From assembly GCA_024207135.1 (NCBI GenBank), contig CP042428.1:806001-870000 (forward strand): 64,000 nucleotides of DNA, read 5' to 3'. The notes beneath the pieces are model-generated. The model was not told the DNA's origin. It ran no database searches and saw nothing but the letters and a program-made list of their open reading frames with translations. This document shows positions 1 to 64,000 of the stretch, in pieces. The position numbers and the translations under genes are program-made. How positions within the stretch are numbered: position 1 is the stretch's first letter; each line of letters starts with the position of its first letter. Source of the stretch: Arthrobacter sp. C2 (GTDB taxonomy: Bacteria; Actinomycetota; Actinomycetes; Actinomycetales; Micrococcaceae).

Positions 1-164
1 GCAGCAGGAGCCTTGTCGTCGTCCTTCATCTGGCGGACCTCGGACTTGAAGATGCGCAGGGACTGGCCGACGGAGCGTGCCAAACCGGGAAGCTTCGGGG
101 CACCGAACAGCAGCAGCGCCAAAATTACGATGATGACCAGATGCCATCCTTGGATTCCACCCAT
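1..164 (-). CDS. tatA: Twin-arginine translocase subunit TatA (partial, cut by the left edge)
   Basis: TatA oligomerises in the cytoplasmic membrane to form the pore of the Tat pathway, which exports folded proteins. About 54 codons are visible. They begin MGGIQGWHLVII, continue through one short hydrophobic helix, then the family's F-G-x-x-K-L-P hinge (here LFGAPKLPGLARSVGQ) and the start of an amphipathic helix, before running off the window. The ATG at 164 follows a GAAAGG ribosome site. It lies 34 bases downstream of the small membrane protein gene and probably shares its transcript with pafBC. The same neighbourhood (paf genes next to tat genes) is known in other actinobacteria. Confidence 0.93.
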   Translation of the reverse strand, partial: MGGIQGWHLVIIVILALLLFGAPKLPGLARSVGQSLRIFKSEVRQMKDDDKAPA

Positions 165-198
165 GGGGAACCTACCTTTCAATCGTGTTAAGTCTACG

Positions 199-558
199 TC
201 AGAAGAGTTCTAAATCGCTTACGCGCTGGGGTTGTCCGCGCAGGGCTTTGCGCTTCACGCGTGTGTTGCGGCGGGCGGTGGCCCGACGAAGCTTGCCGGC
301 CTCGTATCCCTGGCGTGCGGCATCGGGATCCTGGAACAGGGCGGCCACCCCGGCCGGGGTCCTGTCGGTTGGCTCGGGGTAGTCGCGGTCCTCGGCCTCG
401 GCATCCATCGAGGCGCCGCTGCGGTCCATGGCCTCGCCGACCTCGTGGGCCAGTGCCATGAAGCCGCGAAAGAGCCTGATCCCGGCGAGCACCAGGAAGA
501 GCAGCGTGGCAAAGGCCAGGACGGTCCACAGCAGGACCCAAAACCACCAAGGCAACAT
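199..558 (-). CDS. Small membrane-anchored hypothetical protein between pafBC and tatA
   Basis: I do not recognise a named family. The 119-residue product starts MLPWWFWVLLWTVL and has one strong N-terminal membrane helix (about residues 3-30). An acidic middle follows (around residues 45-75) and then a very basic tail rich in Arg and Lys (about residues 85-115). The ATG lies 2 bases after the pafBC stop, so translation is probably coupled. Position suggests a single-pass membrane protein with a cytoplasmic tail, co-expressed with PafBC and TatA. No function can be given from sequence. Confidence 0.75.
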   Translation of the reverse strand: MLPWWFWVLLWTVLAFATLLFLVLAGIRLFRGFMALAHEVGEAMDRSGASMDAEAEDRDYPEPTDRTPAGVAALFQDPDAARQGYEAGKLRRATARRNTRVKRKALRGQPQRVSDLELF

Positions 559-560
559 CG

Positions 561-2516
561 CTACTTCACTTCCTGGGAGTCGACGGCCGCACGAAGCCAG
601 GTCTCGACCTCGGCGCGCAGGGAATCGGGGCCGATGACCCGCAGGTCCCCGCCGTGGTAGGCGACCATGCCCGGCATGGTCGAGGTGGAGGGCATCCGGA
701 TCTCGGCAATGTGCTCTTCCCCGGCCTTGGCCCAGCTCTCCGGTGCGTACTCCTCCACCAGGGCCGCCAGCCGCGGGGCAAAGCCCAGGACCACGAGCTC
801 GTCGGCGGGGCCGGGGGTGAAGAAGATGTCGGCCTCGTCCTCGTGCCGTTGCGCATCGAAGTCGAAGAGAGTCCCGGGGAGGGTCGCGGACTGGATCCGG
901 TCGATGCGGAAGGACCGGATTTCGTCGTTGGGGATCGAGAAGGCGCGAAGGTACTGGCGGCCGGCGTTCTCCAGGAGCCGGATCGGCTCGACCCGCCGGA
1001 CGGTGACGGCATCGCTGGAGGCGCTGTAGTAGGTCAGTTCGACAACCCGGCGTTCGCGGATGGCCCGGGCCAGGGTTGCATGGATCTCGTTTTCCTCGGC
1101 GGAGCGCAGGGTGATGGACAAAACCGCTTCCAGGCCCTCGAATCCGACGGCGGCGGCCTGCAGCTTCGCGTGGGCGGAATCGACGGCAGCGGCGTGTTCG
1201 AATCCCGGGAGCCCGCGCAGCGAGGCCAGTCCCGCAAGCATGGTCGCGGCCTCGGGAAGGCTGAGCCTGATCGGTGCGTTGAGGGCCTCGGCGTTGTTGA
1301 TGCTGATGGTCCCGGCCTCCCATTCCACGTCGATCAGTTCGTCGGGCAAGCCGTTGGGCACCCCGCACATCATGATGGTTTGCAGGTGGGCCAGCAGCTG
1401 CTTTTCAGTCAACCCGAAGTGGGTGGCCGTTTGCACAACGCTTGGTGAACCGTGGCTGGCCACGTAGGAAATGATGTCGAGGTTCCGTGCCACGGCCTCG
1501 GTCGAGGGCGGCCGGCCGGCGTTGCGGCGCTTGCCGAGCTTGTAGTCGGGGACCGGGTGGTTCGAGGCCGCCAGCGCCCCGTCGAGCTTCCGTCGCACCG
1601 CGGACACCAGCGATGCCGGTTCCAGCACGCGGGCGTTGGCGCCAAGCTTGGCCACGTCGGCTGCCAGGGCCATGAGATCGTGGAATTGCAGGGAAAGTTC
1701 GTCGCGGTCCTGGCCCGGGGTGATGGATGCGGCGCGTGAGCGCAGTGCCCAGCCGGTGTCCTTGGCCACCGAGATCCTGGCGGTCTGCCCGGCGATGTCG
1801 GGATCCAGCCGGCCCAGGGTTTGGGCCATGGAGAACCCGGCGGGGCGGGTGTCGTGGGCCTTGCCGGTGTGGATGGGGCTGAGGATGCGGGTGAGCCGGA
1901 ACATCCGCACGTGCTGGCGCTTGTGGTCCAGGCCCACCAGGTACCAGTTCCCGAAGCGGGATCCGATCCCCCAGGCATCGATGGTCCGTTCGCTGGTGCG
2001 GCCCTGCGCATCGAAGTACTCGAAGGAGACGACCTGGTGTGCCCAGACCGCTTCCAGGCAGGCGGCGAAGGCCGGCCCGGCGGCGTGCAGGCGCGGGACG
2101 TATTCGGTGAACCGGACCCCGTGCCCGGTGTCTTCCAGGCCGGCCGAGAGCCTGCCGTTGGCCCGGGCGGCGGAGGATTCCAGGTCGGTGTCCTTCCACA
2201 GCTGTGCCGCCAGGCCCAGCACCGCGGCTTCCTCGGTGCTGAAGCTGACTTCGGGCAGCCTGTAGCTTTCGGGGGTGATCAGGTAGCGTTCGTCGGATCC
2301 GGTGCCCAGGGTCTTCACCGGAACGCCCATCTCGCGAAGGTCCTTCTTGTCCCGGTCGAACTTCCTGTCGAAGGCGGCGTCGTTCAGCCCCTGGTAGTCG
2401 TCAACGATCTTGCGCAGCTCACGCTTGGAATACCCGTGCGGGGTGTTGATCAACGCATAGGTGAGACTGACGAGTTTCTCGGCACGGGAAGGACCGCCGG
2501 AATTAATTTGAGCCAC
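561..2516 (-). CDS. pafBC: PafBC: naturally fused PafB-PafC WYL-domain transcriptional regulator
   Basis: The 651-residue product contains two tandem copies of the PafB/C layout. Each copy is a winged HTH (about 10-75 and 330-385), a WYL domain (NWYLVG near residue 190; RQYLRAF in the second copy) and a C-terminal WCX-like domain. PafBC activates the LexA/RecA-independent DNA-damage response in actinobacteria. PafB and PafC are separate in mycobacteria, but a single fused chain is known in Arthrobacter. I placed the start at GTG 2516 (VAQINSGGPSRAEK), because the longer reading begins inside the terminator hairpin at 2573-2622. It lies downstream of the proteasome genes, as in other Pup loci. 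Confidence 0.9.
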   Translation of the reverse strand: MAQINSGGPSRAEKLVSLTYALINTPHGYSKRELRKIVDDYQGLNDAAFDRKFDRDKKDLREMGVPVKTLGTGSDERYLITPESYRLPEVSFSTEEAAVLGLAAQLWKDTDLESSAARANGRLSAGLEDTGHGVRFTEYVPRLHAAGPAFAACLEAVWAHQVVSFEYFDAQGRTSERTIDAWGIGSRFGNWYLVGLDHKRQHVRMFRLTRILSPIHTGKAHDTRPAGFSMAQTLGRLDPDIAGQTARISVAKDTGWALRSRAASITPGQDRDELSLQFHDLMALAADVAKLGANARVLEPASLVSAVRRKLDGALAASNHPVPDYKLGKRRNAGRPPSTEAVARNLDIISYVASHGSPSVVQTATHFGLTEKQLLAHLQTIMMCGVPNGLPDELIDVEWEAGTISINNAEALNAPIRLSLPEAATMLAGLASLRGLPGFEHAAAVDSAHAKLQAAAVGFEGLEAVLSITLRSAEENEIHATLARAIRERRVVELTYYSASSDAVTVRRVEPIRLLENAGRQYLRAFSIPNDEIRSFRIDRIQSATLPGTLFDFDAQRHEDEADIFFTPGPADELVVLGFAPRLAALVEEYAPESWAKAGEEHIAEIRMPSTSTMPGMVAYHGGDLRVIGPDSLRAEVETWLRAAVDSQEVK

Positions 2517-2572
2517 GTCCGCAAGATTACCCCGTGGCGACGAACCCGGGCCAATGCAACGCCGCGTTAACG

Positions 2573-2622
2573 GCCCTTGGCCGTGTTTTCCCGGTTCAAC
2601 ATGGGAAAACACGGCCAAGGGC
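2573..2622 (-). terminator. Perfect 20-bp hairpin downstream of the FKBP gene
   Basis: The arms 2573-2592 and 2603-2622 are perfectly complementary around a 10-base loop. The hairpin lies 20 bases after the FKBP stop and about 57 bases before the pafBC start. It has no U-tract, which is common for actinobacterial terminators. It probably separates the paf/FKBP transcript from pafBC. Confidence 0.75.
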
Positions 2623-2642
2623 GTCGATCGGTGAAGCCGTGC

Positions 2643-3038
2643 CTAGCGCACTGCCACCAGGTCCACGACGAAGATCAAGGCTTCGTTGGGGCCGATGGCT
2701 CCGCCGGCGCCACGGGAACCGTAGGCCATTTCCGAGGGGATTTCCAGGCGGCGGCGGCCGCCGACCTTCATCCCGATCAGGCCCTGGTCCCAGCCCTGGA
2801 TGACCTGGCCGACGCCGGCACGGAAGTCCAGCGGGGCGCCGCGGTTCCAGGAGGCGTCGAATTCCTCGCCGGTGGACCAAGCCACGCCGACGTAGTGGGC
2901 GGAGATGTTCGAGCCCGGAACGACCTCGGCACCGTCGCCGACGGCGATGTCCTCGATCTTCAGCTCGGTCGGGGCATCGGTTCCCGGGAAATCGATCTCG
3001 GGCTTGGTGCGGTCGTATTCACGCTGTCCAAAAGACAT
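2643..3038 (-). CDS. Cytoplasmic FKBP-type peptidyl-prolyl cis-trans isomerase
   Basis: The 131-residue product has no signal peptide and consists of one FKBP domain (about residues 30-131). It shows the family's conserved segments: V-x-x-H-Y-V-G, F-D-A-S-W, VIQGWDQGLIGMKVGG and the closing I-F-V-V-D-L. It catalyses prolyl isomerisation and may act as a chaperone. It is followed by a strong terminator and lies about 40 bases downstream of a second FKBP gene on the same strand. Tandem FKBPs next to the pafA end of the Pup-proteasome locus suggest a link to protein quality control, but that is inference. Confidence 0.9.
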   Translation of the reverse strand: MSFGQREYDRTKPEIDFPGTDAPTELKIEDIAVGDGAEVVPGSNISAHYVGVAWSTGEEFDASWNRGAPLDFRAGVGQVIQGWDQGLIGMKVGGRRRLEIPSEMAYGSRGAGGAIGPNEALIFVVDLVAVR

Positions 3039-3077
3039 GGGTGAAGTCCTTTCGGTTGTTTGCTAGAAGCGTCCTAG

Positions 3078-4037
3078 CTACTTTACTTCCTTGAGGTCCA
3101 CGAAGAACACCAGCGGGCCCTCGGGGGCTCCAGGGGCCCCGTCGTAGGCCAGGTCCGTCGGGATGGTCAGCATGACCTGGGTGCCGGCTTTCAGCCCGGT
3201 CAGGCCCTGGGTCCAGCCGGGGATGACGCCGTCGAGGCCGAAGTCCGACGCCGCCCCGCGGTCGTAGCTCGAGTCGAACTGCTTGCCGTCTTCCCAGCTC
3301 ACCCCGGTGTAGTTGGCCGAGACCTTCGAGGTGGCGGTGGCAACCTTGCCGGTGCCCTCCTTGACGACGTCAACGACCAGTCCGCCCGGCACGTCCTTGT
3401 CCTTCGGGATGGTGATGGCCGGCTTGCCGTCCTTCATCTCGAAGGTCGGCAGCGCTCCGGCGTCCTTGAGCTTCTTGACCTCGTCGGCGCCGAGCTTCTT
3501 GGACGGCGGTGCTTTCGGCGGGATCTCCTCGGTGGAGACGACCTTGAGCACGACCACGGTTTCGGCCGGGGCCGCTTCCGGGCTTGCCGAGGGCGAGGCG
3601 CCGCCGGTTGCCGCTGCCTCGGCCGCAGGTTCGACCATGGCGATCCAGGAGCCGACCTTGGTCTGCATCAGCGTGTCGTAGAGCGCCGGGAGCTGGGCCT
3701 TGAATTCCTCGTTGGTCGGCAGCGTCACCGGCTCGCCGGCGAAGCCGGAGCCGAGCAGGCTCGCATCCGTTGCCTTGTAGGCAATGGACTTGAACTTGAT
3801 GTTCTGGTTTTCCTTGATTTGATCGCCCTTGCCCTCGACGAGGACCTTGGCCGCGGTTGCCGTGGCAACCAGCGGGGTTTCGAAGGTGACCGTGGGATCG
3901 GACGCATCATCCGAACCCGGGGTGACCTTGATCGATTCCAAGGGGGCGATGTCACCGCTGGAGGCCGTCGTGGTTGAACCACAGGCCGTGACCAGCAGCA
4001 ACGAGGCCGTTGCAACGAGTGCCATAACTTTGCGCAC
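3078..4037 (-). CDS. FKBP-type isomerase lipoprotein
   Basis: The 319-residue product begins with a lipoprotein signal (MRKVMALVATASLLLVTAC), with the lipobox Cys at about residue 19, so it is probably anchored on the outer face of the membrane. A degenerate FKBP-like region occupies about residues 45-165, followed by an Ala/Pro/Ser-rich linker. A clear FKBP domain lies at about 215-319 (V-S-A-N-Y-T-G-V-S-W, F-D-S-S-Y-D-R-G, VIPGWTQGLTGLKAG). It probably assists folding of exported proteins. The ATG at 4037 agrees with the signal peptide. Confidence 0.88.
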   Translation of the reverse strand: MRKVMALVATASLLLVTACGSTTTASSGDIAPLESIKVTPGSDDASDPTVTFETPLVATATAAKVLVEGKGDQIKENQNIKFKSIAYKATDASLLGSGFAGEPVTLPTNEEFKAQLPALYDTLMQTKVGSWIAMVEPAAEAAATGGASPSASPEAAPAETVVVLKVVSTEEIPPKAPPSKKLGADEVKKLKDAGALPTFEMKDGKPAITIPKDKDVPGGLVVDVVKEGTGKVATATSKVSANYTGVSWEDGKQFDSSYDRGAASDFGLDGVIPGWTQGLTGLKAGTQVMLTIPTDLAYDGAPGAPEGPLVFFVDLKEVK

Positions 4038-4143
4038 GAAATCAACTTTCAGTTGGGGATTTTGGGACTTGAAACACCCACACTGAATGGTGAGCTTTCG
4101 AAAGAGGTTATAAACAGCCTAAATGCCGAATCTGTGAATCTCC

Positions 4144-5541
4144 TTATTGCAGGCGGCCGGATGCAACCTGGGGCGACCCACCCATCGAGGTGATCATCTC
4201 CTGGACCCGCGGGTCCTCGTTGACGAAGGGATCCTTGCACAGCACCGTCTGGCCGGGGTGGTCGTTGAGCTTCAGGTGCACCCAGTCCACGGTGAAGTCG
4301 CGCTCCGCGTTCTTGGCGGCACGCACAAAGTCCCCGCGCAATTTCGCCCGGGTGCTTTGCGGCGGGTTGTCCACCGCGAAGGCGATGTCCGCGGGATCCA
4401 CCACGGTGGCGGCGCGCCCGCGGGCCGCCAGCAGGTGGAAAAGCCCGCGCTTGGTGTCGATGTCGTGGTAGGTCAGATCCAGCTGGGCCAGGCGTTGGGC
4501 GCCCATGTCCAGGTTGTGCCGATCGGCGTAGGAAGTGATCAGCTTGTGCTTGATCGCCCAGTCGATTTCCGTGTCGATGCCCGAGAAGTTTCCCGATTCC
4601 ACGGCATCCAGGGTCCGGGTCCACAGGTCCAGCACCGCGGGGACCTGGTCGTGGTGTGCCCCTTCGCGCTCCACGAACTCGGTGGCCAGGGTCAGGAAGC
4701 GGCGTTGCAGGGCCAGGGCGGAAAGCTCGGTGCCGTTGGCGAGCCTGACCATTGTGGTGCCGTTGAAGTCGTGGGAGATCTCGCGGATGGAGCGGATCGG
4801 GTTTTCCAGTCGCAGATCCTCCATGATCTTTCCCGACTCGATGATCCGCAGCATCAGGTCGGTGGCTCCGAGCTTGACCAGCTGGGTGGTCTCGGACATG
4901 TTCGAGTCCCCCACGATGACGTGCAGGCGGCGGAAGTACTCGGCATCCGCGTGCGGCTCGTCGCGGGTGTTGATGATGGGCCGGGAGCGGGTGGTCGCCG
5001 AGGAGACGCCCTCCCAGACATGGTCGGCGCGCTGCGAGAACGCGTAGAGCGGCTCGCCCTCGATGTTCACGATCTTTCCGGCCCCGGCAATCAGCTGCCG
5101 GGTGACCAGGAACGGGATCAGGATCTCGGCGAGCCGGGCGAACTCGAGCTTGCGCGGGATCAGGAAGTTCTCGTGGCAGCCGTAGGAGTTCCCGGCGGTG
5201 TCGGTGTTGTTCTTGAACAGGTAGAGCCGGCCGTTGTAGCCGTCGGCGGCCATGCGTTCCTCGGCGCTTTGCACCAGGTCGTTCAGGATCGCTTCCCCGG
5301 CCCGGTCGTGGGCGATCAACTGGGTCAGCTCGTCGCATTCGGCCGTGGCGTATTCGGGGTGCGATCCGACATCCAGGTAGAGCCGGGAGCCGTTGGTCAG
5401 GAACACGTTGGAGCTGCGCCCCCAGGCCACCACCCGGCGGAAGAGGTAGCGGGCCGATTCCTCCGGCGTGAGCGGGCGCCCGGTGGGGTCCGAATAGTTG
5501 ATCCCGTATTCGGTTTCGATGCCGAAGATTCTGCGGTCCAT
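4144..5541 (-). CDS. pafA: Pup-protein ligase PafA
   Basis: PafA uses ATP to phosphorylate the C-terminal Glu of Pup and join it to a substrate lysine. The 465-residue length is normal for PafA. The N-terminus carries the nucleotide/metal motif IFGIETEYG. The family's catalytic Asp is visible in [11 protein letters not shown] (Asp57), and the glutamine-synthetase-like N-domain continues with N-N-T-D-T-A-G and T-R-D-E-P-H-A-D. It is related to Dop upstream but lacks the Dop loop. Its start is 7 bases from the prcA stop, so it is the last enzyme of the pup-prcB-prcA-pafA series. Confidence 0.97.
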
Positions 5542-5548
5542 GTTCTGT

Positions 5549-6259
5549 CTACTTCCCTGCTCCCAGTATCCGGGCGATGGTGGGGGTGTCGAGGCGGCGG
5601 AAATGGCGGTGCGAGCCGGTGGAGGTGGTTCGTTCGAGCATCGCGACCTCCAGGAGGTGGGCGTCCCCGGGGCCCTCCCCCACGCCCGGCAACACCAGTG
5701 CCGCGGCGCGGATGACCTCGTCGATGCCGGCGGCCGCCAGGTCCTTGCCCATCCAGTAGGCGTTCCAGGCCTCGCGCAGCGCCGGGGTGTCCCCGCCCAT
5801 GATGATGTGCCCGGGCTGTTCGGCGATCGAGCCGTCGAAGTTCAGCGAGAACAGCGTGTCCTCGGGCGGGGTCGCCCCGAGTTCAAGGACCGCCAGTTCC
5901 ACCTCGAAGGGCTTGGCCTCGGCGGTGAACACCGCACCCAGGGACTGGGCGTAGACGCTGGCCAGGCCGCGGCCGGTCACGTCGTGGCGGGAATAGGAGT
6001 AGCCGCGTGTGTCGGCGTAGCGCACCCCGGCCTGGCGCAGGGACTCGAACTCGTTGTACTTGCCCACCGCCGCGAAGGCGATGCGGTCGTAGATCTCCCC
6101 GATCTTGTGCAGCGAACCCGAGGGGTTCTCCGCGATCAACGCGATCCCGTCGATGCAGGAGGCCGTGATGACGGCCCGTCCGCGGGCGATGCCCTTCCGG
6201 GCGAAGTCCGCCCGGTCCTTCATGAGCTGTTCGGGCGATACGTAGTATTGTGCGCTCAT
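5549..6259 (-). CDS. prcA: 20S proteasome alpha subunit PrcA
   Basis: The 236-residue alpha subunit forms the outer rings and gate of the 20S core. The N-terminus ([20 protein letters not shown]) matches the gating helix of actinobacterial PrcA. The body has the Ntn-hydrolase fold segments [14 protein letters not shown] and R-D-V-T-G-R-G-like pieces, but no catalytic N-terminal Thr, as expected for alpha. Its ATG directly abuts the prcB stop with no spacer, so the two chains are translationally coupled for equal stoichiometry. Confidence 0.96.
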
Positions 6260-7051
6260 CTAGGACTCCCTCCCGCTGGCGGTGCGTGTGGCGATGATGT
6301 CGGCTGCCATGTCGGCCAGGATGGCGTCCTCGACGCGGTGGGCCCCGGTGGCATCCACGGTGTAGACCACCGGCCACAGGCCGCGCACGGTGTCAGGTCC
6401 CCCGGTGGCCGAGTCGTCGTCGGCGGCGTCGTAAAGCGCCTCCACGGCGACCTGCACCGCGGCGGTGGCGCCGAGGCCGGGCTGCCAGAGCTTCTTCAGC
6501 GCGCCGCGGGCATACGGGGAGCCGGAGCCGATCGAATGGTGCTCGACCTCCTCGTAGAGCCCGCCGGTGATGTCGAAGGAGAAGATCCGCCCGGTGCCGG
6601 AGAAGGTGTCGAAGCCGGCAAAGAGCGGAACGACGCTCATGCCCTGCAGGGCCATGGGCATGTTGGAGCGGATCATCGAGGCCAGCCGGTTGGCCTTGCC
6701 GTCCAGGGACAGGCGTGTGCCCTCGATCTTTTCGTAGTGCTCCAGTTCCACGGTGAAGAGCTTGGCGATGTCGATGGCCAGGCCCGCCGCGCCGGCGATC
6801 CCGATGACCGAGTAGCTGTCGGTCTCGAAGACCTTCTCGATGCGGCGGCTGGCGATCACGTTGCCCATGGTCGCGCGGCGGTCCCCGGCCATCACGATCC
6901 CATCGGCGTAGGACAGCGCGACGATGGTGGTTCCGTGGGGCACCTGGGCGCCGGCGTCCGCCGGCAGCACGGCGCGGGTGCCGGGCAGCAGGTCGGGGCG
7001 GTCCCGGTTCAGGTGCTCCAGGAAGGAGGGCCCGGGACCGAGTTCGGTCAC
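6260..7051 (-). CDS. prcB: 20S proteasome beta subunit PrcB
   Basis: The 263-residue beta precursor carries the peptidase activity. A propeptide of about 40 residues precedes the processing site [13 protein letters not shown], which exposes Thr41 as the N-terminal nucleophile. G-D-R-R-A-T and [15 protein letters not shown] follow in the positions of the catalytic core. It starts at GTG 7051 and overlaps the pup stop by four bases (GTGA). With PrcA it builds the alpha7-beta7-beta7-alpha7 particle. Confidence 0.96.
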
Positions 7052-7227
7052 TGCCCGCCCTTTTGGATGAAGCCACGCACGAATTCCTCCGCGTTTTGCT
7101 CCAGCACCCCGTCGATCTCGTCGAGCAGGTCATCGACCCCGGCGTCCTGGCCGGCGGCGGCCGTGGCTTCCTGCTCCTGCGCCTGGGTTTCTTCGCGGCG
7201 TTGTCCCGAGTGGTGTTCCTGTGTCAT
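7048..7227 (-). CDS. pup: Prokaryotic ubiquitin-like protein Pup
   Basis: Pup is a small, disordered tag attached to lysines of proteins destined for the proteasome. The chain from ATG 7227 is 59 residues. Its N-terminal half is Gln/Glu-rich; a predicted helical segment ([20 protein letters not shown]) follows, which in the family binds Arc and PafA; and it ends QKGGQ. The terminal Gln means it must be deamidated by Dop to Glu before PafA can use it. A longer upstream reading exists in frame but is basic and unlike Pup, so I rejected it. Confidence 0.97.
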
Positions 7228-7333
7228 GGCGGTTGCGCTCTCTTCCCTCTGCTCCGGGGGCCGGTAGCGGCGACGCCGCGGCCTGGGCCCCTTGGTTGTG
7301 CTGTTACTTACATCTTGCCACTGGGTAGGGACT

Positions 7334-8932
7334 TTAGCTCCGCAGCGTGGCAATGAACTCGCGGATCGACAACTCCTGGTCCAGCAGCTCCCCGACCAGG
7401 GCCTTGGTGCCGCGCAACGGTTCCAGGGTCGCGATGCGCTCGAGCTTCCGGCCCCCGGGAACCGTGAAGGAGACCGAGTCCCAGCTGGCCGCCACCACGT
7501 GCTCCGGATACTGGCTGAGCACCCGCCCGCGGAAGTACGCGCGGGTGTCCTCCGGCGGGTTGGTCGCGGCGTGGGCGATCTGCGCCGGGGAATACAGGGT
7601 TTCGACCAGCCCGCGTGCGGCCAGCCGGTGGTAGAGGCCCTTCTCCGGGCGGATGTCCGCCCATTGCAGGTCCATCGCCGCGATCCGCGGGTCGGTGAAG
7701 TCCAGGCCGTGGCGCTGCGCGTAGGAGCCCATCAGCTTGTACTTGGCCACCCAGTCCACGGTGGAGGCCGCGGAGAAGACGTCGGTTTCCAGCTGGTGCA
7801 GGGTTTCCTCCCAGCGCCGCTGGATCTCCACGGTGGCCTCGTCGGTCGCATCGGTGGCGCCGCTGTGCCGGGCCGCGGCCTCGGCGTAGATCCACTGGAT
7901 CTGAAGCGCGGTGAGCCGGCGCCCGTCAACCAGTTCGACCTTGGCGGTGAGTGTGGGGTCGTGGCTGATGGCCTGCAGTGCGGCGACCGGATCGCGCAGC
8001 TCGATCTCCGGGGCGGTGCCGGCCTCGATCATCGACAGCACCAGGGCCGTGGTGCCGGTGCGCAGCAGCGTGGAGATTTGCCCGAGGTTCGCGTCCCCGA
8101 TGATCACGTGCAGCCGGCGGTATTTTTCCCAGTGCGCGTGCGGCTCGTCGCGGGTGTTGATGATCGGGCGGCGGATGGTGGTTTCCAGGCCGATCTGCGC
8201 CTCGAAGAAGTCCGCGCGCGCCGAGACCTGGAACCCGGGGTAGGAGCCGAGCATGCCACGGCCCACCCGCCCGGAGGCGCAGATGACCTGGCGGGTGGCG
8301 AAGAACGGGATCAGCCCCGCGGCGATCGAATCGAAGGGCACCGAACGGGGCATCAGGTAGTTCTCGTGCGCCCCGTAGGAGACCGACTTGTTGTCGGTGT
8401 TGTTCTTGTACAGGTGCACATCCGGCACCCCGGCCAGCGACTCGATGCGGCGCACAGCGGCCAGCGCCACGTGGTCCCCGGCCTGGTCCCAGAGCACCGC
8501 GTCGAACGGGTTGGTGGTTTCCGGGGAGGAGTACTCCGGGTGCGCGTGGTCCACGTAGAGCCGGGCGCCGTTGCCCAGCACCATGTTCATCAGCACCTCG
8601 TGGTCGTAGGGCCCGGCCTCGTAGAGGGTGTCCCCGATCCTCACGTCCCCGCCGGCCAGCGCCACCTGCTCGGCGTCAAGTTCCGGTTCGACGTCGGTGA
8701 GCTGGGAGGGGTCCGCCTGGGCACGCGGCTGGGTGAAGCCCCGGGCGTCGTTCAGCGGGGACTCGTCCGCGTAGTCCCAGCGGGTTCCGGCGATCTTTCC
8801 GCGGGCCTCGCGGACGGTCGCGGCATAGGCGTTGATGACCTGGGCCGAGAGCATCGTGGCGTTCGCCCCGGGCATGGAGGGGGCCAGCACCCCGTACTCG
8901 GTCTCCAGGCCCATGACCCGGTGGACGCTCAC
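7334..8932 (-). CDS. dop: Pup deamidase/depupylase Dop
   Basis: Dop converts the C-terminal Gln of Pup to Glu and also removes Pup from substrates. The 532-residue chain starts at GTG 8932 and opens with [10 protein letters not shown], the ATP/metal site. An insertion at about residues 41-75 corresponds to the Dop loop that distinguishes it from PafA. The family's nucleophilic Asp lies in [15 protein letters not shown] (Asp128). Its start overlaps the arc stop (GTGA), showing coupling with the ATPase. About 105 bases separate it from pup. Confidence 0.96.
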
Positions 8933-10665
8933 AGGTACTGCCCGGTCTCGTCGGCGCCGGGGGCCTGCAGTGTCTTGCCGCGCCCGTTCTTGTCGGCCAC
9001 GATGGTGCGGATGAAGGTGATGCGTTCGCCCTTGCGCCCGGAGATCCGCGCCCAGTCGTCGGGGTTGGTGGTGTTGGGCATGTCCTCGTGCTCGTGGAAT
9101 TCCTCCACGACAGCGGCCAGCAGGTGCTCCATGCGCAGCCCGCGTTCGGCGCCGGTGAGCAGCGCCTTGATGGCGGACTTCTTGGCGCGGTCCACGACGT
9201 TGCGGATCACCGCGCCGGAGGAGAAGTCCTTGAAGTAGAGGATCTCGGTCTCGGTGTTGGCGTAGGTGACCTCGAGGAACTGGTTCTGTTCCCCGGTGGA
9301 GTACATCGCATCGACGGTCGCCTGGATCATGGCGCGCACCGTCGCGTCGGCATCGTTGCCGTGTTCGGCCAGGTCGTCCGGGTGCAGCGGCAGATCCGCG
9401 GTGAGGTACTTGGCGAAGATCTCCGCGGCGCCCTGGGCGTCGGGGCGGCGGATCTTGATCTTCACGTCCAATCGGCCCGGGCGCAGGATCGCCGGGTCGA
9501 TCATGTCCTCGCGGTTGGAGGCGCCGATGACGATGACGTTGTCGAGGCGCTCAACCCCGTCGATCTCGGCGAGCAGCTGCGGGACGATGGTGGTCTCCAC
9601 GTCGGAGGACACCCCGGTGCCGCGGGTGCGGAACAGCGAGTCCATCTCGTCGAAGAACACCACCACGGGGTTGCCGCCGGCGGCCTTCTCCCGGGCGCGG
9701 GCGAAGATCAGCCGGATGTGGCGCTCGGTCTCCCCGACGTACTTGTCCAACAGCTCGGGACCCTTGATGTTCAGGAAGTAGCTCTTGGCCGTGCCGGTGT
9801 CGCCGTTGCGTTCGTTGGTGCGCTCGGAGAGCGAGTGCGCGACGGCCTTGGCGATCAGCGTCTTGCCGCAGCCCGGGGGGCCGTAGAGCAGGATGCCCTT
9901 GGGGGCGGTGAGCCCGTGCTCGCGGTACAGGTCCGGGTGCAGGAACGGAAGTTCCACCGCGTCGCGGATCGCCTCGATCTGGTCGGACAGCCCGCCGATG
10001 TCGGCGTAGGAGATGTTCGGGACCTCCTCAAGCACCAGGGACTGCATGTCGGAGAGGTGCACCTTTTCCAGGCCCAGCCCGGTGCGGGTGTCCAGGGTCA
10101 GCACGTCACCGACGCGCACGGTGTCCTTGACCAGGGGTGCGGCCAGGCGGATGACGCGCTGGTCGTCGGCACGCCCCATGGCCACCACCCGGTGGTCCTC
10201 CAGGACCTCCTTGACGGTGACCAGCTCCCCGGATTTCTCGTAGCCGAGCCCGGCGACGATGACCAGGGATTCGTTCAGCAGCACCTCCTGGCCGATGGCC
10301 AGCTTGGCGAAGTCCAGCAGCGGGGAGATGCCCACGCGCAGCTTGCGCCCGCCCTGGACGATGTCGGCGGACTGAACGCCGGTCGAGGAGATCGCGACCC
10401 CGGGCACCGGGTGGGTGCGCGGGTGCAGGTCGACGACGGTGCCGTGGCTGAAGGGGGTGTCCCCGTCCTTTTCGAGCCCGGACTTCAGGTTCAGGATTTC
10501 CTCGCGGGTGCGCTCGAGCATGGCGACCAGGCGGGTGTTGTTGGCACCGGCCGTGGCCAGCTGCCGGTCCAGTTGGCGGTTCTTGTCCCGCACGATGTTC
10601 AGCTGCCGCTCGGCCGCAGTGACCTGGCCCTCGAGCCGTGCGCGATCCGTATCTTCGCCCATCAT
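8929..10665 (-). CDS. arc: Proteasome-associated AAA+ ATPase Arc/Mpa
   Basis: Arc (Mpa in mycobacteria) is the hexameric unfoldase that captures pupylated proteins through an N-terminal coiled coil and threads them into the 20S core. Visible are a coiled coil (about residues 8-60), OB domains (about 70-210), Walker A GPPGCGKT, Walker [12 protein letters not shown], the sensor and arginine-finger region of AAA domains, and a C-terminal GQYL. The penultimate Tyr is the family's proteasome-docking signal. I chose ATG 10665 ([13 protein letters not shown], after AGGTGG). An in-frame ATG 26 codons upstream would add an Arg-rich stretch with no match in the family. Confidence 0.95.
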
Positions 10666-10830
10666 CCACCTGTTTCGCTTGATCCGGAGGGTTTGCGGGT
10701 GCCGGGGTGAACCGGCACCTTTCTTTGCTTCCATCCTAGGCATGGGCGCGGCGGATTGAACGAAATGTGACCGCGCACCTTCGCGGGCAGGTGGGCCCGG
10801 AAAGGCGCGCGGCCACGGGGGCGCGCGGGG

Positions 10831-11919
10831 CTAGTTGCCCTCGGTGCGCGTTTCCGGCCCGGTGTCGGTCGCGGAATCCGGCTCGGTGCCGGCGGGCAGC
10901 GAACCGCGCTGGATCATCGACTTGGCGTCCTTGGCGGCGCGGCGCAGCTTGCGGTCCGAGACCCCGCGCTCCCCCAGGGCCTCGTGGTGCCAGGCCTCCG
11001 GGTTCTGCGAGCGGGTCCAGGTTTCCAGGTCCTCGGCGGAGTAGGTGTGTTCCTTCACGCGCTTGGCGCCGGGGATGCCCACGGCGCCGTCGGCCAGGCG
11101 CCGGCAGGTGATCAGGAAGGCGGTGTGCGCGACCATGCGGTGGTCCGGGCGCACGGCCAGGCCCTCGACGTGCCAGCCGCGGACCATGGTCTCGAAGGAC
11201 TCGGGCTCGGTGTACAGCCCGGTGGCGCGGATGGCCTCCACGGTGCGGGACATCTGCGTCACGGTGGCCACGTAGTTGACCCACACCCCGCCCGGGGCCA
11301 GCACGGTGGACACGGCGTCGACACACTCCCACGGGGAGAGCATGTCCAGCACCACGCGGTCCACGGAGCCGGGTTCCTCGGTTTCCAGGACCTTCTCCTG
11401 GAAGTCGCCGATGGAGATCTGCCAGGCCGGGTGCGGGCCGCCGAAGACGGTGTCCACGTTGCCGCGGGCGATGTCGGCGAATTCCTCGCGGCGCTCGAAG
11501 GAGTGCAGGTAGCCGGAATCGCCCACGGCGCGCAGCAGCGACATCGACAGGGCGCCGGAGCCGACGCCGGCCTCCACGACGCGGGCGCCGGGGTAGATGT
11601 CGCCCATCTGGATGATCTGGGCGGCGTCCTTGGGGTAGACCACGGTGGCGCCGCGCGGCATCGACAGCACGAAGTCCTTCAGCAGCGGGCGCAACGCCTG
11701 GTAGCGGACCTCGTTGGTGTTCTCCACGATGGAGCCCTCGGGGGCGCCGATCAGCGCATCGTGGAAGAGCACGCCCTTGTGCGTGTGGAATTCCCCGCCG
11801 GCGGTCAGGGTGATGGTGTGGATCCGGCGCTTCTGGTCGGTGAGCTGGACCCGGTCGCCGGGGCGGAAGGGGCCGCGGCGGTTCTCGGCCCCGTGGGGTG
11901 TTGCTGGCTTTTCGCTCAT
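10831..11919 (-). CDS. trmI: tRNA (adenine-58-N1)-methyltransferase TrmI
   Basis: The 362-residue product is a class I SAM methyltransferase that makes m1A58 in the T-loop of tRNA. A small N-terminal beta domain (PGDRVQLTDQKRRIHTITL) precedes the SAM-binding motif VVEAGVGSGALSMSLLR. The motif DRVVLDMLSPWECV follows at the catalytic position. The C-terminal 60 residues are charged and low complexity. The start at ATG 11919 follows AAGGACA. A trmI gene upstream of arc is a standard arrangement in actinobacterial proteasome loci. Confidence 0.93.
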   Translation of the reverse strand: MSEKPATPHGAENRRGPFRPGDRVQLTDQKRRIHTITLTAGGEFHTHKGVLFHDALIGAPEGSIVENTNEVRYQALRPLLKDFVLSMPRGATVVYPKDAAQIIQMGDIYPGARVVEAGVGSGALSMSLLRAVGDSGYLHSFERREEFADIARGNVDTVFGGPHPAWQISIGDFQEKVLETEEPGSVDRVVLDMLSPWECVDAVSTVLAPGGVWVNYVATVTQMSRTVEAIRATGLYTEPESFETMVRGWHVEGLAVRPDHRMVAHTAFLITCRRLADGAVGIPGAKRVKEHTYSAEDLETWTRSQNPEAWHHEALGERGVSDRKLRRAAKDAKSMIQRGSLPAGTEPDSATDTGPETRTEGN

Positions 11920-11990
11920 GGGGGTGGAAATGTCCTTACGTTCTGGATTGGTGGGTGTTCGTCGGTGGCGGCCGCGAGGCGGCGCCGTGG

Positions 11991-13118
11991 CTAGTGCGGC
12001 TTGCCGGTGATGGCCGCGACGATGCGGGCCTGGGAGAGCAGTCCGATGACGCGGTGGGATTCGTCGATGACCGCGTACTCGCTGCCCTGCAGCGTGGCCA
12101 GGTACCCGATCAGGGCGCGGCCGTCGGCGTTGGCGTCGACCACCGCCCCCGGTCCCAGGGCGCGGGCCGCGGAGAGCGCCGGGGACCCGGCCAGCAGCGA
12201 GGGGTCGATGGAGCCCAGGGCCTCCTCGTCGATCACCGCGACCGGGTTCCCGGCCTCGTCGACGAGGATGACCCGCCCGCCGCGGCTGGCCAGCCGGGCG
12301 GCGACCTGGGCGAGAGTGGAGTCCTGGCGGATGGCGGTGGCCGGTTCCATCAGGGCCCGCACCTTCACCAGCGGCAGGCGCAGGCGCAGCTTGGCATGGG
12401 TGATGCCCTGCGAGGCGCCGACCCACATGAAGCCGCCGACCAGGACCGCGACGATGAGCACCTGCAGGTCCAGGGGCTCGTTGCGGGTCAGCGGGCGGAT
12501 CACGAAGTATCCGACCACCAGGATCACCAACACGCGCCCGGCCCAGCCCGCGGCAATGGTGCCGCGGTCCTGGGATCCGGTGTAGCGCCAGACGGCCGAT
12601 TCGACCAAGCGCCCGCCATCGAGCGGAAGCCCCGGCAGCACGTTGAAGATCGCCACCAGCAGGTTCGCCCAGACCAGGATGAACCACAGCAGGTACAGCA
12701 CGCCGGTTGGCTGCACCCAGAGCAGCAGCGAGTAGCCGACCCCGGCCAGCACGAAGTTCGCGGCCGGCCCGGCCATCGCCACGGCCAGCGAGCGGCCGGG
12801 GGTGGCGTTGAAGGAGGAGAACTGGGTGTGCCCGCCCCAGAGGTTCAGGGTGATCCGCGCCCCGGGCCAGCCGAAGGACTTGGCGACCAGGGCGTGGGCG
12901 AGTTCGTGGATGAGCACCGAGACGGCCAGCAGCACCGCGTAGGCGAAGGCCACCAGGTAGGCCATGGCGCCGAGCCCGGGGATGGAGCTTGCGACGTTGG
13001 GCCCGAAGAGCAGCACGATGACCCCGGTGATGACGAACCAGGACCAGGCCAGGGAGACCGGGACCCCGAAGATCGAACCGAGCGGGATCCCCGCGCGTTT
13101 GGTGCCGGCTTCGCTCAT
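11991..13118 (-). CDS. Site-2 protease family (M50) membrane metalloprotease with CBS domains
   Basis: The 375-residue membrane protein has about six hydrophobic segments in the first 230 residues. The zinc motif HELAH lies in the third, and the second metal motif NVLPGLPLDGGR carries the Asp ligand. Two CBS domains occupy about residues 250-375 and would sense adenine nucleotides. It belongs to the short site-2 proteases that cut membrane-embedded substrates; the substrate is unknown. The start overlaps the HAD gene stop by four bases (ATGA), so it is read from the same leaderless message. Confidence 0.92.
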   Translation of the reverse strand: MSEAGTKRAGIPLGSIFGVPVSLAWSWFVITGVIVLLFGPNVASSIPGLGAMAYLVAFAYAVLLAVSVLIHELAHALVAKSFGWPGARITLNLWGGHTQFSSFNATPGRSLAVAMAGPAANFVLAGVGYSLLLWVQPTGVLYLLWFILVWANLLVAIFNVLPGLPLDGGRLVESAVWRYTGSQDRGTIAAGWAGRVLVILVVGYFVIRPLTRNEPLDLQVLIVAVLVGGFMWVGASQGITHAKLRLRLPLVKVRALMEPATAIRQDSTLAQVAARLASRGGRVILVDEAGNPVAVIDEEALGSIDPSLLAGSPALSAARALGPGAVVDANADGRALIGYLATLQGSEYAVIDESHRVIGLLSQARIVAAITGKPH

Positions 13119-13834
13119 GTGCGTGCCCCGGCGGACACCAGGGTGCCCAGGGTTTCAATGTCCAGCTCCGCCAGCGAGCCGAATCGGTGCCAGGCAACGG
13201 AGTCCGGGACCGGGGCGATGTGCGGGATGAGCACAGCGGTCACGCCGCTGGCGGCGGCCGAGGCGATGCCGGGGGCCGAGTCCTCCAGCCCGATGACCCG
13301 GGCCGGCTCGAGATCCGCCACGGAGCGCCCGAGCATGTCCAGGCCCAGCAGGTACGGGTCGGGGTGCGGCTTGCCGCGGGAGACCATGTCGCCGGTGACG
13401 CGGAAGCCGAAGTAGGGGTGCGGCAGCTGTTCGAGCACCAGCGCCGCGAGCGGCTCCTCGGACATGGTCACCAGCCCGCAGGGGATGTTCGCCCGGTGCA
13501 GGGTTTCAAGCAGTTCCAGGGCGCCGGGGCGCCAGTTGACGTGGCGGCGCACCCCGGCCAGGACCTCGGCGGTGAGCCGGTCGATGATCTCGCGCTCGGG
13601 AAGGGCCACCCCGGCGCGCTGCAGCGCGGCCGCGGCGTCGGGCAGGGCGTTTCCGACCAGGGCCATGGCCTGGTCTTCGCTCCAGCGGCCGCCGAATTCG
13701 GCCACGAGGGCCGCCTCGGCGGCCATCCAATAGGGTTCGGTGTCAAGCAGGGTTCCGTCCATGTCCCACAGCACGCCCTGGATCTCGGTGTTCAGGGCAG
13801 CACTGGGCAGGGGGTCGCAATTCTGGGTTGGCAT
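13115..13834 (-). CDS. HAD-superfamily phosphatase (beta-phosphoglucomutase-like)
   Basis: The 239-residue hydrolase shows all HAD motifs: motif I VLWDMDGTLLDTEP, motif II (VTMSE), the Lys in S-R-G-K-P-H-P-D-P-Y, and motif IV VIGLEDSAPGIASA. An alpha-helical cap lies between residues about 35 and 100. It removes phosphate from a small sugar or related metabolite whose identity cannot be read from sequence. It is the first gene of the minus-strand series. Its ATG lies six bases after a TAGAAT -10 element, which points to a leaderless transcript. Confidence 0.9.
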   Translation of the reverse strand: MPTQNCDPLPSAALNTEIQGVLWDMDGTLLDTEPYWMAAEAALVAEFGGRWSEDQAMALVGNALPDAAAALQRAGVALPEREIIDRLTAEVLAGVRRHVNWRPGALELLETLHRANIPCGLVTMSEEPLAALVLEQLPHPYFGFRVTGDMVSRGKPHPDPYLLGLDMLGRSVADLEPARVIGLEDSAPGIASAAASGVTAVLIPHIAPVPDSVAWHRFGSLAELDIETLGTLVSAGART

Positions 13835-13840
13835 GAGCCA

Positions 13841-13889
13841 ATTCTAGTGTGTGCGCCATTGCCCCGGCGACCGGTGCGCGCGCTAGGGT
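13841..13889. promoter_or_regulatory. Divergent leaderless promoters between the HAD and PAC2 genes
   Basis: On the minus strand TAGAAT (13846-13841) ends six bases before the ATG of the HAD gene. On the plus strand TAGGGT (13884-13889) ends six bases before the GTG of the PAC2 gene, with a possible TTGCCC -35 at 13859-13864 (19-base spacer). Both spacings place the start site on or next to the start codon. The plus-strand start also has AGGGTGAGG just upstream, which could instead act as a ribosome site. Confidence 0.55.
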
Positions 13890-13895
13890 GAGGAT

Positions 13896-14906
13896 GTGAG
13901 CGAAGATATGAATGAACCAGTGACACTTTCCTCGCTGGTGGCAGCGTCCGCGACGCCCGCGCCCCTGCGCCCGGCGATCATGGTGGTGGCCTTCGAGGGA
14001 TGGAACGATGCCGGGGACGCCGCAAGCTCGGCGCTGAAGACCATCAAGTCGGCCACCGGCGCGGTGAAGGTCGCGGGCATCGGCGACGACGACTACTACG
14101 ACTACCAGTTCTCCCGGCCGCAGGTGCGCCGCAATGCCGCAGGCAAGCGGGTCATCAAGTGGCCCACCACCCGCATCTACCGTGCGTCGCTGCCCGACTC
14201 GCCGGTGGACCTGCTGCTGGTGCGCGGGGTGGAGCCGACCTACCGGTGGAAGGCGTTCATCACCGAGATCCTCACCCGCGCCGAGGAGGAGAACGTGCAG
14301 GGGGTCGTGGCGCTGGGCTCGTTGCTGGCCGATGTGCCGCACACCCGCCCGATCCAGGCCTCGATTTCTTCCGACGACCCGAAGGTGCGCGAGGCCCTGG
14401 GCGCCGGGCAGGCGAGCTACGAGGGTCCGACCGGGATCCTGGGGGTGCTGGCCCAGTTCTCCGAGGCCGCCGGGCTGCCCACCCTCTCGATCTGGTCCGC
14501 GGTCCCCCACTATGTGGCGCAGCCGCCCTCGCCGAAGGCCGAACTGGCGCTGTTGCACCGGGTGGAGGAACTGTTGCCGCTGACGCTGGACCTGCACGAG
14601 CTGACCGAGGACGCCTTGGCCTGGGAGCGCGGGGTCAACGCGCTGGCCACCGGGGACGCGGACGTGGCAGCCTATGTGCAGCAGCTGGAGCAGGCGCAGG
14701 ACGAGACCGAGCTGCCCGAGGCCACCGGCGAGGCGATTGCCCGGGAATTCGAGCGCTACCTCAAGCGCCGGCACCGCCCCGGGGCGGCCGGGGCGCACGA
14801 GGAACACGAATCGCCCGACAGGAACGACCCTGCCACCGGGGGGCCGCAGACCCCGCAATCACCGGATACGCCCGAGACGCCGGACACCCCCGGGACCCCC
14901 GACTAG
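13896..14906 (+). CDS. PAC2-family protein (proteasome assembly chaperone-like)
   Basis: The 336-residue product has a PAC2 domain over about residues 20-275 (PAIMVVAFEGWNDAGDAASS at its start, then E-G-P-T-G-I-L-G-V-L). The fold is shared with archaeal and eukaryotic proteasome assembly chaperone 2. Its role in actinobacteria is not established. The last 40 residues are low complexity with Thr-Pro-Asp repeats (TPETPDTPGTPD). It starts at GTG 13896, diverges from the proteasome-containing series and converges on mshC. The neighbourhood (PAC2 near the proteasome genes, mshC and uppP) recalls M. tuberculosis. Confidence 0.88.
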   Translation: MSEDMNEPVTLSSLVAASATPAPLRPAIMVVAFEGWNDAGDAASSALKTIKSATGAVKVAGIGDDDYYDYQFSRPQVRRNAAGKRVIKWPTTRIYRASLPDSPVDLLLVRGVEPTYRWKAFITEILTRAEEENVQGVVALGSLLADVPHTRPIQASISSDDPKVREALGAGQASYEGPTGILGVLAQFSEAAGLPTLSIWSAVPHYVAQPPSPKAELALLHRVEELLPLTLDLHELTEDALAWERGVNALATGDADVAAYVQQLEQAQDETELPEATGEAIAREFERYLKRRHRPGAAGAHEEHESPDRNDPATGGPQTPQSPDTPETPDTPGTPD

Positions 14907-14936
14907 CGGTTCCCGCAAGGCCCCGGGGGTACGCAA

Positions 14937-14994
14937 AACGCGTCCCGCACGCAGCCACTGCCCCTGCAAGGGGTGTGGCGGTGCGGGACGCGTT
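14937..14994. terminator. Bidirectional terminator between PAC2 gene and mshC
   Basis: The 14-base arms 14937-14950 and 14981-14994 are perfectly complementary and enclose a smaller hairpin (CCCC-TGCAA-GGGG). The structure lies 31 bases after the PAC2 stop and 41 bases beyond the mshC stop, so it can serve both convergent genes. Confidence 0.75.
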
Positions 14995-15035
14995 CCGGTT
15001 TCCGTGCCCGCTGCCGAAGCGGCGGGCACGGATCG

Positions 15036-16313
15036 CTAGGAGAGCTTCAGGCCCAGCAGCGCATCGAGCGCATCGGTGAGCAGCTGCCCGCCGGCACCGT
15101 TTTGGCCGTCGTCCTCGGCCGGGTCCTGTGCGGCGAAGGCGTCAAGCACGGCCAGGGCCGCGGGTGCGTTGATGTCGTCGGCCAGCCTCGAGCGGATCCG
15201 GGTGATCACCGCGGTGGCCTCGGCCAGGGTGGCGGAATCGATGCGGGCGCGCCAGCGGGCCAGGCGGTCCTGGGCCTGGGCGAGCAGCTCGTCGGTCCAG
15301 AACCAGTCGCTGCGGTAGTGCTGGCCCAGCAGCACGGTGCGGATCGCCACCGGCTCCACGCCGGCGGCGCGCAGCTTGGAGACCAGCACCAGGTTGCCCA
15401 GGGACTTGCTCATCTTTTCGCCGTCCAGGCCCACCATGCCGGTGTGCACGTAGGACTGCGCCAGCGCCTTGCCGTCCAGTGCGGCGGCGTGTCCGGCGGA
15501 GAACTCGTGGTGCGGGAAGATCAGGTCCGATCCCCCGCCCTGCACGGTGAAGGGGGCGGGCAGGAAGCGGCGGGCGATGACCGAACACTCGATGTGCCAA
15601 CCCGGGCGCCCGGCGCCCAAGGTTCCGCCGTCCCATTCCGGTTCACCGGGCCGGGCCACGCGCCACAGCAGGGGATCCAGGGCGTCGCGCTTGCCCGGGC
15701 GTGCCGGGTCCCCGCCGCGTTCGGCGAAGAACCCGAGCATGGTCTCGCGGTCGTACCCGCTGACGGTGCCCAGCTCCCAGGCGTCGGAGGCCGCGGCCGC
15801 GGCGTCGAAGTAGATGTCCCCGTCCGGTTCCCCGTTTTCACCGGGCACCGCGTAGGCCAGGTCCTTGGCGACGAGCTCCTCGACCAGCGGGACGAGCCAG
15901 GTAATGGATTCCACGGCGCCGATGTAGTGCTTCGGCGGGATCACGTTCAGGGCCTCCATGTCGGCGCGGAACAGGTCGGTCTGCTCCTTGGCCAGCACCT
16001 GCCAGTCCATGCCGGTGGCGGCGGCCCGCTCGAGCAGCGGGTCGTCGATGTCGGTGACGTTCTGCACGTAATTCACTTCGCGCCCGGCGTCGCGCCAGGT
16101 GCGCAGCAGCAAATCGAAGGCCACGTAGGTGGCGGCGTGCCCCATGTGGGTGGCGTCGTAGGGGGTGATGCCGCAGACGTACATGCTCGCCGGTGCGTCG
16201 GACTTCTCGGCGGGGGCGGTGTCAACCAGCCGCTGCCTGGCGGTGTCGTGCACCGCCAGGATCGGTGCGTTTCCCGGAACGTGCGGGACGGTGGGCGCGG
16301 ACCATGCAAGCAC
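15036..16313 (-). CDS. mshC: Cysteine:GlcN-inositol ligase MshC (mycothiol biosynthesis)
   Basis: MshC joins cysteine to GlcN-Ins in an ATP-dependent step of mycothiol synthesis, and evolved from cysteinyl-tRNA synthetase. The 425-residue chain has the HIGH-like segment [11 protein letters not shown] and the KMSKS loop [10 protein letters not shown]. The zinc ligands of the family are visible in [18 protein letters not shown] and [10 protein letters not shown]. It lacks the long anticodon-binding C-terminus of CysS, and an N-terminal extension of about 40 residues and its neighbours agree with MshC. mshA lies 5 kb away in the window. Confidence 0.93.
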
Positions 16314-16424
16314 GGGGCGTCCTTTCTCTTAGGTTTTCCCCCGGAACAGGCCGGGGCGCAATGCAGTTACTTGGAACAAGTCCAAAGGACCCCGCGCTTA
16401 TTCCACGATTCGGGGCCGGGTTTG

Positions 16425-17249
16425 CTAGGCGTTGATCACGTTGAAGCCCAGCAGCAGGTACAGGGCCAGGCCCAGGGCCACGCGGTACCAGACAAAGAGG
16501 CTGTAGCTGTGCGAGGAAACGTACTTCAGGAACCAGCCGACAATGACAAAACCGACGATGAACGCGATCAGCGTTGCCAGGCCCGTCTGCGGCAGCGAGT
16601 ACACGCCGGGCTCGTCGAAGGACTTGGCCAGCTTGTACAGCCCGGAGGCGAAGACCGCGGGGATGGCCAGCAGGAACGAGTAGCGGGCCGCGGCGCCGCG
16701 GGTGTAGCCCATGAACAGCCCCGCGGTGATGGTGCCGCCGGAACGCGAGACCCCGGGAATCAGGGCCAGTGCCTGGGCGAAGCCGAAGAGGATGCCGTGC
16801 TTGGGGGTCAGCGAGGCCAGCTCGCGGTCCTGCTTGCCGTAGTAGTCGGCGACCGCCAGGATCAGGCCGAAGACCACCAGGGTGGTCGCCACGATCCACA
16901 AGGAGCGGAAGGACGTGTCGATCTGCTCTTCGAAGAGCAGGCCCAGCACCGCGATCGGGATCGAACCGACGATGATCAGCCAGCCCATCTTCGCGTCCGG
17001 GTCGCTGTGCGGAATCCGGCCGCGCAATGCGTTGAACCAGGCGCCGATGATCCGCACGATGTCTTTCCAGAAGAACACCAGCACGGCGGTTTCGGTGCCC
17101 AGCTGCGTGATCGCGGTGAACGCCGCGCCGGGATCGGAGGCACCGGGCAATAGCTCTCCGACAATGCGCAAGTGGGCGCTGGAAGAGATGGGGAGAAATT
17201 CTGTCAGACCCTGGATCAGCCCCAGGAATGCCGCTTCAAACCAATTCAC
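16425..17249 (-). CDS. uppP: Undecaprenyl-diphosphatase UppP (BacA family)
   Basis: UppP dephosphorylates undecaprenyl pyrophosphate so the lipid carrier can be reused in peptidoglycan synthesis; the family also confers tolerance to bacitracin. The 274-residue membrane protein has about eight helices, the first active-site motif [14 protein letters not shown] near the N-terminus and the second PGVSRSGGT near residue 165. It lies about 110 bases upstream of mshC on the same strand. Confidence 0.96.
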
Positions 17250-17388
17250 GTACCGACACTACTTCACCAAGGCGCACCGAGGCCCGTTGGCTCTCCACGG
17301 TGAGGCGAAGTTAATACCGTGGTCCCACCCGCCGAGGGCCGCCACCGGCACCCTGGTACCGGTTCGGCGCACCGGCCGTGTCCCGGTC

Positions 17389-17646
17389 CTATTGCTCGCT
17401 TCCCTGAAGCGGCCCGTCCTCGTCGTAGGGGTCGTTGTCGTCGTCCTCGTCGACCACGGTCAGCGGCAGGAACTCCTCGTAGGACTCATACAGTGCGTCC
17501 TCGTACTCCTCGTAGGCGTCTGCCACGGCAAGGAATGCCGCGCTGATCGAGGCGTCCTGGGCACCGCGCTTTGCCGCCACCGCCGAAAGGTGTTCTTCGA
17601 GGCAGCTGATCAATACACTGAGGGCAACACGCGGGTCTGTACTCAT
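17389..17646 (-). CDS. Small acidic conserved hypothetical protein
   Basis: I recognise no domain. The 85-residue product (MSTDPRVALSVLISCLEEHL...) is predicted mostly helical. Its C-terminal 40 residues are strongly acidic, with runs of Glu, Asp and Tyr such as VVDEDDDNDPYDED. The ATG at 17646 lies seven bases after a TAACGT -10 element (17659-17654), so the message is probably leaderless. A longer in-frame reading would run across the divergent gene and is not credible. It diverges from the DUF5703-type gene and precedes uppP by 139 bases. Confidence 0.7.
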   Translation of the reverse strand: MSTDPRVALSVLISCLEEHLSAVAAKRGAQDASISAAFLAVADAYEEYEDALYESYEEFLPLTVVDEDDDNDPYDEDGPLQGSEQ

Positions 17647-17688
17647 GTGTTCGACGTTACATGCACAAGCCACACTATGGACAGGGTC

Positions 17689-17943
17689 ATGATCGAAAAG
17701 AAAATCACGGCACCAAGCCCCCTCGAGGCGATGCCCGGGGACCCCGGACACCGCTTCGAATACCTGGTCATCACCGCCCGCCCCGGCGAGCACCGGTCGG
17801 TGGCCCGGGCCGCGGTGCGGGAGCACTCCGAATACGGCAAGTGGGAACTGGTGCGCACTTGCCTCTACGAGGGCGGCGGGCAGAAGTACTGGATGCGCAG
17901 GCGCATCATGCGGGTCAAGCCGACCCTTGACATCCGCGCCTGA
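17689..17943 (+). CDS. DUF5703-like small basic protein
   Basis: The 84-residue product has a central segment typical of actinobacterial DUF5703 proteins: FEYLVITARPGEHRS, then EHSEYGKWELVRTCLYEGG, then the basic end YWMRRRIMRVKP. Function is unknown. Two ATGs are in frame (17677 and 17689). A plausible promoter (TTCGAC 17650-17655, 17-base spacer, CACTAT 17673-17678) overlaps the first, so I chose the second, which would leave almost no leader. Its promoter overlaps that of the divergent acidic protein. Confidence 0.7.
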   Translation: MIEKKITAPSPLEAMPGDPGHRFEYLVITARPGEHRSVARAAVREHSEYGKWELVRTCLYEGGGQKYWMRRRIMRVKPTLDIRA

Positions 17944-18366
17944 GCTGCGCAGCTTCCCCGCGGACGATCAACGCCGGCGGTCGGCAGGAAACGTCCCGCC
18001 CATGGATCAAGCCCGGTCAGGACCTTGCGAGGCAGGCAGGCTCGCTGGAGACCGCTGCGGGCTTTCCGTCCGGGAGGTTGTCGACCTGCCGCGAGATGTA
18101 CCGACCGATCCGTTCGCCGGCCTCGAGCGGATCGATCGACTAAACGGCACCGAAAAGCTCCTCCGGAATCCCCCACGCCAAGCCCTCGTCAAGCGGTGCC
18201 GGCCCCACCAGTCCCTCCTGGAAGTGGAGGATTGAAAGGTTCCTTGCGTAGGCGTCGGTGCTGCAGCTGGCCGCATTGAAGGAGGCGGCAGGGCAGCGGT
18301 CGATGCCGGGGCCCCTGCCGTGCGTGGCCCTTCCCAGTGCTTCAGATCGCCCGGTGCCCTCGCGGC
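17944..18366. other. 423-base stretch without a clear gene
   Basis: No gene is convincing here. On the minus strand, at about 18285-18140, one frame reads like a protein C-terminus (HFQEGLVGPAPLDEGLAWG, GIPEELFGAV, stop at 18140). It has no start, ribosome site or recognisable N-terminal part, and may be a gene remnant. Confidence 0.4.
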
Positions 18367-19524
18367 CTACTCCCTGACCGGCCCCAGCAACCAGGACGCC
18401 ACCGTGGAGTGCGCCGACTCGGCGTCCGAGGGGTGGTAGAGGCTGGCCAGCGCGTCGCGGTAGAGCCGCTCGAGCTCCGAACCGCGGAAGTACTGCCCGC
18501 CGCCGGAGACCTTGGCGGCGACATCGATGCAGTAGCGGGCCGCGTCCCCGGCCGCGGTGCGCAGCGTGACCAGCCGCGGGAACCAGGATCCCCCGTGATC
18601 CACCAGGTCGTCGAGGTCGCGGGTGGTCATCCGCAGCATCGCGTCGAGCCGCAGGATCTCCATCCCGGCGTTGGCTACCTGCCACCTGATGTCCGGGTCC
18701 TGGTCATAGGTCCGCCCGTCGTTCTTCAGCGATTTCCGCCGCACCGGGTTGGCCGCGGCCAACTGCATGCCGCGCTCGGCCAGCCCCACGTAGACCGAGG
18801 CGGTGAGCGAGAGGAACGAGGCGAAGATGCCGAAGACCAGCAGGTCCGGAACCGGGCCCACCGGCAGGGTGCTGTGGATGTGCTCGGCCGCCACCGGGGC
18901 CCCGGTGAGGACGGTCGAGTTCGATTGGGTGGCCCGCATGCCCAGGGTGTTCCAGTTTTGCGGGATCTCGATGCCCGGCGCATCCCGGTGCAGGAAACCG
19001 TGGACCAGCTTCGGCTCTGGGCCGCTTTCGTCCTTGCCGAAGACCCCCAGCCGGGTCCAGACCGGGGCCAGCGAGGTGAAGATCTTGGTGCCGGTGAAGG
19101 CGTAGGAACCGTCGGCCGCCGGCACGGCCCGGGTGACGGAGTCGAAGAGGACCTGGTCGTTGCCGGCCTCGGAGACCCCGAAGGCCATGACCTCCCCCGC
19201 CTGCACCCAGTCCAGGACCATGTCCAGCCGGTGGTCTCCGCGGGCGGCGAGCAGCGTTGCCACCCCGCACCAGACATGGTGCATGTTCACGGCCAGTGCC
19301 GTGGCCGGGGCGTAGGAGCCGAGCAGGCGCTGGGCGGCGGTCATCGTTTCCATGCCCCAGCCGAAGCCGCCCCGGGATTCCGGGAGCATGGCCCGCAGGT
19401 ACCCGGCCTCGGCAAGTTCGGCAAAGTCCTGCGTGCAGAAGGTGTTCTGTTCGTCGTAGCCTCCGGCACGTGCCCGGAATCCTTCGAGCATGTCGGTGCC
19501 GAGCACCTGGTCAATCGTCTTCAC
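18367..19524 (-). CDS. Acyl-CoA dehydrogenase-family flavoprotein
   Basis: The 385-residue product has the three-part acyl-CoA dehydrogenase fold: a helical N-domain (about 1-125), a beta middle domain with FGVSEAGNDQVLF and YAFTGTKIFTS, and a helical C-domain. The segment R-A-T-Q-S-N-S-T follows the usual 'G-M-R-x-T' position before the C-domain. The usual catalytic Glu cannot be placed with confidence, so it may act as another flavin enzyme of this fold. It starts at GTG 19524 with a weak ribosome site (AGGAAAG, 15 bases away). It lies downstream of the M20 peptidase on the same strand. Confidence 0.8.
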   Translation of the reverse strand: MKTIDQVLGTDMLEGFRARAGGYDEQNTFCTQDFAELAEAGYLRAMLPESRGGFGWGMETMTAAQRLLGSYAPATALAVNMHHVWCGVATLLAARGDHRLDMVLDWVQAGEVMAFGVSEAGNDQVLFDSVTRAVPAADGSYAFTGTKIFTSLAPVWTRLGVFGKDESGPEPKLVHGFLHRDAPGIEIPQNWNTLGMRATQSNSTVLTGAPVAAEHIHSTLPVGPVPDLLVFGIFASFLSLTASVYVGLAERGMQLAAANPVRRKSLKNDGRTYDQDPDIRWQVANAGMEILRLDAMLRMTTRDLDDLVDHGGSWFPRLVTLRTAAGDAARYCIDVAAKVSGGGQYFRGSELERLYRDALASLYHPSDAESAHSTVASWLLGPVRE

Positions 19525-19615
19525 GTGGGTTTCGCTTCGCTTTCCTGTTGCTGGGGGTGTGGATCATCCCGCGGCGGCCGGTCACCGGCCTCGGCGGGCA
19601 TAGCCCGGGAGGGTG

Positions 19616-20941
19616 TCAGTAGGTGGTCAACAGGTCGCGCAGGACCCGGGTGCCGAACTTCAGCGAGTCGACCGGGACGCGCTCGTCGACGCCGTGGAAC
19701 ATGCCGGTGAAGTCCAGTTCGGCCGGAAGGCGCAGCGGGGCGAAGCCGTAGCCGGTGATGCCCAGCCGGGAGAGCGACTTGTTGTCCGTGCCGCCGGAGA
19801 GCATGTAGGGCAGCACGACGGCCTCCGGGTCCTCGCGATTCAGCGCGGCGACCATGGAATCGACCAGTCCCCCGGCGAAGGGAACCTCCAGCGCCCGGTC
19901 CAGGTGCAACGAGGACAGTTCGACGTCCGGCCCGGCCAGGGCGCGCAGCGTTTCCATGACCGCCTCGTGCTGCCCGGGCAGCGTGCGCACATCCAGCAGG
20001 GCCTCGGCGGACCCGGGGATCACGTTGTGCTTGTACCCGGCGGAGAGCACCGTGGGGTTGGCGGTGTTCTGCAGGGTCGCCCCGACGAAGCGTGCCACGT
20101 TGCCCAGCTCATTCAGCAGCACCTGCGGGTTGTCCTCGGTGAACTCGATGCCGGTCATCCCCGAAACACCCTCAAGGAAGGCGCGGGTGGTGTCGGTGTA
20201 GGAAATCGGCCAGTCGTGCTCGCCGATGCGGGTAATGGCCGCCGCCAGCCGGGTCACCGCGTTCGCCTCGTTGATCTGTGAGCCGTGCCCGGCCCGCCCG
20301 TTCGCGGTGAGCTTGAGCCAGGCGATGCCCTTCTCGGCGGTCTGCAGCAGGTAGGCGCGCTTGCCGTCGATGGTCGCGGAGAAGCCGCCGACCTCGCTGA
20401 TGGCCTCGGTGGCGCCCTCGAAGAGCTCGGGGTGGTTCTCCACCATCCAGCGCGCGCCGTAGTCGCCGCCGGCTTCCTCGTCGGCGAAAAACGCGAAAAC
20501 CAGGTCGCGGCGCGGGCGGGTGCCGGTGCGCTGCATCTGGCGCATGACCGCCAGGATCATCGCGTCCATGTCCTTCATGTCCACCGCCCCGCGGCCCCAG
20601 ATCATCCCGTCCTTGATCTCGGCGCCGAAGGGGTCCACGGACCATTCGTCCTTGAACGCCGGGACCACGTCGAGGTGCCCGTGCACGATCAGTGCCGGCA
20701 GGGACTTGTCGGTGCCCTCGAGGCGGGTGACGACGTTGGCGCGGCCCTGGGCCGATTCAAGGACCGTGGCCTCGAGCCCCACCTCGTGGATGAGTTCGGC
20801 GACGTATTCGGCCGCCTTGCGCTCCCCCGCGCCCTCGTTGTTGCCGTAGTTGGTGGTGTCGATCCGGATCAGCGCCTGGCAAATGCCGGCGACCTCGTCC
20901 TCGGCAACAACGATGTCCGGGGTGCTCTGCGCAGCTGACAT
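19616..20941 (-). CDS. M20-family metallopeptidase
   Basis: The 441-residue product is a dinuclear-zinc M20/M28-type hydrolase of the ArgE/DapE/CPG2 group. It shows the metal ligands in VHGHLDVVPA and the bridging Asp in WGRGAVDMKD. The catalytic pair DEEAGG follows, and later ligands are in GHGS and the C-terminal H-G-V-D-E. A dimerisation domain interrupts the catalytic domain at about residues 185-300. It removes an amide-linked group from an amino-acid or peptide substrate that cannot be specified. The ATG at 20941 follows GAAGGA. Confidence 0.9.
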   Translation of the reverse strand: MSAAQSTPDIVVAEDEVAGICQALIRIDTTNYGNNEGAGERKAAEYVAELIHEVGLEATVLESAQGRANVVTRLEGTDKSLPALIVHGHLDVVPAFKDEWSVDPFGAEIKDGMIWGRGAVDMKDMDAMILAVMRQMQRTGTRPRRDLVFAFFADEEAGGDYGARWMVENHPELFEGATEAISEVGGFSATIDGKRAYLLQTAEKGIAWLKLTANGRAGHGSQINEANAVTRLAAAITRIGEHDWPISYTDTTRAFLEGVSGMTGIEFTEDNPQVLLNELGNVARFVGATLQNTANPTVLSAGYKHNVIPGSAEALLDVRTLPGQHEAVMETLRALAGPDVELSSLHLDRALEVPFAGGLVDSMVAALNREDPEAVVLPYMLSGGTDNKSLSRLGITGYGFAPLRLPAELDFTGMFHGVDERVPVDSLKFGTRVLRDLLTTY

Positions 20942-21063
20942 GGGGGAATCCTTCTGCCTTCTCGTGACGAAACCTGGTTCCCCCACCCTATCCAGACCGG
21001 CGCACGCAGGCGAGGGCGAGGCGCCACGAGTCGTGGCGCGGGGGGCGTTTGCCGGGAACGAGA

Positions 21064-21099
21064 AAACCCCCGACCGGATTCTCATCCGATCGGGGGTTT
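21064..21099 (-). terminator. Terminator of tRNA-Leu
   Basis: A 16-bp stem (21064-21079 with 21084-21099) with a four-base loop lies just downstream of the tRNA. One pair is C-A on the plus strand but G-U on the minus strand, so it is complete only in the tRNA transcript. The minus-strand side ends GGGGGTTTTC. Confidence 0.8.
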
Positions 21100-21104
21100 G
21101 TCTG

Positions 21105-21187
21105 TGCGAAGGAGGGGACTTGAACCCCCACCCACTTACGTGGACTAGCACCTCAAGCTAGCGCGTCTACCATTCCGCCACCCTCGC
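21105..21187 (-). tRNA. tRNA-Leu (anticodon GAG)
   Basis: Read on the minus strand, the 7-bp acceptor stem pairs GCGAGGG with CCTTCGC (one G-U pair), followed by discriminator A. The anticodon arm is CTAGC-TTGAGGT-GCTAG, with GAG in the loop. A type II variable arm follows, then a T-arm with TTCAAGT. The 83-base length fits leucine tRNAs. CCA is not encoded. Confidence 0.95.
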
Positions 21188-21546
21188 TGGTGGCCGCTGC
21201 ACCGGAGGAAGTTCGTGAAGAACTTTGTTTCCGTTGTCCGCGGCGAGATAAGACTCTAGCACGGGTCTGGGGCACACTTCAATTCGGCGGTTCCCCGCCC
21301 CGAAAACCCCGTGTTTACAAGGCTATTTGCGTGCTTCGGAGCCAAAACATGCAGTCGGGGCCGCTATTTGTGAGCAGGGTCATATTCCGAAGGGGGAAAT
21401 CGTGGATTTCGGGCCCGTGGCAGGCCATGATCCGGGGCGGGGCTTGTTGCGTAGGATGAAGGTGTTGGGCCGCCACCTCCCGAGCATGTCGGGAAACGGC
21501 GGCCGCATTGATCGCACATTTCTCGTTTACAGGCGGCAGAGCACCG
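21188..21546. other. 359-base gap between tRNA-Leu and mshA
   Basis: Apart from the tRNA promoter, the only visible signal is a TAGGAT (21452-21457) that could be the -10 of mshA, without a convincing -35. No gene is supported here. Confidence 0.5.
21253..21282 (-). promoter_or_regulatory. Promoter of tRNA-Leu
   Basis: On the minus strand TTGAAG (21282-21277) and TAGAGT (21258-21253) are separated by 18 bases and lie about 65 bases upstream of the tRNA 5' end. Confidence 0.6.
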
Positions 21547-22785
21547 ATGTCCGAACCCACGAACACCCCCCAGCGCATCGCGATGATTTCACTGCACACC
21601 TCCCCGCTGGAACAGCCCGGGTCAGGGGATGCCGGCGGAATGAACGTGTACATCAGGCACCTGGCGTTCGCACTGGCCGATCTCGGGGTGGAAGTCGATG
21701 TCTTCGTCCGCGGCGCCGAGACCAGGGCCACCGACATGGCCCCGGGCGTGGTGTGCCACGAGGTGCAGGCAGGCCCGCCCGGGAAGCTGGCCAAGGAGGA
21801 ACTGGCCGGGCACTTGCCGGAAGCCGCCTCGGCGATCCAGGACTATGCCTCGGGCCTCGGACCCTACGACGCGATCCATTCCCACTATTGGCTTTCCGGG
21901 ATCGTCGGGCTGCAGCTACGTGATGCATGGGGCGTGCCGCTGGTGCACACCATGCACACCATGGGCAAGGTCAAGAAGCTCTCGGCGCACACCGAGGAGT
22001 CCGCCGCCCGCATCCGCGGGGAAATGCTGCTGTGCCTCCAGGCCGACCGGCTCACCGCCAACACCCCGGTGGAGGTCGAGGAGCTCATCCACCTCTACGG
22101 TGCAAAACCCGCGGCGCTTGACGTGGTGGAGCCGGGCGTGGACCTGTCGACCTTCCACCCCGGGGTGTGCGAGCAGCGCGAGAGCGCACCGGGTTCCTTG
22201 CGGGTGGTCTTTGCCGGGCGCATCCAGAAGCTCAAGGGCCCGCAGATCCTGGTGCGGGCGCTGGGGATCCTGGCCCGTGAACGCCCGGACCTCGATGTGA
22301 AGCTTTCGGTGATTGGTGCGCGCTCCGGGGCCAAGGAGCTGGACCTGCAGAAGCTGGTCGAGGCACAGGAAGTGGAGCACCTGGTGCGGTTCTCGCTGCC
22401 GATGCCCGCGGAGCACCTGGCCAAGGCGTTCCGCTGCGCCGACCTGGTGGCGGTCCCCTCCTACAGCGAGTCCTTCGGGCTGGTGGCGCTGGAGGCGCAG
22501 GCCTGCGGCACCCCGGTGCTGGCCCGCCGCGTCGGGGGGCTGCCCCACGCGGTGCGGGACGGGCACACCGGAATCCTGGTCGATGGCGCCGAGCCCGCCG
22601 CCTGGGCCGTGGCACTGGCGAAGCTTGCCGCCGACGCGCCGCTGCGCCGGCGGCTGGGCACCCAGGCCGCCGCTTTCGCCGCCGGGCACGGCTGGGAAAA
22701 AACCGCCGCCGCGGCGCTGTCGTCCTATGCCGGTGCCATCGCGCAGCGCAGCGCGGACAGGTCAAGCACCTCCCCCGCCCCTTAG
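21547..22785 (+). CDS. mshA: D-inositol-3-phosphate glycosyltransferase MshA (mycothiol biosynthesis)
   Basis: MshA starts mycothiol synthesis by transferring GlcNAc to inositol 3-phosphate. The 412-residue GT-B enzyme has the N-terminal segment SLHTSPLEQPGSGDAGGMNV and the central HSHYWLSG and HTMHTMGKVKK, all typical of MshA. The donor-site motif ES-FGLVALEAQACGTPV lies in the C-terminal half. ATG 21547 is preferred to the in-frame TTG 13 codons upstream, because homologues begin near RIAMISLHTSPL. It is the second mycothiol gene in the window besides mshC. Confidence 0.95.
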   Translation: MSEPTNTPQRIAMISLHTSPLEQPGSGDAGGMNVYIRHLAFALADLGVEVDVFVRGAETRATDMAPGVVCHEVQAGPPGKLAKEELAGHLPEAASAIQDYASGLGPYDAIHSHYWLSGIVGLQLRDAWGVPLVHTMHTMGKVKKLSAHTEESAARIRGEMLLCLQADRLTANTPVEVEELIHLYGAKPAALDVVEPGVDLSTFHPGVCEQRESAPGSLRVVFAGRIQKLKGPQILVRALGILARERPDLDVKLSVIGARSGAKELDLQKLVEAQEVEHLVRFSLPMPAEHLAKAFRCADLVAVPSYSESFGLVALEAQACGTPVLARRVGGLPHAVRDGHTGILVDGAEPAAWAVALAKLAADAPLRRRLGTQAAAFAAGHGWEKTAAAALSSYAGAIAQRSADRSSTSPAP

Positions 22786-22807
22786 CGCGCCCCCGCCGGG
22801 GACCCGC

Positions 22808-23745
22808 TCACGGTTGGCCGGTGGCCGATGCCGCGTCGGCCAGTACCTCCTCGAGCCCATCGAGCAGATCCTGCAGCCCGCGCTCCTCGAAGGGAAAATC
22901 GCCGCATCCGCGCAACAGCCGGCTGACCGTGGGACCGGGCAAGGCCTGCAGGGTTCCCTCGCTCAGCGCCGCCGGCGTCCACGCGTCGAGCTCGGGATGC
23001 ATCAGGTGCACCGTGACCGCCCGTGTTCGTGCCGCGGTGTGCGGGTGCCTCAGGTACGAGGCGAGTAACCCCAGGGGCAGCCAGGCGCCGCCGCCGCGCC
23101 GGTCCCTGGCGCAGAGCCGCCCCAAGAGGGGATCTCGCCCCATGCTTCGAAGATCGGCGATCCAGGAGATCTTGACCGGAATCCGGGCCACAGGTCCGCG
23201 CACCAGGGCGAGCAGCGGCATGAAGGGAAGTGCGAGCGACCCGAACCGCGTCATGGCCGCGCGCGCCTCGCGCTCCAGGGGGTCAAGCAGGCAGGTGGCG
23301 ATGACCGCGGCAACGCCGCCGGCACGGGCAGCGGCCTCCACCGCGAGGAGACTGCCGATGCTGGCCCCGAGCAGGACCACGGGACGCCCGTCGTCCTCGG
23401 CCTCGAGGAGATCGGCCAGCAGGGCGATCCAGTCCTCGTAGACCACCCGGGTCCGCGATGCGGTGAGGGTTCGGCCGTAGAGCGGCAGGTCGACGGCGGT
23501 GATGTCCACGTCGCTGTCAGCCAGCAGGCCGGGACGGGCCACAGCGCAGCCGCATGGGCGCCGGCACCATGGACGACGACCAGACGCACCGGGGCGTCGG
23601 GCTTGCGCAACCGGGAGAGGTGGACGCGATGTCTCCGCCAGGACCACCAGGTCGACGCCGGGGAAACCTGCCGCTGGTTCCGGGCGGGCGGCAAGAAGGC
23701 CGCGTAGTCCTCGACGCCGGCTTCTGTTGGTTTATGAAAGTTCAT
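22808..23745 (-). pseudogene. Alpha/beta hydrolase broken by a -1 frameshift
   Basis: From ATG 23745 (after AAGGAAG) the reading frame gives MNFHKPTEAGVEDYAAF and reaches VVVHGAGAHAAALWPV, the strand and oxyanion region of an alpha/beta hydrolase. The fold then continues one frame over: GLLADSDVDITAVDLPLYG, and the nucleophile elbow LLGASIGSLLAVEAA. The whole gene is 938 bases, one short of a multiple of three, as expected from a single-base deletion in the slip region 23528-23541. Restored, it would encode about 312 residues. It may be a real null mutation or a sequencing error. It follows the MaoC gene on the same strand. Confidence 0.8.
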
Positions 23746-23900
23746 GGGCGCTTCCTTTTCTGTGGGCCGGCAACGGCTCGAGTCTTCCATGAAGGACCCG
23801 GGCAGTTGCCGCGGCGAAGGACGTGTCGTGGACCTGTCCAGTTGGGTCGACCGGTCCGTGCGTCGAGGACCCAAGGCGTGGCGGCAGGCGCCGCGGCCTT

Positions 23901-24809
23901 CTACGCCCGGGAGGCAGGCCCGTCCGGATGCGTGGTGATCGATCCGGAGAAGTGCGGCTTGCCGCTGCGTGCGCCCCACCCGCTGAAGACCATGTGGTCC
24001 CCGCGGTCCTCGTAGCCGACATCGACGGTGGAGGGCAGGAACACCGGGGTGGCGAACTCGATCTCCCAGTCGTAGCCAGCGTCCTGCGGCGCGGCGCCGG
24101 CCAGTGCGCGTCCGGCCAGGTACATCCCGTGCGCAATGGCGCGCTTCATGCCCAGCGCCTTGGCCGAGGCGGCGGAAAGGTGGATGGGGTTGTAGTCCCC
24201 CAGCACCGCCGCGTAGGTGCGCCCGGTGTCGGCGGCCAGCTTCCATGACGCGGTGCGTGCCGGGATGGTGAAGGGAGCCCGGGCCTCGGAGGGGGCGCCG
24301 GGCCGGCTGCCGGGCCAGATCCCGCGGGCCAGGTAGGTCGAGACCCCGCGCCACACCGGTTCGCCGCCCTCGGAGACCTCGACGACGAGATCCAGTTGGG
24401 TGCCGGCGCGGTGCTCGCGCAGGTTGGCCGCCCAGGCGGTGGCCGAGAGCGTTGCCGAGGCGGGGATCGGACGCAGGTGGTTGACCCGGTTGGACAGGTG
24501 CACCATGCCCAGCAGCGGCAGCGGGAAGTCCTCGCGCACCATCACCGACATCGCCACCGGGAACACCATGCCATGCACGAAGACGCTGGGCAGGGTGTCG
24601 CGCACGGTGTCGCCCATCAGGCGCTGGTAGTCGACCAGCCGTGCGGGATCGGCCACCAGGGCCTCGAGGCGGTGCTCGATTTCCGGCAGCGTGCCGCCTG
24701 CGGCCTGGCCGCCGGGCAGCAGGGCGCGCAGCCGGCTTCCGGCGGCCTTGGCGTAGAGCGCGCCCAGCGAAGGTGCGGCATCCAGGACGACCCGTTCGCG
24801 GGCGCTCAT
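23901..24809 (-). CDS. MaoC-family (R)-hydratase/dehydratase, HtdX-like
   Basis: The 302-residue product ends with a hot-dog MaoC domain carrying the hydratase motif VLGDYNPIHLS (Asp/His pair) and KRAIAHGMYLAG. The N-terminal half is a second, degenerate hot-dog (VHGMVFPVAMSVM). It should interconvert 3-hydroxyacyl and trans-2-enoyl thioesters. The ATG 24809 overlaps the fabG stop (ATGA). The order hydratase, long FabG, thiolase is the same as htdX-fabG4-fadA2 of M. tuberculosis (Rv0241c-Rv0243), as I know that locus. Confidence 0.9.
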   Translation of the reverse strand: MSARERVVLDAAPSLGALYAKAAGSRLRALLPGGQAAGGTLPEIEHRLEALVADPARLVDYQRLMGDTVRDTLPSVFVHGMVFPVAMSVMVREDFPLPLLGMVHLSNRVNHLRPIPASATLSATAWAANLREHRAGTQLDLVVEVSEGGEPVWRGVSTYLARGIWPGSRPGAPSEARAPFTIPARTASWKLAADTGRTYAAVLGDYNPIHLSAASAKALGMKRAIAHGMYLAGRALAGAAPQDAGYDWEIEFATPVFLPSTVDVGYEDRGDHMVFSGWGARSGKPHFSGSITTHPDGPASRA

Positions 24810-26143
24810 GCCCCCACCAACGACTGCCCGCACACCCGCAGGGTGCGCCCGTTGATGCCGGCGGCCGCATCAGAAGCCAGGAATCCGATGGCTTCGGCCA
24901 CATCCAGCGGCAGCCCGCCCTGCATCAGCGAGGGCATCAGCATCCGCGCCACGGCGCGGGTCGCCAACGGGATCTTCGCGGTCATGTCGGTCTCGATGAA
25001 ACCGGGAGCCACGGCGTTGATGCCGCCGCCGTTTGCGGCGAATGCGGCCGCGGAGGCCCGCACCATGCCGATGACCCCGCCCTTGGAGGCCGCGTAGTTG
25101 GTCTGTCCGCGGTTCCCGGCGATGCCGGAGGTCGAGGCCAGCGAGACGATGCGCAGCCCCGGCAGCTTGGCGGCCAGGAACGCCTCGTTCATGGCCAGCT
25201 GCGAGGAGATGTTCACCGCGATGACCGAGTCCCAGCGGACCGCGTCCATGTTGGCCAGCAGCTTGTCGCGGGTGATCCCGGCATTGTGGATCACGATGTC
25301 CAGTGCCCCGTGGCGGGAGCGTGCGTGCTCGATGATCTTTTCCCCGGCGTCGGCGCGGGTCACGTCCAGCTGCAGGGCGGTGCCGGAAACCCGGTTGGCG
25401 ACCCTTGCCAGCGCGTCCCCGGCGGCCGGGACATCGACCACCACTACGGTGGCGCCGTCGCGGTGCAGCGTCTGCGCGATGGCCGCCCCGATGCCGCGCG
25501 CCGCGCCGGTGACCACGGCGACCTTCCCGGCCAGGGGCTTGTCGAAGCTCTCCGGCAGCGTCCCGTCGACCGAGTCGACGGCGATGAACTGGCCGTCTAC
25601 GTAGGCGCTGCGCCCGGAGAGCAGGAAGTGCAGGGCAGCCAGTGCGGAGGGGGCGGTGACCGAGATGCCCTCGGCGAGCACGATGCCGTTGGCTGTTGCA
25701 CCGCCGCGCATTTCCCGGCCCAGGGAGCGCATGGTCCCGTCGATGCCTTGGCGCACGGCGGCCACGGCCGGGGCGTCGGTGTCCAGCGCGGGCCGGCTGA
25801 AGGAGACCACGCGTCCGCCGGGGGCCAGCCGGCGCAGCGCCGCGCCGGCGGCGAGCATGGGCTCGGAGAGTTCGGCGGGGTCCGCCAGCTCGTCGAGCAG
25901 CAGGATGATCCCGCCGAGCTGGCTCTCGCCGGAGGCGTGCCGGCGCACATCCAGGCCCCAGCCCAGCAGCGTGTCGGCCAGGTCCTGGGCGGCGGAGGAG
26001 TTTCCGAGCAGCAGCAGCGGTCCGGGCAGCAACGGGGCCCCGGGTGCGTAGCGGCGCAGGATCGCCGGACGCGGGGCGCCGAGGGACTTGGCAAGCTTCT
26101 TGGTGAAGCCGGAGTTCACGAGTTCCAGGTACTTGTCGGCCAT
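24806..26143 (-). CDS. High-molecular-weight 3-oxoacyl-ACP/CoA reductase, FabG4-like
   Basis: The 445-residue product is a long SDR of the HMwFabG type. An N-terminal flavodoxin-like domain (about 1-195) lacks a catalytic set. A C-terminal SDR domain has the cofactor motif VVTGAARGIGAA, the I-H-N-A-G segment, and catalytic Ser and Tyr-Lys in SLASTSG and NYAASKGG. The enzyme reduces 3-oxoacyl thioesters, typically with NADH in this subgroup. It lies 2 bases after the thiolase stop and overlaps the MaoC start, so the three genes form one operon. Confidence 0.93.
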   Translation of the reverse strand: MADKYLELVNSGFTKKLAKSLGAPRPAILRRYAPGAPLLPGPLLLLGNSSAAQDLADTLLGWGLDVRRHASGESQLGGIILLLDELADPAELSEPMLAAGAALRRLAPGGRVVSFSRPALDTDAPAVAAVRQGIDGTMRSLGREMRGGATANGIVLAEGISVTAPSALAALHFLLSGRSAYVDGQFIAVDSVDGTLPESFDKPLAGKVAVVTGAARGIGAAIAQTLHRDGATVVVVDVPAAGDALARVANRVSGTALQLDVTRADAGEKIIEHARSRHGALDIVIHNAGITRDKLLANMDAVRWDSVIAVNISSQLAMNEAFLAAKLPGLRIVSLASTSGIAGNRGQTNYAASKGGVIGMVRASAAAFAANGGGINAVAPGFIETDMTAKIPLATRAVARMLMPSLMQGGLPLDVAEAIGFLASDAAAGINGRTLRVCGQSLVGA

Positions 26144-26145
26144 GA

Positions 26146-27444
26146 TCAGCGTGCCTCCAGGATCGCCACGACGCCCTGCCCGCCGGCGGCGCACACGGAG
26201 ATCAGGCCGCGGCCCGATCCCTTCTCATGCAGCATCTTCGCCAGCGAGGCCACGATGCGTCCGCCGGTGGCGGCGAACGGGTGCCCGGCGGCCAGCGAGG
26301 AGCCGTTGACGTTGAGCCTGGAACGGTCGATGGCCCCCAGCGGGGCGTCAAGGCCGAGCTTGTTCTTGCAGAATTCGGCATCTTCCCAGGCGGCCAGCGT
26401 GGCCAGCACGGTGCCGGCGAAGGCCTCGTGGATCTCGTAGAAGTCGAAGTCCTGCAGTGAGAGGTTGTTGCGCTCCAGGATGCGGGCCACGGCATACGTT
26501 GGCGCCATGAGCAGCCCCTCGGCCCCGTGCACGAAGTCCACTGCGGCGGCCTCGAAGTCCACGAAGTTCGCCAGCATCGGCAAATCGTGCTCGCGGGCGT
26601 AGTCCTCCGAGCCCAGCAGCACCACCGAGGCCCCGTCGGTCAGCGGGGTGGAGTTGCCGGCGGTCATCGTCGCCTCGGCGCCCAGGTTCTTGCCGAAGGC
26701 CGGCTTGAGCGTGGCGAGTTTTTCCAGGCTGGAATCCGCGCGCATGTTGGTGTCCTTCGAGACCCCGGCAAACGGGGTGATGAGGTCGTCGAAGAAGTTC
26801 CGCTCGTAGGCGGCGGCGAGATTCTTGTGGCTGGCCAGGGCGAGCTCGTCCTGGGCGGTGCGGGAAATGTTCCAGGCCTTGGTGGTGATCGCCTGGTGGT
26901 CGCCCATCGACAGGCCGGTGCGCGGTTCGCCGGTGCCCGGCGCGTTCGGTGCCAAATCGCGCGGGCGGAACCTGGAGACCGCCTTGAGCTTCGCGCCGGT
27001 GGTGCGGGCGCGGGAAAGATCCATCAGGACCGCGCGCAGGCCCTCGGAGACCGCGATCGGGGCATCCGATGTGGTGTCCACGCCGCCGCCGATGCCCGAG
27101 TCGATCTGGCCCAGCTTGATCTTGTTGGCCAGCGAGCCGATGGCTTCCATGCCGGTGGCGCAGGCCATCTGGACGTCGTAGGCCGGGGTCCGGGCCGAGA
27201 GCGAGGTGCCGAGCACGGATTCGCGCACCAGGTTGAAGTCCTTGGAGTGCTTGAGCACCGCTCCGGCGGATACTGCGCCGAGGCGCTGGCCCTGCAGGCC
27301 GAAGCGGGCGATCAGCCCGTCAAGTGCGGCGGTGAGCATGTCCTGGTTGCTGGCCTTGGAGTAGGCGCCGTTGGAACGGGCGAAGGGGATGCGGTTTCCG
27401 CCGATGATGACGGCCGGGCGAATGGCTTGGGTCTGGTCGGACAT
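26146..27444 (-). CDS. Acetyl-CoA C-acyltransferase (thiolase), FadA2/FadI-like
   Basis: The 432-residue thiolase shows the nucleophilic Cys in QMACATGMEAIG, the His of the second motif in EIHEAFAG, and the C-terminal ISVCAAGGQG with the acid/base Cys. It cleaves 3-oxoacyl-CoA in beta-oxidation, or forms acetoacetyl-CoA in reverse. I chose ATG 27444 (MSDQTQAIRPAVIIGG). The longer reading would extend through the operator into the divergent tetR gene. It is the first gene of a thiolase-fabG-maoC operon driven from the TetR operator region. Confidence 0.94.
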   Translation of the reverse strand: MSDQTQAIRPAVIIGGNRIPFARSNGAYSKASNQDMLTAALDGLIARFGLQGQRLGAVSAGAVLKHSKDFNLVRESVLGTSLSARTPAYDVQMACATGMEAIGSLANKIKLGQIDSGIGGGVDTTSDAPIAVSEGLRAVLMDLSRARTTGAKLKAVSRFRPRDLAPNAPGTGEPRTGLSMGDHQAITTKAWNISRTAQDELALASHKNLAAAYERNFFDDLITPFAGVSKDTNMRADSSLEKLATLKPAFGKNLGAEATMTAGNSTPLTDGASVVLLGSEDYAREHDLPMLANFVDFEAAAVDFVHGAEGLLMAPTYAVARILERNNLSLQDFDFYEIHEAFAGTVLATLAAWEDAEFCKNKLGLDAPLGAIDRSRLNVNGSSLAAGHPFAATGGRIVASLAKMLHEKGSGRGLISVCAAGGQGVVAILEAR

Positions 27445-27484
27445 GCTGTGGTTGCTCCTGGGGGCAGATGTGAGGTGAGTTACT

Positions 27485-27515
27485 GATACCCAGCGTACCT
27501 GATACGCTGGGTATC
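27485..27515. promoter_or_regulatory. TetR operator containing both divergent promoters
   Basis: A perfect inverted repeat has 13-base arms (27485-27497 and 27503-27515) around CCTGA. Each arm contains TACGCT. On the plus strand TACGCT 27503-27508 with TTACTG 27480-27485 (17-base spacer) would start tetR transcription at or near its GTG. On the minus strand TACGCT 27497-27492 with TTCACG 27520-27515 (also 17 bases) would drive the thiolase operon. A repressor bound here would cover both -10 elements. Confidence 0.75.
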
Positions 27516-28229
27516 GTGAACAACCCTCAAGCCCCCGACACCGCGGGCACCCCGATGCAAGCACCAGGCGATGGCCGCTCGGTGCGCTGGGATGCCCACC
27601 GGGCCGCGCGGCGCCTGGAACTGATCAAGCTCGCTCGGCACACGATCCACCGGCTGGGCCCCGGCGCCTCCATGGAGGAGATCGCCGCGCAGGCGAACAC
27701 CTCCAAGTCCGTCTTCTACCGCTACTTCGGCGACAAGGAGGGACTGCGCCAGGCGCTGGGCCAGTACGTCATCACCAACTTCCGCACCGAGGTGATCGCC
27801 GCGGCCCTCAAGTCCAGCGGCGAGGGCGACGCCTTGCACGCCATGGTGCTGGCCTACCTGCGGATGGCCGCGACCTCCCCGAACATCTACTTCTTCGTCA
27901 CCGCCAGCCCCGCAACGGACGTGCTGACCGACCCGGCCGGTGCCGGGGGGCAGGTCCGCGACGGGGCACTGAACGACTTCTTCGAGGACCTGGCAACGAT
28001 GATGCGCGAACGCATGCACGCCTACATGGGCGTCGGGCCCGGGGAGCGGGCCAGCCCCGCCCTCGAGCTCTGGCCGCGCGCATCGATCGGCATGGTCCGC
28101 GCCGCCGGCGAATTGTGGCTGCGCGCACCCGAAGGCCCCGGGCGCCCCGGCATCGAGGAACTCGCCCGGAGCCTGACCCTGTGGCTCACCCACGGCGTCG
28201 CGTCCCAGGCCTCGCTCGACCTCCCCTAG
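27516..28229 (+). CDS. TetR-family transcriptional regulator
   Basis: The 237-residue regulator has an N-terminal TetR HTH (about residues 35-80; ASMEEIAAQANTSKSVFYRY, then FGDKEG) and an all-helical ligand domain. The start codon GTG 27516 directly follows the last base of the operator palindrome. There is no room for a ribosome site, so the message should be leaderless. It lies between the thiolase operon and the acyl-CoA oxidase gene. By position it is an autoregulated repressor that senses an acyl-CoA or fatty acid. Confidence 0.9.
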   Translation: MNNPQAPDTAGTPMQAPGDGRSVRWDAHRAARRLELIKLARHTIHRLGPGASMEEIAAQANTSKSVFYRYFGDKEGLRQALGQYVITNFRTEVIAAALKSSGEGDALHAMVLAYLRMAATSPNIYFFVTASPATDVLTDPAGAGGQVRDGALNDFFEDLATMMRERMHAYMGVGPGERASPALELWPRASIGMVRAAGELWLRAPEGPGRPGIEELARSLTLWLTHGVASQASLDLP

Positions 28230-28335
28230 CCCGCAAGCTCCTTCCCCACGGCAAGACGACCACCAAACATCCAAGAAATCCAGCGTCAGTTCCCCCGCAC
28301 CGCGAGGGCAGCACAACCGAAAGGCAGATACGCCA

Positions 28336-30417
28336 GTGACCCAGGAACAAATCACCCTCGACACCGCCGACGTCACCATCGACGTGGCATCCCTCGGCGA
28401 ACAGCTGCTGGGCCGCTGGGCGGAGATCCGCAAGGAAGCCCGCGCCCTGGCCGGCACCGAGGCCTTGCGCGGAACCCCCGGGCTGACCATGGACGAACAC
28501 CGCGAACGCGTCTTCACCCAGCTGCACGAACTGGTCAACGCCAAGGCCGTGCACCGGGCCTTCCCCGCGCGCCTGGGCGGGCAGGACAACCACGGCGGCT
28601 CCATCGCCAGCTTCGAGGAACTGGTCACCGCCGACCCGTCCCTGCAGATCAAGGCCGGCGTCCAGTGGGGCCTGTTCGGCTGCGCGGTGCTGCACCTGGG
28701 CACCGCCGAACACCACGACAAGTGGCTGCCGGGCATCATGTCCCTGGAAATCCCCGGGGCCTTCGCGATGACCGAGATCGGGCACGGCTCGGACGTCGCC
28801 TCCATCGGCACCACCGCCACCTATGACGACCAGGCGCAGGAATTCGTCATCAACACCCCCTTCAAGGCCGCATGGAAGGAATTCCTGGGCAACGCGGGGG
28901 TCCACGGCAAGGCCGCGGTGGTCTTCGCCCAGCTCATCACCGGCGGCGTGAACCACGGCGTGCACGCCTTCTACGTCGACATCCGGGACGAGAACGGCTT
29001 CCTGCCGGGCATCGGCGGACAGGACGACGGACTCAAGGGCGGACTGAACGGCATCGACAACGGACGGCTGCACTTCACCAACGTCCGCATCCCGCGCACC
29101 AACCTGCTCAACCGCTACGGCGACGTCACCGCGGACGGCACCTACTCCTCGCCCATCCACTCCCCCGGCCGCCGCTTCTTCACCATGCTCGGCACCCTGG
29201 TCCAGGGCCGCGTCTCGCTGGACGGCGCCGCCACGGCCGCCTCCAAGATCGCCCTGCAGATCGCGGTCACCTACGCCAACCAGCGCCGCCAGTTCAACGC
29301 CTCCTCCGACATCCAGGAGGAGAACATCATGGACTACCAGCGCCACCAGCGCCGGCTCATCCCCCGCCTGGCCCGCACCTACGCCGCGTCCTTCGCCCAC
29401 GAGGAACTGCTGGCGAAGTTCGACGACGTCTTCTCCGGGGCCACCGACACCGACGCCGACCGCCAGGACCTTGAGACCCTGGCCGCAGCCCTGAAGCCGC
29501 TGAGCACCTGGGACGCACTGGACACCCTGCAGGAGGCCCGCGAGGCCTGCGGCGGCGCCGGATTCATTGCCGAGAACCGCTTCACCGCCCTGCGCGCGGA
29601 CCTGGACATCTACGTCACCTTCGAGGGCGACAACAACGTGCTGCTGCAGCTGGTGGGCAAGCGGCTGCTGACCGACTACGGGCAGGAATTCCGCAAGCTC
29701 GACGCCGGGGTGCTGGCCCGCTACGTGGTCAAGCAGGCCGAAAACGTTGCGCTGCACCGCACCGGGCTGCGCTCGGTCGGCCAGGCGTTCGCGGACACCG
29801 GGGATGAGCGCAAGAGCGCCAACTTCTTCAAGGACGAATCCAACCAGCGCGCCCTACTCACCGACCGGATCAACACCATGGTCGCTGAGATCGCCGACGC
29901 GCTGCGCGGGGTCAACACCAAGGACCGCGCGGCCTCCGCCGCCGCCTTCAACGAGAAGCAGGACGCGCTGATCGCCGCGGCCCGCGCGCACGGCGAGCTG
30001 CTGCGCTGGGAGGCCTTCACCACGGCCCTGGGCAACACCTCCGACGCCGGGACCCGCACGGTGCTGACCTGGCTGCGCGACGTGTACGCGCTGACCCTCA
30101 TCGAGGAGAACCTCGGCTGGTACCTGATGAATGGGCGCCTGTCGATGCAGCGGGCCCGCACGCTCACCGGCTACATCAACATCCTGCTCGCCCGGCTTCG
30201 CCCGCACGCCCAGGACCTGGTCGATGCCTTCGGCTACGGTCCGGAGCACCTGCGCGCGAAGATCGCCGACGGAGGGGAAGCCGAACGCCAGGATGAGGCC
30301 GCCCAGTACTACCGCAAGCTGCGTGCCAGTGCCGATGCCCCGGTTGACGAGAAGGTGCTGATCGCGCGCGAGAAGGCCGCCAAGAAGGCCGCGCACCACG
30401 CGTCTGCCAAGAAGTAG
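28336..30417 (+). CDS. Acyl-CoA oxidase/dehydrogenase-like flavoenzyme
   Basis: The 693-residue product is longer than ordinary acyl-CoA dehydrogenases and matches the acyl-CoA oxidase layout. It has a flavin-binding middle domain (AFAMTEIGHGSDVASIGTTA), the CGGAGFIAENR segment, the oxidase-type FEGDNNVLLQLV, and an extra helical C-terminal domain (about 470-690). The C-terminus is rich in Lys and Ala. It would introduce the trans-2 double bond into acyl-CoA, passing electrons to oxygen or an electron-transfer partner. It starts at GTG 28336 after AAAGG, 106 bases downstream of tetR, and probably completes the beta-oxidation set opposite. Confidence 0.88.
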   Translation: MTQEQITLDTADVTIDVASLGEQLLGRWAEIRKEARALAGTEALRGTPGLTMDEHRERVFTQLHELVNAKAVHRAFPARLGGQDNHGGSIASFEELVTADPSLQIKAGVQWGLFGCAVLHLGTAEHHDKWLPGIMSLEIPGAFAMTEIGHGSDVASIGTTATYDDQAQEFVINTPFKAAWKEFLGNAGVHGKAAVVFAQLITGGVNHGVHAFYVDIRDENGFLPGIGGQDDGLKGGLNGIDNGRLHFTNVRIPRTNLLNRYGDVTADGTYSSPIHSPGRRFFTMLGTLVQGRVSLDGAATAASKIALQIAVTYANQRRQFNASSDIQEENIMDYQRHQRRLIPRLARTYAASFAHEELLAKFDDVFSGATDTDADRQDLETLAAALKPLSTWDALDTLQEAREACGGAGFIAENRFTALRADLDIYVTFEGDNNVLLQLVGKRLLTDYGQEFRKLDAGVLARYVVKQAENVALHRTGLRSVGQAFADTGDERKSANFFKDESNQRALLTDRINTMVAEIADALRGVNTKDRAASAAAFNEKQDALIAAARAHGELLRWEAFTTALGNTSDAGTRTVLTWLRDVYALTLIEENLGWYLMNGRLSMQRARTLTGYINILLARLRPHAQDLVDAFGYGPEHLRAKIADGGEAERQDEAAQYYRKLRASADAPVDEKVLIAREKAAKKAAHHASAKK

Positions 30418-30435
30418 CCCGGGCACCCATCCCCG

Positions 30436-30499
30436 ACGGGGAGTGCGGCGCGGACCAACAGGCAATCGACTGCCCTTCGGTCCGCACCGCACTCCCCGT
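30436..30499. terminator. Terminator between the acyl-CoA oxidase gene and the DinB-like gene
   Basis: The 21-base arms 30436-30456 and 30479-30499 enclose a smaller GGCA/TGCC hairpin. One pair is C-A on the plus strand and G-U on the minus strand, so the stem is better in the minus transcript of the convergent gene, though it probably serves both. Confidence 0.75.
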
Positions 30500-30582
30500 T
30501 TGGCTTTCCCTGATCCTTTGGGGGCCCGTATCAGGCGCGTTCCGTAGTTGATCCCCGTGGATCAAGGACTTCCGAACCTGCT

Positions 30583-31230
30583 TCAGGATCCTGCGTGCGT
30601 CGCGAAGGCCGCCGCACCCGGTCCGGAGACTTCATCCACCGCCAGGGGGCGGCCGGAAACGGCCAGCAGCAAGGAAATCGCCGGGCCGCGGACCATCAAG
30701 TCCCCGGAACCGTGCTCGAACCCGGTGTCCGTGGCAACCAGCCGGAACCCGGCGGCGCGTTCCTTGCCGCCGCCCATCTTGGTGCTGGTCCGCACCTGGT
30801 ATTCCAACGCCGTGGCCACGTGTGCGGCTGGGTAGTCGCTCCGGAGGCCCAGTGGACGGCGAATGTCCTCCCCGTGCACGAACGCCTCCACCAGGCGGGT
30901 GGGCAAGGCCGCCGGCGGGGTGCTGGTTCGCGTGAGCACCGTGCGGAACCCGGCCAGCGTCCGTGCCGGGTCCGCGCAGCGTTCCCTAGCGAGTCCCACG
31001 GCATTGTCCTGGTCGAAGTTGAAGCCCGCAGCGAACATGCGGCGGATGAATCCCAGCCGGGTGGTCTTGGCGGAGTCGACAAGGTGGGCCAGCACGTCGT
31101 GCACGGACCAGCCGGGGCACAGCGACGGCGTCTCCCAGTGCCCGGGCGCCAGGCTTTCGAGGTCGTCGGCCAGGGCCAGGCGCTCCCGGTGAACGACGGG
31201 CCAGATCACGGAGCTCGGTGCAGGGGTCAT
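30583..31230 (-). CDS. TIGR03083-type DinB-like protein (maleylpyruvate isomerase N-terminal family)
   Basis: The 215-residue product has the four-helix DinB/MDMPI metal-binding fold. The motif LCPGWSVHDVLAHLVD is near residue 40, and FVHGEDIRRPLG near residue 120 supplies further ligands. Family members include mycothiol-dependent enzymes, and this genome has mshA and mshC, so a mycothiol-linked role is plausible; the substrate is unknown. I chose ATG 31230 because the longer reading has no family similarity. Confidence 0.85.
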   Translation of the reverse strand: MTPAPSSVIWPVVHRERLALADDLESLAPGHWETPSLCPGWSVHDVLAHLVDSAKTTRLGFIRRMFAAGFNFDQDNAVGLARERCADPARTLAGFRTVLTRTSTPPAALPTRLVEAFVHGEDIRRPLGLRSDYPAAHVATALEYQVRTSTKMGGGKERAAGFRLVATDTGFEHGSGDLMVRGPAISLLLAVSGRPLAVDEVSGPGAAAFATHAGS

Positions 31231-31362
31231 GGTTCCACCCAAGCAGTTGCCACGCGCCGAGGCAACAATCCCTGGTCGCCCGATCCACCGGATGGCCGCG
31301 GATCCGTCCCGTTCCGCGCGACGCGCACGCCCCTCGACCTGCCGGGAATCCTTGGTCCCGGG

Positions 31363-31391
31363 TTCAGTCGGGGCCGCCTGTCGCATAGAGT
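31363..31391 (+). promoter_or_regulatory. Promoter of pspA
   Basis: TTCAGT (31363-31368) and TAGAGT (31386-31391) are separated by 17 bases. The predicted start lies about 32 bases upstream of the pspA ATG. Confidence 0.55.
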
Positions 31392-31429
31392 TATTCCAAC
31401 GCGGCTTATGAAAGGGCAACGCTCCCCCC

Positions 31430-32245
31430 ATGAAGAAGAACTCGATTTTTGCACGACTGTTCCGCATCGGAAAGTCCAACGCCAACGCGGCATTGGATGC
31501 GCTGGAAGATCCGCAGAAGATGCTGGACCAGAACGTGCGTGACTACTCCGACAACATTGCCAAGGCCGAAACCGCGGTGGCCCAGACCATCGGCAACCTG
31601 CGCATGCTTGAGGACGACTACAAGACCGCGGTCAACGACGCCCGCGAGTGGGGCGCCAAGGCACTGGCCGCCTCGAACAAGGCCGAGGAATACGCGGCCG
31701 CCGGCGACGGCGCCAACGCCGAGAAGTTCAACAAGCTGGCCACCGTGGCCATCCAGCGCCAGATGTCCAGCGAGAAGCAGGCTGCCAACGCCGAGCCGAA
31801 CATCGCCTCGCAGCGCCAGGTCGTCGAGCAGCTCAAGACCGGCCTGAACACCATGTCGACCAAGCGCCAGGAATTGGTGGCCAAGCGCGACGAGCTGGTG
31901 GCCCGCGCCCGCAACGCCAAGACCCAGGGCCAGATGATGGACGCGGTCAAGGCCCTGGACATGAGCGACCCGACCTCCGAGATCGGGCGCTTCGAAGCCA
32001 AGATCCGCTCCGACGAAGCGCGCGTGCGCGGTGCGGCCGAGCTTGCTTCTTCCTCCCTGGATGCGCAGTTTGCCTCCCTGGAGGATCTGGGCGAGTCCAC
32101 CGAGGTCGAGGCACGTCTGGCGGCCATGAAGGCCGAGAAGAACATCCTGGAACAGGCACCTGCCGCCGCGCAGCTTGAGGACGCCCCGGCGGCGTCCGAG
32201 ATCAAAGCCCGCCTGGCGGAGCTGAAGGCCAAGAACCAGGGCTAG
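31430..32245 (+). CDS. pspA: PspA/IM30 (Vipp1-like) membrane-stress protein
   Basis: The 271-residue product is almost entirely helical with long coiled coils (about 20-215). The N-terminus IFARLFRIGKSNANAALD resembles the membrane-inserting amphipathic helix of PspA/Vipp1, which form ESCRT-III-like assemblies on damaged membranes. The Ala-rich C-terminus (PAAAQLEDAPAASE) ends in another helix. It stands alone with its own promoter and terminator; no pspB, pspC or pspF homologue is beside it. Confidence 0.9.
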   Translation: MKKNSIFARLFRIGKSNANAALDALEDPQKMLDQNVRDYSDNIAKAETAVAQTIGNLRMLEDDYKTAVNDAREWGAKALAASNKAEEYAAAGDGANAEKFNKLATVAIQRQMSSEKQAANAEPNIASQRQVVEQLKTGLNTMSTKRQELVAKRDELVARARNAKTQGQMMDAVKALDMSDPTSEIGRFEAKIRSDEARVRGAAELASSSLDAQFASLEDLGESTEVEARLAAMKAEKNILEQAPAAAQLEDAPAASEIKARLAELKAKNQG

Positions 32246-32292
32246 TTTTCCTGCCGCGGATGCAGCTTCCGCGCTGCCTCCGGGGCCATGAC

Positions 32293-32323
32293 GCGGGGTT
32301 GGACACCAGTTGTCCAACCCCGC
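32293..32323 (+). terminator. Terminator of pspA
   Basis: A perfect 13-bp stem (32293-32305 with 32311-32323) with a five-base loop, followed by CTTCGTTT, lies 47 bases after the pspA stop. Confidence 0.8.
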
Positions 32324-32448
32324 CTTCGTTTCCCCGTCAGAGGAACGCCGTGCCGGTTCCCTTTCACCACAGGTCAACCATTCTTTGTAGGCCGTTGACT
32401 GCCGGCCTCATCGTGGTTGAATGGACTGACACGAACGGGGGGCCACGA

Positions 32449-32733
32449 ATGCGCAAGAGTCGAGGTTTTGCAGCAGGAATCTTGTTCGGATGGGGACTTC
32501 TCCTCATGGCCAGCCCCGTTGCCCTGTATCTGTTCATCCATGGAGAAGCCGAGCGCAAGTCGTGGATCATTTCCGGCCCCGAACCGTTCAGCGATTTTGC
32601 CGGCGGCCCCTACCAATTACGCATGTACGTCGGACTTTTTGCCGCAGGGGTCATCCTCCTGGCCGGTGGATTGATCGCCGGTTACTTCAAGCGTCGCGCG
32701 GCGCGCAGGCGACACGGCGCCTGGCTGGTGTAG
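32449..32733 (+). CDS. Small two-helix membrane protein, unknown
   Basis: No family is recognised. The 94-residue product from ATG 32449 (MRKSRGFAAGILFGWG) has two membrane helices (about 8-30 and 58-80), a short loop between them with ISGPEPFSDFAGGP, and an Arg-rich end (FKRRAARRRHG). Basic residues on both ends predict a hairpin with both termini in the cytoplasm. GGGGGG upstream could act as a ribosome site. The longer in-frame reading starts inside the pspA terminator region and is rejected. Confidence 0.65.
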   Translation: MRKSRGFAAGILFGWGLLLMASPVALYLFIHGEAERKSWIISGPEPFSDFAGGPYQLRMYVGLFAAGVILLAGGLIAGYFKRRAARRRHGAWLV

Positions 32734-33251
32734 TTCAGCGAAGCGAATTCCGTTTTCAACGGCGGCCACTCAAGGATGAATTCCTGGCCGCACCATCATC
32801 AGGAAGCCGGATGTTGGATCCCTTTTTAGCCACTTGATGCTGGCTGGAATCGTGATCTTGGTGCCCGATGCGGGACCCGTCCGGTTCACGGTTCTAGCGC
32901 CATCGTGCCGAAAACGGTTGTCAGCGACAAAGACGGTAACAAGCAAACTGCTGATGCCGTACCCGAACCGGACCTCCTCAACACGCTTCATATGGGAACG
33001 AAAGGGTGCTGCAGGCCCGGCGAAACGGACACCTCGACGCATGGCCGACAACCGAGTAGCTCGTGAATTCGTCACATATCCGATGCTAAGGATGGACGCG
33101 TCCATTTACGGTCGTTACCCGACACAGCAGCATGTAGCTGCCCCCATCGGCGCCAGTCGGCCATGTCATATCCGCGAGATTCCTCTATGCAATTTCTTCC
33201 GCGCTTCGAACGCACTTGACGGGCTGGAATACAGGGCGAGGGCACAGACTT
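32734..33251. other. 518-base stretch without a recognisable gene
   Basis: The stretch looks less GC-rich than its surroundings and holds no protein I recognise. A minus-strand frame is open from about 33105 to 32770 (about 111 codons; from the internal ATG at 32991, MKRVEEVRFGYGISSLLVTV). It has no ribosome site or family match. It may be an unusual small gene or the remains of an insertion. Confidence 0.4.
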
Positions 33252-34391
33252 CTACTCTTGTTCCAGATCCACGCCGAGGATGCGGTCGTCCTCGGGACCC
33301 GGCGTCCCGCGGCCATCGGTGTTGTTGGTGAGGAACCACAGCTCCCCGTCCGGGGTTACCGTGACATCCCGAATGCGACCGTACTCGCCGACGTAGTGGT
33401 CGGTTGACGTGGCGGGGTCAGCGACGGGCACCGCGCGCAGCACCGATCCGCGCAGGTTGGCGATGAACAGGGTCCCATCGATGTGCGTCATGCCGCTGGG
33501 GCTGGCCGCATCAGGGGTCCACTGCTGCACCGGGTTAGTGAAGCCCTCGGCGTCGTCGATGCCCTCGACGGTCGGCCACCCGTAGTTGGCGCCGGCGCTG
33601 ATGATGTTCAGCTCGTCCCAGGTGTTTTGCCCGAACTCTGTTGCAAACATTGTCCCGTCCTGCGCCCACGCAAGTCCCTGTGGGTTGCGGTGCCCATAGC
33701 TGTAGACCAGGGAACCGTCGAACGGATTGTCATTGGGTACATCCCCGTCGGCGCTCATCCGCAGGATCTTGCCGCCCAGCGAATCCAGGTCCTGTGCTTG
33801 GTCGGCCTGCCCGGCGTCTCCCACGGTGGCATAGAGCATACCGTCCGGGCCAAAGGCGAGGCGTCCTCCGTCGTGGTAGCTCGCCGAGGGGATCCCGTCA
33901 AGAATCGAATCGGCAGCGCCCAGCGCCAGCGCCCCGGACTCGCCGGTGATATCGAAGCGTTGGATGCGGTTCTCCCCGGCACCCGTCGAGTAGACGTACA
34001 GCCGTCCATGGTCATCGACCGCCAGGCCCAGCAGGCCGCCCTCGCCGGCGCCGGCCACCCCTGGAACCGTCCCGATGACACGGGAGCTCCCGTCCTTGGC
34101 CAGTTCGAGGATGCGGGCGCTGTCGCGTTCACTGACCAAGGCCTTGCCGTCACGGAACACCACGGACCAGGGGGCCTGAATGCCGCTGCTGACCACCCGC
34201 GGAGTGCCGGTGGGTGCCGCAGCTCCGGCCGGTTCCGCCGACGAGTACGTTGATGGCGACGGCGTTGACGGTCCATCCGATGAGGTGGCCGGCGGCGAGG
34301 GCTGGGCCGGAGGTGTCGGTGTGCATGAAGTCAGCAGAAAGCTGAACCCCAGGCCGGCGGCCAGCACCGATGCTGCTCGTAGGTTCTTCAA
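33252..34391 (-). CDS. PQQ-dependent sugar (sorbosone/glucose-type) dehydrogenase lipoprotein
   Basis: The 379-residue product starts at TTG 34391, seven bases after CAGGAG. It has a lipoprotein signal ending FSFLLTSC (lipobox Cys near residue 22) and a Pro/Ser/Thr-rich linker to about residue 65. A soluble-glucose-dehydrogenase-like beta-propeller follows (GIQAPWSVVFRDG, GEGGLLGLAVDDHG, GRLAFGPDGMLYATVGDAG, YGHRNPQGLAW). The family oxidises sugars or aldoses outside the membrane using pyrroloquinoline quinone, and some members bind no PQQ. No PQQ synthesis genes are in the window. Confidence 0.85.
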   Translation of the reverse strand: MKNLRAASVLAAGLGFSFLLTSCTPTPPAQPSPPATSSDGPSTPSPSTYSSAEPAGAAAPTGTPRVVSSGIQAPWSVVFRDGKALVSERDSARILELAKDGSSRVIGTVPGVAGAGEGGLLGLAVDDHGRLYVYSTGAGENRIQRFDITGESGALALGAADSILDGIPSASYHDGGRLAFGPDGMLYATVGDAGQADQAQDLDSLGGKILRMSADGDVPNDNPFDGSLVYSYGHRNPQGLAWAQDGTMFATEFGQNTWDELNIISAGANYGWPTVEGIDDAEGFTNPVQQWTPDAASPSGMTHIDGTLFIANLRGSVLRAVPVADPATSTDHYVGEYGRIRDVTVTPDGELWFLTNNTDGRGTPGPEDDRILGVDLEQE

Positions 34392-34452
34392 GGTTTTCTC
34401 CTGGGCGTTCCGAGTTTCTTGTGATGGTTCTAGGGTGGCCGAAGTGCCTGCC

Positions 34453-35031
34453 CTAGTCGAGACGGGCGACGGTGATGTCACTGCCTTCGAGGAGCTCCAA
34501 TTGTTCGCCCGTGGCTTCGTAGGTCCCGAGATGGATGGTTTGGTCCGAAAAGTCAATGCCCGCGGTGTTGTAGTAGAAACCGAGGTTTCCCCACGGCTTG
34601 AAGTAGATCAGGTCGCCGTCTACCGGGTCCGAGCCCGAAGAACCTTCGGTCACCAGCTCCCGGGGCAGGTTGGCGATCTTCTCCCGCCCCGCGAATTCCT
34701 CGACAGGTACGGTGAGCGGGAGCATCGAGAGGAAGTCCCTGGCGGTGGGGTTCTCCGGCTTGATGGTGACATCGATGGACGTCTGCCCCGAGGTGAAACG
34801 CACGACGGGCAACTGCTCGGCGGCTGTTTCCGTGGCCGTTGATTCAGGCGCGGACGTGGTCGGGCTTGTCGCGGGCATCGATGCGGACGGCTGTGACGTG
34901 CTGGTCGCGGAGAGGGAGCTTGGCTCCGTGCCCGTTACCGGGGTCGAAGGTGTGGCGTCACCGGTCTGGGCGCATCCGGTCAGGGCCAGCAACAGCGCCA
35001 GAGATCCGGCGGTGATGTGGTTTCTACGCAT
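34453..35031 (-). CDS. Cyclophilin-like-fold lipoprotein
   Basis: The 192-residue product has a lipoprotein signal (SLALLLALTGC), a Ser/Thr/Pro-rich spacer to about residue 72 and a cyclophilin-like-fold domain at about 75-192. Visible segments include ENPTARDFLSMLPLTVPVEE, YFKPWGNLGFYYNTAG and DQTIHLGTYEATG. The fold resembles cyclophilin, but members lack isomerase residues and have no defined role. It is related in fold to the cytoplasmic protein at 40632. It lies between the MFS gene and the PQQ dehydrogenase on the minus strand, 61-83 bases from each. Confidence 0.8.
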   Translation of the reverse strand: MRRNHITAGSLALLLALTGCAQTGDATPSTPVTGTEPSSLSATSTSQPSASMPATSPTTSAPESTATETAAEQLPVVRFTSGQTSIDVTIKPENPTARDFLSMLPLTVPVEEFAGREKIANLPRELVTEGSSGSDPVDGDLIYFKPWGNLGFYYNTAGIDFSDQTIHLGTYEATGEQLELLEGSDITVARLD

Positions 35032-35114
35032 TCGTCGTGTCTCCTGTTGTCTGGTCGGTTGGAGGCGGTGTTTGGTGCGGCGGGTGCTGCGCGACTAACT
35101 CGCTTCCACGGAGG

Positions 35115-36389
35115 CTAGCGGGCAGAAGGGAAGGCATAACGACGTGCCATGAAGACGAGGGCCAGGGCAACGGCTGCCAGGGCAACCATCAGGATGGGCA
35201 GGAGCGTACCGTCGGCGGAACTGATCAAAACGGCACCGATAATGCCAGCGAAGAAGATGGCGACGTTGAACGCGACCCCGAGCAGGGAATTTGCGATATC
35301 GGCGTTCTCTCCACTGGCTGCACTGATGGAGCTCTGCAGTTGTGGTGCCGCTCCGCCGAAGGCAATTCCCCAGAGGGCAAGGGCCACCAGCACGGCGATC
35401 AGCGACTGGCTTCCGGCGATGAAGATGACGCCCGCGATCAGGAAGAGGGAGAGGCTGGCCAGGACCAGGGGCCGCGGTGCCCGGTCAATGAGGGTTCCGG
35501 TGATCCAGATGCCAACCAGGGCTGACACCCCGAACACCACCAGGGCCACGTCCACCGAGATGGACTCACTTGTCGTCCGCAGATAGGAGGCGATGTAGGT
35601 GTAAACGGTGTTGTGCGCCAGCATCCACGCAAAAATGACCACGAGGATCACCGATACCCCGGGGATGGAGAACACGCGGAGCATCGGGATTTGGGATTCC
35701 GCGCGCTGGCCGGGGGCATCGGGGACGATCGCCAGTGCGAGCAACCCGGTGAGAATCGTCAAGGCGGACAGTGCCCAGAAGGAGAAGCGCCAGTCAAAGG
35801 TTGTGCCCAGCCACGACCCGAGGGGCGTGCCCACGGCCAACCCGAGCGGCGTGCCGATCGAGGCAATGGCCAGGGCCCTTCCGGCGAACTTCGGGGCGGA
35901 GATTCGACGCGCGTAACCGGCCATCATTCCCCACGCCAACCCGGAAAAGGCTCCGGCAACGAACCTGGCCGACAGGGAAAGAATGATGTCCTCCGAGCCG
36001 GCCGCGACGATGTTCGCCACCAGAAAGCCCAGGATGGCTACGAGGAAAACGGGCTTGCGCCGCATCCCGCGGGTCAGCGCAATGGCAGGGATCGTGAGGA
36101 CCACGGTGCCCAGCGCGTAGGCGCTGACCATTTGACCCGCGGTGGCCTCGGCAATGCCCAGTCCGCTGGCGATCTGAGGCAGCAAGCCCGCTGGCATGGT
36201 TTCGGTGGCAATGAGGATGAAGCCCATGAGCGCCATGACGAGCAATGCAGCCAGTGGCAGTCGATCGCCCGGAACCCGCGGGATCGCGGCCGCCGTTGGC
36301 ATCGCTTCGGCAAGTTTCGTTGCTCCCGCGCCGATTCCCGGCGTGGCGCCGTCGCTTTCGGCGCGGCTCGAGAAGGTTTCTTTCGTCAA
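35115..36389 (-). CDS. MFS transporter (DHA1-type drug/sugar efflux family)
   Basis: The 424-residue product has about 12 membrane helices after a 45-residue cytoplasmic N-terminus. It carries the loop motif L-T-R-G-M-R-R-K-P between helices 2 and 3 and the family's helix-5 motif in GTPLGLAVGTPLGSWLG. The N-terminal segment IATETMPAGLLPQIA is typical of AraJ/Cmx-like efflux carriers. The substrate cannot be read. The start is TTG 36389 after CAGGAAG. It follows the decayed reductase genes in the same direction and is itself intact. Confidence 0.88.
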   Translation of the reverse strand: MTKETFSSRAESDGATPGIGAGATKLAEAMPTAAAIPRVPGDRLPLAALLVMALMGFILIATETMPAGLLPQIASGLGIAEATAGQMVSAYALGTVVLTIPAIALTRGMRRKPVFLVAILGFLVANIVAAGSEDIILSLSARFVAGAFSGLAWGMMAGYARRISAPKFAGRALAIASIGTPLGLAVGTPLGSWLGTTFDWRFSFWALSALTILTGLLALAIVPDAPGQRAESQIPMLRVFSIPGVSVILVVIFAWMLAHNTVYTYIASYLRTTSESISVDVALVVFGVSALVGIWITGTLIDRAPRPLVLASLSLFLIAGVIFIAGSQSLIAVLVALALWGIAFGGAAPQLQSSISAASGENADIANSLLGVAFNVAIFFAGIIGAVLISSADGTLLPILMVALAAVALALVFMARRYAFPSAR

Positions 36390-36626
36390 GGTCGTTTCTT
36401 CCTGCTTGCTGTGGCTGCTGGCGCCGCCGGCGCGTGGATTGTTGGTTGTTCAATCTCCATCAAACAGCAGGTTCGCCCGCCGTGGGAGTCCACGTTGTGA
36501 GGGGTACCGGCAGTGATCCCTTCGTCGGCAAGGGGTGGATCGGCAAACGGCCGTATACCCAGAGTGGGCCATGGGCACCGTTGACCCGATCGGGAACCAC
36601 TCCCGGAGCAAACCGAACGGGCCGAC

Positions 36627-37003
36627 TCATGATGAGGGCCTCAGCGTGGTTCTGTCCGATCGCCATGCAGCCGGTAAGAGCCACACAGGGAGAGGCCGGT
36701 CATGGAGCCTGCCCAATCCGGTGATTGGAGTGCTCGGGCACCGCCCGGCGCGGCGACCGCTCTCTCCCCCGGCGGGGCGCTCCTCGGCAGCCTCTTCTTT
36801 CAGTGGTGCCCAGCCATTCGGGATCTGCCCGGCAGCGAGTTCACCGACTGGCGCGCCACGCAGGCTGCCGAGGACGGAGCGTTCGATGACAGCGACCAAT
36901 CCGAGTACCAGAATGAACAGCACGAAGACGACGACGATTTTTCTCCTCGATCCAGCAGTGGAGCTGATCGAATCGTCCCTTGGACGAGTCTCCTTTGGCT
37001 CAT
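36627..37003 (-). pseudogene. Possible broken small membrane-protein gene
   Basis: An ATG at 37003 overlaps (ATGA) the ancestral stop of the Old Yellow Enzyme gene upstream and reads MSQRRLVQGTIRSAPLLDRG. After a run of five A (minus strand, 36942-36938) the next frame continues with a convincing membrane helix, KIVVVFVLFILVLGLVAVIE, and stays open to 36627. One extra A would join them into about 125 codons. The later part (Pro/Arg-rich) is not convincing, so this is a tentative call. Confidence 0.35.
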
Positions 37004-38139
37004 GGATGGGAAGGAAAACGTGTCGATGGTTGACTTCCTTGGTGTGATTTCTGCCACGCGGCGTAGTCCGTGTAGCCCTTGGGGCCTTCGGTGTAGAACG
37101 TGGTGTGGTCGGGTTCGTTCAGCGGAAGCCCTTCTTGCTACCTGCGGACGAGGTCCGGGTTGGCAAGTGTCGGCCTGCCCACGACCACGGCATCGGCCCA
37201 ACCACCCTCAGTGAGATTCCGTGCATCCTGCAGGGACGTCACCGAGTTGAATCCGGTGTTCAGGATGATTCTCCCACCGAATCGGGTGCGCACCTGCTGG
37301 ACGAGTGAGCCGGAGGGGTCCGTGTGCAGGATGCTCAGGCCCGCCAGTCCCAGCGGGGCGATGCCTGCGGCCACGGCCAGGAAGGTGGCCAGGGCGTCGA
37401 TGGGGTCGCTGTCCAGCGCGTCCTCGATGGTGTTTTCCGGTGAGATCCGCAGCCAGGTCTTGTCGGCTCCGATGGCCCGGGCGACGGCCGATGCCGTTTC
37501 GATGGTGAGCCGTGCACGGTCCTCCGGCGTTCCTCCGTAGCCATCGGTTCGGTGGTTGGCCGAGGGAGCCAGGAAGTGGTGGAGCAAATAGCCATTGGCG
37601 CCATGGATTTCCACGCCGTCGAAGCCTGCCGCGATGGCGTTGCGGGCAGCCTGGACGAAATCCGCAATGATTACCGGCAGTTCGTCCGTTTCCAGGGCAC
37701 GCGGGACCTCGTAGGGGATCTTTCCCTCATAGGTCCTGGTTTGTCCGTGGATGGCGATGGCGCTGGGGGCCCCTGCCTGCTGGCCCGTGATGCCGGAGTT
37801 GGCAACACGCCCCGCATGCATGATTTGGGCGATGATACGTCCGTCTTCCGCGTGGACAGCGTCGGTGACCTTGCGCCAGCCATCGATCTGCGCCTGGGTT
37901 TCGAGTCCCGGTTGGCGCACGAAACCCTGTCCGTCAGCACTGGGGTAGATGCCTTCGGTGATCAGCATCCCCATGGAAGCGCGCTGCCGGTAGTACTCGG
38001 CGACGATCTCTCCGGGTACGCCGTCGCGGCCAGACCGGGAACGGGTGAGCGGGGCCATGACGAGGCGGTTGGGCAAGTCGAGGTCACCGAGGGTGATGGG
38101 GGAAAAGATACTCGAGGTTGTTCCTTATTCAGTGTTCAT
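37000..38139 (-). pseudogene. Old Yellow Enzyme (NemA-like ene-reductase), nonsense-mutated at both ends
   Basis: The body encodes an FMN-dependent ene-reductase: IFSPITLGDLDLPNRLVMAP, AGRVANSG, the substrate His-Gly-Ala-Asn in GVEIHGANGYLLHHFLAP and NHRTDGYGG. In the same frame, ATG 38139 is followed by a TAA at codon 5 (38127-38125). A TAG at 37140-37138 interrupts the C-terminus, after which the family's typical end resumes (QEGLPLNEPDHTTFYTEGP, KGYTDYAAWQ) to a TGA at 37000. The only open start is TTG 38076, which would lose the N-terminal strand. It is probably non-functional. Confidence 0.8.
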
Positions 38140-38188
38140 GTTGGATTTGATGACTCGTGTGCCGACTCTGTTTTCAGGGTCCGACCGT

Positions 38189-38374
38189 TTACCCTCCGCC
38201 GACGATTAGGGCGCGGGTTTCGGCGATATCGCCGGAAAACAGGTCCATCATCGGGGTCTCCACAATGCCGGGGTAGATGGCATTGATCTTGAACCCCTCG
38301 GCCGCGGAATCCAGGGCTGCCAATTTCGCCATGCCCATCACCCAGTGAGTGGACGCGGAAGCGTATGCGCTGCT
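38189..38374 (-). pseudogene. Fragment of a short-chain dehydrogenase/reductase
   Basis: About 60 codons match only the C-terminal half of a classical SDR: SSAYASASTHWVMGMAK (active-site region), then INAIYPGIVETPMMD. The Lys of the Tyr-x-x-x-Lys pair is missing, the Rossmann half is absent, and the frame stops at 38189 before the usual C-terminal G-G-W end. The fragment joins directly onto the end of the alcohol dehydrogenase remnant, so a deletion probably fused the two. Confidence 0.75.
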
Positions 38375-38391
38375 TACGCCGCAGAGAGCGG

Positions 38392-39410
38392 TCAAGGCTG
38401 GAAGAGGACCTTGATGGCGCGACGTTCGTCCATGGCCTTGTAGCCTTCGGCGGCGTCATCCAGCGGGGGGGGTCAGGTCGAAGACCTTGCCGGGGTTGAT
38501 CTTGCGGTCCCAGATCAGTTGGATCAGTTCGGGCAGGAACCGGCGCACTGGGGCGGGGCCGCCGTGCAGGTGCACGCCGGAGAAAACAACTCCTCGCCGG
38601 GCAGCTGCTCGTCGTGGGAAACCCCGACATAGCCGACGTGGCCGCCGGGGCGGGTGGACCGGATCGCCTGCATCATGGATTCCTGCGTTCCAACGGCCTC
38701 ATGACGCTGTGCGCGCCGTAGCCACCGGTGAGTTCCTCGATGCGGGCAACCCCGGCGTCGCCGCGTTCCTCGACGATATCGGTGGCTCCGAATTCGCGGG
38801 CGAGGGCCTGGCGGTCGGCATGGCGGGACATGGAAATGATGCGTGTGGCGCCGAGTTGCTTGGATGCCATGATCCCTAGCAGTCCGACGGCGCCGTCACC
38901 GACGACGGCCACGGTCTTGCCAGGGCTTGCCTCGGCGGCCACGGCGGCAACCCAACCGGTGCCCAACACATCGGAGGCGGCCAATAGCGAGGGGATGAGG
39001 TCATCCTCGGGCATGGACGGGGTCGCCACGAGGGTGCCGTCGGCGTGTGGGATCCGGGCAAATTCGGCCTGGGTGCCGATCATGCTCATGATTTCGACAT
39101 GGACACAGCGGGACTGGTACCCGGCCAGACAGATCTCACAGGTGTTGTCTGATGCCATGAACGAGCCGACAACGAAGTCCCCGGGCTTGACGGACTACAC
39201 CTGCGCGCCGATCTCCTCGACCACGCCGACGTACTCGTGACCCATGGGGCTATCCGCCGCATCGTCGGCTCCGCGGTACGGCCACAGGTCGGAACCGCAG
39301 ACGCAGGAAGCAGTAACCCGGATCACTGCATCGGTGGGGTGGACGATGGCGGGTTGTTCGCGTACGGCGACGCGTACATCGCCGGGTGCGTGCATGATGA
39401 CTCCGCGCAT
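38392..39410 (-). pseudogene. Zinc-dependent alcohol dehydrogenase with one amber codon and three frameshifts
   Basis: From ATG 39410 the frame gives MRGVIMHAPGDVRVAV and the zinc/substrate region SCVCGSDLWPYRG and GHEYVGVVEEIGAQV. It stops at TAG 39197-39195 and resumes SVKPGDFVVGSFMASDNTCE. The cofactor domain (TVAVVGDGAVGLLGIMA) shifts frame near 38701, again near 38583, and again in a run of eight G (38465-38472). The tail reads AAEGYKAMDERRAIKVLFQP before TGA at 38392. The 1019-base length equals 340 codons minus one base, matching two deletions and one insertion. Confidence 0.85.
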
Positions 39411-39545
39411 GAGAGGTGATCCTCTTTGTAATCGGATCTTTTATCGATTCAACGACACCACGAATCGACCGCTGGACGGAGCCCCTGTTGATGGTGGTAC
39501 CGCAAGGGACTCCCTCGGAGCCGGGGTCTCGTCTACCGTGGAAGC

Positions 39546-40442
39546 ATGGATAATCGAGCAGAAGTGCGGGAGTTCCTTTCGTCGCGTAGGGACAAACTCA
39601 CCCCGAAACAGGTCGGCCTCCCAACCGGCAACAACCGGAGGGTCAAGGGCCTGCGACGAAACGAAGTCGCCACCTTGGCTGGTGTCAGCATCGAGTACTA
39701 CACCCGCATCGAACGCGGCTCTATCAGCGGCGTCTCCCCCGAGATCCTCGACGCCCTCGCCAAGGCGTTGCAGCTCGATGATGCGGAACGTGCACACCTT
39801 TTCGACCTCGCACAGGCGGCGAGCCCCGTAGCCAGACCTCCGCGGCGACGAAACCCCAAGACCTGGCTCGCACACCAATCCCTGCAATGGGTGCTCGACG
39901 CCGTCACGGCGGGGCCGGCGTTCGTCCGGAACGGACGCATGGATATCCTCGCGGTGAACCCCTTGGCCCGCGCGTTCTACAAGGATGTTTTCGATATGCC
40001 GGGCCAGGCGCCAAACATCGCCAGGTACACGTTCCTCGATCCCCGGGCCCACGATTTCTACCCCGATTGGGAACTCTTCGCCGAGGTCACCGTCGCCATC
40101 CTGCGCACCGAAGCTTCGCGCGATCCACACAACAAGGAACTCCACGACCTCATTGGGGAGCTCAGCACCCGATCCGACGATTTTCGGCGGCGGTGGAGCG
40201 CGCACAACGTCCGCCACCACGGGGCAGGTTCCAAGACCTTCCACCACCCGGTCGTCGGTGAAATCACACTGGCGTACGAAGGCCTGGAAATGGCAGCCGA
40301 ACCCGGCCTGACCCTCACACTTTATGCCGCAGAGCCCGGTTCCAGCTCCGAACAGGCAATGCGGCTGCTCGCCTCGTGGGCAGCGACCGAGTACGGCATA
40401 CAGGCCACCTCCACCGTCGCCGAGGCGCCAACCGACCGCTGA
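39546..40442 (+). CDS. XRE-family regulator with MmyB-like ligand domain
   Basis: The 298-residue regulator has an N-terminal XRE HTH (about 30-85; GLRRNEVATLAGVSIEYYTR, then IERG) and a MmyB-type domain (about 105-285) with DILAVNPLARAFY and an FHHP segment (Phe-His-His-Pro). MmyB-like domains resemble PAS folds and may bind fatty acids or other small ligands. It diverges from the decayed dehydrogenase/OYE series, which it probably controlled. The ATG lies six bases after TACCGT, and GGAAG between them could be a ribosome site. Confidence 0.9.
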   Translation: MDNRAEVREFLSSRRDKLTPKQVGLPTGNNRRVKGLRRNEVATLAGVSIEYYTRIERGSISGVSPEILDALAKALQLDDAERAHLFDLAQAASPVARPPRRRNPKTWLAHQSLQWVLDAVTAGPAFVRNGRMDILAVNPLARAFYKDVFDMPGQAPNIARYTFLDPRAHDFYPDWELFAEVTVAILRTEASRDPHNKELHDLIGELSTRSDDFRRRWSAHNVRHHGAGSKTFHHPVVGEITLAYEGLEMAAEPGLTLTLYAAEPGSSSEQAMRLLASWAATEYGIQATSTVAEAPTDR

Positions 40443-40631
40443 ACCCGACAACGAAGACCAAGGTCCGACGCGCATTCCGTCGGCCTTGTACGGTGAAGCC
40501 CCGGCAGCGGTACCGCTCAGACTAGGACGGAACCTCCCAACAAGGTGCTCTCGGGCATCGGCACGGATAACTGGTCCCGCCACAGGGCTTCCAAAGACCA
40601 ACCAACACGATCGAACAAAGGACGCATCTGC

Positions 40632-40997
40632 ATGAAGATCGAACTGGCCATCAACGGAAACCGTGTTGACGCCCAACTGTATGACCATCCGGTGGCACGC
40701 GAACTGGCTGGGCTGCTGCCCCTCGATCTCGAATTCAACGATTTCAACGCGGTCGAGAAAGTCGCGACCCTCGACCAGGCACTTGGCCTGGATGGTGTGC
40801 CCCACGCGGATGCTCCCGGCCCTGGTGAAATCGGCTACTACGCCCCAGCCCAGGGCCTGGTCCTGTACTACGGCAGCCCCGGGAAATGGCCCGGACTCGT
40901 GCGCATGGGACGATTCGACTACGACTTGGGTGCGCTGCGCGCGCTACCGGACAGGACGCTGATCCATTTCGCATTGGCTGCCGTCCCCAACCCCTGA
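40632..40997 (+). CDS. Cyclophilin-like-fold protein (cytoplasmic)
   Basis: The 121-residue product starts at ATG 40632 (MKIELAINGNRVDAQLYDHP) and has no signal. It contains the cyclophilin-like-fold segments ARELAGLLPLDLEFNDFN, EIGYYAPAQGLVLYYG and RMGRFDYDLGAL. Function in the family is unknown. It lies 190 bases downstream of the XRE gene and shares its fold with the lipoprotein at 34453, on the other side of the decayed operon. Confidence 0.8.
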   Translation: MKIELAINGNRVDAQLYDHPVARELAGLLPLDLEFNDFNAVEKVATLDQALGLDGVPHADAPGPGEIGYYAPAQGLVLYYGSPGKWPGLVRMGRFDYDLGALRALPDRTLIHFALAAVPNP

Positions 40998-41205
40998 CCC
41001 ACCCCTCTAGTCGGTGAGGTCCCGTGGTCCCGCTCGGTGAGGAACACCCTTGAATCCTTTCCAAAAGCGCAGGACAGAGACTCCCAAAACCGCGCCAGAC
41101 CTGCCTTCGACGGCAACAGAATCAACTGCACCGCGAGAAACGGGCGAGCAAGCCATCGACTGATTCGGCGCACCGAAGCAGAGAACTTCCGAGAAAAAGG
41201 ACAAC

Positions 41206-41931
41206 ATGGAACGCCCATTCGTCATCATCCACACGCACACCTCAATCGACGGAAACATCGACGGAATGGACCTGCCCGCATTCGAAGCCGGCAGCCAGCT
41301 CTATCAAGACCTGTCGTTGACCCCCGGCAAGCAGGTGCTCAACGTGGATGCCTACCTGAACGGCAAGACCTCCACGGAAGACAACATCACCCACTACAAG
41401 GTCCCCGATGTGGACGAGCACGCCGCGCAGGTCCCGGCCGGGGACTTCATAGCCGAGCCCGATGCAGGCATGTACTACATTTCCATCGACCCTCGTGGGG
41501 AGCTCGCGTGGGAAACCAATACATTCGGTTACGGTGGCGTCCCCGCACATTTCCTTGACGTGCTCACCGACCAGGCAAGCAACGCCTACAAGGACTTCCT
41601 GCGCCGGAAGAAAATCTCGTACATCATCGCAGGCACCGATCAAGTCGACTACGGCATCATGCTGACCAAACTCGCCAACCTTGGCATCAAACGCCTCATG
41701 GTCGGTGGTGGCGGCACCATCAACTGGTCGTTCCTCCAGCAGGGCCTGGTGGATGAAGTCAGCATGGTGTTGGCCCCAATTGCGAATGGCGACCCTAATG
41801 CCCCTCGCTTTTTTACAGCCCGCGAACCGTATAGTTCTGTCAGTCCCGTCGCTTTGCGGCTGAGCAGCGTTGAAGACCTCGGCGACAGCGTCGTTTGGCT
41901 GCGCTATACCGTCAATCAGCCCACCCCATAG
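41206..41931 (+). CDS. RibD C-terminal/dihydrofolate reductase-like reductase
   Basis: The 241-residue product has the RibD-C fold: HTHTSIDGNIDGMDLPAF at the start, the NADPH-site segment LMVGGGGTINWSFLQQGLVD and E-V-S-M-V-L-A-P. RibD-like stand-alone proteins reduce small carbonyl or pterin-like compounds, but the substrate is unknown. It is likely transcribed with the upstream cyclophilin-like gene or alone; AAGGAC precedes the ATG. Linkage to an XRE/MmyB regulator suggests a redox role. Confidence 0.85.
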   Translation: MERPFVIIHTHTSIDGNIDGMDLPAFEAGSQLYQDLSLTPGKQVLNVDAYLNGKTSTEDNITHYKVPDVDEHAAQVPAGDFIAEPDAGMYYISIDPRGELAWETNTFGYGGVPAHFLDVLTDQASNAYKDFLRRKKISYIIAGTDQVDYGIMLTKLANLGIKRLMVGGGGTINWSFLQQGLVDEVSMVLAPIANGDPNAPRFFTAREPYSSVSPVALRLSSVEDLGDSVVWLRYTVNQPTP

Positions 41932-42100
41932 GACTCTTTTGATTTGTTGATCCGGGATCCGAGGCGTCGCCGTGTGGCCTGAACCGTCACGCCAAGGCAT
42001 GGTTCCGGTTGGGGATCGCCACGCACTGCCCGACTGGGCTTGCAGGTTTTCCGGTCGACCGAAACCGTGATGAGGCACTGCCGGTAGACTTGATGGCGAC

Positions 42101-43615
42101 ATGACTGAGAATTATCCTGCGGCCGATGCGGCCGGCAATGACGAACTTTTCACCGCCGAGGAACTTGAGACGGCACTGAAGGTGCTGGGCCAGGTGCACC
42201 GGCTGGACGCCGAGGACGAACGGCACATCGCGGTGCGCCGGGCCACCGGCAAGATGTTCAAGTCCGCCAAGCGGCACCGCAAGAACGAGAAGCGATCGGC
42301 CATCAACGCCGCCGACCGCGCCGTGGTCGAGCGCACCGCCACAGGTTCCCCGCAGCGCCTGGACGACGAGACCCTCGGCCTGGACTTGAGCACCCCGACC
42401 GACGAGCACACCGCCGGCGAATACATCAAGCCGCGCGGCTGCTACATCTGCAAGCAGCGCTACACCACCGTGGACGCCTTCCACCACTACCTGTGCCCGG
42501 AGTGCGCCGCGGCCGGACGCGAGCGCCGCGATGCCCGGGCGGACCTGACCGGCAAGCGTGCCCTGCTCACCGGCGGGCGCGCCAAGATCGGCATGCACAT
42601 CGCCCTGCGCCTGCTGCGCGACGGCGCCCACACCACCATCACCACGCGTTTCCCGCGCGATGCCGCACGCCGCTTTGCCGCGCTGGAGGACTCCGCGGAC
42701 TGGATCCACCGCCTGCGCATCGTCGGCATCGACCTGCGCGATCCCTCCCAGGTGATCTCGCTGGCCGACCGCGTCGCCGCCGAGGGCCCGCTGGACATCC
42801 TGATCAACAATGCCGCGCAGACCGTGCGCCGCACCTCGAACTCCTACCTACACCTGATCGAATCCGAAAACCAGCCGCTGCCGGCCGAGCTCGAGTTCGC
42901 GCACGGCGGCCCGGAGGTCTGGGGCGAGGCCAATCCCCCCTCCGAGCACCCCAAGGCCCTGGCCAGCGCCTTCCGCCTGGAGGACTCGGCGCTGCTGGTC
43001 CCGGCAACCCCGACCAACTACGACGCGCAGGCCGTGGCCGACCTGGCCATGACCGCGGGCTCCGCAACGCTGGAGCGCATTGCCGCGGGCACCGCGATCG
43101 ATGCCGGCGGGATGGTCCCGGACGTGGTCACCGAGAACTCCTGGACGCAGATCCTGGGCGACGTGGACGCGCTGGAAATGCTCGAGGTGCAGCTGTGCAA
43201 CGTCACCGCTCCCTTCCTGCTGGCCTCGCGCCTGCGCCCGGCGCTGGCGGCCTCGGACGCGCACCGCAAGTACATCGTGAACGTCTCGGCCATGGAAGGG
43301 CAGTTCTCCCGCCGCTACAAGGGCGCCGGGCACCCGCACACCAACATGGCCAAGGCCTCGCTGAACATGCTCACGCGCACCAGCGCCGAGGAAATGCTGC
43401 AGACGGACCGGATCCTCATGTCGGCGGTGGACACCGGGTGGATCACCGACGAGCGTCCGCACGATTCCAAGGTCCGCATGGTTGCCGAGGGTTGGCACGC
43501 GCCGCTGGATTTGATCGACGGAGCGGCCCGCGTCTACCAGCCGATCGTCGACGGGGAACGCGGCATCGACCTCTACGGCTGCTTCCTGAAGGACTACGAG
43601 CCCTCCCCCTGGTAG
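42101..43615 (+). CDS. Large SDR-family protein with an N-terminal Cys4 motif and no catalytic Tyr
   Basis: The 504-residue product has a helical basic N-terminus (about 15-75). A Cys4 motif follows at Cys114, Cys117, Cys132 and Cys135 (GCYICKQRY to LCPEC), which looks like a zinc ribbon. A Rossmann SDR domain starts near residue 147 (RALLTGGRAKIGMHIA, then LDILINNAAQT). The place of the Tyr-x-x-x-Lys pair reads HPHTNMAKAS, with Thr instead of Tyr. TAGACT (42085-42090) lies ten bases before the ATG, so the leader would be very short. I know similar proteins from plants and fungi but no firm function. Confidence 0.85.
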   Translation: MTENYPAADAAGNDELFTAEELETALKVLGQVHRLDAEDERHIAVRRATGKMFKSAKRHRKNEKRSAINAADRAVVERTATGSPQRLDDETLGLDLSTPTDEHTAGEYIKPRGCYICKQRYTTVDAFHHYLCPECAAAGRERRDARADLTGKRALLTGGRAKIGMHIALRLLRDGAHTTITTRFPRDAARRFAALEDSADWIHRLRIVGIDLRDPSQVISLADRVAAEGPLDILINNAAQTVRRTSNSYLHLIESENQPLPAELEFAHGGPEVWGEANPPSEHPKALASAFRLEDSALLVPATPTNYDAQAVADLAMTAGSATLERIAAGTAIDAGGMVPDVVTENSWTQILGDVDALEMLEVQLCNVTAPFLLASRLRPALAASDAHRKYIVNVSAMEGQFSRRYKGAGHPHTNMAKASLNMLTRTSAEEMLQTDRILMSAVDTGWITDERPHDSKVRMVAEGWHAPLDLIDGAARVYQPIVDGERGIDLYGCFLKDYEPSPW

Positions 43616-43713
43616 GAGCTTGATGCGCCCGGTGGCCGGCCGCCGCTCGACGGCCGGCCACGAGGCGGCGCACGTTCCCTCTGCGGCCAATACGCGGGCC
43701 CGGCACCCGGACA

Positions 43714-43741
43714 TTGTCAAACGCTCGTTTCATGTTTGAAT
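43714..43741 (+). promoter_or_regulatory. Candidate promoter of pepN
   Basis: TTGTCA (43714-43719) and TTGAAT (43736-43741) are separated by 16 bases. The -10 overlaps the in-frame TTG at 43736, which argues for the ATG at 43757 as the true start. Confidence 0.4.
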
Positions 43742-43756
43742 GGTCTGGTGGATCAC

Positions 43757-46396
43757 ATGACCAGAACCCCGGGCCCGAACGAAAACCTCACGCGCGACGA
43801 GGCGGCATGGCGCGCCCAAACCCTGAAGGTGCTCTCCTACCGGGTGGAGCTCGACCTCTCGGCCGCGCAGGACCCGGCCGTGACCGGATACCGCTCCAGG
43901 ACCACGCTGGTGCTCGAGGCCCACGGCACCACCGGCACCTTCCTGGACTTCATCCACGAATCCATCGAGTCGATCACGCTCAACGGCGCCCCCGTCGACC
44001 CGGGGCAGGCCGTCTCCGGCTCCCGCATCTACCTTGGAGACCTTCTCCAGGGCGCGGACTCCCCCAACACGCTCATCATCGACGGGCACGCACGGTACTC
44101 GCGCAGCGGCGAGGGATTGCACCGCTACGTGGACCCGGCCGACGGGCAGACCTACTGCTACACCCAGTTCGAACCCGCAGATGCCCGCCGCGTCTACGCA
44201 AACTTCGAGCAGCCCGATCTCAAGGCGCCCTTCACCTTCGTCGTGCGCGCACCGCAAGGCTGGCACGTCGGGTCCAACCAGGCCCCCGCCCGCGTCGAGG
44301 AACACGGCGACGGCACCGCGACCACGCACTTCGCCCCGACCCTGCCGATCTCCACCTACATCACCACGGTGCTCGCCGGACCCTACTTCGTGGCCACCGA
44401 TACCTACACCCGCACCCTGGATGACGGCACGGAACTGGTCATCCCGCTGAACGCCACCTGCCGCGCCTCGCTCGCGGAGCACTTCGATCCGGAAAACATC
44501 CTGGAGCTGACCCGCACCGGGCTGGACTACTTCCACGAGCTTTTCGACTACCCCTACCCGTGGGGCAAATACGACTCGGCGTTCGTGCCCGAATACAACC
44601 TCGGCGCCATGGAAAACCCCGGGCTGGTCACCTTCACCGAGCACTACCTCTTCACCTCGCGGGCGACCGAGGCGCAGCACGAGCAGCGCTCGAACACGCT
44701 GATGCACGAGATGGTGCACATGTGGTTCGGCGACTTGGTCACCATGAGCTGGTGGGACGACTTGTGGCTCAAGGAGTCCTTCGCCGACTACATCGGGACC
44801 CTTGCCAACGCCGAGGCCACGGGATTCACCACTGCCTGGACCACCTTCGCCAACCGGCGCAAGGGCTGGGCCTACGTGGCCGACCAGCTGCCCTCCACGC
44901 ACCCCATCGTCGCGGACATCACCGACCTGGAGGCAGCGAAGCAGAACTTCGACGGCATCACCTACGCCAAGGGCGCATCCGTGCTCAAGCAGCTGGCCGC
45001 CTACGTGGGGGCCGACGCCTTCCGCGACGCCGCGCGCACCTATTTCCGCGCCCACGAATACGCCAACACCACGCTCACCGACTTCCTCTCCGCCCTTCAG
45101 GCGGCCTCGGGCCGCGACATGGGCGCGTGGGCCGACGCCTGGCTGAAGACCGCCGGGGTCCCGCGCCTGGGCCTGGACCTGCAGCTGTCCGACGGGAAGA
45201 TCACCGCCGCAACGCTCACCCAATCGGGCACCGACCCGATCACCGGGACCCCCATCACCCACCCGCACGTGCTGAACATGGGCCTGTTCAAGATCATCGA
45301 TGGCGCCCTGGCCCGCACCGCAACCCACCGGGTGGAATTGGCCGGAAGCGGCGTGGACCTGCCCTTCCTGGCCGGGGCGGAGCGCCCGGACCTGATCCTG
45401 CCCAACGACGGGGACGACACCTACGCCATGGTGGACTTCGACGAGGTCTCCCTGGCCACGCTGCTGGGCCACCTGGGCACGCTGGCCGATCCGCTGGCCC
45501 GGGCCACCTGCTGGGCCGCGCTGTGGAACATGGTGCGCGACGCAAAGCTTCCGGCCCCCGAGTTCCTGGCCGCGGTGCGCGCCCACGCCGAGTCGGTCAC
45601 CGAGGTCTCGGTCTTCGCGCAGCTGCTCGCCCAGGCGACCACCGCCATCAACCACTACCTGCCCCCGGAGCTGCGGGATGCCGAGCGCCGGGCCCTGGCC
45701 GAGGCCATCACCGCATGGCTGGATCGTGCCGCACCGGGAAGCGACGCGCAGGTCGCCGCGGCCCGCGCCCTGGCCGTGCTGGCCCGCGGCTCGGTTGCCG
45801 GGGACATCGTCGATTCCCTGCTCGCCGGCGAGGAACGCTTCGCGGGCCTGGAACTTGACGAGGAACTGCGCTGGGCCCTGTGGGCGGCCAAGGCCGCCGG
45901 CGGAACCCTGGACGAGGCTTCCCTGGCCCGGCTCGAGGCCGACGCGGCCGCGCACCCCTCGGCCGTGGCCACCGCCGGGCGCCTGCTGGCGCTGGCCGCG
46001 CGCCCGCAGCCTGCCGTGAAGCAGGCCGCGTTCCACGCGGTGCTCACCGGGGTGGACGCCGATGGCTCCGCCCTGTCCAACGAGGCGGTCTCCGCGACCG
46101 CCGCCGGTTTCCTGCTCGGGCCCCACGAGCTGCTCGACGGGCACTACGAGGAGTACTGGCCGGCGCTCGAGGGCATCTGGGAGTCGATGAGCATCGGCAT
46201 GGCCACGCGCGTGATTTCCGGGCTCTTCCCCGCCGCCCAGGACCTGGCCGGCGACGGCGTGCACCCGGTCATGGCCCGGCTGGATGCCTGGCTCGAACAG
46301 AACCCCGACGCCCCGCGGGCGCTGCGCCGGATCCTGCTTGAGCAACGCGACTCCCTCGCCCGTTCCCTGGCCGCCCAGGCCCTGAGCGCCGGCTAG
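43757..46396 (+). CDS. pepN: Aminopeptidase N (M1 family)
   Basis: The 879-residue M1 zinc aminopeptidase removes N-terminal amino acids from peptides in the cytoplasm. The substrate motif GAMENPGLVTF and the zinc motif HEMVHMWFGD with its downstream Glu (WLKESFADYIG) are intact. The C-terminal ERAP1-like helical domain (about 540-879) is complete. The start is ATG 43757, because the TTG seven codons upstream lies inside a predicted -10 element. It stands alone between the SDR and an F420-type oxidoreductase. Confidence 0.95.
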   Translation: MTRTPGPNENLTRDEAAWRAQTLKVLSYRVELDLSAAQDPAVTGYRSRTTLVLEAHGTTGTFLDFIHESIESITLNGAPVDPGQAVSGSRIYLGDLLQGADSPNTLIIDGHARYSRSGEGLHRYVDPADGQTYCYTQFEPADARRVYANFEQPDLKAPFTFVVRAPQGWHVGSNQAPARVEEHGDGTATTHFAPTLPISTYITTVLAGPYFVATDTYTRTLDDGTELVIPLNATCRASLAEHFDPENILELTRTGLDYFHELFDYPYPWGKYDSAFVPEYNLGAMENPGLVTFTEHYLFTSRATEAQHEQRSNTLMHEMVHMWFGDLVTMSWWDDLWLKESFADYIGTLANAEATGFTTAWTTFANRRKGWAYVADQLPSTHPIVADITDLEAAKQNFDGITYAKGASVLKQLAAYVGADAFRDAARTYFRAHEYANTTLTDFLSALQAASGRDMGAWADAWLKTAGVPRLGLDLQLSDGKITAATLTQSGTDPITGTPITHPHVLNMGLFKIIDGALARTATHRVELAGSGVDLPFLAGAERPDLILPNDGDDTYAMVDFDEVSLATLLGHLGTLADPLARATCWAALWNMVRDAKLPAPEFLAAVRAHAESVTEVSVFAQLLAQATTAINHYLPPELRDAERRALAEAITAWLDRAAPGSDAQVAAARALAVLARGSVAGDIVDSLLAGEERFAGLELDEELRWALWAAKAAGGTLDEASLARLEADAAAHPSAVATAGRLLALAARPQPAVKQAAFHAVLTGVDADGSALSNEAVSATAAGFLLGPHELLDGHYEEYWPALEGIWESMSIGMATRVISGLFPAAQDLAGDGVHPVMARLDAWLEQNPDAPRALRRILLEQRDSLARSLAAQALSAG

Positions 46397-46463
46397 CTTC
46401 GGGAATTTCCGGGAACAGCGCGCCCGCCGGACCCCGGAGCCCGGCCGGCGCGCTCGCCGCGGC

Positions 46464-47141
46464 TCAGCGGATGATCATGAAGTTGAACTCCGAGGTCCCC
46501 AGCGCGCCCCAGAGCCGCAACCAGATCGGCATGAGCATTTCGGCCCCGCGTGCGGTGGTGATGTCGCCCAGGTCGATCACGTCCCGGTGGCCGAGGTCGG
46601 CCAGGAGCCCGGTGACGGTGTCCTTGGCGTCGGAATCGTTCCCGGAGACGAAGACCGTGCCCGGTTCGGGCAACCGCGTCGGGTAGGCCATCAGCCCGGC
46701 GGTGAGGGTGTTGAGGGATTTGACGACGCGGGCCGCGGGATGGGCGCGCTGGATCTGCTCCCCGAGCGAATCGCTGTCCTTGACCAGGAGGGTCGGCGGC
46801 ATCCCGTGGCCGAAATCCAGCGGGTTGGCAACGTCCAGGATGATCTTTCCCCCAAGGTTTCCGGCCCCGGCCAGGGCCAGCACGTCCAGGGAGGCGGCCC
46901 CGTGGGTGGCGTTGACGACCAGCTCCGCGCTGGCAGCGGCGTCGGCGAAGGACTCCAGGAAGATGCCGGGGTTCCCCGCCGCCCAGTCTGCAAACGGCGC
47001 GGCGCCCATGGCCCCGGGCCCGGTGCGCGAGGTGGTCGCCGCCGGGTCGCGCGTGCCGACGGTGACGTCGTGCCCGAGCTCGGCCAGGCGCGCCGCGAGC
47101 GTGCGTCCGACGGTGCCGGTTCCCAGCACTGCAATCTTCAT
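46464..47141 (-). CDS. NADP/F420-dependent oxidoreductase-like protein (NPD superfamily)
   Basis: The 225-residue product begins with the Rossmann motif MKIAVLGTGTVGRTLAARLA and keeps ELGHDVTVGTRDP and LDVANPLDFGHG, as in the F420-dependent NADP oxidoreductase family. Whether it uses F420 or NADP alone cannot be told. The ATG 47141 follows GGAAG. A longer reading is not supported, since it enters the VOC gene. It may be co-transcribed with the VOC gene, which ends 52 bases upstream. Confidence 0.85.
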   Translation of the reverse strand: MKIAVLGTGTVGRTLAARLAELGHDVTVGTRDPAATTSRTGPGAMGAAPFADWAAGNPGIFLESFADAAASAELVVNATHGAASLDVLALAGAGNLGGKIILDVANPLDFGHGMPPTLLVKDSDSLGEQIQRAHPAARVVKSLNTLTAGLMAYPTRLPEPGTVFVSGNDSDAKDTVTGLLADLGHRDVIDLGDITTARGAEMLMPIWLRLWGALGTSEFNFMIIR

Positions 47142-47193
47142 GGCGGCAACTTCCAGTTTGGCATGGCGGTTTTGGATAGGTCCACGGGAGGGC

Positions 47194-47625
47194 CTAGCGG
47201 ATGCAGAACTCGTTGCCCTCCGGGTCGGCCAGCGTGTACCAGGTAAAGGGGCCCTGCGCGGCCGCGTGCAGGAACGTGGCCCCGCGGGCCAACAGCTTGC
47301 CGCGCACCTCCTCGATGTCGCCCAGGTCAAGGTCGAGGTGGACCCGGTTCTTCACGGTCTTGGCCTCGGGCACCAGCTGGAAGAGGATCCGCTGGCGCGG
47401 CACCTTCCCCAGCTGGTCCAGCGGGCAGATCCCGGCCCCGCTGCGCCACGCGAGCTCGCCGTCGAAGATCAACGTCTCGTCCTCGCTGGCATGGCCCTCG
47501 TCGATCATTTTCTGGATGAAGTCCGGGTCGCTGGGTTCCACGGTCCAGCCGAGCGTTTCGGCCCACCACACGGCCTGCTGGTGCGGGTTGGCGCTGTCGA
47601 CGGTGATCTGAATAGAGAGGTCCAT
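47194..47625 (-). CDS. VOC-family (glyoxalase-like) protein
   Basis: The 143-residue product from ATG 47625 (MDLSIQITVDSANPHQQAVW) has a single VOC domain of two beta-alpha-beta-beta-beta units: the conserved HLDLDLGD in the middle and LADPEGNEFCIR at the C-terminus. Members of this subgroup are often unassigned metalloenzymes or binding proteins. GTG two codons upstream is an alternative start. Confidence 0.85.
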   Translation of the reverse strand: MDLSIQITVDSANPHQQAVWWAETLGWTVEPSDPDFIQKMIDEGHASEDETLIFDGELAWRSGAGICPLDQLGKVPRQRILFQLVPEAKTVKNRVHLDLDLGDIEEVRGKLLARGATFLHAAAQGPFTWYTLADPEGNEFCIR

Positions 47626-47684
47626 GGGCACACGCTATTCCGCCGGAGAGCCCGATTCAAGGTGCGGTCAAATTGGCGTTTGCG

Positions 47685-48128
47685 TTAGGGCTTCGCAGTG
47701 GTGCCCCAGACGGCACGCTCCAGGGTTTCCAACCGGCGTTCCAACATGGTGACTCGCTCAACCAATGATTGACCGGAATTGGTGACATTCTTGGGCTGTT
47801 TGGCTTGCGGTCGGTTTCGCGGCAGCGGCTTTGGCATGCCCCTCAAAGCCTGAGCCAGGGGTCCCAGCACCAGATCCTTGTTCCATCGTGGATACCGGTG
47901 GAATCCCTCGGCAGTCTTGACGGTTACATATACTGCGGCTTTAGAGTCCAAGGCTTCCGGTGTCGCATCTTTCGCCTCTGGCATCAGCAGGCCCACCGAG
48001 CGCAGCAGGTCGCCCACATGGACGGCCGTGATTCCGAGGTCCTGCCCCAGTTCCTTTTGGCCCCAAAAAACTTCTCGGCTCACTTCGCAATGGTCGTCGT
48101 CGTATAGGGGCTGCAGTGGCTTCTCCAT
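47685..48128 (-). CDS. Hypothetical protein, no recognised domain
   Basis: The 147-residue product from ATG 48128 (MEKPLQPLYDDDHCEV) has a central part that could form a small helical or HTH-like domain (VHVGDLLRSVGLLM). A Lys/Pro-rich stretch (PKPLPRNRPQAKQPKN) follows, and the protein ends in a helix ERVTMLERRLETLERAV typical of a short coiled coil. CGGAAGC precedes the start. The last 35 residues suggest oligomerisation. Composition is less GC-biased than its neighbours, which may point to later acquisition. Confidence 0.6.
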   Translation of the reverse strand: MEKPLQPLYDDDHCEVSREVFWGQKELGQDLGITAVHVGDLLRSVGLLMPEAKDATPEALDSKAAVYVTVKTAEGFHRYPRWNKDLVLGPLAQALRGMPKPLPRNRPQAKQPKNVTNSGQSLVERVTMLERRLETLERAVWGTTAKP

Positions 48129-48269
48129 GCTTCCGGATACTACCGATTGCCACTGACAGAATGGTTCGGCGCGACGACGTCGTGTGTCCGGGCCAATGGA
48201 TTTCTTCCCATGCGACACCACTGGCGCCCCACATTCTGGACATCACCAAAGCGACGGGGGTCTCGCTGC

Positions 48270-48298
48270 TTGGCTGGACCGGTGTCTAGTCCTATGCT
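48270..48298 (+). promoter_or_regulatory. Promoter of the DHFR-like gene at 48359
   Basis: TTGGCT (48270-48275) and TATGCT (48293-48298) are separated by 17 bases, with about 55 bases of leader to the ATG. Confidence 0.55.
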
Positions 48299-48358
48299 GG
48301 TGGCGGACACAGGCAGGCCCGCGCCTGTCAGCAACAACGACGGTCAAGCGAGGACACC

Positions 48359-49012
48359 ATGTCAAAGGTCAGGGTCCACAATTTCAGCGTCTCGATCGAC
48401 GGCTACGGCGCCGGCATCAACCAGGGCATCGACGACCCGCTCGGCGTGCGTGGGGAAGAACTGCACGGATGGGTGTTCTCAACCGCATGCTGGCACGAAC
48501 GCAGCGGCGAACCCGGTGGCAGCACCGGAACGGACGATGCGTGGCTGCGCGCCGGGGATACGGGGATCGGCGCCACCGTCATGGGCCGGAACATGTTCGG
48601 GCCCATCCGCGGACCCTGGGACGCCGACGACGAAGCGGCCTCCTGGCGCGGCTGGTGGGGCGAATCCCCGCCCTACGGGCACGACGTCTTTGTGCTCACG
48701 CACCATCCACGCCACCCGCTTCCGATGTCCGGAGGCACCACCTTCCACTTCGTGGCCGACGGGTTGCCCGCAGCGCTCGAAGCGGCCCGCAGCGCCGCGC
48801 ACGGAGCCGACATCCGTCTTGGCGGCGGTGTGGCGACGGTGCGCGAGGCGGTGGCCGCCGGGCTGGTGGACGAGTTGCACCTGGCCTTCGCCCCGGTGCT
48901 GTTGGGCGCCGGCGAAAGGCTGTTCACCGGAAACTGGGTCGCGGACGGCTACCGGGTGGCCGAGTCGCAACAGGGCGAAGGGGCCTTCCACGTGCGGTTG
49001 CTGCGGGCCTGA
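48359..49012 (+). CDS. Dihydrofolate reductase-family (RibD C-terminal-like) protein
   Basis: The 217-residue product has the DHFR/RibD-C fold: VHNFSVSIDGYGAGINQG at the start, then MGRNMFGPIRGPW, then the NADPH-site DIRLGGGVATVREAVAAGLV and ELHLAFAPVLLGAGERLF. Its in vivo substrate is unknown; these proteins are common in actinobacteria and rarely replace FolA. It is the second member of this fold in the window besides 41206 but is only distantly similar to it. The VOC gene follows after 92 bases. Confidence 0.88.
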   Translation: MSKVRVHNFSVSIDGYGAGINQGIDDPLGVRGEELHGWVFSTACWHERSGEPGGSTGTDDAWLRAGDTGIGATVMGRNMFGPIRGPWDADDEAASWRGWWGESPPYGHDVFVLTHHPRHPLPMSGGTTFHFVADGLPAALEAARSAAHGADIRLGGGVATVREAVAAGLVDELHLAFAPVLLGAGERLFTGNWVADGYRVAESQQGEGAFHVRLLRA

Positions 49013-49104
49013 TGAAATTGCTCCGGGGACCGGGGCGCTCCCAAGCCCCGGGCGGAGGCCGGTTGCCCGGGCTTCCGGTTCACTCCGGGGGTAGTCTTGG
49101 CCCC

Positions 49105-49818
49105 ATGTATCTGGAAAACATCGTTTTCGACGCGGTCGACCCGCGGCGCCTCGGACTGTTTTGGCAGGAACTGCTGGGCTGCGAACAACTCACCGACACC
49201 CCCGAAGGGTTTGAGACCCGGCTGTCCGTCCCGGGCGGCCCCACCCTGGATCTGTGCTTCCAGCCGGTTCCCGAGCCGCCGCGCGACCCGGTGAGGCTGC
49301 ACCTGGATCTGCGCGGCGGACCGGAACAGGAGTCGGTGGTGGCGGCGGCACTGGCGCTCGGGGCCACACGCCTGGACATCGGGCAGGGCGAGGTCCCGTG
49401 GGTGGTGCTGGGAGATCCGGAATCCAACGCGTTCTGTGTGATGGAGGACCGGGCCGCCTACCGCGGCACCGGGCCGATCGCCGCCCTCCCGCTGGACAGC
49501 GCGGATCCCGAGAGGGACGCCGGGTTCTGGGCCTGGCTGACCGGGTGGAGCGTGCTGGACGAGGACCCGCGGACCCTTCGCCACCACTCGCGGCGCGGTC
49601 CCCTGTTGGCCCTGTGCCAGGAACCTGCGCCCAAGGCGGAGGCGAAGAACCGGACGCACCTGGATGTGCGCCTGGAAGCGGGCGACGACCCCGAGGCGGT
49701 GGCGGCAGGAATCGTTGCCCGCGGCGGGCGGGAACTTCACCCGAATTGGGGCGAGCTTCGCTGGCGCATCTACCAGGACCCCTCGGGCAACGAATTCTGC
49801 GTGCTGCCCGCAAGCTAG
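49105..49818 (+). CDS. Tandem VOC/glyoxalase-like domain protein
   Basis: The 237-residue product carries two VOC domains in tandem (about 1-118 and 122-237). Each closes with a D-P-x-x-N-x-F-C-V segment (LGDPESNAFCVMED, QDPSGNEFCVLPAS). HLDLRGG and HLDVRLEAG carry the central His of each half. The ATG at 49105 lies seven bases after TAGTCT (49092-49097), so the message may be leaderless. Function beyond the VOC fold is unknown. Confidence 0.85.
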   Translation: MYLENIVFDAVDPRRLGLFWQELLGCEQLTDTPEGFETRLSVPGGPTLDLCFQPVPEPPRDPVRLHLDLRGGPEQESVVAAALALGATRLDIGQGEVPWVVLGDPESNAFCVMEDRAAYRGTGPIAALPLDSADPERDAGFWAWLTGWSVLDEDPRTLRHHSRRGPLLALCQEPAPKAEAKNRTHLDVRLEAGDDPEAVAAGIVARGGRELHPNWGELRWRIYQDPSGNEFCVLPAS

Positions 49819-49927
49819 CGTGGAGGCACCGCGACGGCCACGCCGCGCCCGGGGCCGGTTGGTGATCGGGCGCACACGTGGCATACGGTGGCAGGACAAC
49901 CCTGTTCTGCCGTTCCAAGGAGTGCCC

Positions 49928-51301
49928 ATGAGTGTTTATGCCGTCACCAACCCCGCCACCGGCGTCGTCGAGGCGACCTACCCCACGGCCACCGATGCCG
50001 ACATCCAGGCGGCCCTGGGCCTCGCCCATGCGGCCTTCGGTGCCTGGAACACCTCCCGGATCGCCACCCGCGCGGCCCTGCTGGACCGCGTCGCGGACCT
50101 CTACGAGGAGCGCCGCGACGAGCTGGCCGCGATCATCACCCGCGAAATGGGCAAGCCGGTCTTCCAGGCCGGCAAGGAAATCGACATCACCGTGTCGATC
50201 TACCGGTACTACGCGGCCAACGGCGAGAAGTTCCTCAAAGATGAGCAGCTGGAGGTCGCCTCCGGCGGCACCGCGGTGATCCGCAAGGAGGGCGTGGGCG
50301 TGCTTCTGGGCATCATGCCGTGGAACTTCCCGTACTACCAGGTCGCCCGCTTCGCCGCGCCGAACCTGATGAACGGCAACACCATCCTGCTCAAGCACGC
50401 CCCGCAGTGCCCCGAATCCGCGTTGGCCATGGAGAGGATCTTCGCCGACGCCGGGGCCCCGGAGGGCGCCTACGTGAACGTGTTCGCCACCAACGACCAG
50501 GTCGCCGATGTTATCTCCGATCCCCGCGTGCAGGGCGTCTCGCTCACCGGCTCCGAGCGCGCCGGTTCCGCGGTGGCGGAAATCGCCGGGCGCAACCTGA
50601 AGAAGGTCGTGCTGGAACTCGGCGGCTCCGACCCGTTCCTGGTGCTGGAGGACGCCAACGTGAAGCGTGCGGCCAAACAGGCCATGATGGGCCGCTTCGG
50701 CAACACCGGCCAGGCCTGCAACGCCGCCAAGCGCATCATCGTCGACGCCTCGGTCTACGACGAGTTCGTCGAGGACTTCACCGGCGCGGTCGCCGGCATC
50801 AAGGTCGGGGACCCGGCACACCCGGAGACCTTCCTCGGCCCGCTGTCCTCCGCCGCGGCCCGGGACGGCCTGGCGGCCCAGGTGCAGGATGCCATCGACA
50901 AGGGAGCGACGGTGCTCGCCGGCGGAGCTCCCCTTCAGGGCGAGGGGTCCTTCTTCGCCCCGACGGTGCTGGCCGATGTCACCCCGCAGATGCGCGCCTA
51001 CGCCGAGGAGCTCTTCGGCCCGGTGGCCGTGCTCTACAAGGTCTCCGGCGACGAGGAAGCGGTGGCCCTGGCCAACAGCTCGGCCTACGGGCTGGGCGCC
51101 TCGATCCAGACGCAGGACATGGACCGGGCGCACGCAATCGCCCGGCAGCTGGAGGTCGGCATGGTCTCGATCAACCAGACCAGCGGGTCCGCCGCCGAGC
51201 TGCCCTTCGGCGGCGTGAAGCGCTCGGGCGTCGGCCGGGAGCTGGGCAAGTACGGCATGGAGGAGTTCGTGAACCGCAAGCTGGTCACCTTCCGCGGCTA
51301 G
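49928..51301 (+). CDS. NAD(P)-dependent aldehyde dehydrogenase (succinate-semialdehyde type)
   Basis: The 457-residue enzyme has the ALDH core: the oxyanion Asn in [12 protein letters not shown], the general-base Glu in [16 protein letters not shown] and the nucleophilic Cys in [13 protein letters not shown] complete C-terminal dimer interface ([17 protein letters not shown]) follows. The pattern fits GabD/SSDH-like enzymes, which oxidise succinate semialdehyde, but related semialdehydes cannot be excluded. The start is ATG 49928 after AAGGAG. It ends 12 bases before a strong hairpin. Confidence 0.85.
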
Positions 51302-51312
51302 CCCGGCTCCCG

Positions 51313-51343
51313 GCGTGCCACGCCCGGTCAGGGCGTGGCACGC
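51313..51343 (+). terminator. Perfect 13-bp hairpin after the aldehyde dehydrogenase
   Basis: The arms 51313-51325 and 51331-51343 are complementary with a five-base loop. A second, overlapping palindrome ACGCCCGG-T-CCGGGCGT follows at 51340-51356, so two tandem stems can form. No U-tract is present. Confidence 0.7.
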
Positions 51344-51379
51344 CCGGTCCGGGCGTGGGCGGGTGTGAGGCAATCGGCA

Positions 51380-51408
51380 TCCGACGCGCAGCCCACGCCG
51401 GATAGAAT
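51380..51408 (+). promoter_or_regulatory. Promoter of luxS-mtn
   Basis: TAGAAT (51403-51408) is a strong -10; TCCGAC (51380-51385) is a weak -35 at 17 bases. The predicted start is about 57 bases before the luxS ATG. Confidence 0.45.
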
Positions 51409-51471
51409 TGGGGAAACACGTCCCGCGCCCGGGCAGGCCCGGGACCAAAACACCGGCAGGAAAGCGCAACC

Positions 51472-51939
51472 ATGAACCCTGAACGCATGAATGTTGAGTC
51501 CTTCAACCTCGACCACCGCACGGTCGCGGCACCCTATGTGCGCGTCGCGGACCGCAAGGTGCTCCCGCAGGGGGACGTCATTACCAAATATGACGTGCGA
51601 TTCACCCAGCCGAATGTGGCCCACCTGGACATGAAGGCCATCCACTCCCTGGAGCACCTGTTCGCCGAGTCCTCCCGCAACCACTCGGACTCCGTCATCG
51701 ATTTCTCCCCCATGGGCTGCCAGACCGGCTACTACCTGATCCTGCAGGGCGAACCCGACGTCCCGGGGACCTCGAACCTCATCGAGGCCACCCTCACCGA
51801 CGTGCTCAAGGCCACCGAGGTCCCCGCCGCCAACGAAATCCAGTGCGGCTGGGGCGCCAACCACTCGCTCGCCGACGCCCAGGACGCCGCCCGCGCCTTC
51901 CTGGCCGCCCGTGCCGTCTGGGAACAGGTCACCGCGTGA
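51472..51939 (+). CDS. luxS: S-ribosylhomocysteine lyase LuxS
   Basis: LuxS cleaves S-ribosylhomocysteine to homocysteine and 4,5-dihydroxy-2,3-pentanedione, the precursor of autoinducer-2. The 155-residue length is normal. Visible are the metal motif [14 protein letters not shown], the catalytic Cys region [13 protein letters not shown] and the C-terminal [10 protein letters not shown]. The stop overlaps the mtn GTG start (GTGA), which makes a two-step activated-methyl-cycle operon. luxS is uncommon in actinobacteria but known in several Micrococcaceae and bifidobacteria. Confidence 0.96.
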
Positions 51940-52706
51940 GCCCGATCGACGTCGTTATCATCACCGCCATGGAGGAAGAAACCCTCCCGTTCCTCGAGCG
52001 GGCCTCCGCGGTGGGCGAAGAAGTGCGCATCGGCAACTCGATCCAGCGCACCGGCACCCTTGACGGGCTTAACGTGCTCTTCGTGCGCGGCGGCATCGGC
52101 CTGGTCAATGCGACCGGCGCCGCCACCGCGGCCCTGCTGCGCGCGGGCCGGGAGGCCCCCGGGGCCCCCGCGCCGCTGGTCATCAGCGCCGGCAGCGCCG
52201 GCGGTCTGGGAGAGTCCGTGCGGGTGGGAGACGTAGTCGTCGGATCGGCGGTCATCAACGCCGATGCCGACGCGCGCGCCTTCGGCTACGAGCTCGGGCA
52301 GGTCCCGGGCATGCCCGCCTCCTACCCGGTGCCGCAGGCCCTGCTCGAAGCCAGCGACATCGGCACCCCCGGGCACGGCATCGTGCAGACCGTGCACCAC
52401 GGGCTGCTGGTCTCCAGCTATTCCTTCGTCGGCCACGAACGCTCCGCCGTCATCAAGGGGCAGTTCGACGGCGTGCTGGCCACCGACATGGAATCCTCGG
52501 CGATCGCCCAGACCTGTGCCTCGTTCGGCGCCCCGTTCCTGGCGATCCGCGGGATCTCCGACCTCTGCGGGCCGGCCTCCGACGCGGACTTCCTCACCCA
52601 CGTCGATGACGCCGCCGAACGCTCGGCGGCCATCACCTGCGCGGTGCTTGGTTCCTGGCAGCTGGCCGGATCCCCGCGCGCGGACGCCGTGCCGGCCTTC
52701 GCCTGA
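51936..52706 (+). CDS. mtn: 5'-methylthioadenosine/S-adenosylhomocysteine nucleosidase
   Basis: Mtn (Pfs) removes adenine from methylthioadenosine and S-adenosylhomocysteine, giving the substrate of LuxS. The 256-residue product has the family start [15 protein letters not shown], the phosphorylase-fold core [20 protein letters not shown], the ribose-binding Met/Glu in [11 protein letters not shown] and the catalytic Asp in [11 protein letters not shown]. It is slightly longer than many bacterial Pfs proteins because of an insertion after residue 60. It starts at GTG 51936, coupled to luxS. Confidence 0.93.
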
Positions 52707-52773
52707 GACCAGGTGGCCCGCGCGGGTCCGGGCGGTTGATCCCCGGGCCCGCGCGGGCCTTTGGGCAGCGCCC

Positions 52774-53841
52774 TTACGGGACCCGCGCGGTCCAGGCCTC
52801 GGTGGCGAACTTCGAGGCCGCCAGCTGGCGGGCCGCCTCCCGCGTGGCCGCATCGACCGCCCCGGTGGAAGCGTCGTATCGGCGGGTGAAGGTGTCGATC
52901 ATGGCGGAGATGATTTCCGCGCGGCCGAGCCGCGACTGGCTTTTGAGCGGATCCACGCGCTTGACCGCGGAGGCGATGCCCTTGTCGGAGATCTTCTCCC
53001 GGCCGATGCGCAGCACCTGCAGCATCTTTTCCGCATCGATGTCGTAGCTCATGGTCACGTGGTGCAGCACCACGCCGCCGGCCAGCCGCTTCTGCGCGGC
53101 CCCGCCGATCTTCCCGGAGTCGGTGGCGATGTCGTTCAGCGGCTTGTAGTGCGCCTTCACGCCCACCGTGGCCAGGGCCTCCATGACCCAGGCGTCAAGG
53201 AACGGGTAGGAGTCGGCGAAGCTCATGCCGTCGACCAGCGACGAGGGCAGGTAGAGCGAGTAGGTGATGCAGTTTCCCGCCTCCATGAACATCGCACCTC
53301 CCCCGCTGATCCGCCGGATGACCTGGATGCCGTGTTCGGCCGCGGCCTGCGCATCGACCTCGTTGCGCACCGACTGGAAGGATCCGATCACCACGCCCGA
53401 GTCGTTCCAGTCCCAGATGCGCAGGCTCGGCCCGCGTTCCCCGGAGGCGACCTGGCGGGCCAGCACCTCGTCGAGGGCCACGTTCTCGATGATCGGCATG
53501 GTCTCGGGTCCGATGACTTCCCACCGGTGGTCGGCCCAGGAGGTCGCGTGGCCCAGCGCGCGGCGCACCACCCGGGCCACGGCATCGGCGTCGAACCCGA
53601 ACATCACCGCTCCCTCGCGCAGTCCCGCTGCCACGGCATCGCGCACCACGGAGTGTTCGACGTTTTCCGGCAGGCCCACCAGGGCCTCGTTCAGGTCGAC
53701 CAGTGCCTCGTCGGGCTCCAGGAAGAAGTCCCCGTTCAGCGAAGCGACGGCGATCTTCCCGTCCGCCACGACCAGGTCGACGACCACCAACTTGCCGCCG
53801 ACCACCTTGTATTCACCATGATGCGTATAGCCCTGTGTCAT
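52774..53841 (-). CDS. lplA: Lipoate-protein ligase A-family enzyme with N-terminal accessory domain
   Basis: The 355-residue product contains a BPL/LplA/LipB catalytic domain over about 90-330, with WDWNDSGVVIGSFQSVRNEV, VIRRISGGGAMFMEAGN and the lysine-bearing GKIGGAAQKRL. The first 75 residues (GEYKVVGGKLVVVDLVVADG, GDFFLEPDEALVDLNEAL) resemble the accessory domain that in E. coli LplA lies at the C-terminus. It attaches lipoate or a related acid to E2/GcvH-type proteins. The start is ATG 53841 after GGAG. Confidence 0.85.
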   Translation of the reverse strand: MTQGYTHHGEYKVVGGKLVVVDLVVADGKIAVASLNGDFFLEPDEALVDLNEALVGLPENVEHSVVRDAVAAGLREGAVMFGFDADAVARVVRRALGHATSWADHRWEVIGPETMPIIENVALDEVLARQVASGERGPSLRIWDWNDSGVVIGSFQSVRNEVDAQAAAEHGIQVIRRISGGGAMFMEAGNCITYSLYLPSSLVDGMSFADSYPFLDAWVMEALATVGVKAHYKPLNDIATDSGKIGGAAQKRLAGGVVLHHVTMSYDIDAEKMLQVLRIGREKISDKGIASAVKRVDPLKSQSRLGRAEIISAMIDTFTRRYDASTGAVDAATREAARQLAASKFATEAWTARVP

Positions 53842-53943
53842 GGACTCCATCCTATCCACCGGGCACCGCACCCCGCCAAGCGGCGCCCGGTGCCCGTCCG
53901 CCGGGGCCGGTTTTCGGGGTGGGACGTGGCGGGTTAAACAGCA

Positions 53944-53972
53944 ACGGGACCCTCCCGAAGGGAAGGTCCCGT
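53944..53972 (-). terminator. Terminator of the L31 gene
   Basis: A 13-bp stem (53944-53956 with 53960-53972) with loop GAA lies just downstream of the L31 stop on the minus strand. Its one non-Watson-Crick pair is C-A on the plus strand and G-U in the minus transcript. The minus side continues TTGCTGTTTAA. Confidence 0.75.
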
Positions 53973-53996
53973 GTGCAGGCGTTGCGGGGGGAAGAA

Positions 53997-54254
53997 TTAC
54001 TTCTTGCCGCCGAAGCCCTTGAAGCGTGCGTTGAAGCGCTCGACGCGGCCGGCCGAGTCCATGATGCGCTGCTTGCCGGTGTAGAACGGGTGCGAGGCAG
54101 CCGAGATTTCGACGTCGATGACCGGGTAGGTGTTGCCGTCTTCCCACTCGATGGTCTTGTTGCTCTTCGCGGTCGAGCGCGTCAGGAACTTCTCGCCCGA
54201 GGCGAGGTCGTTGAACACGATCGTGTTGTACTGCGGGTGGGTATCAGCCTTCAT
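53997..54254 (-). CDS. rpmE2: 50S ribosomal protein L31 type B
   Basis: The 85-residue product from ATG 54254 ([20 protein letters not shown]) lacks the CxxC zinc pair of type A L31 and has the type B length and segments ([34 protein letters not shown]). Type B L31 replaces the zinc-containing form when zinc is scarce in some bacteria. I saw no clear Zur box upstream. It is a stand-alone gene with its own terminator. Confidence 0.93.
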
Positions 54255-54414
54255 GGAAAAACCTTTGTTCACGTCACTGGATTTTGCCAGCGACCAAATG
54301 TGCAAAACCGGCTTGCGGGATCACGAAGCCGACGTTCCAGTGTAGCCGAACAACCCAAGGATTTCGCAATTCGCGCGCAGGTCGCAGGGCGGTTGCCGGC
54401 CGCCGAACCTTCGC

Positions 54415-55287
54415 TCAGGGGGTGCGGAGACGCAGTTCCCAGAAGGCGACCGCAGCGGCGGCAGCCACGTTGAGCGAATCCATGCCCGGTCGCATCGGGA
54501 TCATCACGTGGCGGTCGACGGCCTCCAGCACCGCGTCGGACACCCCGGCGCCCTCGGTGCCCAGCACCAGCGCGAGCCTGGGGACCTCCAGCGCGGCCAC
54601 CGCGTCGATGCGCTCGGCTCGTTCGGTCAGCTCCATCGCCGCCACCTGGAATCCGGCCGCGGAAAGCGCCTGCAGGTCCCCGGGCCAGGATTCCAGGCGC
54701 ACCCACGGGACCTGGAACACCGCGCCCATCGACACCCGCACGGCCCGGCGGTAGAGCGGGTCGGCGCTGCGCGGGGTCAGCAGCACCGCATCGATGCCCA
54801 GGGCCGCCGCGGAGCGGAAGATCGCACCCAGGTTGGCGTGGTCGACCATGTCCTCGAGCACCGCGACCCGGCTTGCCGTGCGAAGGACCTCGGCAAGCTC
54901 CAGCGGTGCGGGCCGGTGGATCGCGGCCAGGGCCCCGCGGTGCAGGTGGAACCCGGTGACCGCCTCGAGCACCTCGTCGGGCCCGACGAAGACGGGCACC
55001 CCCGGGTGCGCCTCAAGCACCTCGGCGAGCCCGGCCAGCCGCTTGGGCGCCATGAAGAAGGAGCGCGGGCTGTGTCCGGCGGCCAGGGCGCGGCCGATGA
55101 CCTTGGCGCCCTCGGCGATGTAGCGGCCGTTGGCCGGGTCCGCCTGCCGACGCAGCGCCGCGTCGGAGAGCGCCGCGTAGTCGGCGATCCGCGGGTCCTG
55201 GGCCGTGTGCAGGAACACCAGCCGCTCCCCCAGGCCCGGGCCCGCCCCCGGGCGGAGGGCCGCCTCGACGTCGAAATCCGGGGGCAT
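54415..55287 (-). CDS. SpoU/TrmH-family RNA 2'-O-methyltransferase
   Basis: The 290-residue product has an N-terminal substrate-binding domain (about 20-125). A knotted SPOUT domain follows with the three family motifs: motif 1 in VLEDMVDHANLGAIFRSAAA, motif 2 in LVLGTEGAGVSD, and motif 3 in MIPMRPGMDSLNVAAAAAVA. It methylates a 2'-hydroxyl in rRNA or tRNA; the target is unknown. Its ATG overlaps the TauE-like stop by one base, so the two genes are translated together. Confidence 0.9.
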   Translation of the reverse strand: MPPDFDVEAALRPGAGPGLGERLVFLHTAQDPRIADYAALSDAALRRQADPANGRYIAEGAKVIGRALAAGHSPRSFFMAPKRLAGLAEVLEAHPGVPVFVGPDEVLEAVTGFHLHRGALAAIHRPAPLELAEVLRTASRVAVLEDMVDHANLGAIFRSAAALGIDAVLLTPRSADPLYRRAVRVSMGAVFQVPWVRLESWPGDLQALSAAGFQVAAMELTERAERIDAVAALEVPRLALVLGTEGAGVSDAVLEAVDRHVMIPMRPGMDSLNVAAAAAVAFWELRLRTP

Positions 55288-56090
55288 CAGGAACCCATGA
55301 AGAGCTTGGCGACCATGTTGGCCAGGGCCACCAGGCCCAGGACCACGATGACCGCGCGCAGCCAGCCCGGGGAAAGCCTGCGCCCGACCTTCGCCCCGAT
55401 GAAGCCGCCGATGAGCGAACCCACGGCGATCAGCAGCACCACCGGCCAGTGGATGCGTTCGGGAGCGAAGATCAGGTAGGAGATCGCCGCGACCAGGTTC
55501 ACCACCAGGGACAGCACCACCTTGATGGCGTTGGACTGCTGCAGGGAGGCATGCAGGAAGATCCCGAACACGGCCATCAGCAAGATGCCCTGGGCGGCGG
55601 TGAAGTAGCCGCCGTAGATGCCGATGAGGAACACCAGGATGTAGAGCGTTGGCCCGATGCGCGTCCGGTCGGCCTCGTCCGGGTTGACCCCGACACTGGC
55701 GGCCTGCCGCGACTTCGCCCAGGCCGAGAGCCGCGGCTGGAAGATCACCAGCAGCAGCGCGAGCACGATCAGCACCGGGGCGACGTAGCCGAACACGGTG
55801 TCGGGCAGGTGCAGCAGCAGCCAGGCGCCGATCAGCCCGCCGACCAGCGAGACCGGGACCAGCTTGAGCATCGTGCGCCAGACGCTGGCTGCCTCCCGCC
55901 GGTAGCCCCAGGCCCCGGAGAACCCTCCGGCGACCAGGCCCATGGCGTTGGAGACCACCGCGTTGACCGGAGCGAACCCCAGGGCCACCAGCACCGGGAA
56001 GGTGACCAGGGTTCCGGATCCGACGATGGTGTTGATGGTCCCGGCCCAGAGGCCCGCGAAGAAGATGATGATGTCGCGCCACAAGTCCAC
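55287..56090 (-). CDS. TauE/SafE (TSUP) family membrane permease
   Basis: The 267-residue product has about eight membrane helices and the family's paired half-repeats: FAGLWAGTINTIVGSGTLVT, VNAVVSNAMGLVAGGF, FLIGIYGGYFTAAQGILLM and GSLIGGFIGAKVGRRL. TSUP permeases move sulfoacetate, sulfite or similar anions. I chose GTG 56090 (VDLWRDIIIFFAG) after CAGGAG. A longer reading would start inside the terminator at 56132-56169. Confidence 0.88.
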   Translation of the reverse strand: MDLWRDIIIFFAGLWAGTINTIVGSGTLVTFPVLVALGFAPVNAVVSNAMGLVAGGFSGAWGYRREAASVWRTMLKLVPVSLVGGLIGAWLLLHLPDTVFGYVAPVLIVLALLLVIFQPRLSAWAKSRQAASVGVNPDEADRTRIGPTLYILVFLIGIYGGYFTAAQGILLMAVFGIFLHASLQQSNAIKVVLSLVVNLVAAISYLIFAPERIHWPVVLLIAVGSLIGGFIGAKVGRRLSPGWLRAVIVVLGLVALANMVAKLFMGS

Positions 56091-56131
56091 GCCGGATACA
56101 GCTCCTGAAATAGTTGAAAGTGCGTCGTAAC

Positions 56132-56169
56132 AGGTGTGCCGCACCCCGGAAGCGGGATGCGGCACACCT
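56132..56169 (-). terminator. Terminator of the ABC ATPase gene
   Basis: A long stem (56132-56147 with 56152-56169 and a GAAG loop) has 16-17 pairs. The only irregular pair is C-A on the plus strand and G-U on the minus strand, so it is complete in the minus transcript leaving the ABC gene at 56187. Confidence 0.75.
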
Positions 56170-56186
56170 CAAAAAGGCTGCCGGGG

Positions 56187-56972
56187 CTAGCGCTTGGCGA
56201 CGGCGCTGTAGCGCCCGCCCTCGGCCCGCAGGCTCAGGGGCGTGTTGAAGGTCTCCGAGAGGTTCTCCTCGGTCAACGTCGTCTCGAGGGGGCCGGCGGC
56301 GACCACGCGGCCCTCGCGCAGCAGCAGCACGTGGGTGAAGCCCGGCGGGACCTCCTCGAGGTGGTGGGTGACCAGCACCATCGCCGGGGCCTCCTCGTCG
56401 GCGGCCAGCTCGCTCAGCCGGGCCACCAGGTCCTCGCGGCCGGCCAGGTCGAGTCCGGCTCCGGGCTCGTCGAGCAGCAGCAGTTCCGGGTCGGTCATCA
56501 GCGCCCTGGCGATCTGCACGCGCTTGCGCTCCCCTTCGGACAGGGTTGCGAAGGGGCGGTTGATCATGGTGGACATGCCCCAGTCGTGGAGCAGGGCGAA
56601 CGCACGGCGCTCGTCCATCTTCTCGTAGGCCTCGCGCCAGCGCCCGGTCATCCCGTAGGAGGCGGTCAGCACGACGTTGAGCACGTTCTCGCCCTCGGGG
56701 ATGTGGCTGGCCAGGGCCGCGGAGGACAGGCCGATGCGCGGGCGCAGCTCAAAGACGTCGACGGCCCCGAGCACCTCGCCCAGCACGCCCGCGACACCGC
56801 GGGTGGGGTGCATGCGGGCACCGGCGATCTGCAGCAGCGTGGTTTTTCCGGCGCCGTTGGGCCCCAGCACCACCCAACGCTCGCCCTCCTTTACCTGCCA
56901 GTTGATATCGGTCAGTAAGTCTTTGCGTCCGCGTACCACGGAGACGTCGGCCAGGCCCAGCACTTCATTCAT
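56187..56972 (-). CDS. ABC transporter ATP-binding protein (stand-alone)
   Basis: The 261-residue ATPase has Walker A VLGPNGAGKTTLLQ, the signature LSEGERKRVQIARAL, Walker B LLLLDEPGAGLD and the switch His in VLVTHHLEEVPPG. Its sequence resembles single ABC ATPases of the ModF/YlmA type. No permease is adjacent, so it may pair with a distant membrane gene or act alone. The ATG 56972 (MNEVLGLADVSVVRG) has no strong ribosome site. Confidence 0.9.
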   Translation of the reverse strand: MNEVLGLADVSVVRGRKDLLTDINWQVKEGERWVVLGPNGAGKTTLLQIAGARMHPTRGVAGVLGEVLGAVDVFELRPRIGLSSAALASHIPEGENVLNVVLTASYGMTGRWREAYEKMDERRAFALLHDWGMSTMINRPFATLSEGERKRVQIARALMTDPELLLLDEPGAGLDLAGREDLVARLSELAADEEAPAMVLVTHHLEEVPPGFTHVLLLREGRVVAAGPLETTLTEENLSETFNTPLSLRAEGGRYSAVAKR

Positions 56973-57101
56973 GGGTAAAACACTAGGCCAGTGACCCGGT
57001 TTTGGCCCAACCGGACCCGGCCGGACGGCTGCCGCGGTGTTCCGCGCAACAAAGCGCACCCCGTTTTGGGCCAACGTGCCACGCCACGGGAGAATACAGG
57101 A

Positions 57102-58010
57102 ATGCAATCCACCGCCTTCATCGTCTTTTATTCCGCCGCAGCCTCCTGCCCCGAACCCGTCGGGCTGCGTCGCACCCTGGCCGCGGCCGGCCACGAGGTC
57201 ATCGAGGAGGCGGGGTTCACCGGCACCGGGCGCAGCGGGGCACGCTGGGAGGTTGCCGGCACGGTGCGCCAGCTCCGCGCCCTGGTGAACCCGCTGGACG
57301 CCCAGCTGGCCCGCTCCGAGGATCCCGCGGTGCGCGGCACCGCGATCGCCGTGGTCCCGGCCGAACTGGTGCGCGCCAAGAAGCTGTTGCTGGTGATGGA
57401 CGTGGACTCGACCCTGATCAAGCAGGAAGTCATCGAGCTGCTCGCCGCCCACGCGGGCCGCGAAGCCGAGGTCACGGCGGTCACCGAGTCCGCGATGCGC
57501 GGGGAGCTGGACTTCGCCGCCTCGCTGCACGCCCGCGTGGCAACGCTGGCCGGGCTTGACGCGGCGGTGATCGACGCGGTGCGTGCGCGCCTGGAACTTT
57601 CCGACGGGGCCGCCGAGCTGATCGCGGCCTTCAAGGCCGCGGGGCACCACATCGCGGTGGTTTCCGGGGGCTTCGCCCAGATCCTTGATCCGCTGGCCGC
57701 CGAGCTCGGCCTGGACTTCGCCCGGGCCAACGACCTGGTCATCGCCGAGGGCAAGCTGACCGGGACCGTGGACGGCACCGTCGTGGACCGCGCCTTCAAG
57801 GAAGTGATGCTGCGCACCTGGGCCAAGGAGCTGGGCATCTCGATGGAACACACCATCGCCGCCGGCGACGGTGCCAACGACCTGGACATGGTCGGGGCCG
57901 CGGGGCTGGGCGTGGCGTTCAACGCCAAGCCGTTGCTGCGCGATGCCGCCGATGCCCGCATCGACCTGCCGCGGCTGGACATCATCGCCAACTTGGTAGG
58001 GATCTCATAA
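57102..58010 (+). CDS. serB: Phosphoserine phosphatase SerB
   Basis: SerB makes L-serine from phosphoserine in the last step of serine synthesis. The 302-residue product has the HAD catalytic motif LLVMDVDSTLIKQEV, the phosphate-binding VVSGGFAQILD and the metal motif IAAGDGANDLDMVGAAG. The N-terminal 95 residues form a regulatory-type domain as in other actinobacterial SerB proteins. The start is ATG 57102 (MQSTAFIVFY). The gene diverges from the ABC ATPase. Confidence 0.95.
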   Translation: MQSTAFIVFYSAAASCPEPVGLRRTLAAAGHEVIEEAGFTGTGRSGARWEVAGTVRQLRALVNPLDAQLARSEDPAVRGTAIAVVPAELVRAKKLLLVMDVDSTLIKQEVIELLAAHAGREAEVTAVTESAMRGELDFAASLHARVATLAGLDAAVIDAVRARLELSDGAAELIAAFKAAGHHIAVVSGGFAQILDPLAAELGLDFARANDLVIAEGKLTGTVDGTVVDRAFKEVMLRTWAKELGISMEHTIAAGDGANDLDMVGAAGLGVAFNAKPLLRDAADARIDLPRLDIIANLVGIS

Positions 58011-58134
58011 CGATTTGCTACTAATGACCGGTTAATTACTCCGTCGTTTGGAGCCCCCCGGTAGGATGCAAAGGGCGGCACGGCCACGGTGCTGTGCGTC
58101 GCCGCCCAAGTCACGGTACGCCGGCGTGCCCCCG

Positions 58135-59868
58135 ATGGAAGAGAAACCAGTCGTTTTGCTTAGTGAAGAATTGGGTCGCAGACAGCGCGGCCCGGAACGC
58201 AAGTCGCGCCGCGGCTGGCTCATAGCCGGCGCGTCCGTCGCACTGGCCGCAGGCCTCTACGCCGGCGCCGCCGCCTTTGTAGGATCGCAGATCCCCGCCA
58301 ACACCACGGTGCACGGGGTCAACGTCGGCTCGCTCTCGGCGGAGGCCGCACGCCAGGTGCTCGAGCACAAGCTCTCCCCCGAGGCCGCCAAGAAGATCAC
58401 CGTGGCGGTCAACGGGAAGGAAGAAACCCTCGATCCGGCCACCGCCGGCCTGGGCCTGGACATCGACCGGACCCTCGACGGGCTCACCGGCTTCGACCTG
58501 AACCCGGCCAACCTCATCAAGCGCGTCACCGGGCAGCTGCACATCGAGCCGGTCCTGGACGTCGACGACGCCAAGCTTCGCGGCGCCGTGGAGGCGCTGG
58601 CACCGAAGTTCGCAGCCAAGACCACCGAGGGCAAGCTGGCCTTCGACGGCGCCAAGCCCGTGCTGACCAAGCCCGTCACCGGCGTGGAGCTGAACCTCGA
58701 CGAGTCGGTGACGGTGCTTGCCAACGGTTGGTTCGACGCCGCGGACCCCATCGCGCTTCCGGCCACGCTCACCGCCCCCAAGACCTCCCAGGAGACCCTT
58801 GAAAAGGCGCTCGAGGAGACCGCCAAGCCGCTGGTCGAAGGCCCGATCAAGCTCACCGACGGGAAATCCAGCGCCTCGCTGTCCCCGGCCCAACTGGCCG
58901 CGGCCGCATCCTTCAAGATCGCCGACGACGCGGTGACCATGTCCCTGGATCCGAAGAAGCTGGCCGAAGCCGCCAGCGAGGGTTCCGACGGGTTCAAGTC
59001 CTCCGCCAAGGACGCACGGATAGTGCTCTCCGGCGGCAAGCCCACCGTGATACCCTCGGCAACCGGCAAGTCCATCGACGCGGAGGGCCTGGACAAGCTG
59101 GTGCTGGCCGCCTCCCTGGACAAGGACCGCACCGCCAAGGTCAAGCTGGCCACCACGGTTCCGAAGCTGACCACCGAGGCGGCGAAGAAGCTGGGCGTGA
59201 AGGAAGCCATCGTGAACTTCTCCACCCCGTACCCGGCCTCCGACACCGTGCGCACCAAGAACCTCTACGCCGGCTCCAAGCGGCTCAACGGCGTGCTGGT
59301 GATGCCCGGGGAGACCTTCTCGCTGGAAAAGGCCCTGGGCCCGATCACCACCGCCAACGGATACTACGGCTCCGGCGTGGTGGTCAACGGCTTTGCCACC
59401 GAGGCCGTGGGCGGCGGGCTCTCGCAGATCTCCACCCAGATGTACAACGCCGGGTTCCTGGCCGGCTACGACGACATCACCCACAAGCCGCACAGCCGCT
59501 GGTTCGAGCGCTACCCCGCCGGCCGCGAGGCCACCCTCTGGGAGGGCCAGGTCGACATGGCGTGGAAGAACAACACCCCCTATGCCGTCATGATCGAGGC
59601 CTGGGTCGGCGGCGGCCGGGTGCACACGCGCCTGTGGTCCACCGACTACTGGACCGTGAAGTCGACCTCGAGCGCGAAGTACAACTTCACCAACCCGCGC
59701 ACCACCTACAACCCGGCGGAAAAATGCGTGCCGGAAAGCGGCGGCAAGAAGGGCTTCTCCATCAACGTCACGCGTTCGCGGACCTCGGCCGAGAAGACGC
59801 TTCCGGCGGAGACCAAGTCCTGGACCTACCAGCCCTGGAACAAGGTCGTCTGCGGCAAGAAGCCCTAA
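58135..59868 (+). CDS. VanW-family protein with peptidoglycan-binding-type (PG_binding_4) domains
   Basis: The 577-residue product has a basic N-terminus, one membrane helix (about 23-45; WLIAGASVALAAGLYAGAAA), and then two PG_binding_4-like regions (about 50-370) rich in Ala, Lys and Thr. A VanW domain follows (about 395-520: NGVLVMPGETFSLEKALG, GGGLSQISTQMYNAGFLAG, PHSRWFERYPAGREATLWEG). It is probably an outward-facing cell-wall protein. Despite the name, VanW alone does not give vancomycin resistance. The start is ATG 58135. Confidence 0.88.
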   Translation: MEEKPVVLLSEELGRRQRGPERKSRRGWLIAGASVALAAGLYAGAAAFVGSQIPANTTVHGVNVGSLSAEAARQVLEHKLSPEAAKKITVAVNGKEETLDPATAGLGLDIDRTLDGLTGFDLNPANLIKRVTGQLHIEPVLDVDDAKLRGAVEALAPKFAAKTTEGKLAFDGAKPVLTKPVTGVELNLDESVTVLANGWFDAADPIALPATLTAPKTSQETLEKALEETAKPLVEGPIKLTDGKSSASLSPAQLAAAASFKIADDAVTMSLDPKKLAEAASEGSDGFKSSAKDARIVLSGGKPTVIPSATGKSIDAEGLDKLVLAASLDKDRTAKVKLATTVPKLTTEAAKKLGVKEAIVNFSTPYPASDTVRTKNLYAGSKRLNGVLVMPGETFSLEKALGPITTANGYYGSGVVVNGFATEAVGGGLSQISTQMYNAGFLAGYDDITHKPHSRWFERYPAGREATLWEGQVDMAWKNNTPYAVMIEAWVGGGRVHTRLWSTDYWTVKSTSSAKYNFTNPRTTYNPAEKCVPESGGKKGFSINVTRSRTSAEKTLPAETKSWTYQPWNKVVCGKKP

Positions 59869-59982
59869 CCGCGGCCCGCATCGCCCGCCCAGGAGGCGTC
59901 CGACACCCGACACCGGGCGACGGGCGCCTCCTGTGTATCTGCCCCCATGTCGGCAACGGGTCGTTTCACGTAGTCTGGACCC

Positions 59983-62055
59983 GTGGGCCGCAAAAGCGCA
60001 CCTGTCACGGCCCGGTTCTTCTCCTGTCGCCTACCCACCTGGAGCCCGAGATTGGATCCGACCGGCACCCCAGCGTTCCTCCCCCTCCTGCTGCTCTCCG
60101 CGGTCCTGACGGTGCTCTTCGCCTTGGCCGCGGCCTTTGCCGTGCGGCGCATCCTGGGAGTCCCGGTCGGATGGCCCCGCTCCTTCGGCGTCGGCCTGGT
60201 CGTCTGTTTCGGCGGCGCCCCGCTGACCACCGTCTTCCTGGCCCACTCCGGGATCGTCGACGCCGAAGACGCTGCGCGGGCGGTGGTGCCCACGCTCATG
60301 CTGTTCGGCCTCTCGATCGCCTGGGCCTTCGCGCTGGGCACCGGGCTGCTGGTGGCCGTGGAGGTGCTGTGGCCCACCGGCAGCCTGGGAACCCCGTGGG
60401 GCATGGTGAGCTCGCTGCGGGCATCGGGCGCGCGGCGCAAACGCTACCTGCAGGTCACCAGGACCGCCTTCCGCGAGGGCCTGCTGCGCCCGGTCAACGC
60501 GCGGTCGATGCAGGGCGGGACCCCGGAGGCGGCCCGGACGGCCCGGTCCCTGGCCGCCACGCTGGGCAAGTCCGGGGTCACGTTCATCAAGCTCGGCCAG
60601 ATGCTTTCCACCCGGGCCGATGCGCTGCCCCCGGAATACAATGCCGAGTTGTCCCTGCTCCAGACGCGCGCCGAACCGGAACCCTTCGGCGCCTTGCGCC
60701 CGCTGCTGGAGGCGGCCCTGGGCCGGGACGCGGACGAGGTCTTCGCCTCGATCGACCCGGAGCCGCTGGCCTCCGCCTCGGTGGCGCAGGTGCACACCGC
60801 GGTGCTCAGGACCGGGCAGCGCGTCGTGGTCAAGATCCAGCGTCCGACGGCCCGCAAGCAGGTCAAGGTCGACCTGGACATCATCGAGCGGTTCGCGCGG
60901 ATGCTCGAACGGCGCACCACCTGGGGCCGGGCGCTCGGGCTCGAATCCCTCGCCGTGGGTTTCGGGGTCTCGCTGCGCGAGGAATTGGACTACACCGTTG
61001 AACTGGCAAACATGCGTGCGGTGGCGGCGGGCAATCCCGCACTGAAGATCCCGGCGGTCTACCCGCAATACTCCTCCAACAAGGTGCTGGTCATGGAGCG
61101 CCTCGACGGCGAGCCGCTGGGCGAGGCCTGCCTGGAGGCCGAAACCCCCGATTCCCGCCGGAGGCTGGCCACGGAGCTCTTTGACGGAATCCTGCAGCAG
61201 GTGATCGTCGCCGGCGTCTTCCACTCCGACCTGCATCCGGGGAACATCCTGGTGCTGCGCCCCTCCGGCCCGAGCAGCGACGCTCCCGCAGGGCCCGCCC
61301 TGGCACTGCTGGACTTCGGTGCGGTGGGACGCCTCGGGCGCGACACCCGGATGTCGTTGGCGGGATTCATCGTGGCCGTCCAGGCTGACGACAACGTCGC
61401 GGCCACCGACCGCCTGCTGGAAATGGTGGAGCGGGCGCCCGCGCTGGACCGGCGCGCCCTTGAGCGGGGCATGGGCATCCTGCTCACGCACCTGGAGGGT
61501 TCGCCCGGTGTGCTCTTCACCAAGCTGTTCGGGCTGCTCCACAGACATTCCCTGGGCGTCCCGCCGCAACTGGCCGGCGCCTTGCGGGCCATCGGCGCAC
61601 TGGAGGGAACCATCAAGCTGCTGGATCCGGGTTTCGACGTCATCGCGGAGGCACAACGGCGGTCACTGACGTGGATCTCGGCCATGACCACGCCCGAGGC
61701 GCTTCGGAACATGCTGGCCTCAAACGCGATCGGCTTCATCTCGACGCTGCAGCGGCTGCCGCGGAACCTGTCCATGCTGAATGAAAAAATCGAAAGCGGG
61801 AACCTGCAGGTCAACGTCCGGCAATTTGCCTCCCCCGCGGACCGCGGCTTCCTCACGGGGCTGGTCCACGAGGGCATCATCGCCGGGATCTCCATCGCCG
61901 CGATCATCGGCAGCATCCTGCTGATGGTCTCCGACTCCGGACCCATGCTGGCGCAGAACCTGCGGCTCTACCAGTTCCTGGGCTACACCCTCGCCTTGGG
62001 CGGATTCGTCTTTGGCTTGCGCTCCCTGGTGCGGATCCTGAACACCGGGAGGTGA
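59983..62055 (+). CDS. ABC1/UbiB-family atypical kinase, membrane anchored
   Basis: The product of up to 690 residues has N-terminal membrane helices (about 32-125) and a UbiB/ADCK kinase-like domain. The family KxGQ motif is in FIKLGQMLSTRADALPPEY, the Ala/Ser-rich loop in LASASVAQVH, the catalytic segment in FHSDLHPGNILVL and the metal Asp in LLDFGAVG. Two further helices close the C-terminus. I kept GTG 59983 because it lies six bases after TAGTCT (59971-59976), matching other leaderless genes here. TTG 60052, seven bases after GGAG, is an alternative (667 residues). Confidence 0.85.
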   Translation: MGRKSAPVTARFFSCRLPTWSPRLDPTGTPAFLPLLLLSAVLTVLFALAAAFAVRRILGVPVGWPRSFGVGLVVCFGGAPLTTVFLAHSGIVDAEDAARAVVPTLMLFGLSIAWAFALGTGLLVAVEVLWPTGSLGTPWGMVSSLRASGARRKRYLQVTRTAFREGLLRPVNARSMQGGTPEAARTARSLAATLGKSGVTFIKLGQMLSTRADALPPEYNAELSLLQTRAEPEPFGALRPLLEAALGRDADEVFASIDPEPLASASVAQVHTAVLRTGQRVVVKIQRPTARKQVKVDLDIIERFARMLERRTTWGRALGLESLAVGFGVSLREELDYTVELANMRAVAAGNPALKIPAVYPQYSSNKVLVMERLDGEPLGEACLEAETPDSRRRLATELFDGILQQVIVAGVFHSDLHPGNILVLRPSGPSSDAPAGPALALLDFGAVGRLGRDTRMSLAGFIVAVQADDNVAATDRLLEMVERAPALDRRALERGMGILLTHLEGSPGVLFTKLFGLLHRHSLGVPPQLAGALRAIGALEGTIKLLDPGFDVIAEAQRRSLTWISAMTTPEALRNMLASNAIGFISTLQRLPRNLSMLNEKIESGNLQVNVRQFASPADRGFLTGLVHEGIIAGISIAAIIGSILLMVSDSGPMLAQNLRLYQFLGYTLALGGFVFGLRSLVRILNTGR

Positions 62056-62099
62056 CACCCGTCGGCCGGTTCCCCGCAGCGGCACCGGTGAAGGCCCCC

Positions 62100-62128
62100 T
62101 TGTCGGGGCCTTGCCCCGCGCGTAGAGT
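62100..62128 (+). promoter_or_regulatory. Promoter of the PEP-mutase-family gene
   Basis: TTGTCG (62100-62105) and TAGAGT (62123-62128) are separated by 17 bases, with about 24 bases of leader containing CCGAGGTG before the ATG at 62159. Confidence 0.6.
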
Positions 62129-62158
62129 CTGGGAACCGAACCACAACCGAGGTGTGCC

Positions 62159-62965
62159 ATGCCCAGGTCCGATGACCGTGTCGCCGCGTTCCACCGCTTG
62201 CACTCCGGCGGGTGCTTCGTGATGCCCAACCCGTGGGATGCCGGCAGCGCCCGCGCCCTGGAACAGCTGGGCTTCAAGGCGCTGGCGACGACCAGTTCGG
62301 GGTTCGCCTGGACGACCGGCCACCCCGACCGCTCGGGCAACATCGACCAGGTGCTCGCCCATCTGCGCACCATCGTGGATTCCGTGCGCGTTCCGGTGAA
62401 CGCGGACTTCGAGGGCGGCTACGCGGTCGATCCCGACGAGGTGGGGGCAAACGTCGCCAGGGCCGTGTCCACGGGGGTCGCGGGGCTGTCCATCGAGGAT
62501 GCCTCGGGCGACCCGGAGGATCCGCTTTTCGATTTCGAGCTGGCCGTGGCGCGCATCCGGGCCGCACGCGAAGCGATCGACCGCAGCGGAACGGGTGTCT
62601 TGCTCACCGGGCGCTCCGAGGGCTTCGTCCATGGACGCCCCGACATCGACGAGACGATCCGCCGCCTGCGTGCCTTTGCACAGGCCGGCGCCGATTGCCT
62701 CTACGCCCCGTGGATCGTGTCCCTCGCGCATGTCTCGGCCATCGTTGCCGCGGTGGCCCCCAAGCCGGTGAACCTGCTGGTCAACGCCCCCTTCACCACC
62801 GTCGCACAAGCGGCGGAGCTCGGGGTGCGCCGGATCAGCGTGGGCGGCACGCTGGCGCGCACCGCCTGGGACGGGTTCCTGGGGGCCGCGCGGGAGATCG
62901 CGGAGCAGGGCACCTTCACCCGGTTCGAGGGCCTTCCCAACGTCGATGGCCTGCTCGGCAGCTGA
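62159..62965 (+). CDS. Isocitrate lyase/PEP mutase-family protein
   Basis: The 268-residue product has the family's TIM-barrel motifs: CFVMPNPWDAGSARALEQLG near the start, the metal site VNADFEGGYAVD and GLSIEDASGDPEDPLFDFEL, and V-L-L-T-G-R-S-E-G-F. It lacks the K-K-C-G-H-x-x catalytic loop of true isocitrate lyase, so it is closer to carboxyPEP mutase, oxaloacetate hydrolase-like or unassigned members. The substrate is unknown. It converges on the SDR gene through a shared terminator. Confidence 0.88.
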   Translation: MPRSDDRVAAFHRLHSGGCFVMPNPWDAGSARALEQLGFKALATTSSGFAWTTGHPDRSGNIDQVLAHLRTIVDSVRVPVNADFEGGYAVDPDEVGANVARAVSTGVAGLSIEDASGDPEDPLFDFELAVARIRAAREAIDRSGTGVLLTGRSEGFVHGRPDIDETIRRLRAFAQAGADCLYAPWIVSLAHVSAIVAAVAPKPVNLLVNAPFTTVAQAAELGVRRISVGGTLARTAWDGFLGAAREIAEQGTFTRFEGLPNVDGLLGS

Positions 62966-62995
62966 ACCGGTCCTGGTCCGAAGGCGCACACGTGC

Positions 62996-63033
62996 AAGGA
63001 TCCCCGCCTCCGTGATCGGAAGCGGGGATCCTT
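62996..63033. terminator. Terminator between the PEP-mutase-family gene and the SDR gene
   Basis: A 17-bp stem (62996-63012 with 63017-63033) with a TGAT loop lies between the convergent stops. One pair is C-A on the plus strand and G-U on the minus strand, favouring the minus transcript. Confidence 0.75.
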
Positions 63034-63073
63034 GGGTTGCCGGCCGCGGGCCGTGCGGGAGGGAACCGCGGAG

Positions 63074-63820
63074 CTACTTCTTGAGGAAGTCGCCGGCCCC
63101 GCCGACGTACTCGGTGTGGCCGGTCGGGACATCGGCGGTGACCATCGCTGCGACCTCGCCGCCGAACTCCACCACGGAGTACAGCTTGCCGGCGGCGGCA
63201 CGGCGGGCCTCGATCGCGCCGGGCTCGGCACGGTCCAGCAGCGTCGCGGTGATGGTGCCCTCGATCATGTCGCCGGAGACCACCACGAAGGTGATGCCCT
63301 TGGCCTCGAGTGCCGGGATGAATTCGCGCAGCGCGAGCTCCCCGGCGCGCTTGGAGCGGGCCACCGGCTCGTAGGCGTCCATGGTTTCGACCTGGTCGAT
63401 GAAGTGTGCCTGGTGGCTGGTGACGAACACGACGCGGGAGCCCGGGGCCATCTTCGCGGTGGCGGCCTCGAGCATGGCGACCTGGGCGTCGCGGTTCAGG
63501 CGCAGCGCGTAGTCCTCGCCGAGGCCCGATTCCATGCCGCCGGAGGCGTTGAGCACCAGCACGTCGAGCGAGCCGAAGTTCTCGATGGCCGCATCGACCA
63601 GTGCGGCAGGTCCCTCGGGTCCGGTCAGGTCGGCGCCCACGGCCACCGCGCGGCCGCCGGCCTCGGTGATGCCGGCAACGATCTTGTTGGCGCGCGGTGC
63701 CTTCTGGCGGTAGTTGATGACCACGCCGGCACCCTGTGCGGCGAGGATCTTGGCTACTTCGGCGCCAATGCCCCGGGACGACCCGGTGACGATCGCGGAC
63801 TTGCCCGTGAGATCGGTCAT
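63074..63820 (-). CDS. Short-chain dehydrogenase/reductase with atypical active site
   Basis: The 248-residue product has a normal SDR cofactor motif (IVTGSSRGIGAEVAKI), D-L-T and V-L-N-A-S-G. The Ser is in FVTSHQAHF, but the active-site helix reads DAYEPVARSKRAGE, so Tyr and Lys are seven residues apart instead of four. It may be an alternative catalytic layout or a non-reductase member. The ATG at 63820 follows AAGGAG. It ends at the terminator shared with the PEP-mutase-family gene. Confidence 0.85.
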   Translation of the reverse strand: MTDLTGKSAIVTGSSRGIGAEVAKILAAQGAGVVINYRQKAPRANKIVAGITEAGGRAVAVGADLTGPEGPAALVDAAIENFGSLDVLVLNASGGMESGLGEDYALRLNRDAQVAMLEAATAKMAPGSRVVFVTSHQAHFIDQVETMDAYEPVARSKRAGELALREFIPALEAKGITFVVVSGDMIEGTITATLLDRAEPGAIEARRAAAGKLYSVVEFGGEVAAMVTADVPTGHTEYVGGAGDFLKK

Positions 63821-63942
63821 TTACACTCCTTGTGCATCACTGCTTGAAAATTACTGGTTCCCCGCCGGTGCTGGGGGAACTTGGGGTGTCCGTACAAATA
63901 CCCGGACGCTGGTTCCAATCCTGCCAGCACTCCATGGGGAGC

Positions 63943-63971
63943 AGACTTGTAGGAATCCTCCAAACAAGTCT
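63943..63971. repeat. Inverted repeat upstream of the SDR gene
   Basis: Eight-base arms AGACTTGT (63943-63950) and ACAAGTCT (63964-63971) with 13 bases between lie about 125 bases upstream of the SDR ATG. The repeat could be an operator or the start of a further structure outside the window. Confidence 0.4.
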
Positions 63972-64000
63972 AGTCCAGGGCGGCCTGCTCCCGGGCAGGT

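Follow-up and report, generated by a model that had tools for sequence, protein, structure and literature searches.

A persisting MmyB/MltR-type regulator beside decayed dehydrogenase genes in Arthrobacter sp. C2, with a second operator-like dyad before an intact efflux gene

Regulators of the MmyB/MltR type occur predominantly in actinomycetes and, in the parts of the family's description that we drew on, stand divergent from SDR/MDR genes (PMC3406030). In S. coelicolor, 15 of the 16 paralogues share their upstream region with a putative target, and those same parts name few tested targets (PMC3406030). For one family member, the methylenomycin regulator MmyB, pseudo-palindromic "B-boxes" have been suggested there as target sites (PMC3406030). 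In Corynebacterium glutamicum, the XRE regulator MsrR, which has a redox switch at Cys62, is encoded divergently from a gene for MFS multidrug efflux; it binds the intergenic region and represses both sides, including itself (PMC7532634).

Here, we describe a locus at which an MmyB/MltR-type regulator is intact and the dehydrogenase genes beside it are dead. The window, i.e., the whole stretch of 64,000 nucleotides that was analysed, is part of a 4.56-Mb single-contig genome of completeness 99.99, whose genus is represented by 15 genomes in the collection. We consider it probable that the locus is a two-arm detoxification regulon that has lost its enzyme arm and kept its regulator and efflux arm.

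Lesions between the regulator and the MFS gene

Four broken minus-strand items lie between the regulator gene and an MFS transporter gene. These items and the genes around them are as follows:

33252..34556, minus strand: glucose/sorbosone dehydrogenase (GSDH) ORF (Pfam PF07995, E 9.1e-68)
34453..35031, minus strand: cyclophilin-like lipoprotein, intact, 192 aa, downstream of the MFS gene (Pfam PF18050, E 8.3e-27)
35115..36389, minus strand: MFS efflux-type transporter, intact, 424 aa (Pfam PF07690, E 2.4e-42)
36630..36950, minus strand: debris, possibly the 5' end of an SLT lytic transglycosylase gene (weak match)
37048..38115, minus strand: Old Yellow Enzyme (OYE, alkene reductase type) pseudogene (Pfam PF00724, E 2.8e-64)
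38174..38374, minus strand: short-chain dehydrogenase (SDR) remnant of about 60 residues (Pfam PF00106, E 3.2e-5, below the curated cut-off)
38392..39410, minus strand: zinc-type medium-chain alcohol dehydrogenase (ADH) pseudogene with a premature TAG and three frame changes
39546..40442, plus strand: XRE regulator of the MmyB/MltR type (HTH + MLTR_LBD), intact, 298 aa (Pfam PF17765, E 2.8e-59; PF13560, E 4e-12)
40545..40997, plus strand: cyclophilin-like protein, open frame (Pfam PF18050, E 2.3e-26)
41206..41931, plus strand: RibD_C-type reductase, open frame (Pfam PF01872, E 1.5e-16)

The regulator has the domain composition that defines the MmyB/MltR type, an N-terminal XRE HTH followed by an MLTR_LBD ligand domain (a putative binder of a fatty acid or other small ligand), and matches the MltR structure 3pxp weakly in sequence (E 7.9e-5). 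It is divergent from the ADH gene, as the family pattern of an SDR/MDR or antibiotic-related neighbour leads one to expect; that gene is dead here and intact in the same-genus genome G011 and in others. A first-pass annotation of the window had placed an intact regulator next to lesions in the ADH, SDR and OYE genes, and both statements are borne out: the regulator frame is open and matched by Pfam, and each of the three genes is damaged in its own way.

In one alignment against 10 ADH genes of other genomes, the ADH copy shows an in-frame TAG at 39195-39197, single-base losses near 38698-38705 and 38580-38590, and one extra base in the 8-base run at 38465-38472. The SDR remnant consists of two pieces of the protein's second half plus a stop; measured against three SDRs of 256, 256 and 258 aa, it is missing the first ~154 and ~36 inner residues, and the stop falls in the last few. 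At the position where 13 aligned homologues (including two paralogues from the same genome) have ATG, TTG or GTG, the OYE pseudogene lacks a start codon, and it carries a TAG at 37138-37140, 30 codons before the end of the homology. Since its frame is otherwise open over more than 300 codons, its death may postdate that of the rest. Its dN/dS of 0.19-0.28 against the 13 homologues, compared with 0.07-0.22 for the lowest 60 values listed among the others, only hints at a relaxation of constraint. The fourth item had been taken for a decayed small membrane protein; it is broken, as proposed, but weakly resembles the N-terminus of an SLT transglycosylase instead. It has no Pfam match; of its five weak foreign matches, the best (42% identity across 53 aa, E 3.9e-5) aligns it with the N-terminal part of a Pfam-SLT protein in G058.

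Sequencing or assembly error would be an extremely improbable source of this pattern. One frame change does sit in an 8-base homopolymer, and that run alone could be such an error; multi-codon deletions and stops are not homopolymer errors, and the interval holds such deletions, a lost start and three stop codons in three genes, amid intact neighbours in a single-contig genome of the completeness given above. We therefore rejected this explanation on the deletions, stop codons and lost start spread across three genes. The relatives described below likewise point to gene loss and not to sequencing error, in agreement with the first-pass view that the lesions are not random error.

The accompanying statement that the flanking genes are nearly all intact is confirmed for the six covered here, the MFS, regulator, lipoprotein, GSDH, cyclophilin-like and RibD_C genes. 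The start of the GSDH ORF is uncertain, and its listed coordinates overlap the lipoprotein gene, whose lipoprotein nature was judged by eye. At the DNA level, GSDH is conserved in the same-genus genomes G008, G011 and G013, and the lipoprotein gene in G008 and G011. The MFS gene is 88% identical to the G008 copy over its full length. Separately, we observed that the nearest NCBIfam models to the MFS protein (35115-36389) are Cmx/CmrA chloramphenicol efflux and sugar-transporter families, well below cut-off.

Relatives and the origin of the interval

A DNA search of 99 genomes, including the window's own and all 14 of the same genus, followed by local comparison, found the locus in three same-genus genomes, G011, G008 and G013. 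In G011, the regulator is accompanied by an intact ADH gene that abuts the MFS gene, with no SDR and no OYE. In G008, the regulator and MFS genes face each other, the interval is absent, and 44 bp separate two conserved blocks; this genome probably deleted the cluster rather than never having had it. In G013, the regulator is present and its upstream dyad (site 1, below) faces a glucose/sorbosone dehydrogenase gene; a search at E 1e-110 gave no ADH match in this genome, and it lacks an orthologous MFS, the best match being 38% and elsewhere in the genome. Neither G008 nor G013 has any trace of the cluster beside the regulator that it keeps. Because G013 has the regulator and neither arm, retention cannot be due to the pump alone.

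Given that the genes are broken here, that relatives hold intact counterparts, and that in G008 the same flanks enclose no cluster, loss of selection fits the data, as the first-pass annotation had supposed: adjacent genes are broken, the tested neighbours are intact, and ADH genes and ADH-SDR sets are intact elsewhere. The check that it had proposed, a search of relatives for an intact cluster, turned up the ADH gene beside regulator and MFS in G011; an intact adh-sdr-oye-mfs set was looked for in the OYE loci, the SDR loci and the relatives, and not found.

Within the genus, a regulator orthologue (at least 87%) is present in 4 of the 15 genomes and an MFS orthologue (at least 76%) in 3 of the 15, the window's counted, so the module is accessory. 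The regulator tree places the window, G008, G013 and G011 in a supported clade (97*), with the window beside G008 plus G013 at 94, just below the star threshold. The ADH tree disagrees with this topology: there, the window copy clusters with four from another genus (82/85) and G011 falls outside, so that simple vertical descent of ADH at the locus is not secured. Counting ADH changes at codon positions 1 and 2 versus 3 gave 36:36 on the window branch and 15:36 on the G011 branch (Fisher p 0.027; one comparison, four outgroup rows), which is mild evidence that ADH lost constraint on the window branch and that much of the branch was still constrained.

Broken copies were also seen elsewhere in the collection. 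In another genus, an ADH homologue (L249, G321:C1:1458821-1459864) has a TGA and a TAG in the matched frame, with no regulator match in the surrounding 13 kb, and in the second ADH copy of G294 (G294:C1:1767817-1768830) a TAG interrupts the gene, some 8 kb from a stop-free copy. A regulator relative at G392:C6:428993-429892 has a TGA and a TAA within the matched frame. The MFS match next to the regulator at L207 (G292), on its upstream side, is split into three pieces that lie in different frames toward the 3' end of the match; that pump may be frameshifted.

The arrangement in G011, where ADH abuts MFS with no SDR or OYE between them, raises the possibility that a foreign block (SDR, OYE and transglycosylase fragment) was inserted between ADH and MFS and wrecked the operon, its contents then decaying. 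Searched at E 1e-7, the SDR remnant has matches in 12 of 396 genomes of the order, the window's counted, and the best of the 11 foreign matches reaches 56% and belongs to another family. The nearest DNA relatives of OYE (74%) are in another genus, which also accords with insertion. On the other hand, the three best foreign SDR matches (G487, G557 and G635, in three other families; 56, 54 and 51% identity in the search, with 52-55% also recorded for these SDRs) each lie within a few kb of relatives of the ADH (74-81%) and the regulator (59-77%), and this linkage means that the SDR can be native. In G557 and G635, a strong dyad (38.3 and 40.4 bits, respectively) separates the regulator from a divergent ADH gene. 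The arrangement in G487 is another: ADH and SDR lie downstream of the regulator on its own strand, and the site proximal to it is weak, at 15.3 bits. Among the other SDR matches (the neighbourhoods of G516, G609 and G538 were left out), G020 has a regulator relative nearby, G687 and G473 have neither ADH nor regulator within the 12 kb fetched, and G128 and G023 have no ADH or regulator within their short loci. The insertion reading is also opposed by the lack of visible mobility features: no Pfam match was obtained for ten other ORFs within or close to the interval (both strands), so no transposase was seen, and no long repeats flank the interval, the repeats there being 14-24 nt. We regard a foreign block as rather unlikely.

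An SDR search in 59 relatives gave matches in 50, the own genome counted, with 52% for the best among the foreign matches listed; by their similarity, these are matches to the general SDR family. SDR relatives on plasmids comprised 77 records, all below 60%. As side observations, in G557 a RibD_C protein is encoded between the ADH and SDR genes, and a RibD_C gene is also found beside the window's regulator, and the ADH-SDR-regulator set of G487 includes a cyclophilin-like gene (recognised by eye only), a kind that also stands beside the window's regulator.

The first-pass annotation had attributed the lesions to decay of a whole operon serving one pathway. Neither part is supported. The MFS gene, transcribed in the same orientation, remains intact and is preceded by an operator-like site of its own; no examined OYE neighbourhood links OYE to the ADH/SDR set; and the fourth item looks like a piece of a transglycosylase gene. 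Specifically, ADH and SDR matches are absent from the OYE neighbourhoods of G160, G144, G102, G307, G268, G012 and G031, where the single MFS match, a weak one, is in G012. In 100 other OYE loci (20 short loci plus 80 from the best 80 of 130 matches, those 80 being at most 55% identical, with only two actinomycetes by title and the window's own genome absent), an ADH match occurs in 5 (29-36% to the query) and an SDR match in 2 (38-41%); at these identities they are only distant relatives. Five SDR loci (G487, G557, G635, G687 and G473) contain no OYE match, and the OYE relatives on plasmids (2404 records) are all below 60%. Judged by these associations, the interval is mosaic in make-up, combining two enzyme genes that accompany the regulator elsewhere with other debris.

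The decay might also be nothing more than that of a redundant or unused cluster in one species, with the regulator not yet hit and the second dyad a functionless leftover. Redundancy is in keeping with two other OYE genes in the same genome (67% amino acid identity over all 312 query residues, in one piece each) and an ADH relative (44-52%) elsewhere in it, and G013 too is without an orthologous pump. Selection on the regulator speaks against this account: its dN/dS is as low for the window versus six orthologues (0.047-0.087) as among the others (0.060-0.106), and three same-genus relatives have retained it, each with a different neighbour. For the pump, dN/dS is 0.133 against G008 and 0.164-0.190 for the other five pairs. 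Evidence from the dyad, given next, bears on plain decay from both sides; overall we find it unlikely, if somewhat less so than the insertion of a foreign block.

The operator-like dyad and its neighbours

Upstream of the regulator lies a conserved dyad, about GGGAGTCCC-TGTTGA-NAGGGGTACCGGC-AGGGACTCCC (130 bp aligned, 19 loci). The analysis covered 46 loci with regulator relatives, which are the upper part of the regulator-match list, some ADH-bearing loci, the window and one own-genome paralogue, and hence no census. A 38-bp matrix was built from the regulator-proximal sites of 32 of the 45 non-window loci, the rest falling below the seed rule and the window being left out; in those 32 loci, the upstream dyad lies mostly at about -69. 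Nine of the 46 loci have no proximal site of at least 12 bits (L214, L215, L226, L227, L232, L235, L237, L238 and the own paralogue L245). The matrix finds two sites in the window:

39477..39514, plus strand: operator-like dyad 1 (site 1), in the divergent promoter region of regulator and ADH, 39.5 bits
36484..36521, plus strand: operator-like dyad 2 (site 2), 94 bp upstream of the MFS start, 30.5 bits

The next-best scores in the 64 kb are 1.6 (site 1 read backwards) and 0.1, and the top score in 20 block-shuffled windows was 10.1. G008 carries both sites between regulator and MFS, with starts 102 bp apart and a site 2 counterpart of 27.6 bits. Between the window and G008, site 2 is identical at 31 of 38 positions, no better than the surrounding block (83%), which is what a leftover under plain decay would look like. 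G037, of another genus, also has two dyad sites.

Outside the 200-bp training zone, the 46 loci (493,689 bases) hold 22 sites of at least 24 bits, compared with none in ten shuffles of the same loci (best 17.8). Adding the second site of G008, which was masked in that count, gives 23 remote sites, for which the genes starting within 220 bp were considered. Twelve of the 23 precede a Pfam-confirmed MFS gene (all 10 tested candidates matched MFS_1, to which the window and G008 are added), and one more stands before an MFS-like ORF that is cut by the locus end and was not given to Pfam. Five precede cyclophilin-like lipoproteins, all five of which matched Cyclophil_like2 when tested; all three hydrolase candidates matched DLH; one site precedes a zinc alcohol dehydrogenase, and one is shared by an MFS gene and a short-chain dehydrogenase. 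The remote site at -3056 in L222 has no ORF of at least 120 aa within 220 bp. Pumps preceded by the dyad thus recur in other genera, which argues against site 2 as a mere relic of plain decay.

Operator-like sites were also observed before alpha/beta (DLH-type) hydrolase genes in L218, L222 and L224 (genus g10), suggesting that such hydrolases may be a third kind of candidate target; L221 and L223 have weaker dyad sites at similar places.

The gene divergent from the regulator varies across the 46 loci: it is ADH in 11 (the dead window copy counted), an MFS relative in 8 and something else in 27, and the regulator tree requires at least 10 changes of divergent neighbour. MFS, the divergent neighbour in those 8 loci, is in the window the gene with the second candidate site.

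Genome-wide, a 19-base pattern derived from relatives recovered site 1 and three matches with three mismatches (reversed control, 2), and a pattern derived from both window sites recovered both exactly plus two matches with three mismatches (reversed control, 4). The pattern search, stricter than the matrix, thus revealed no further strong sites in the genome. Patterns written after site 2 had been seen are not independent of it; the matrix does not use site 2. Literature searches found no published motif matching the dyad, and the main text of PMC12565409 contains GGGA and AGTCCC 0 times.

A regulon with two arms and its known counterparts

We return to the reading of the locus as a two-arm regulon. 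An accessory detoxification module would be controlled by one MmyB/MltR-type regulator. Its enzyme arm, ADH and SDR, would be transcribed away from the regulator gene, and its efflux arm would comprise the cyclophilin-like lipoprotein and the MFS pump. Most likely, the regulator binds the 38-bp dyad by its own promoter and, in this lineage, the second copy before the pump, and, by analogy with C. glutamicum MsrR, it would repress until an inducer is sensed. In this species, selection on the enzyme arm would have been lost, and ADH and SDR decayed; the interval also contains the dead OYE and a dead fragment of another gene. What remained are the regulator, the pump and both operator-like sites. 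The second candidate operator before the pump may help explain why the regulator was retained, and the pump may be what keeps it.

A broader version, which we hold more tentatively, sees the regulator plus its 38-bp operator as an independent cassette that persists beyond its targets: enzymes (ADH, SDR), pumps and cyclophilin-like lipoproteins would be swapped, lost or moved, each acquiring or retaining an operator copy of its own. If this is true, the window and its three same-genus relatives would present four stages of turnover, namely intact (G011), decayed (window), absent (G008) and re-faced to another gene (G013). The four states show a regulator that is kept as its enzymes are lost. 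Copies of the candidate operator precede pump, hydrolase and lipoprotein genes and a dehydrogenase gene across several genera, which makes the putative regulon testable.

As for known systems, the window regulator resembles the regulators covered in the consulted parts of PMC3406030 in having an HTH and an MLTR_LBD; the B-boxes of MmyB, suggested as pseudo-palindromic target sites (PMC3406030), may be a counterpart of its candidate dyad. It differs from them in that its dehydrogenase genes are dead and the regulator persists, and in the second operator-like site before a pump 3 kb away. MsrR, on the sections of PMC7532634 that we used, may be the closest tested analogue found for its mode of working, although MsrR is a protein of 240 aa, compared with 298 aa here, and is encoded in an operon with 3-mst.
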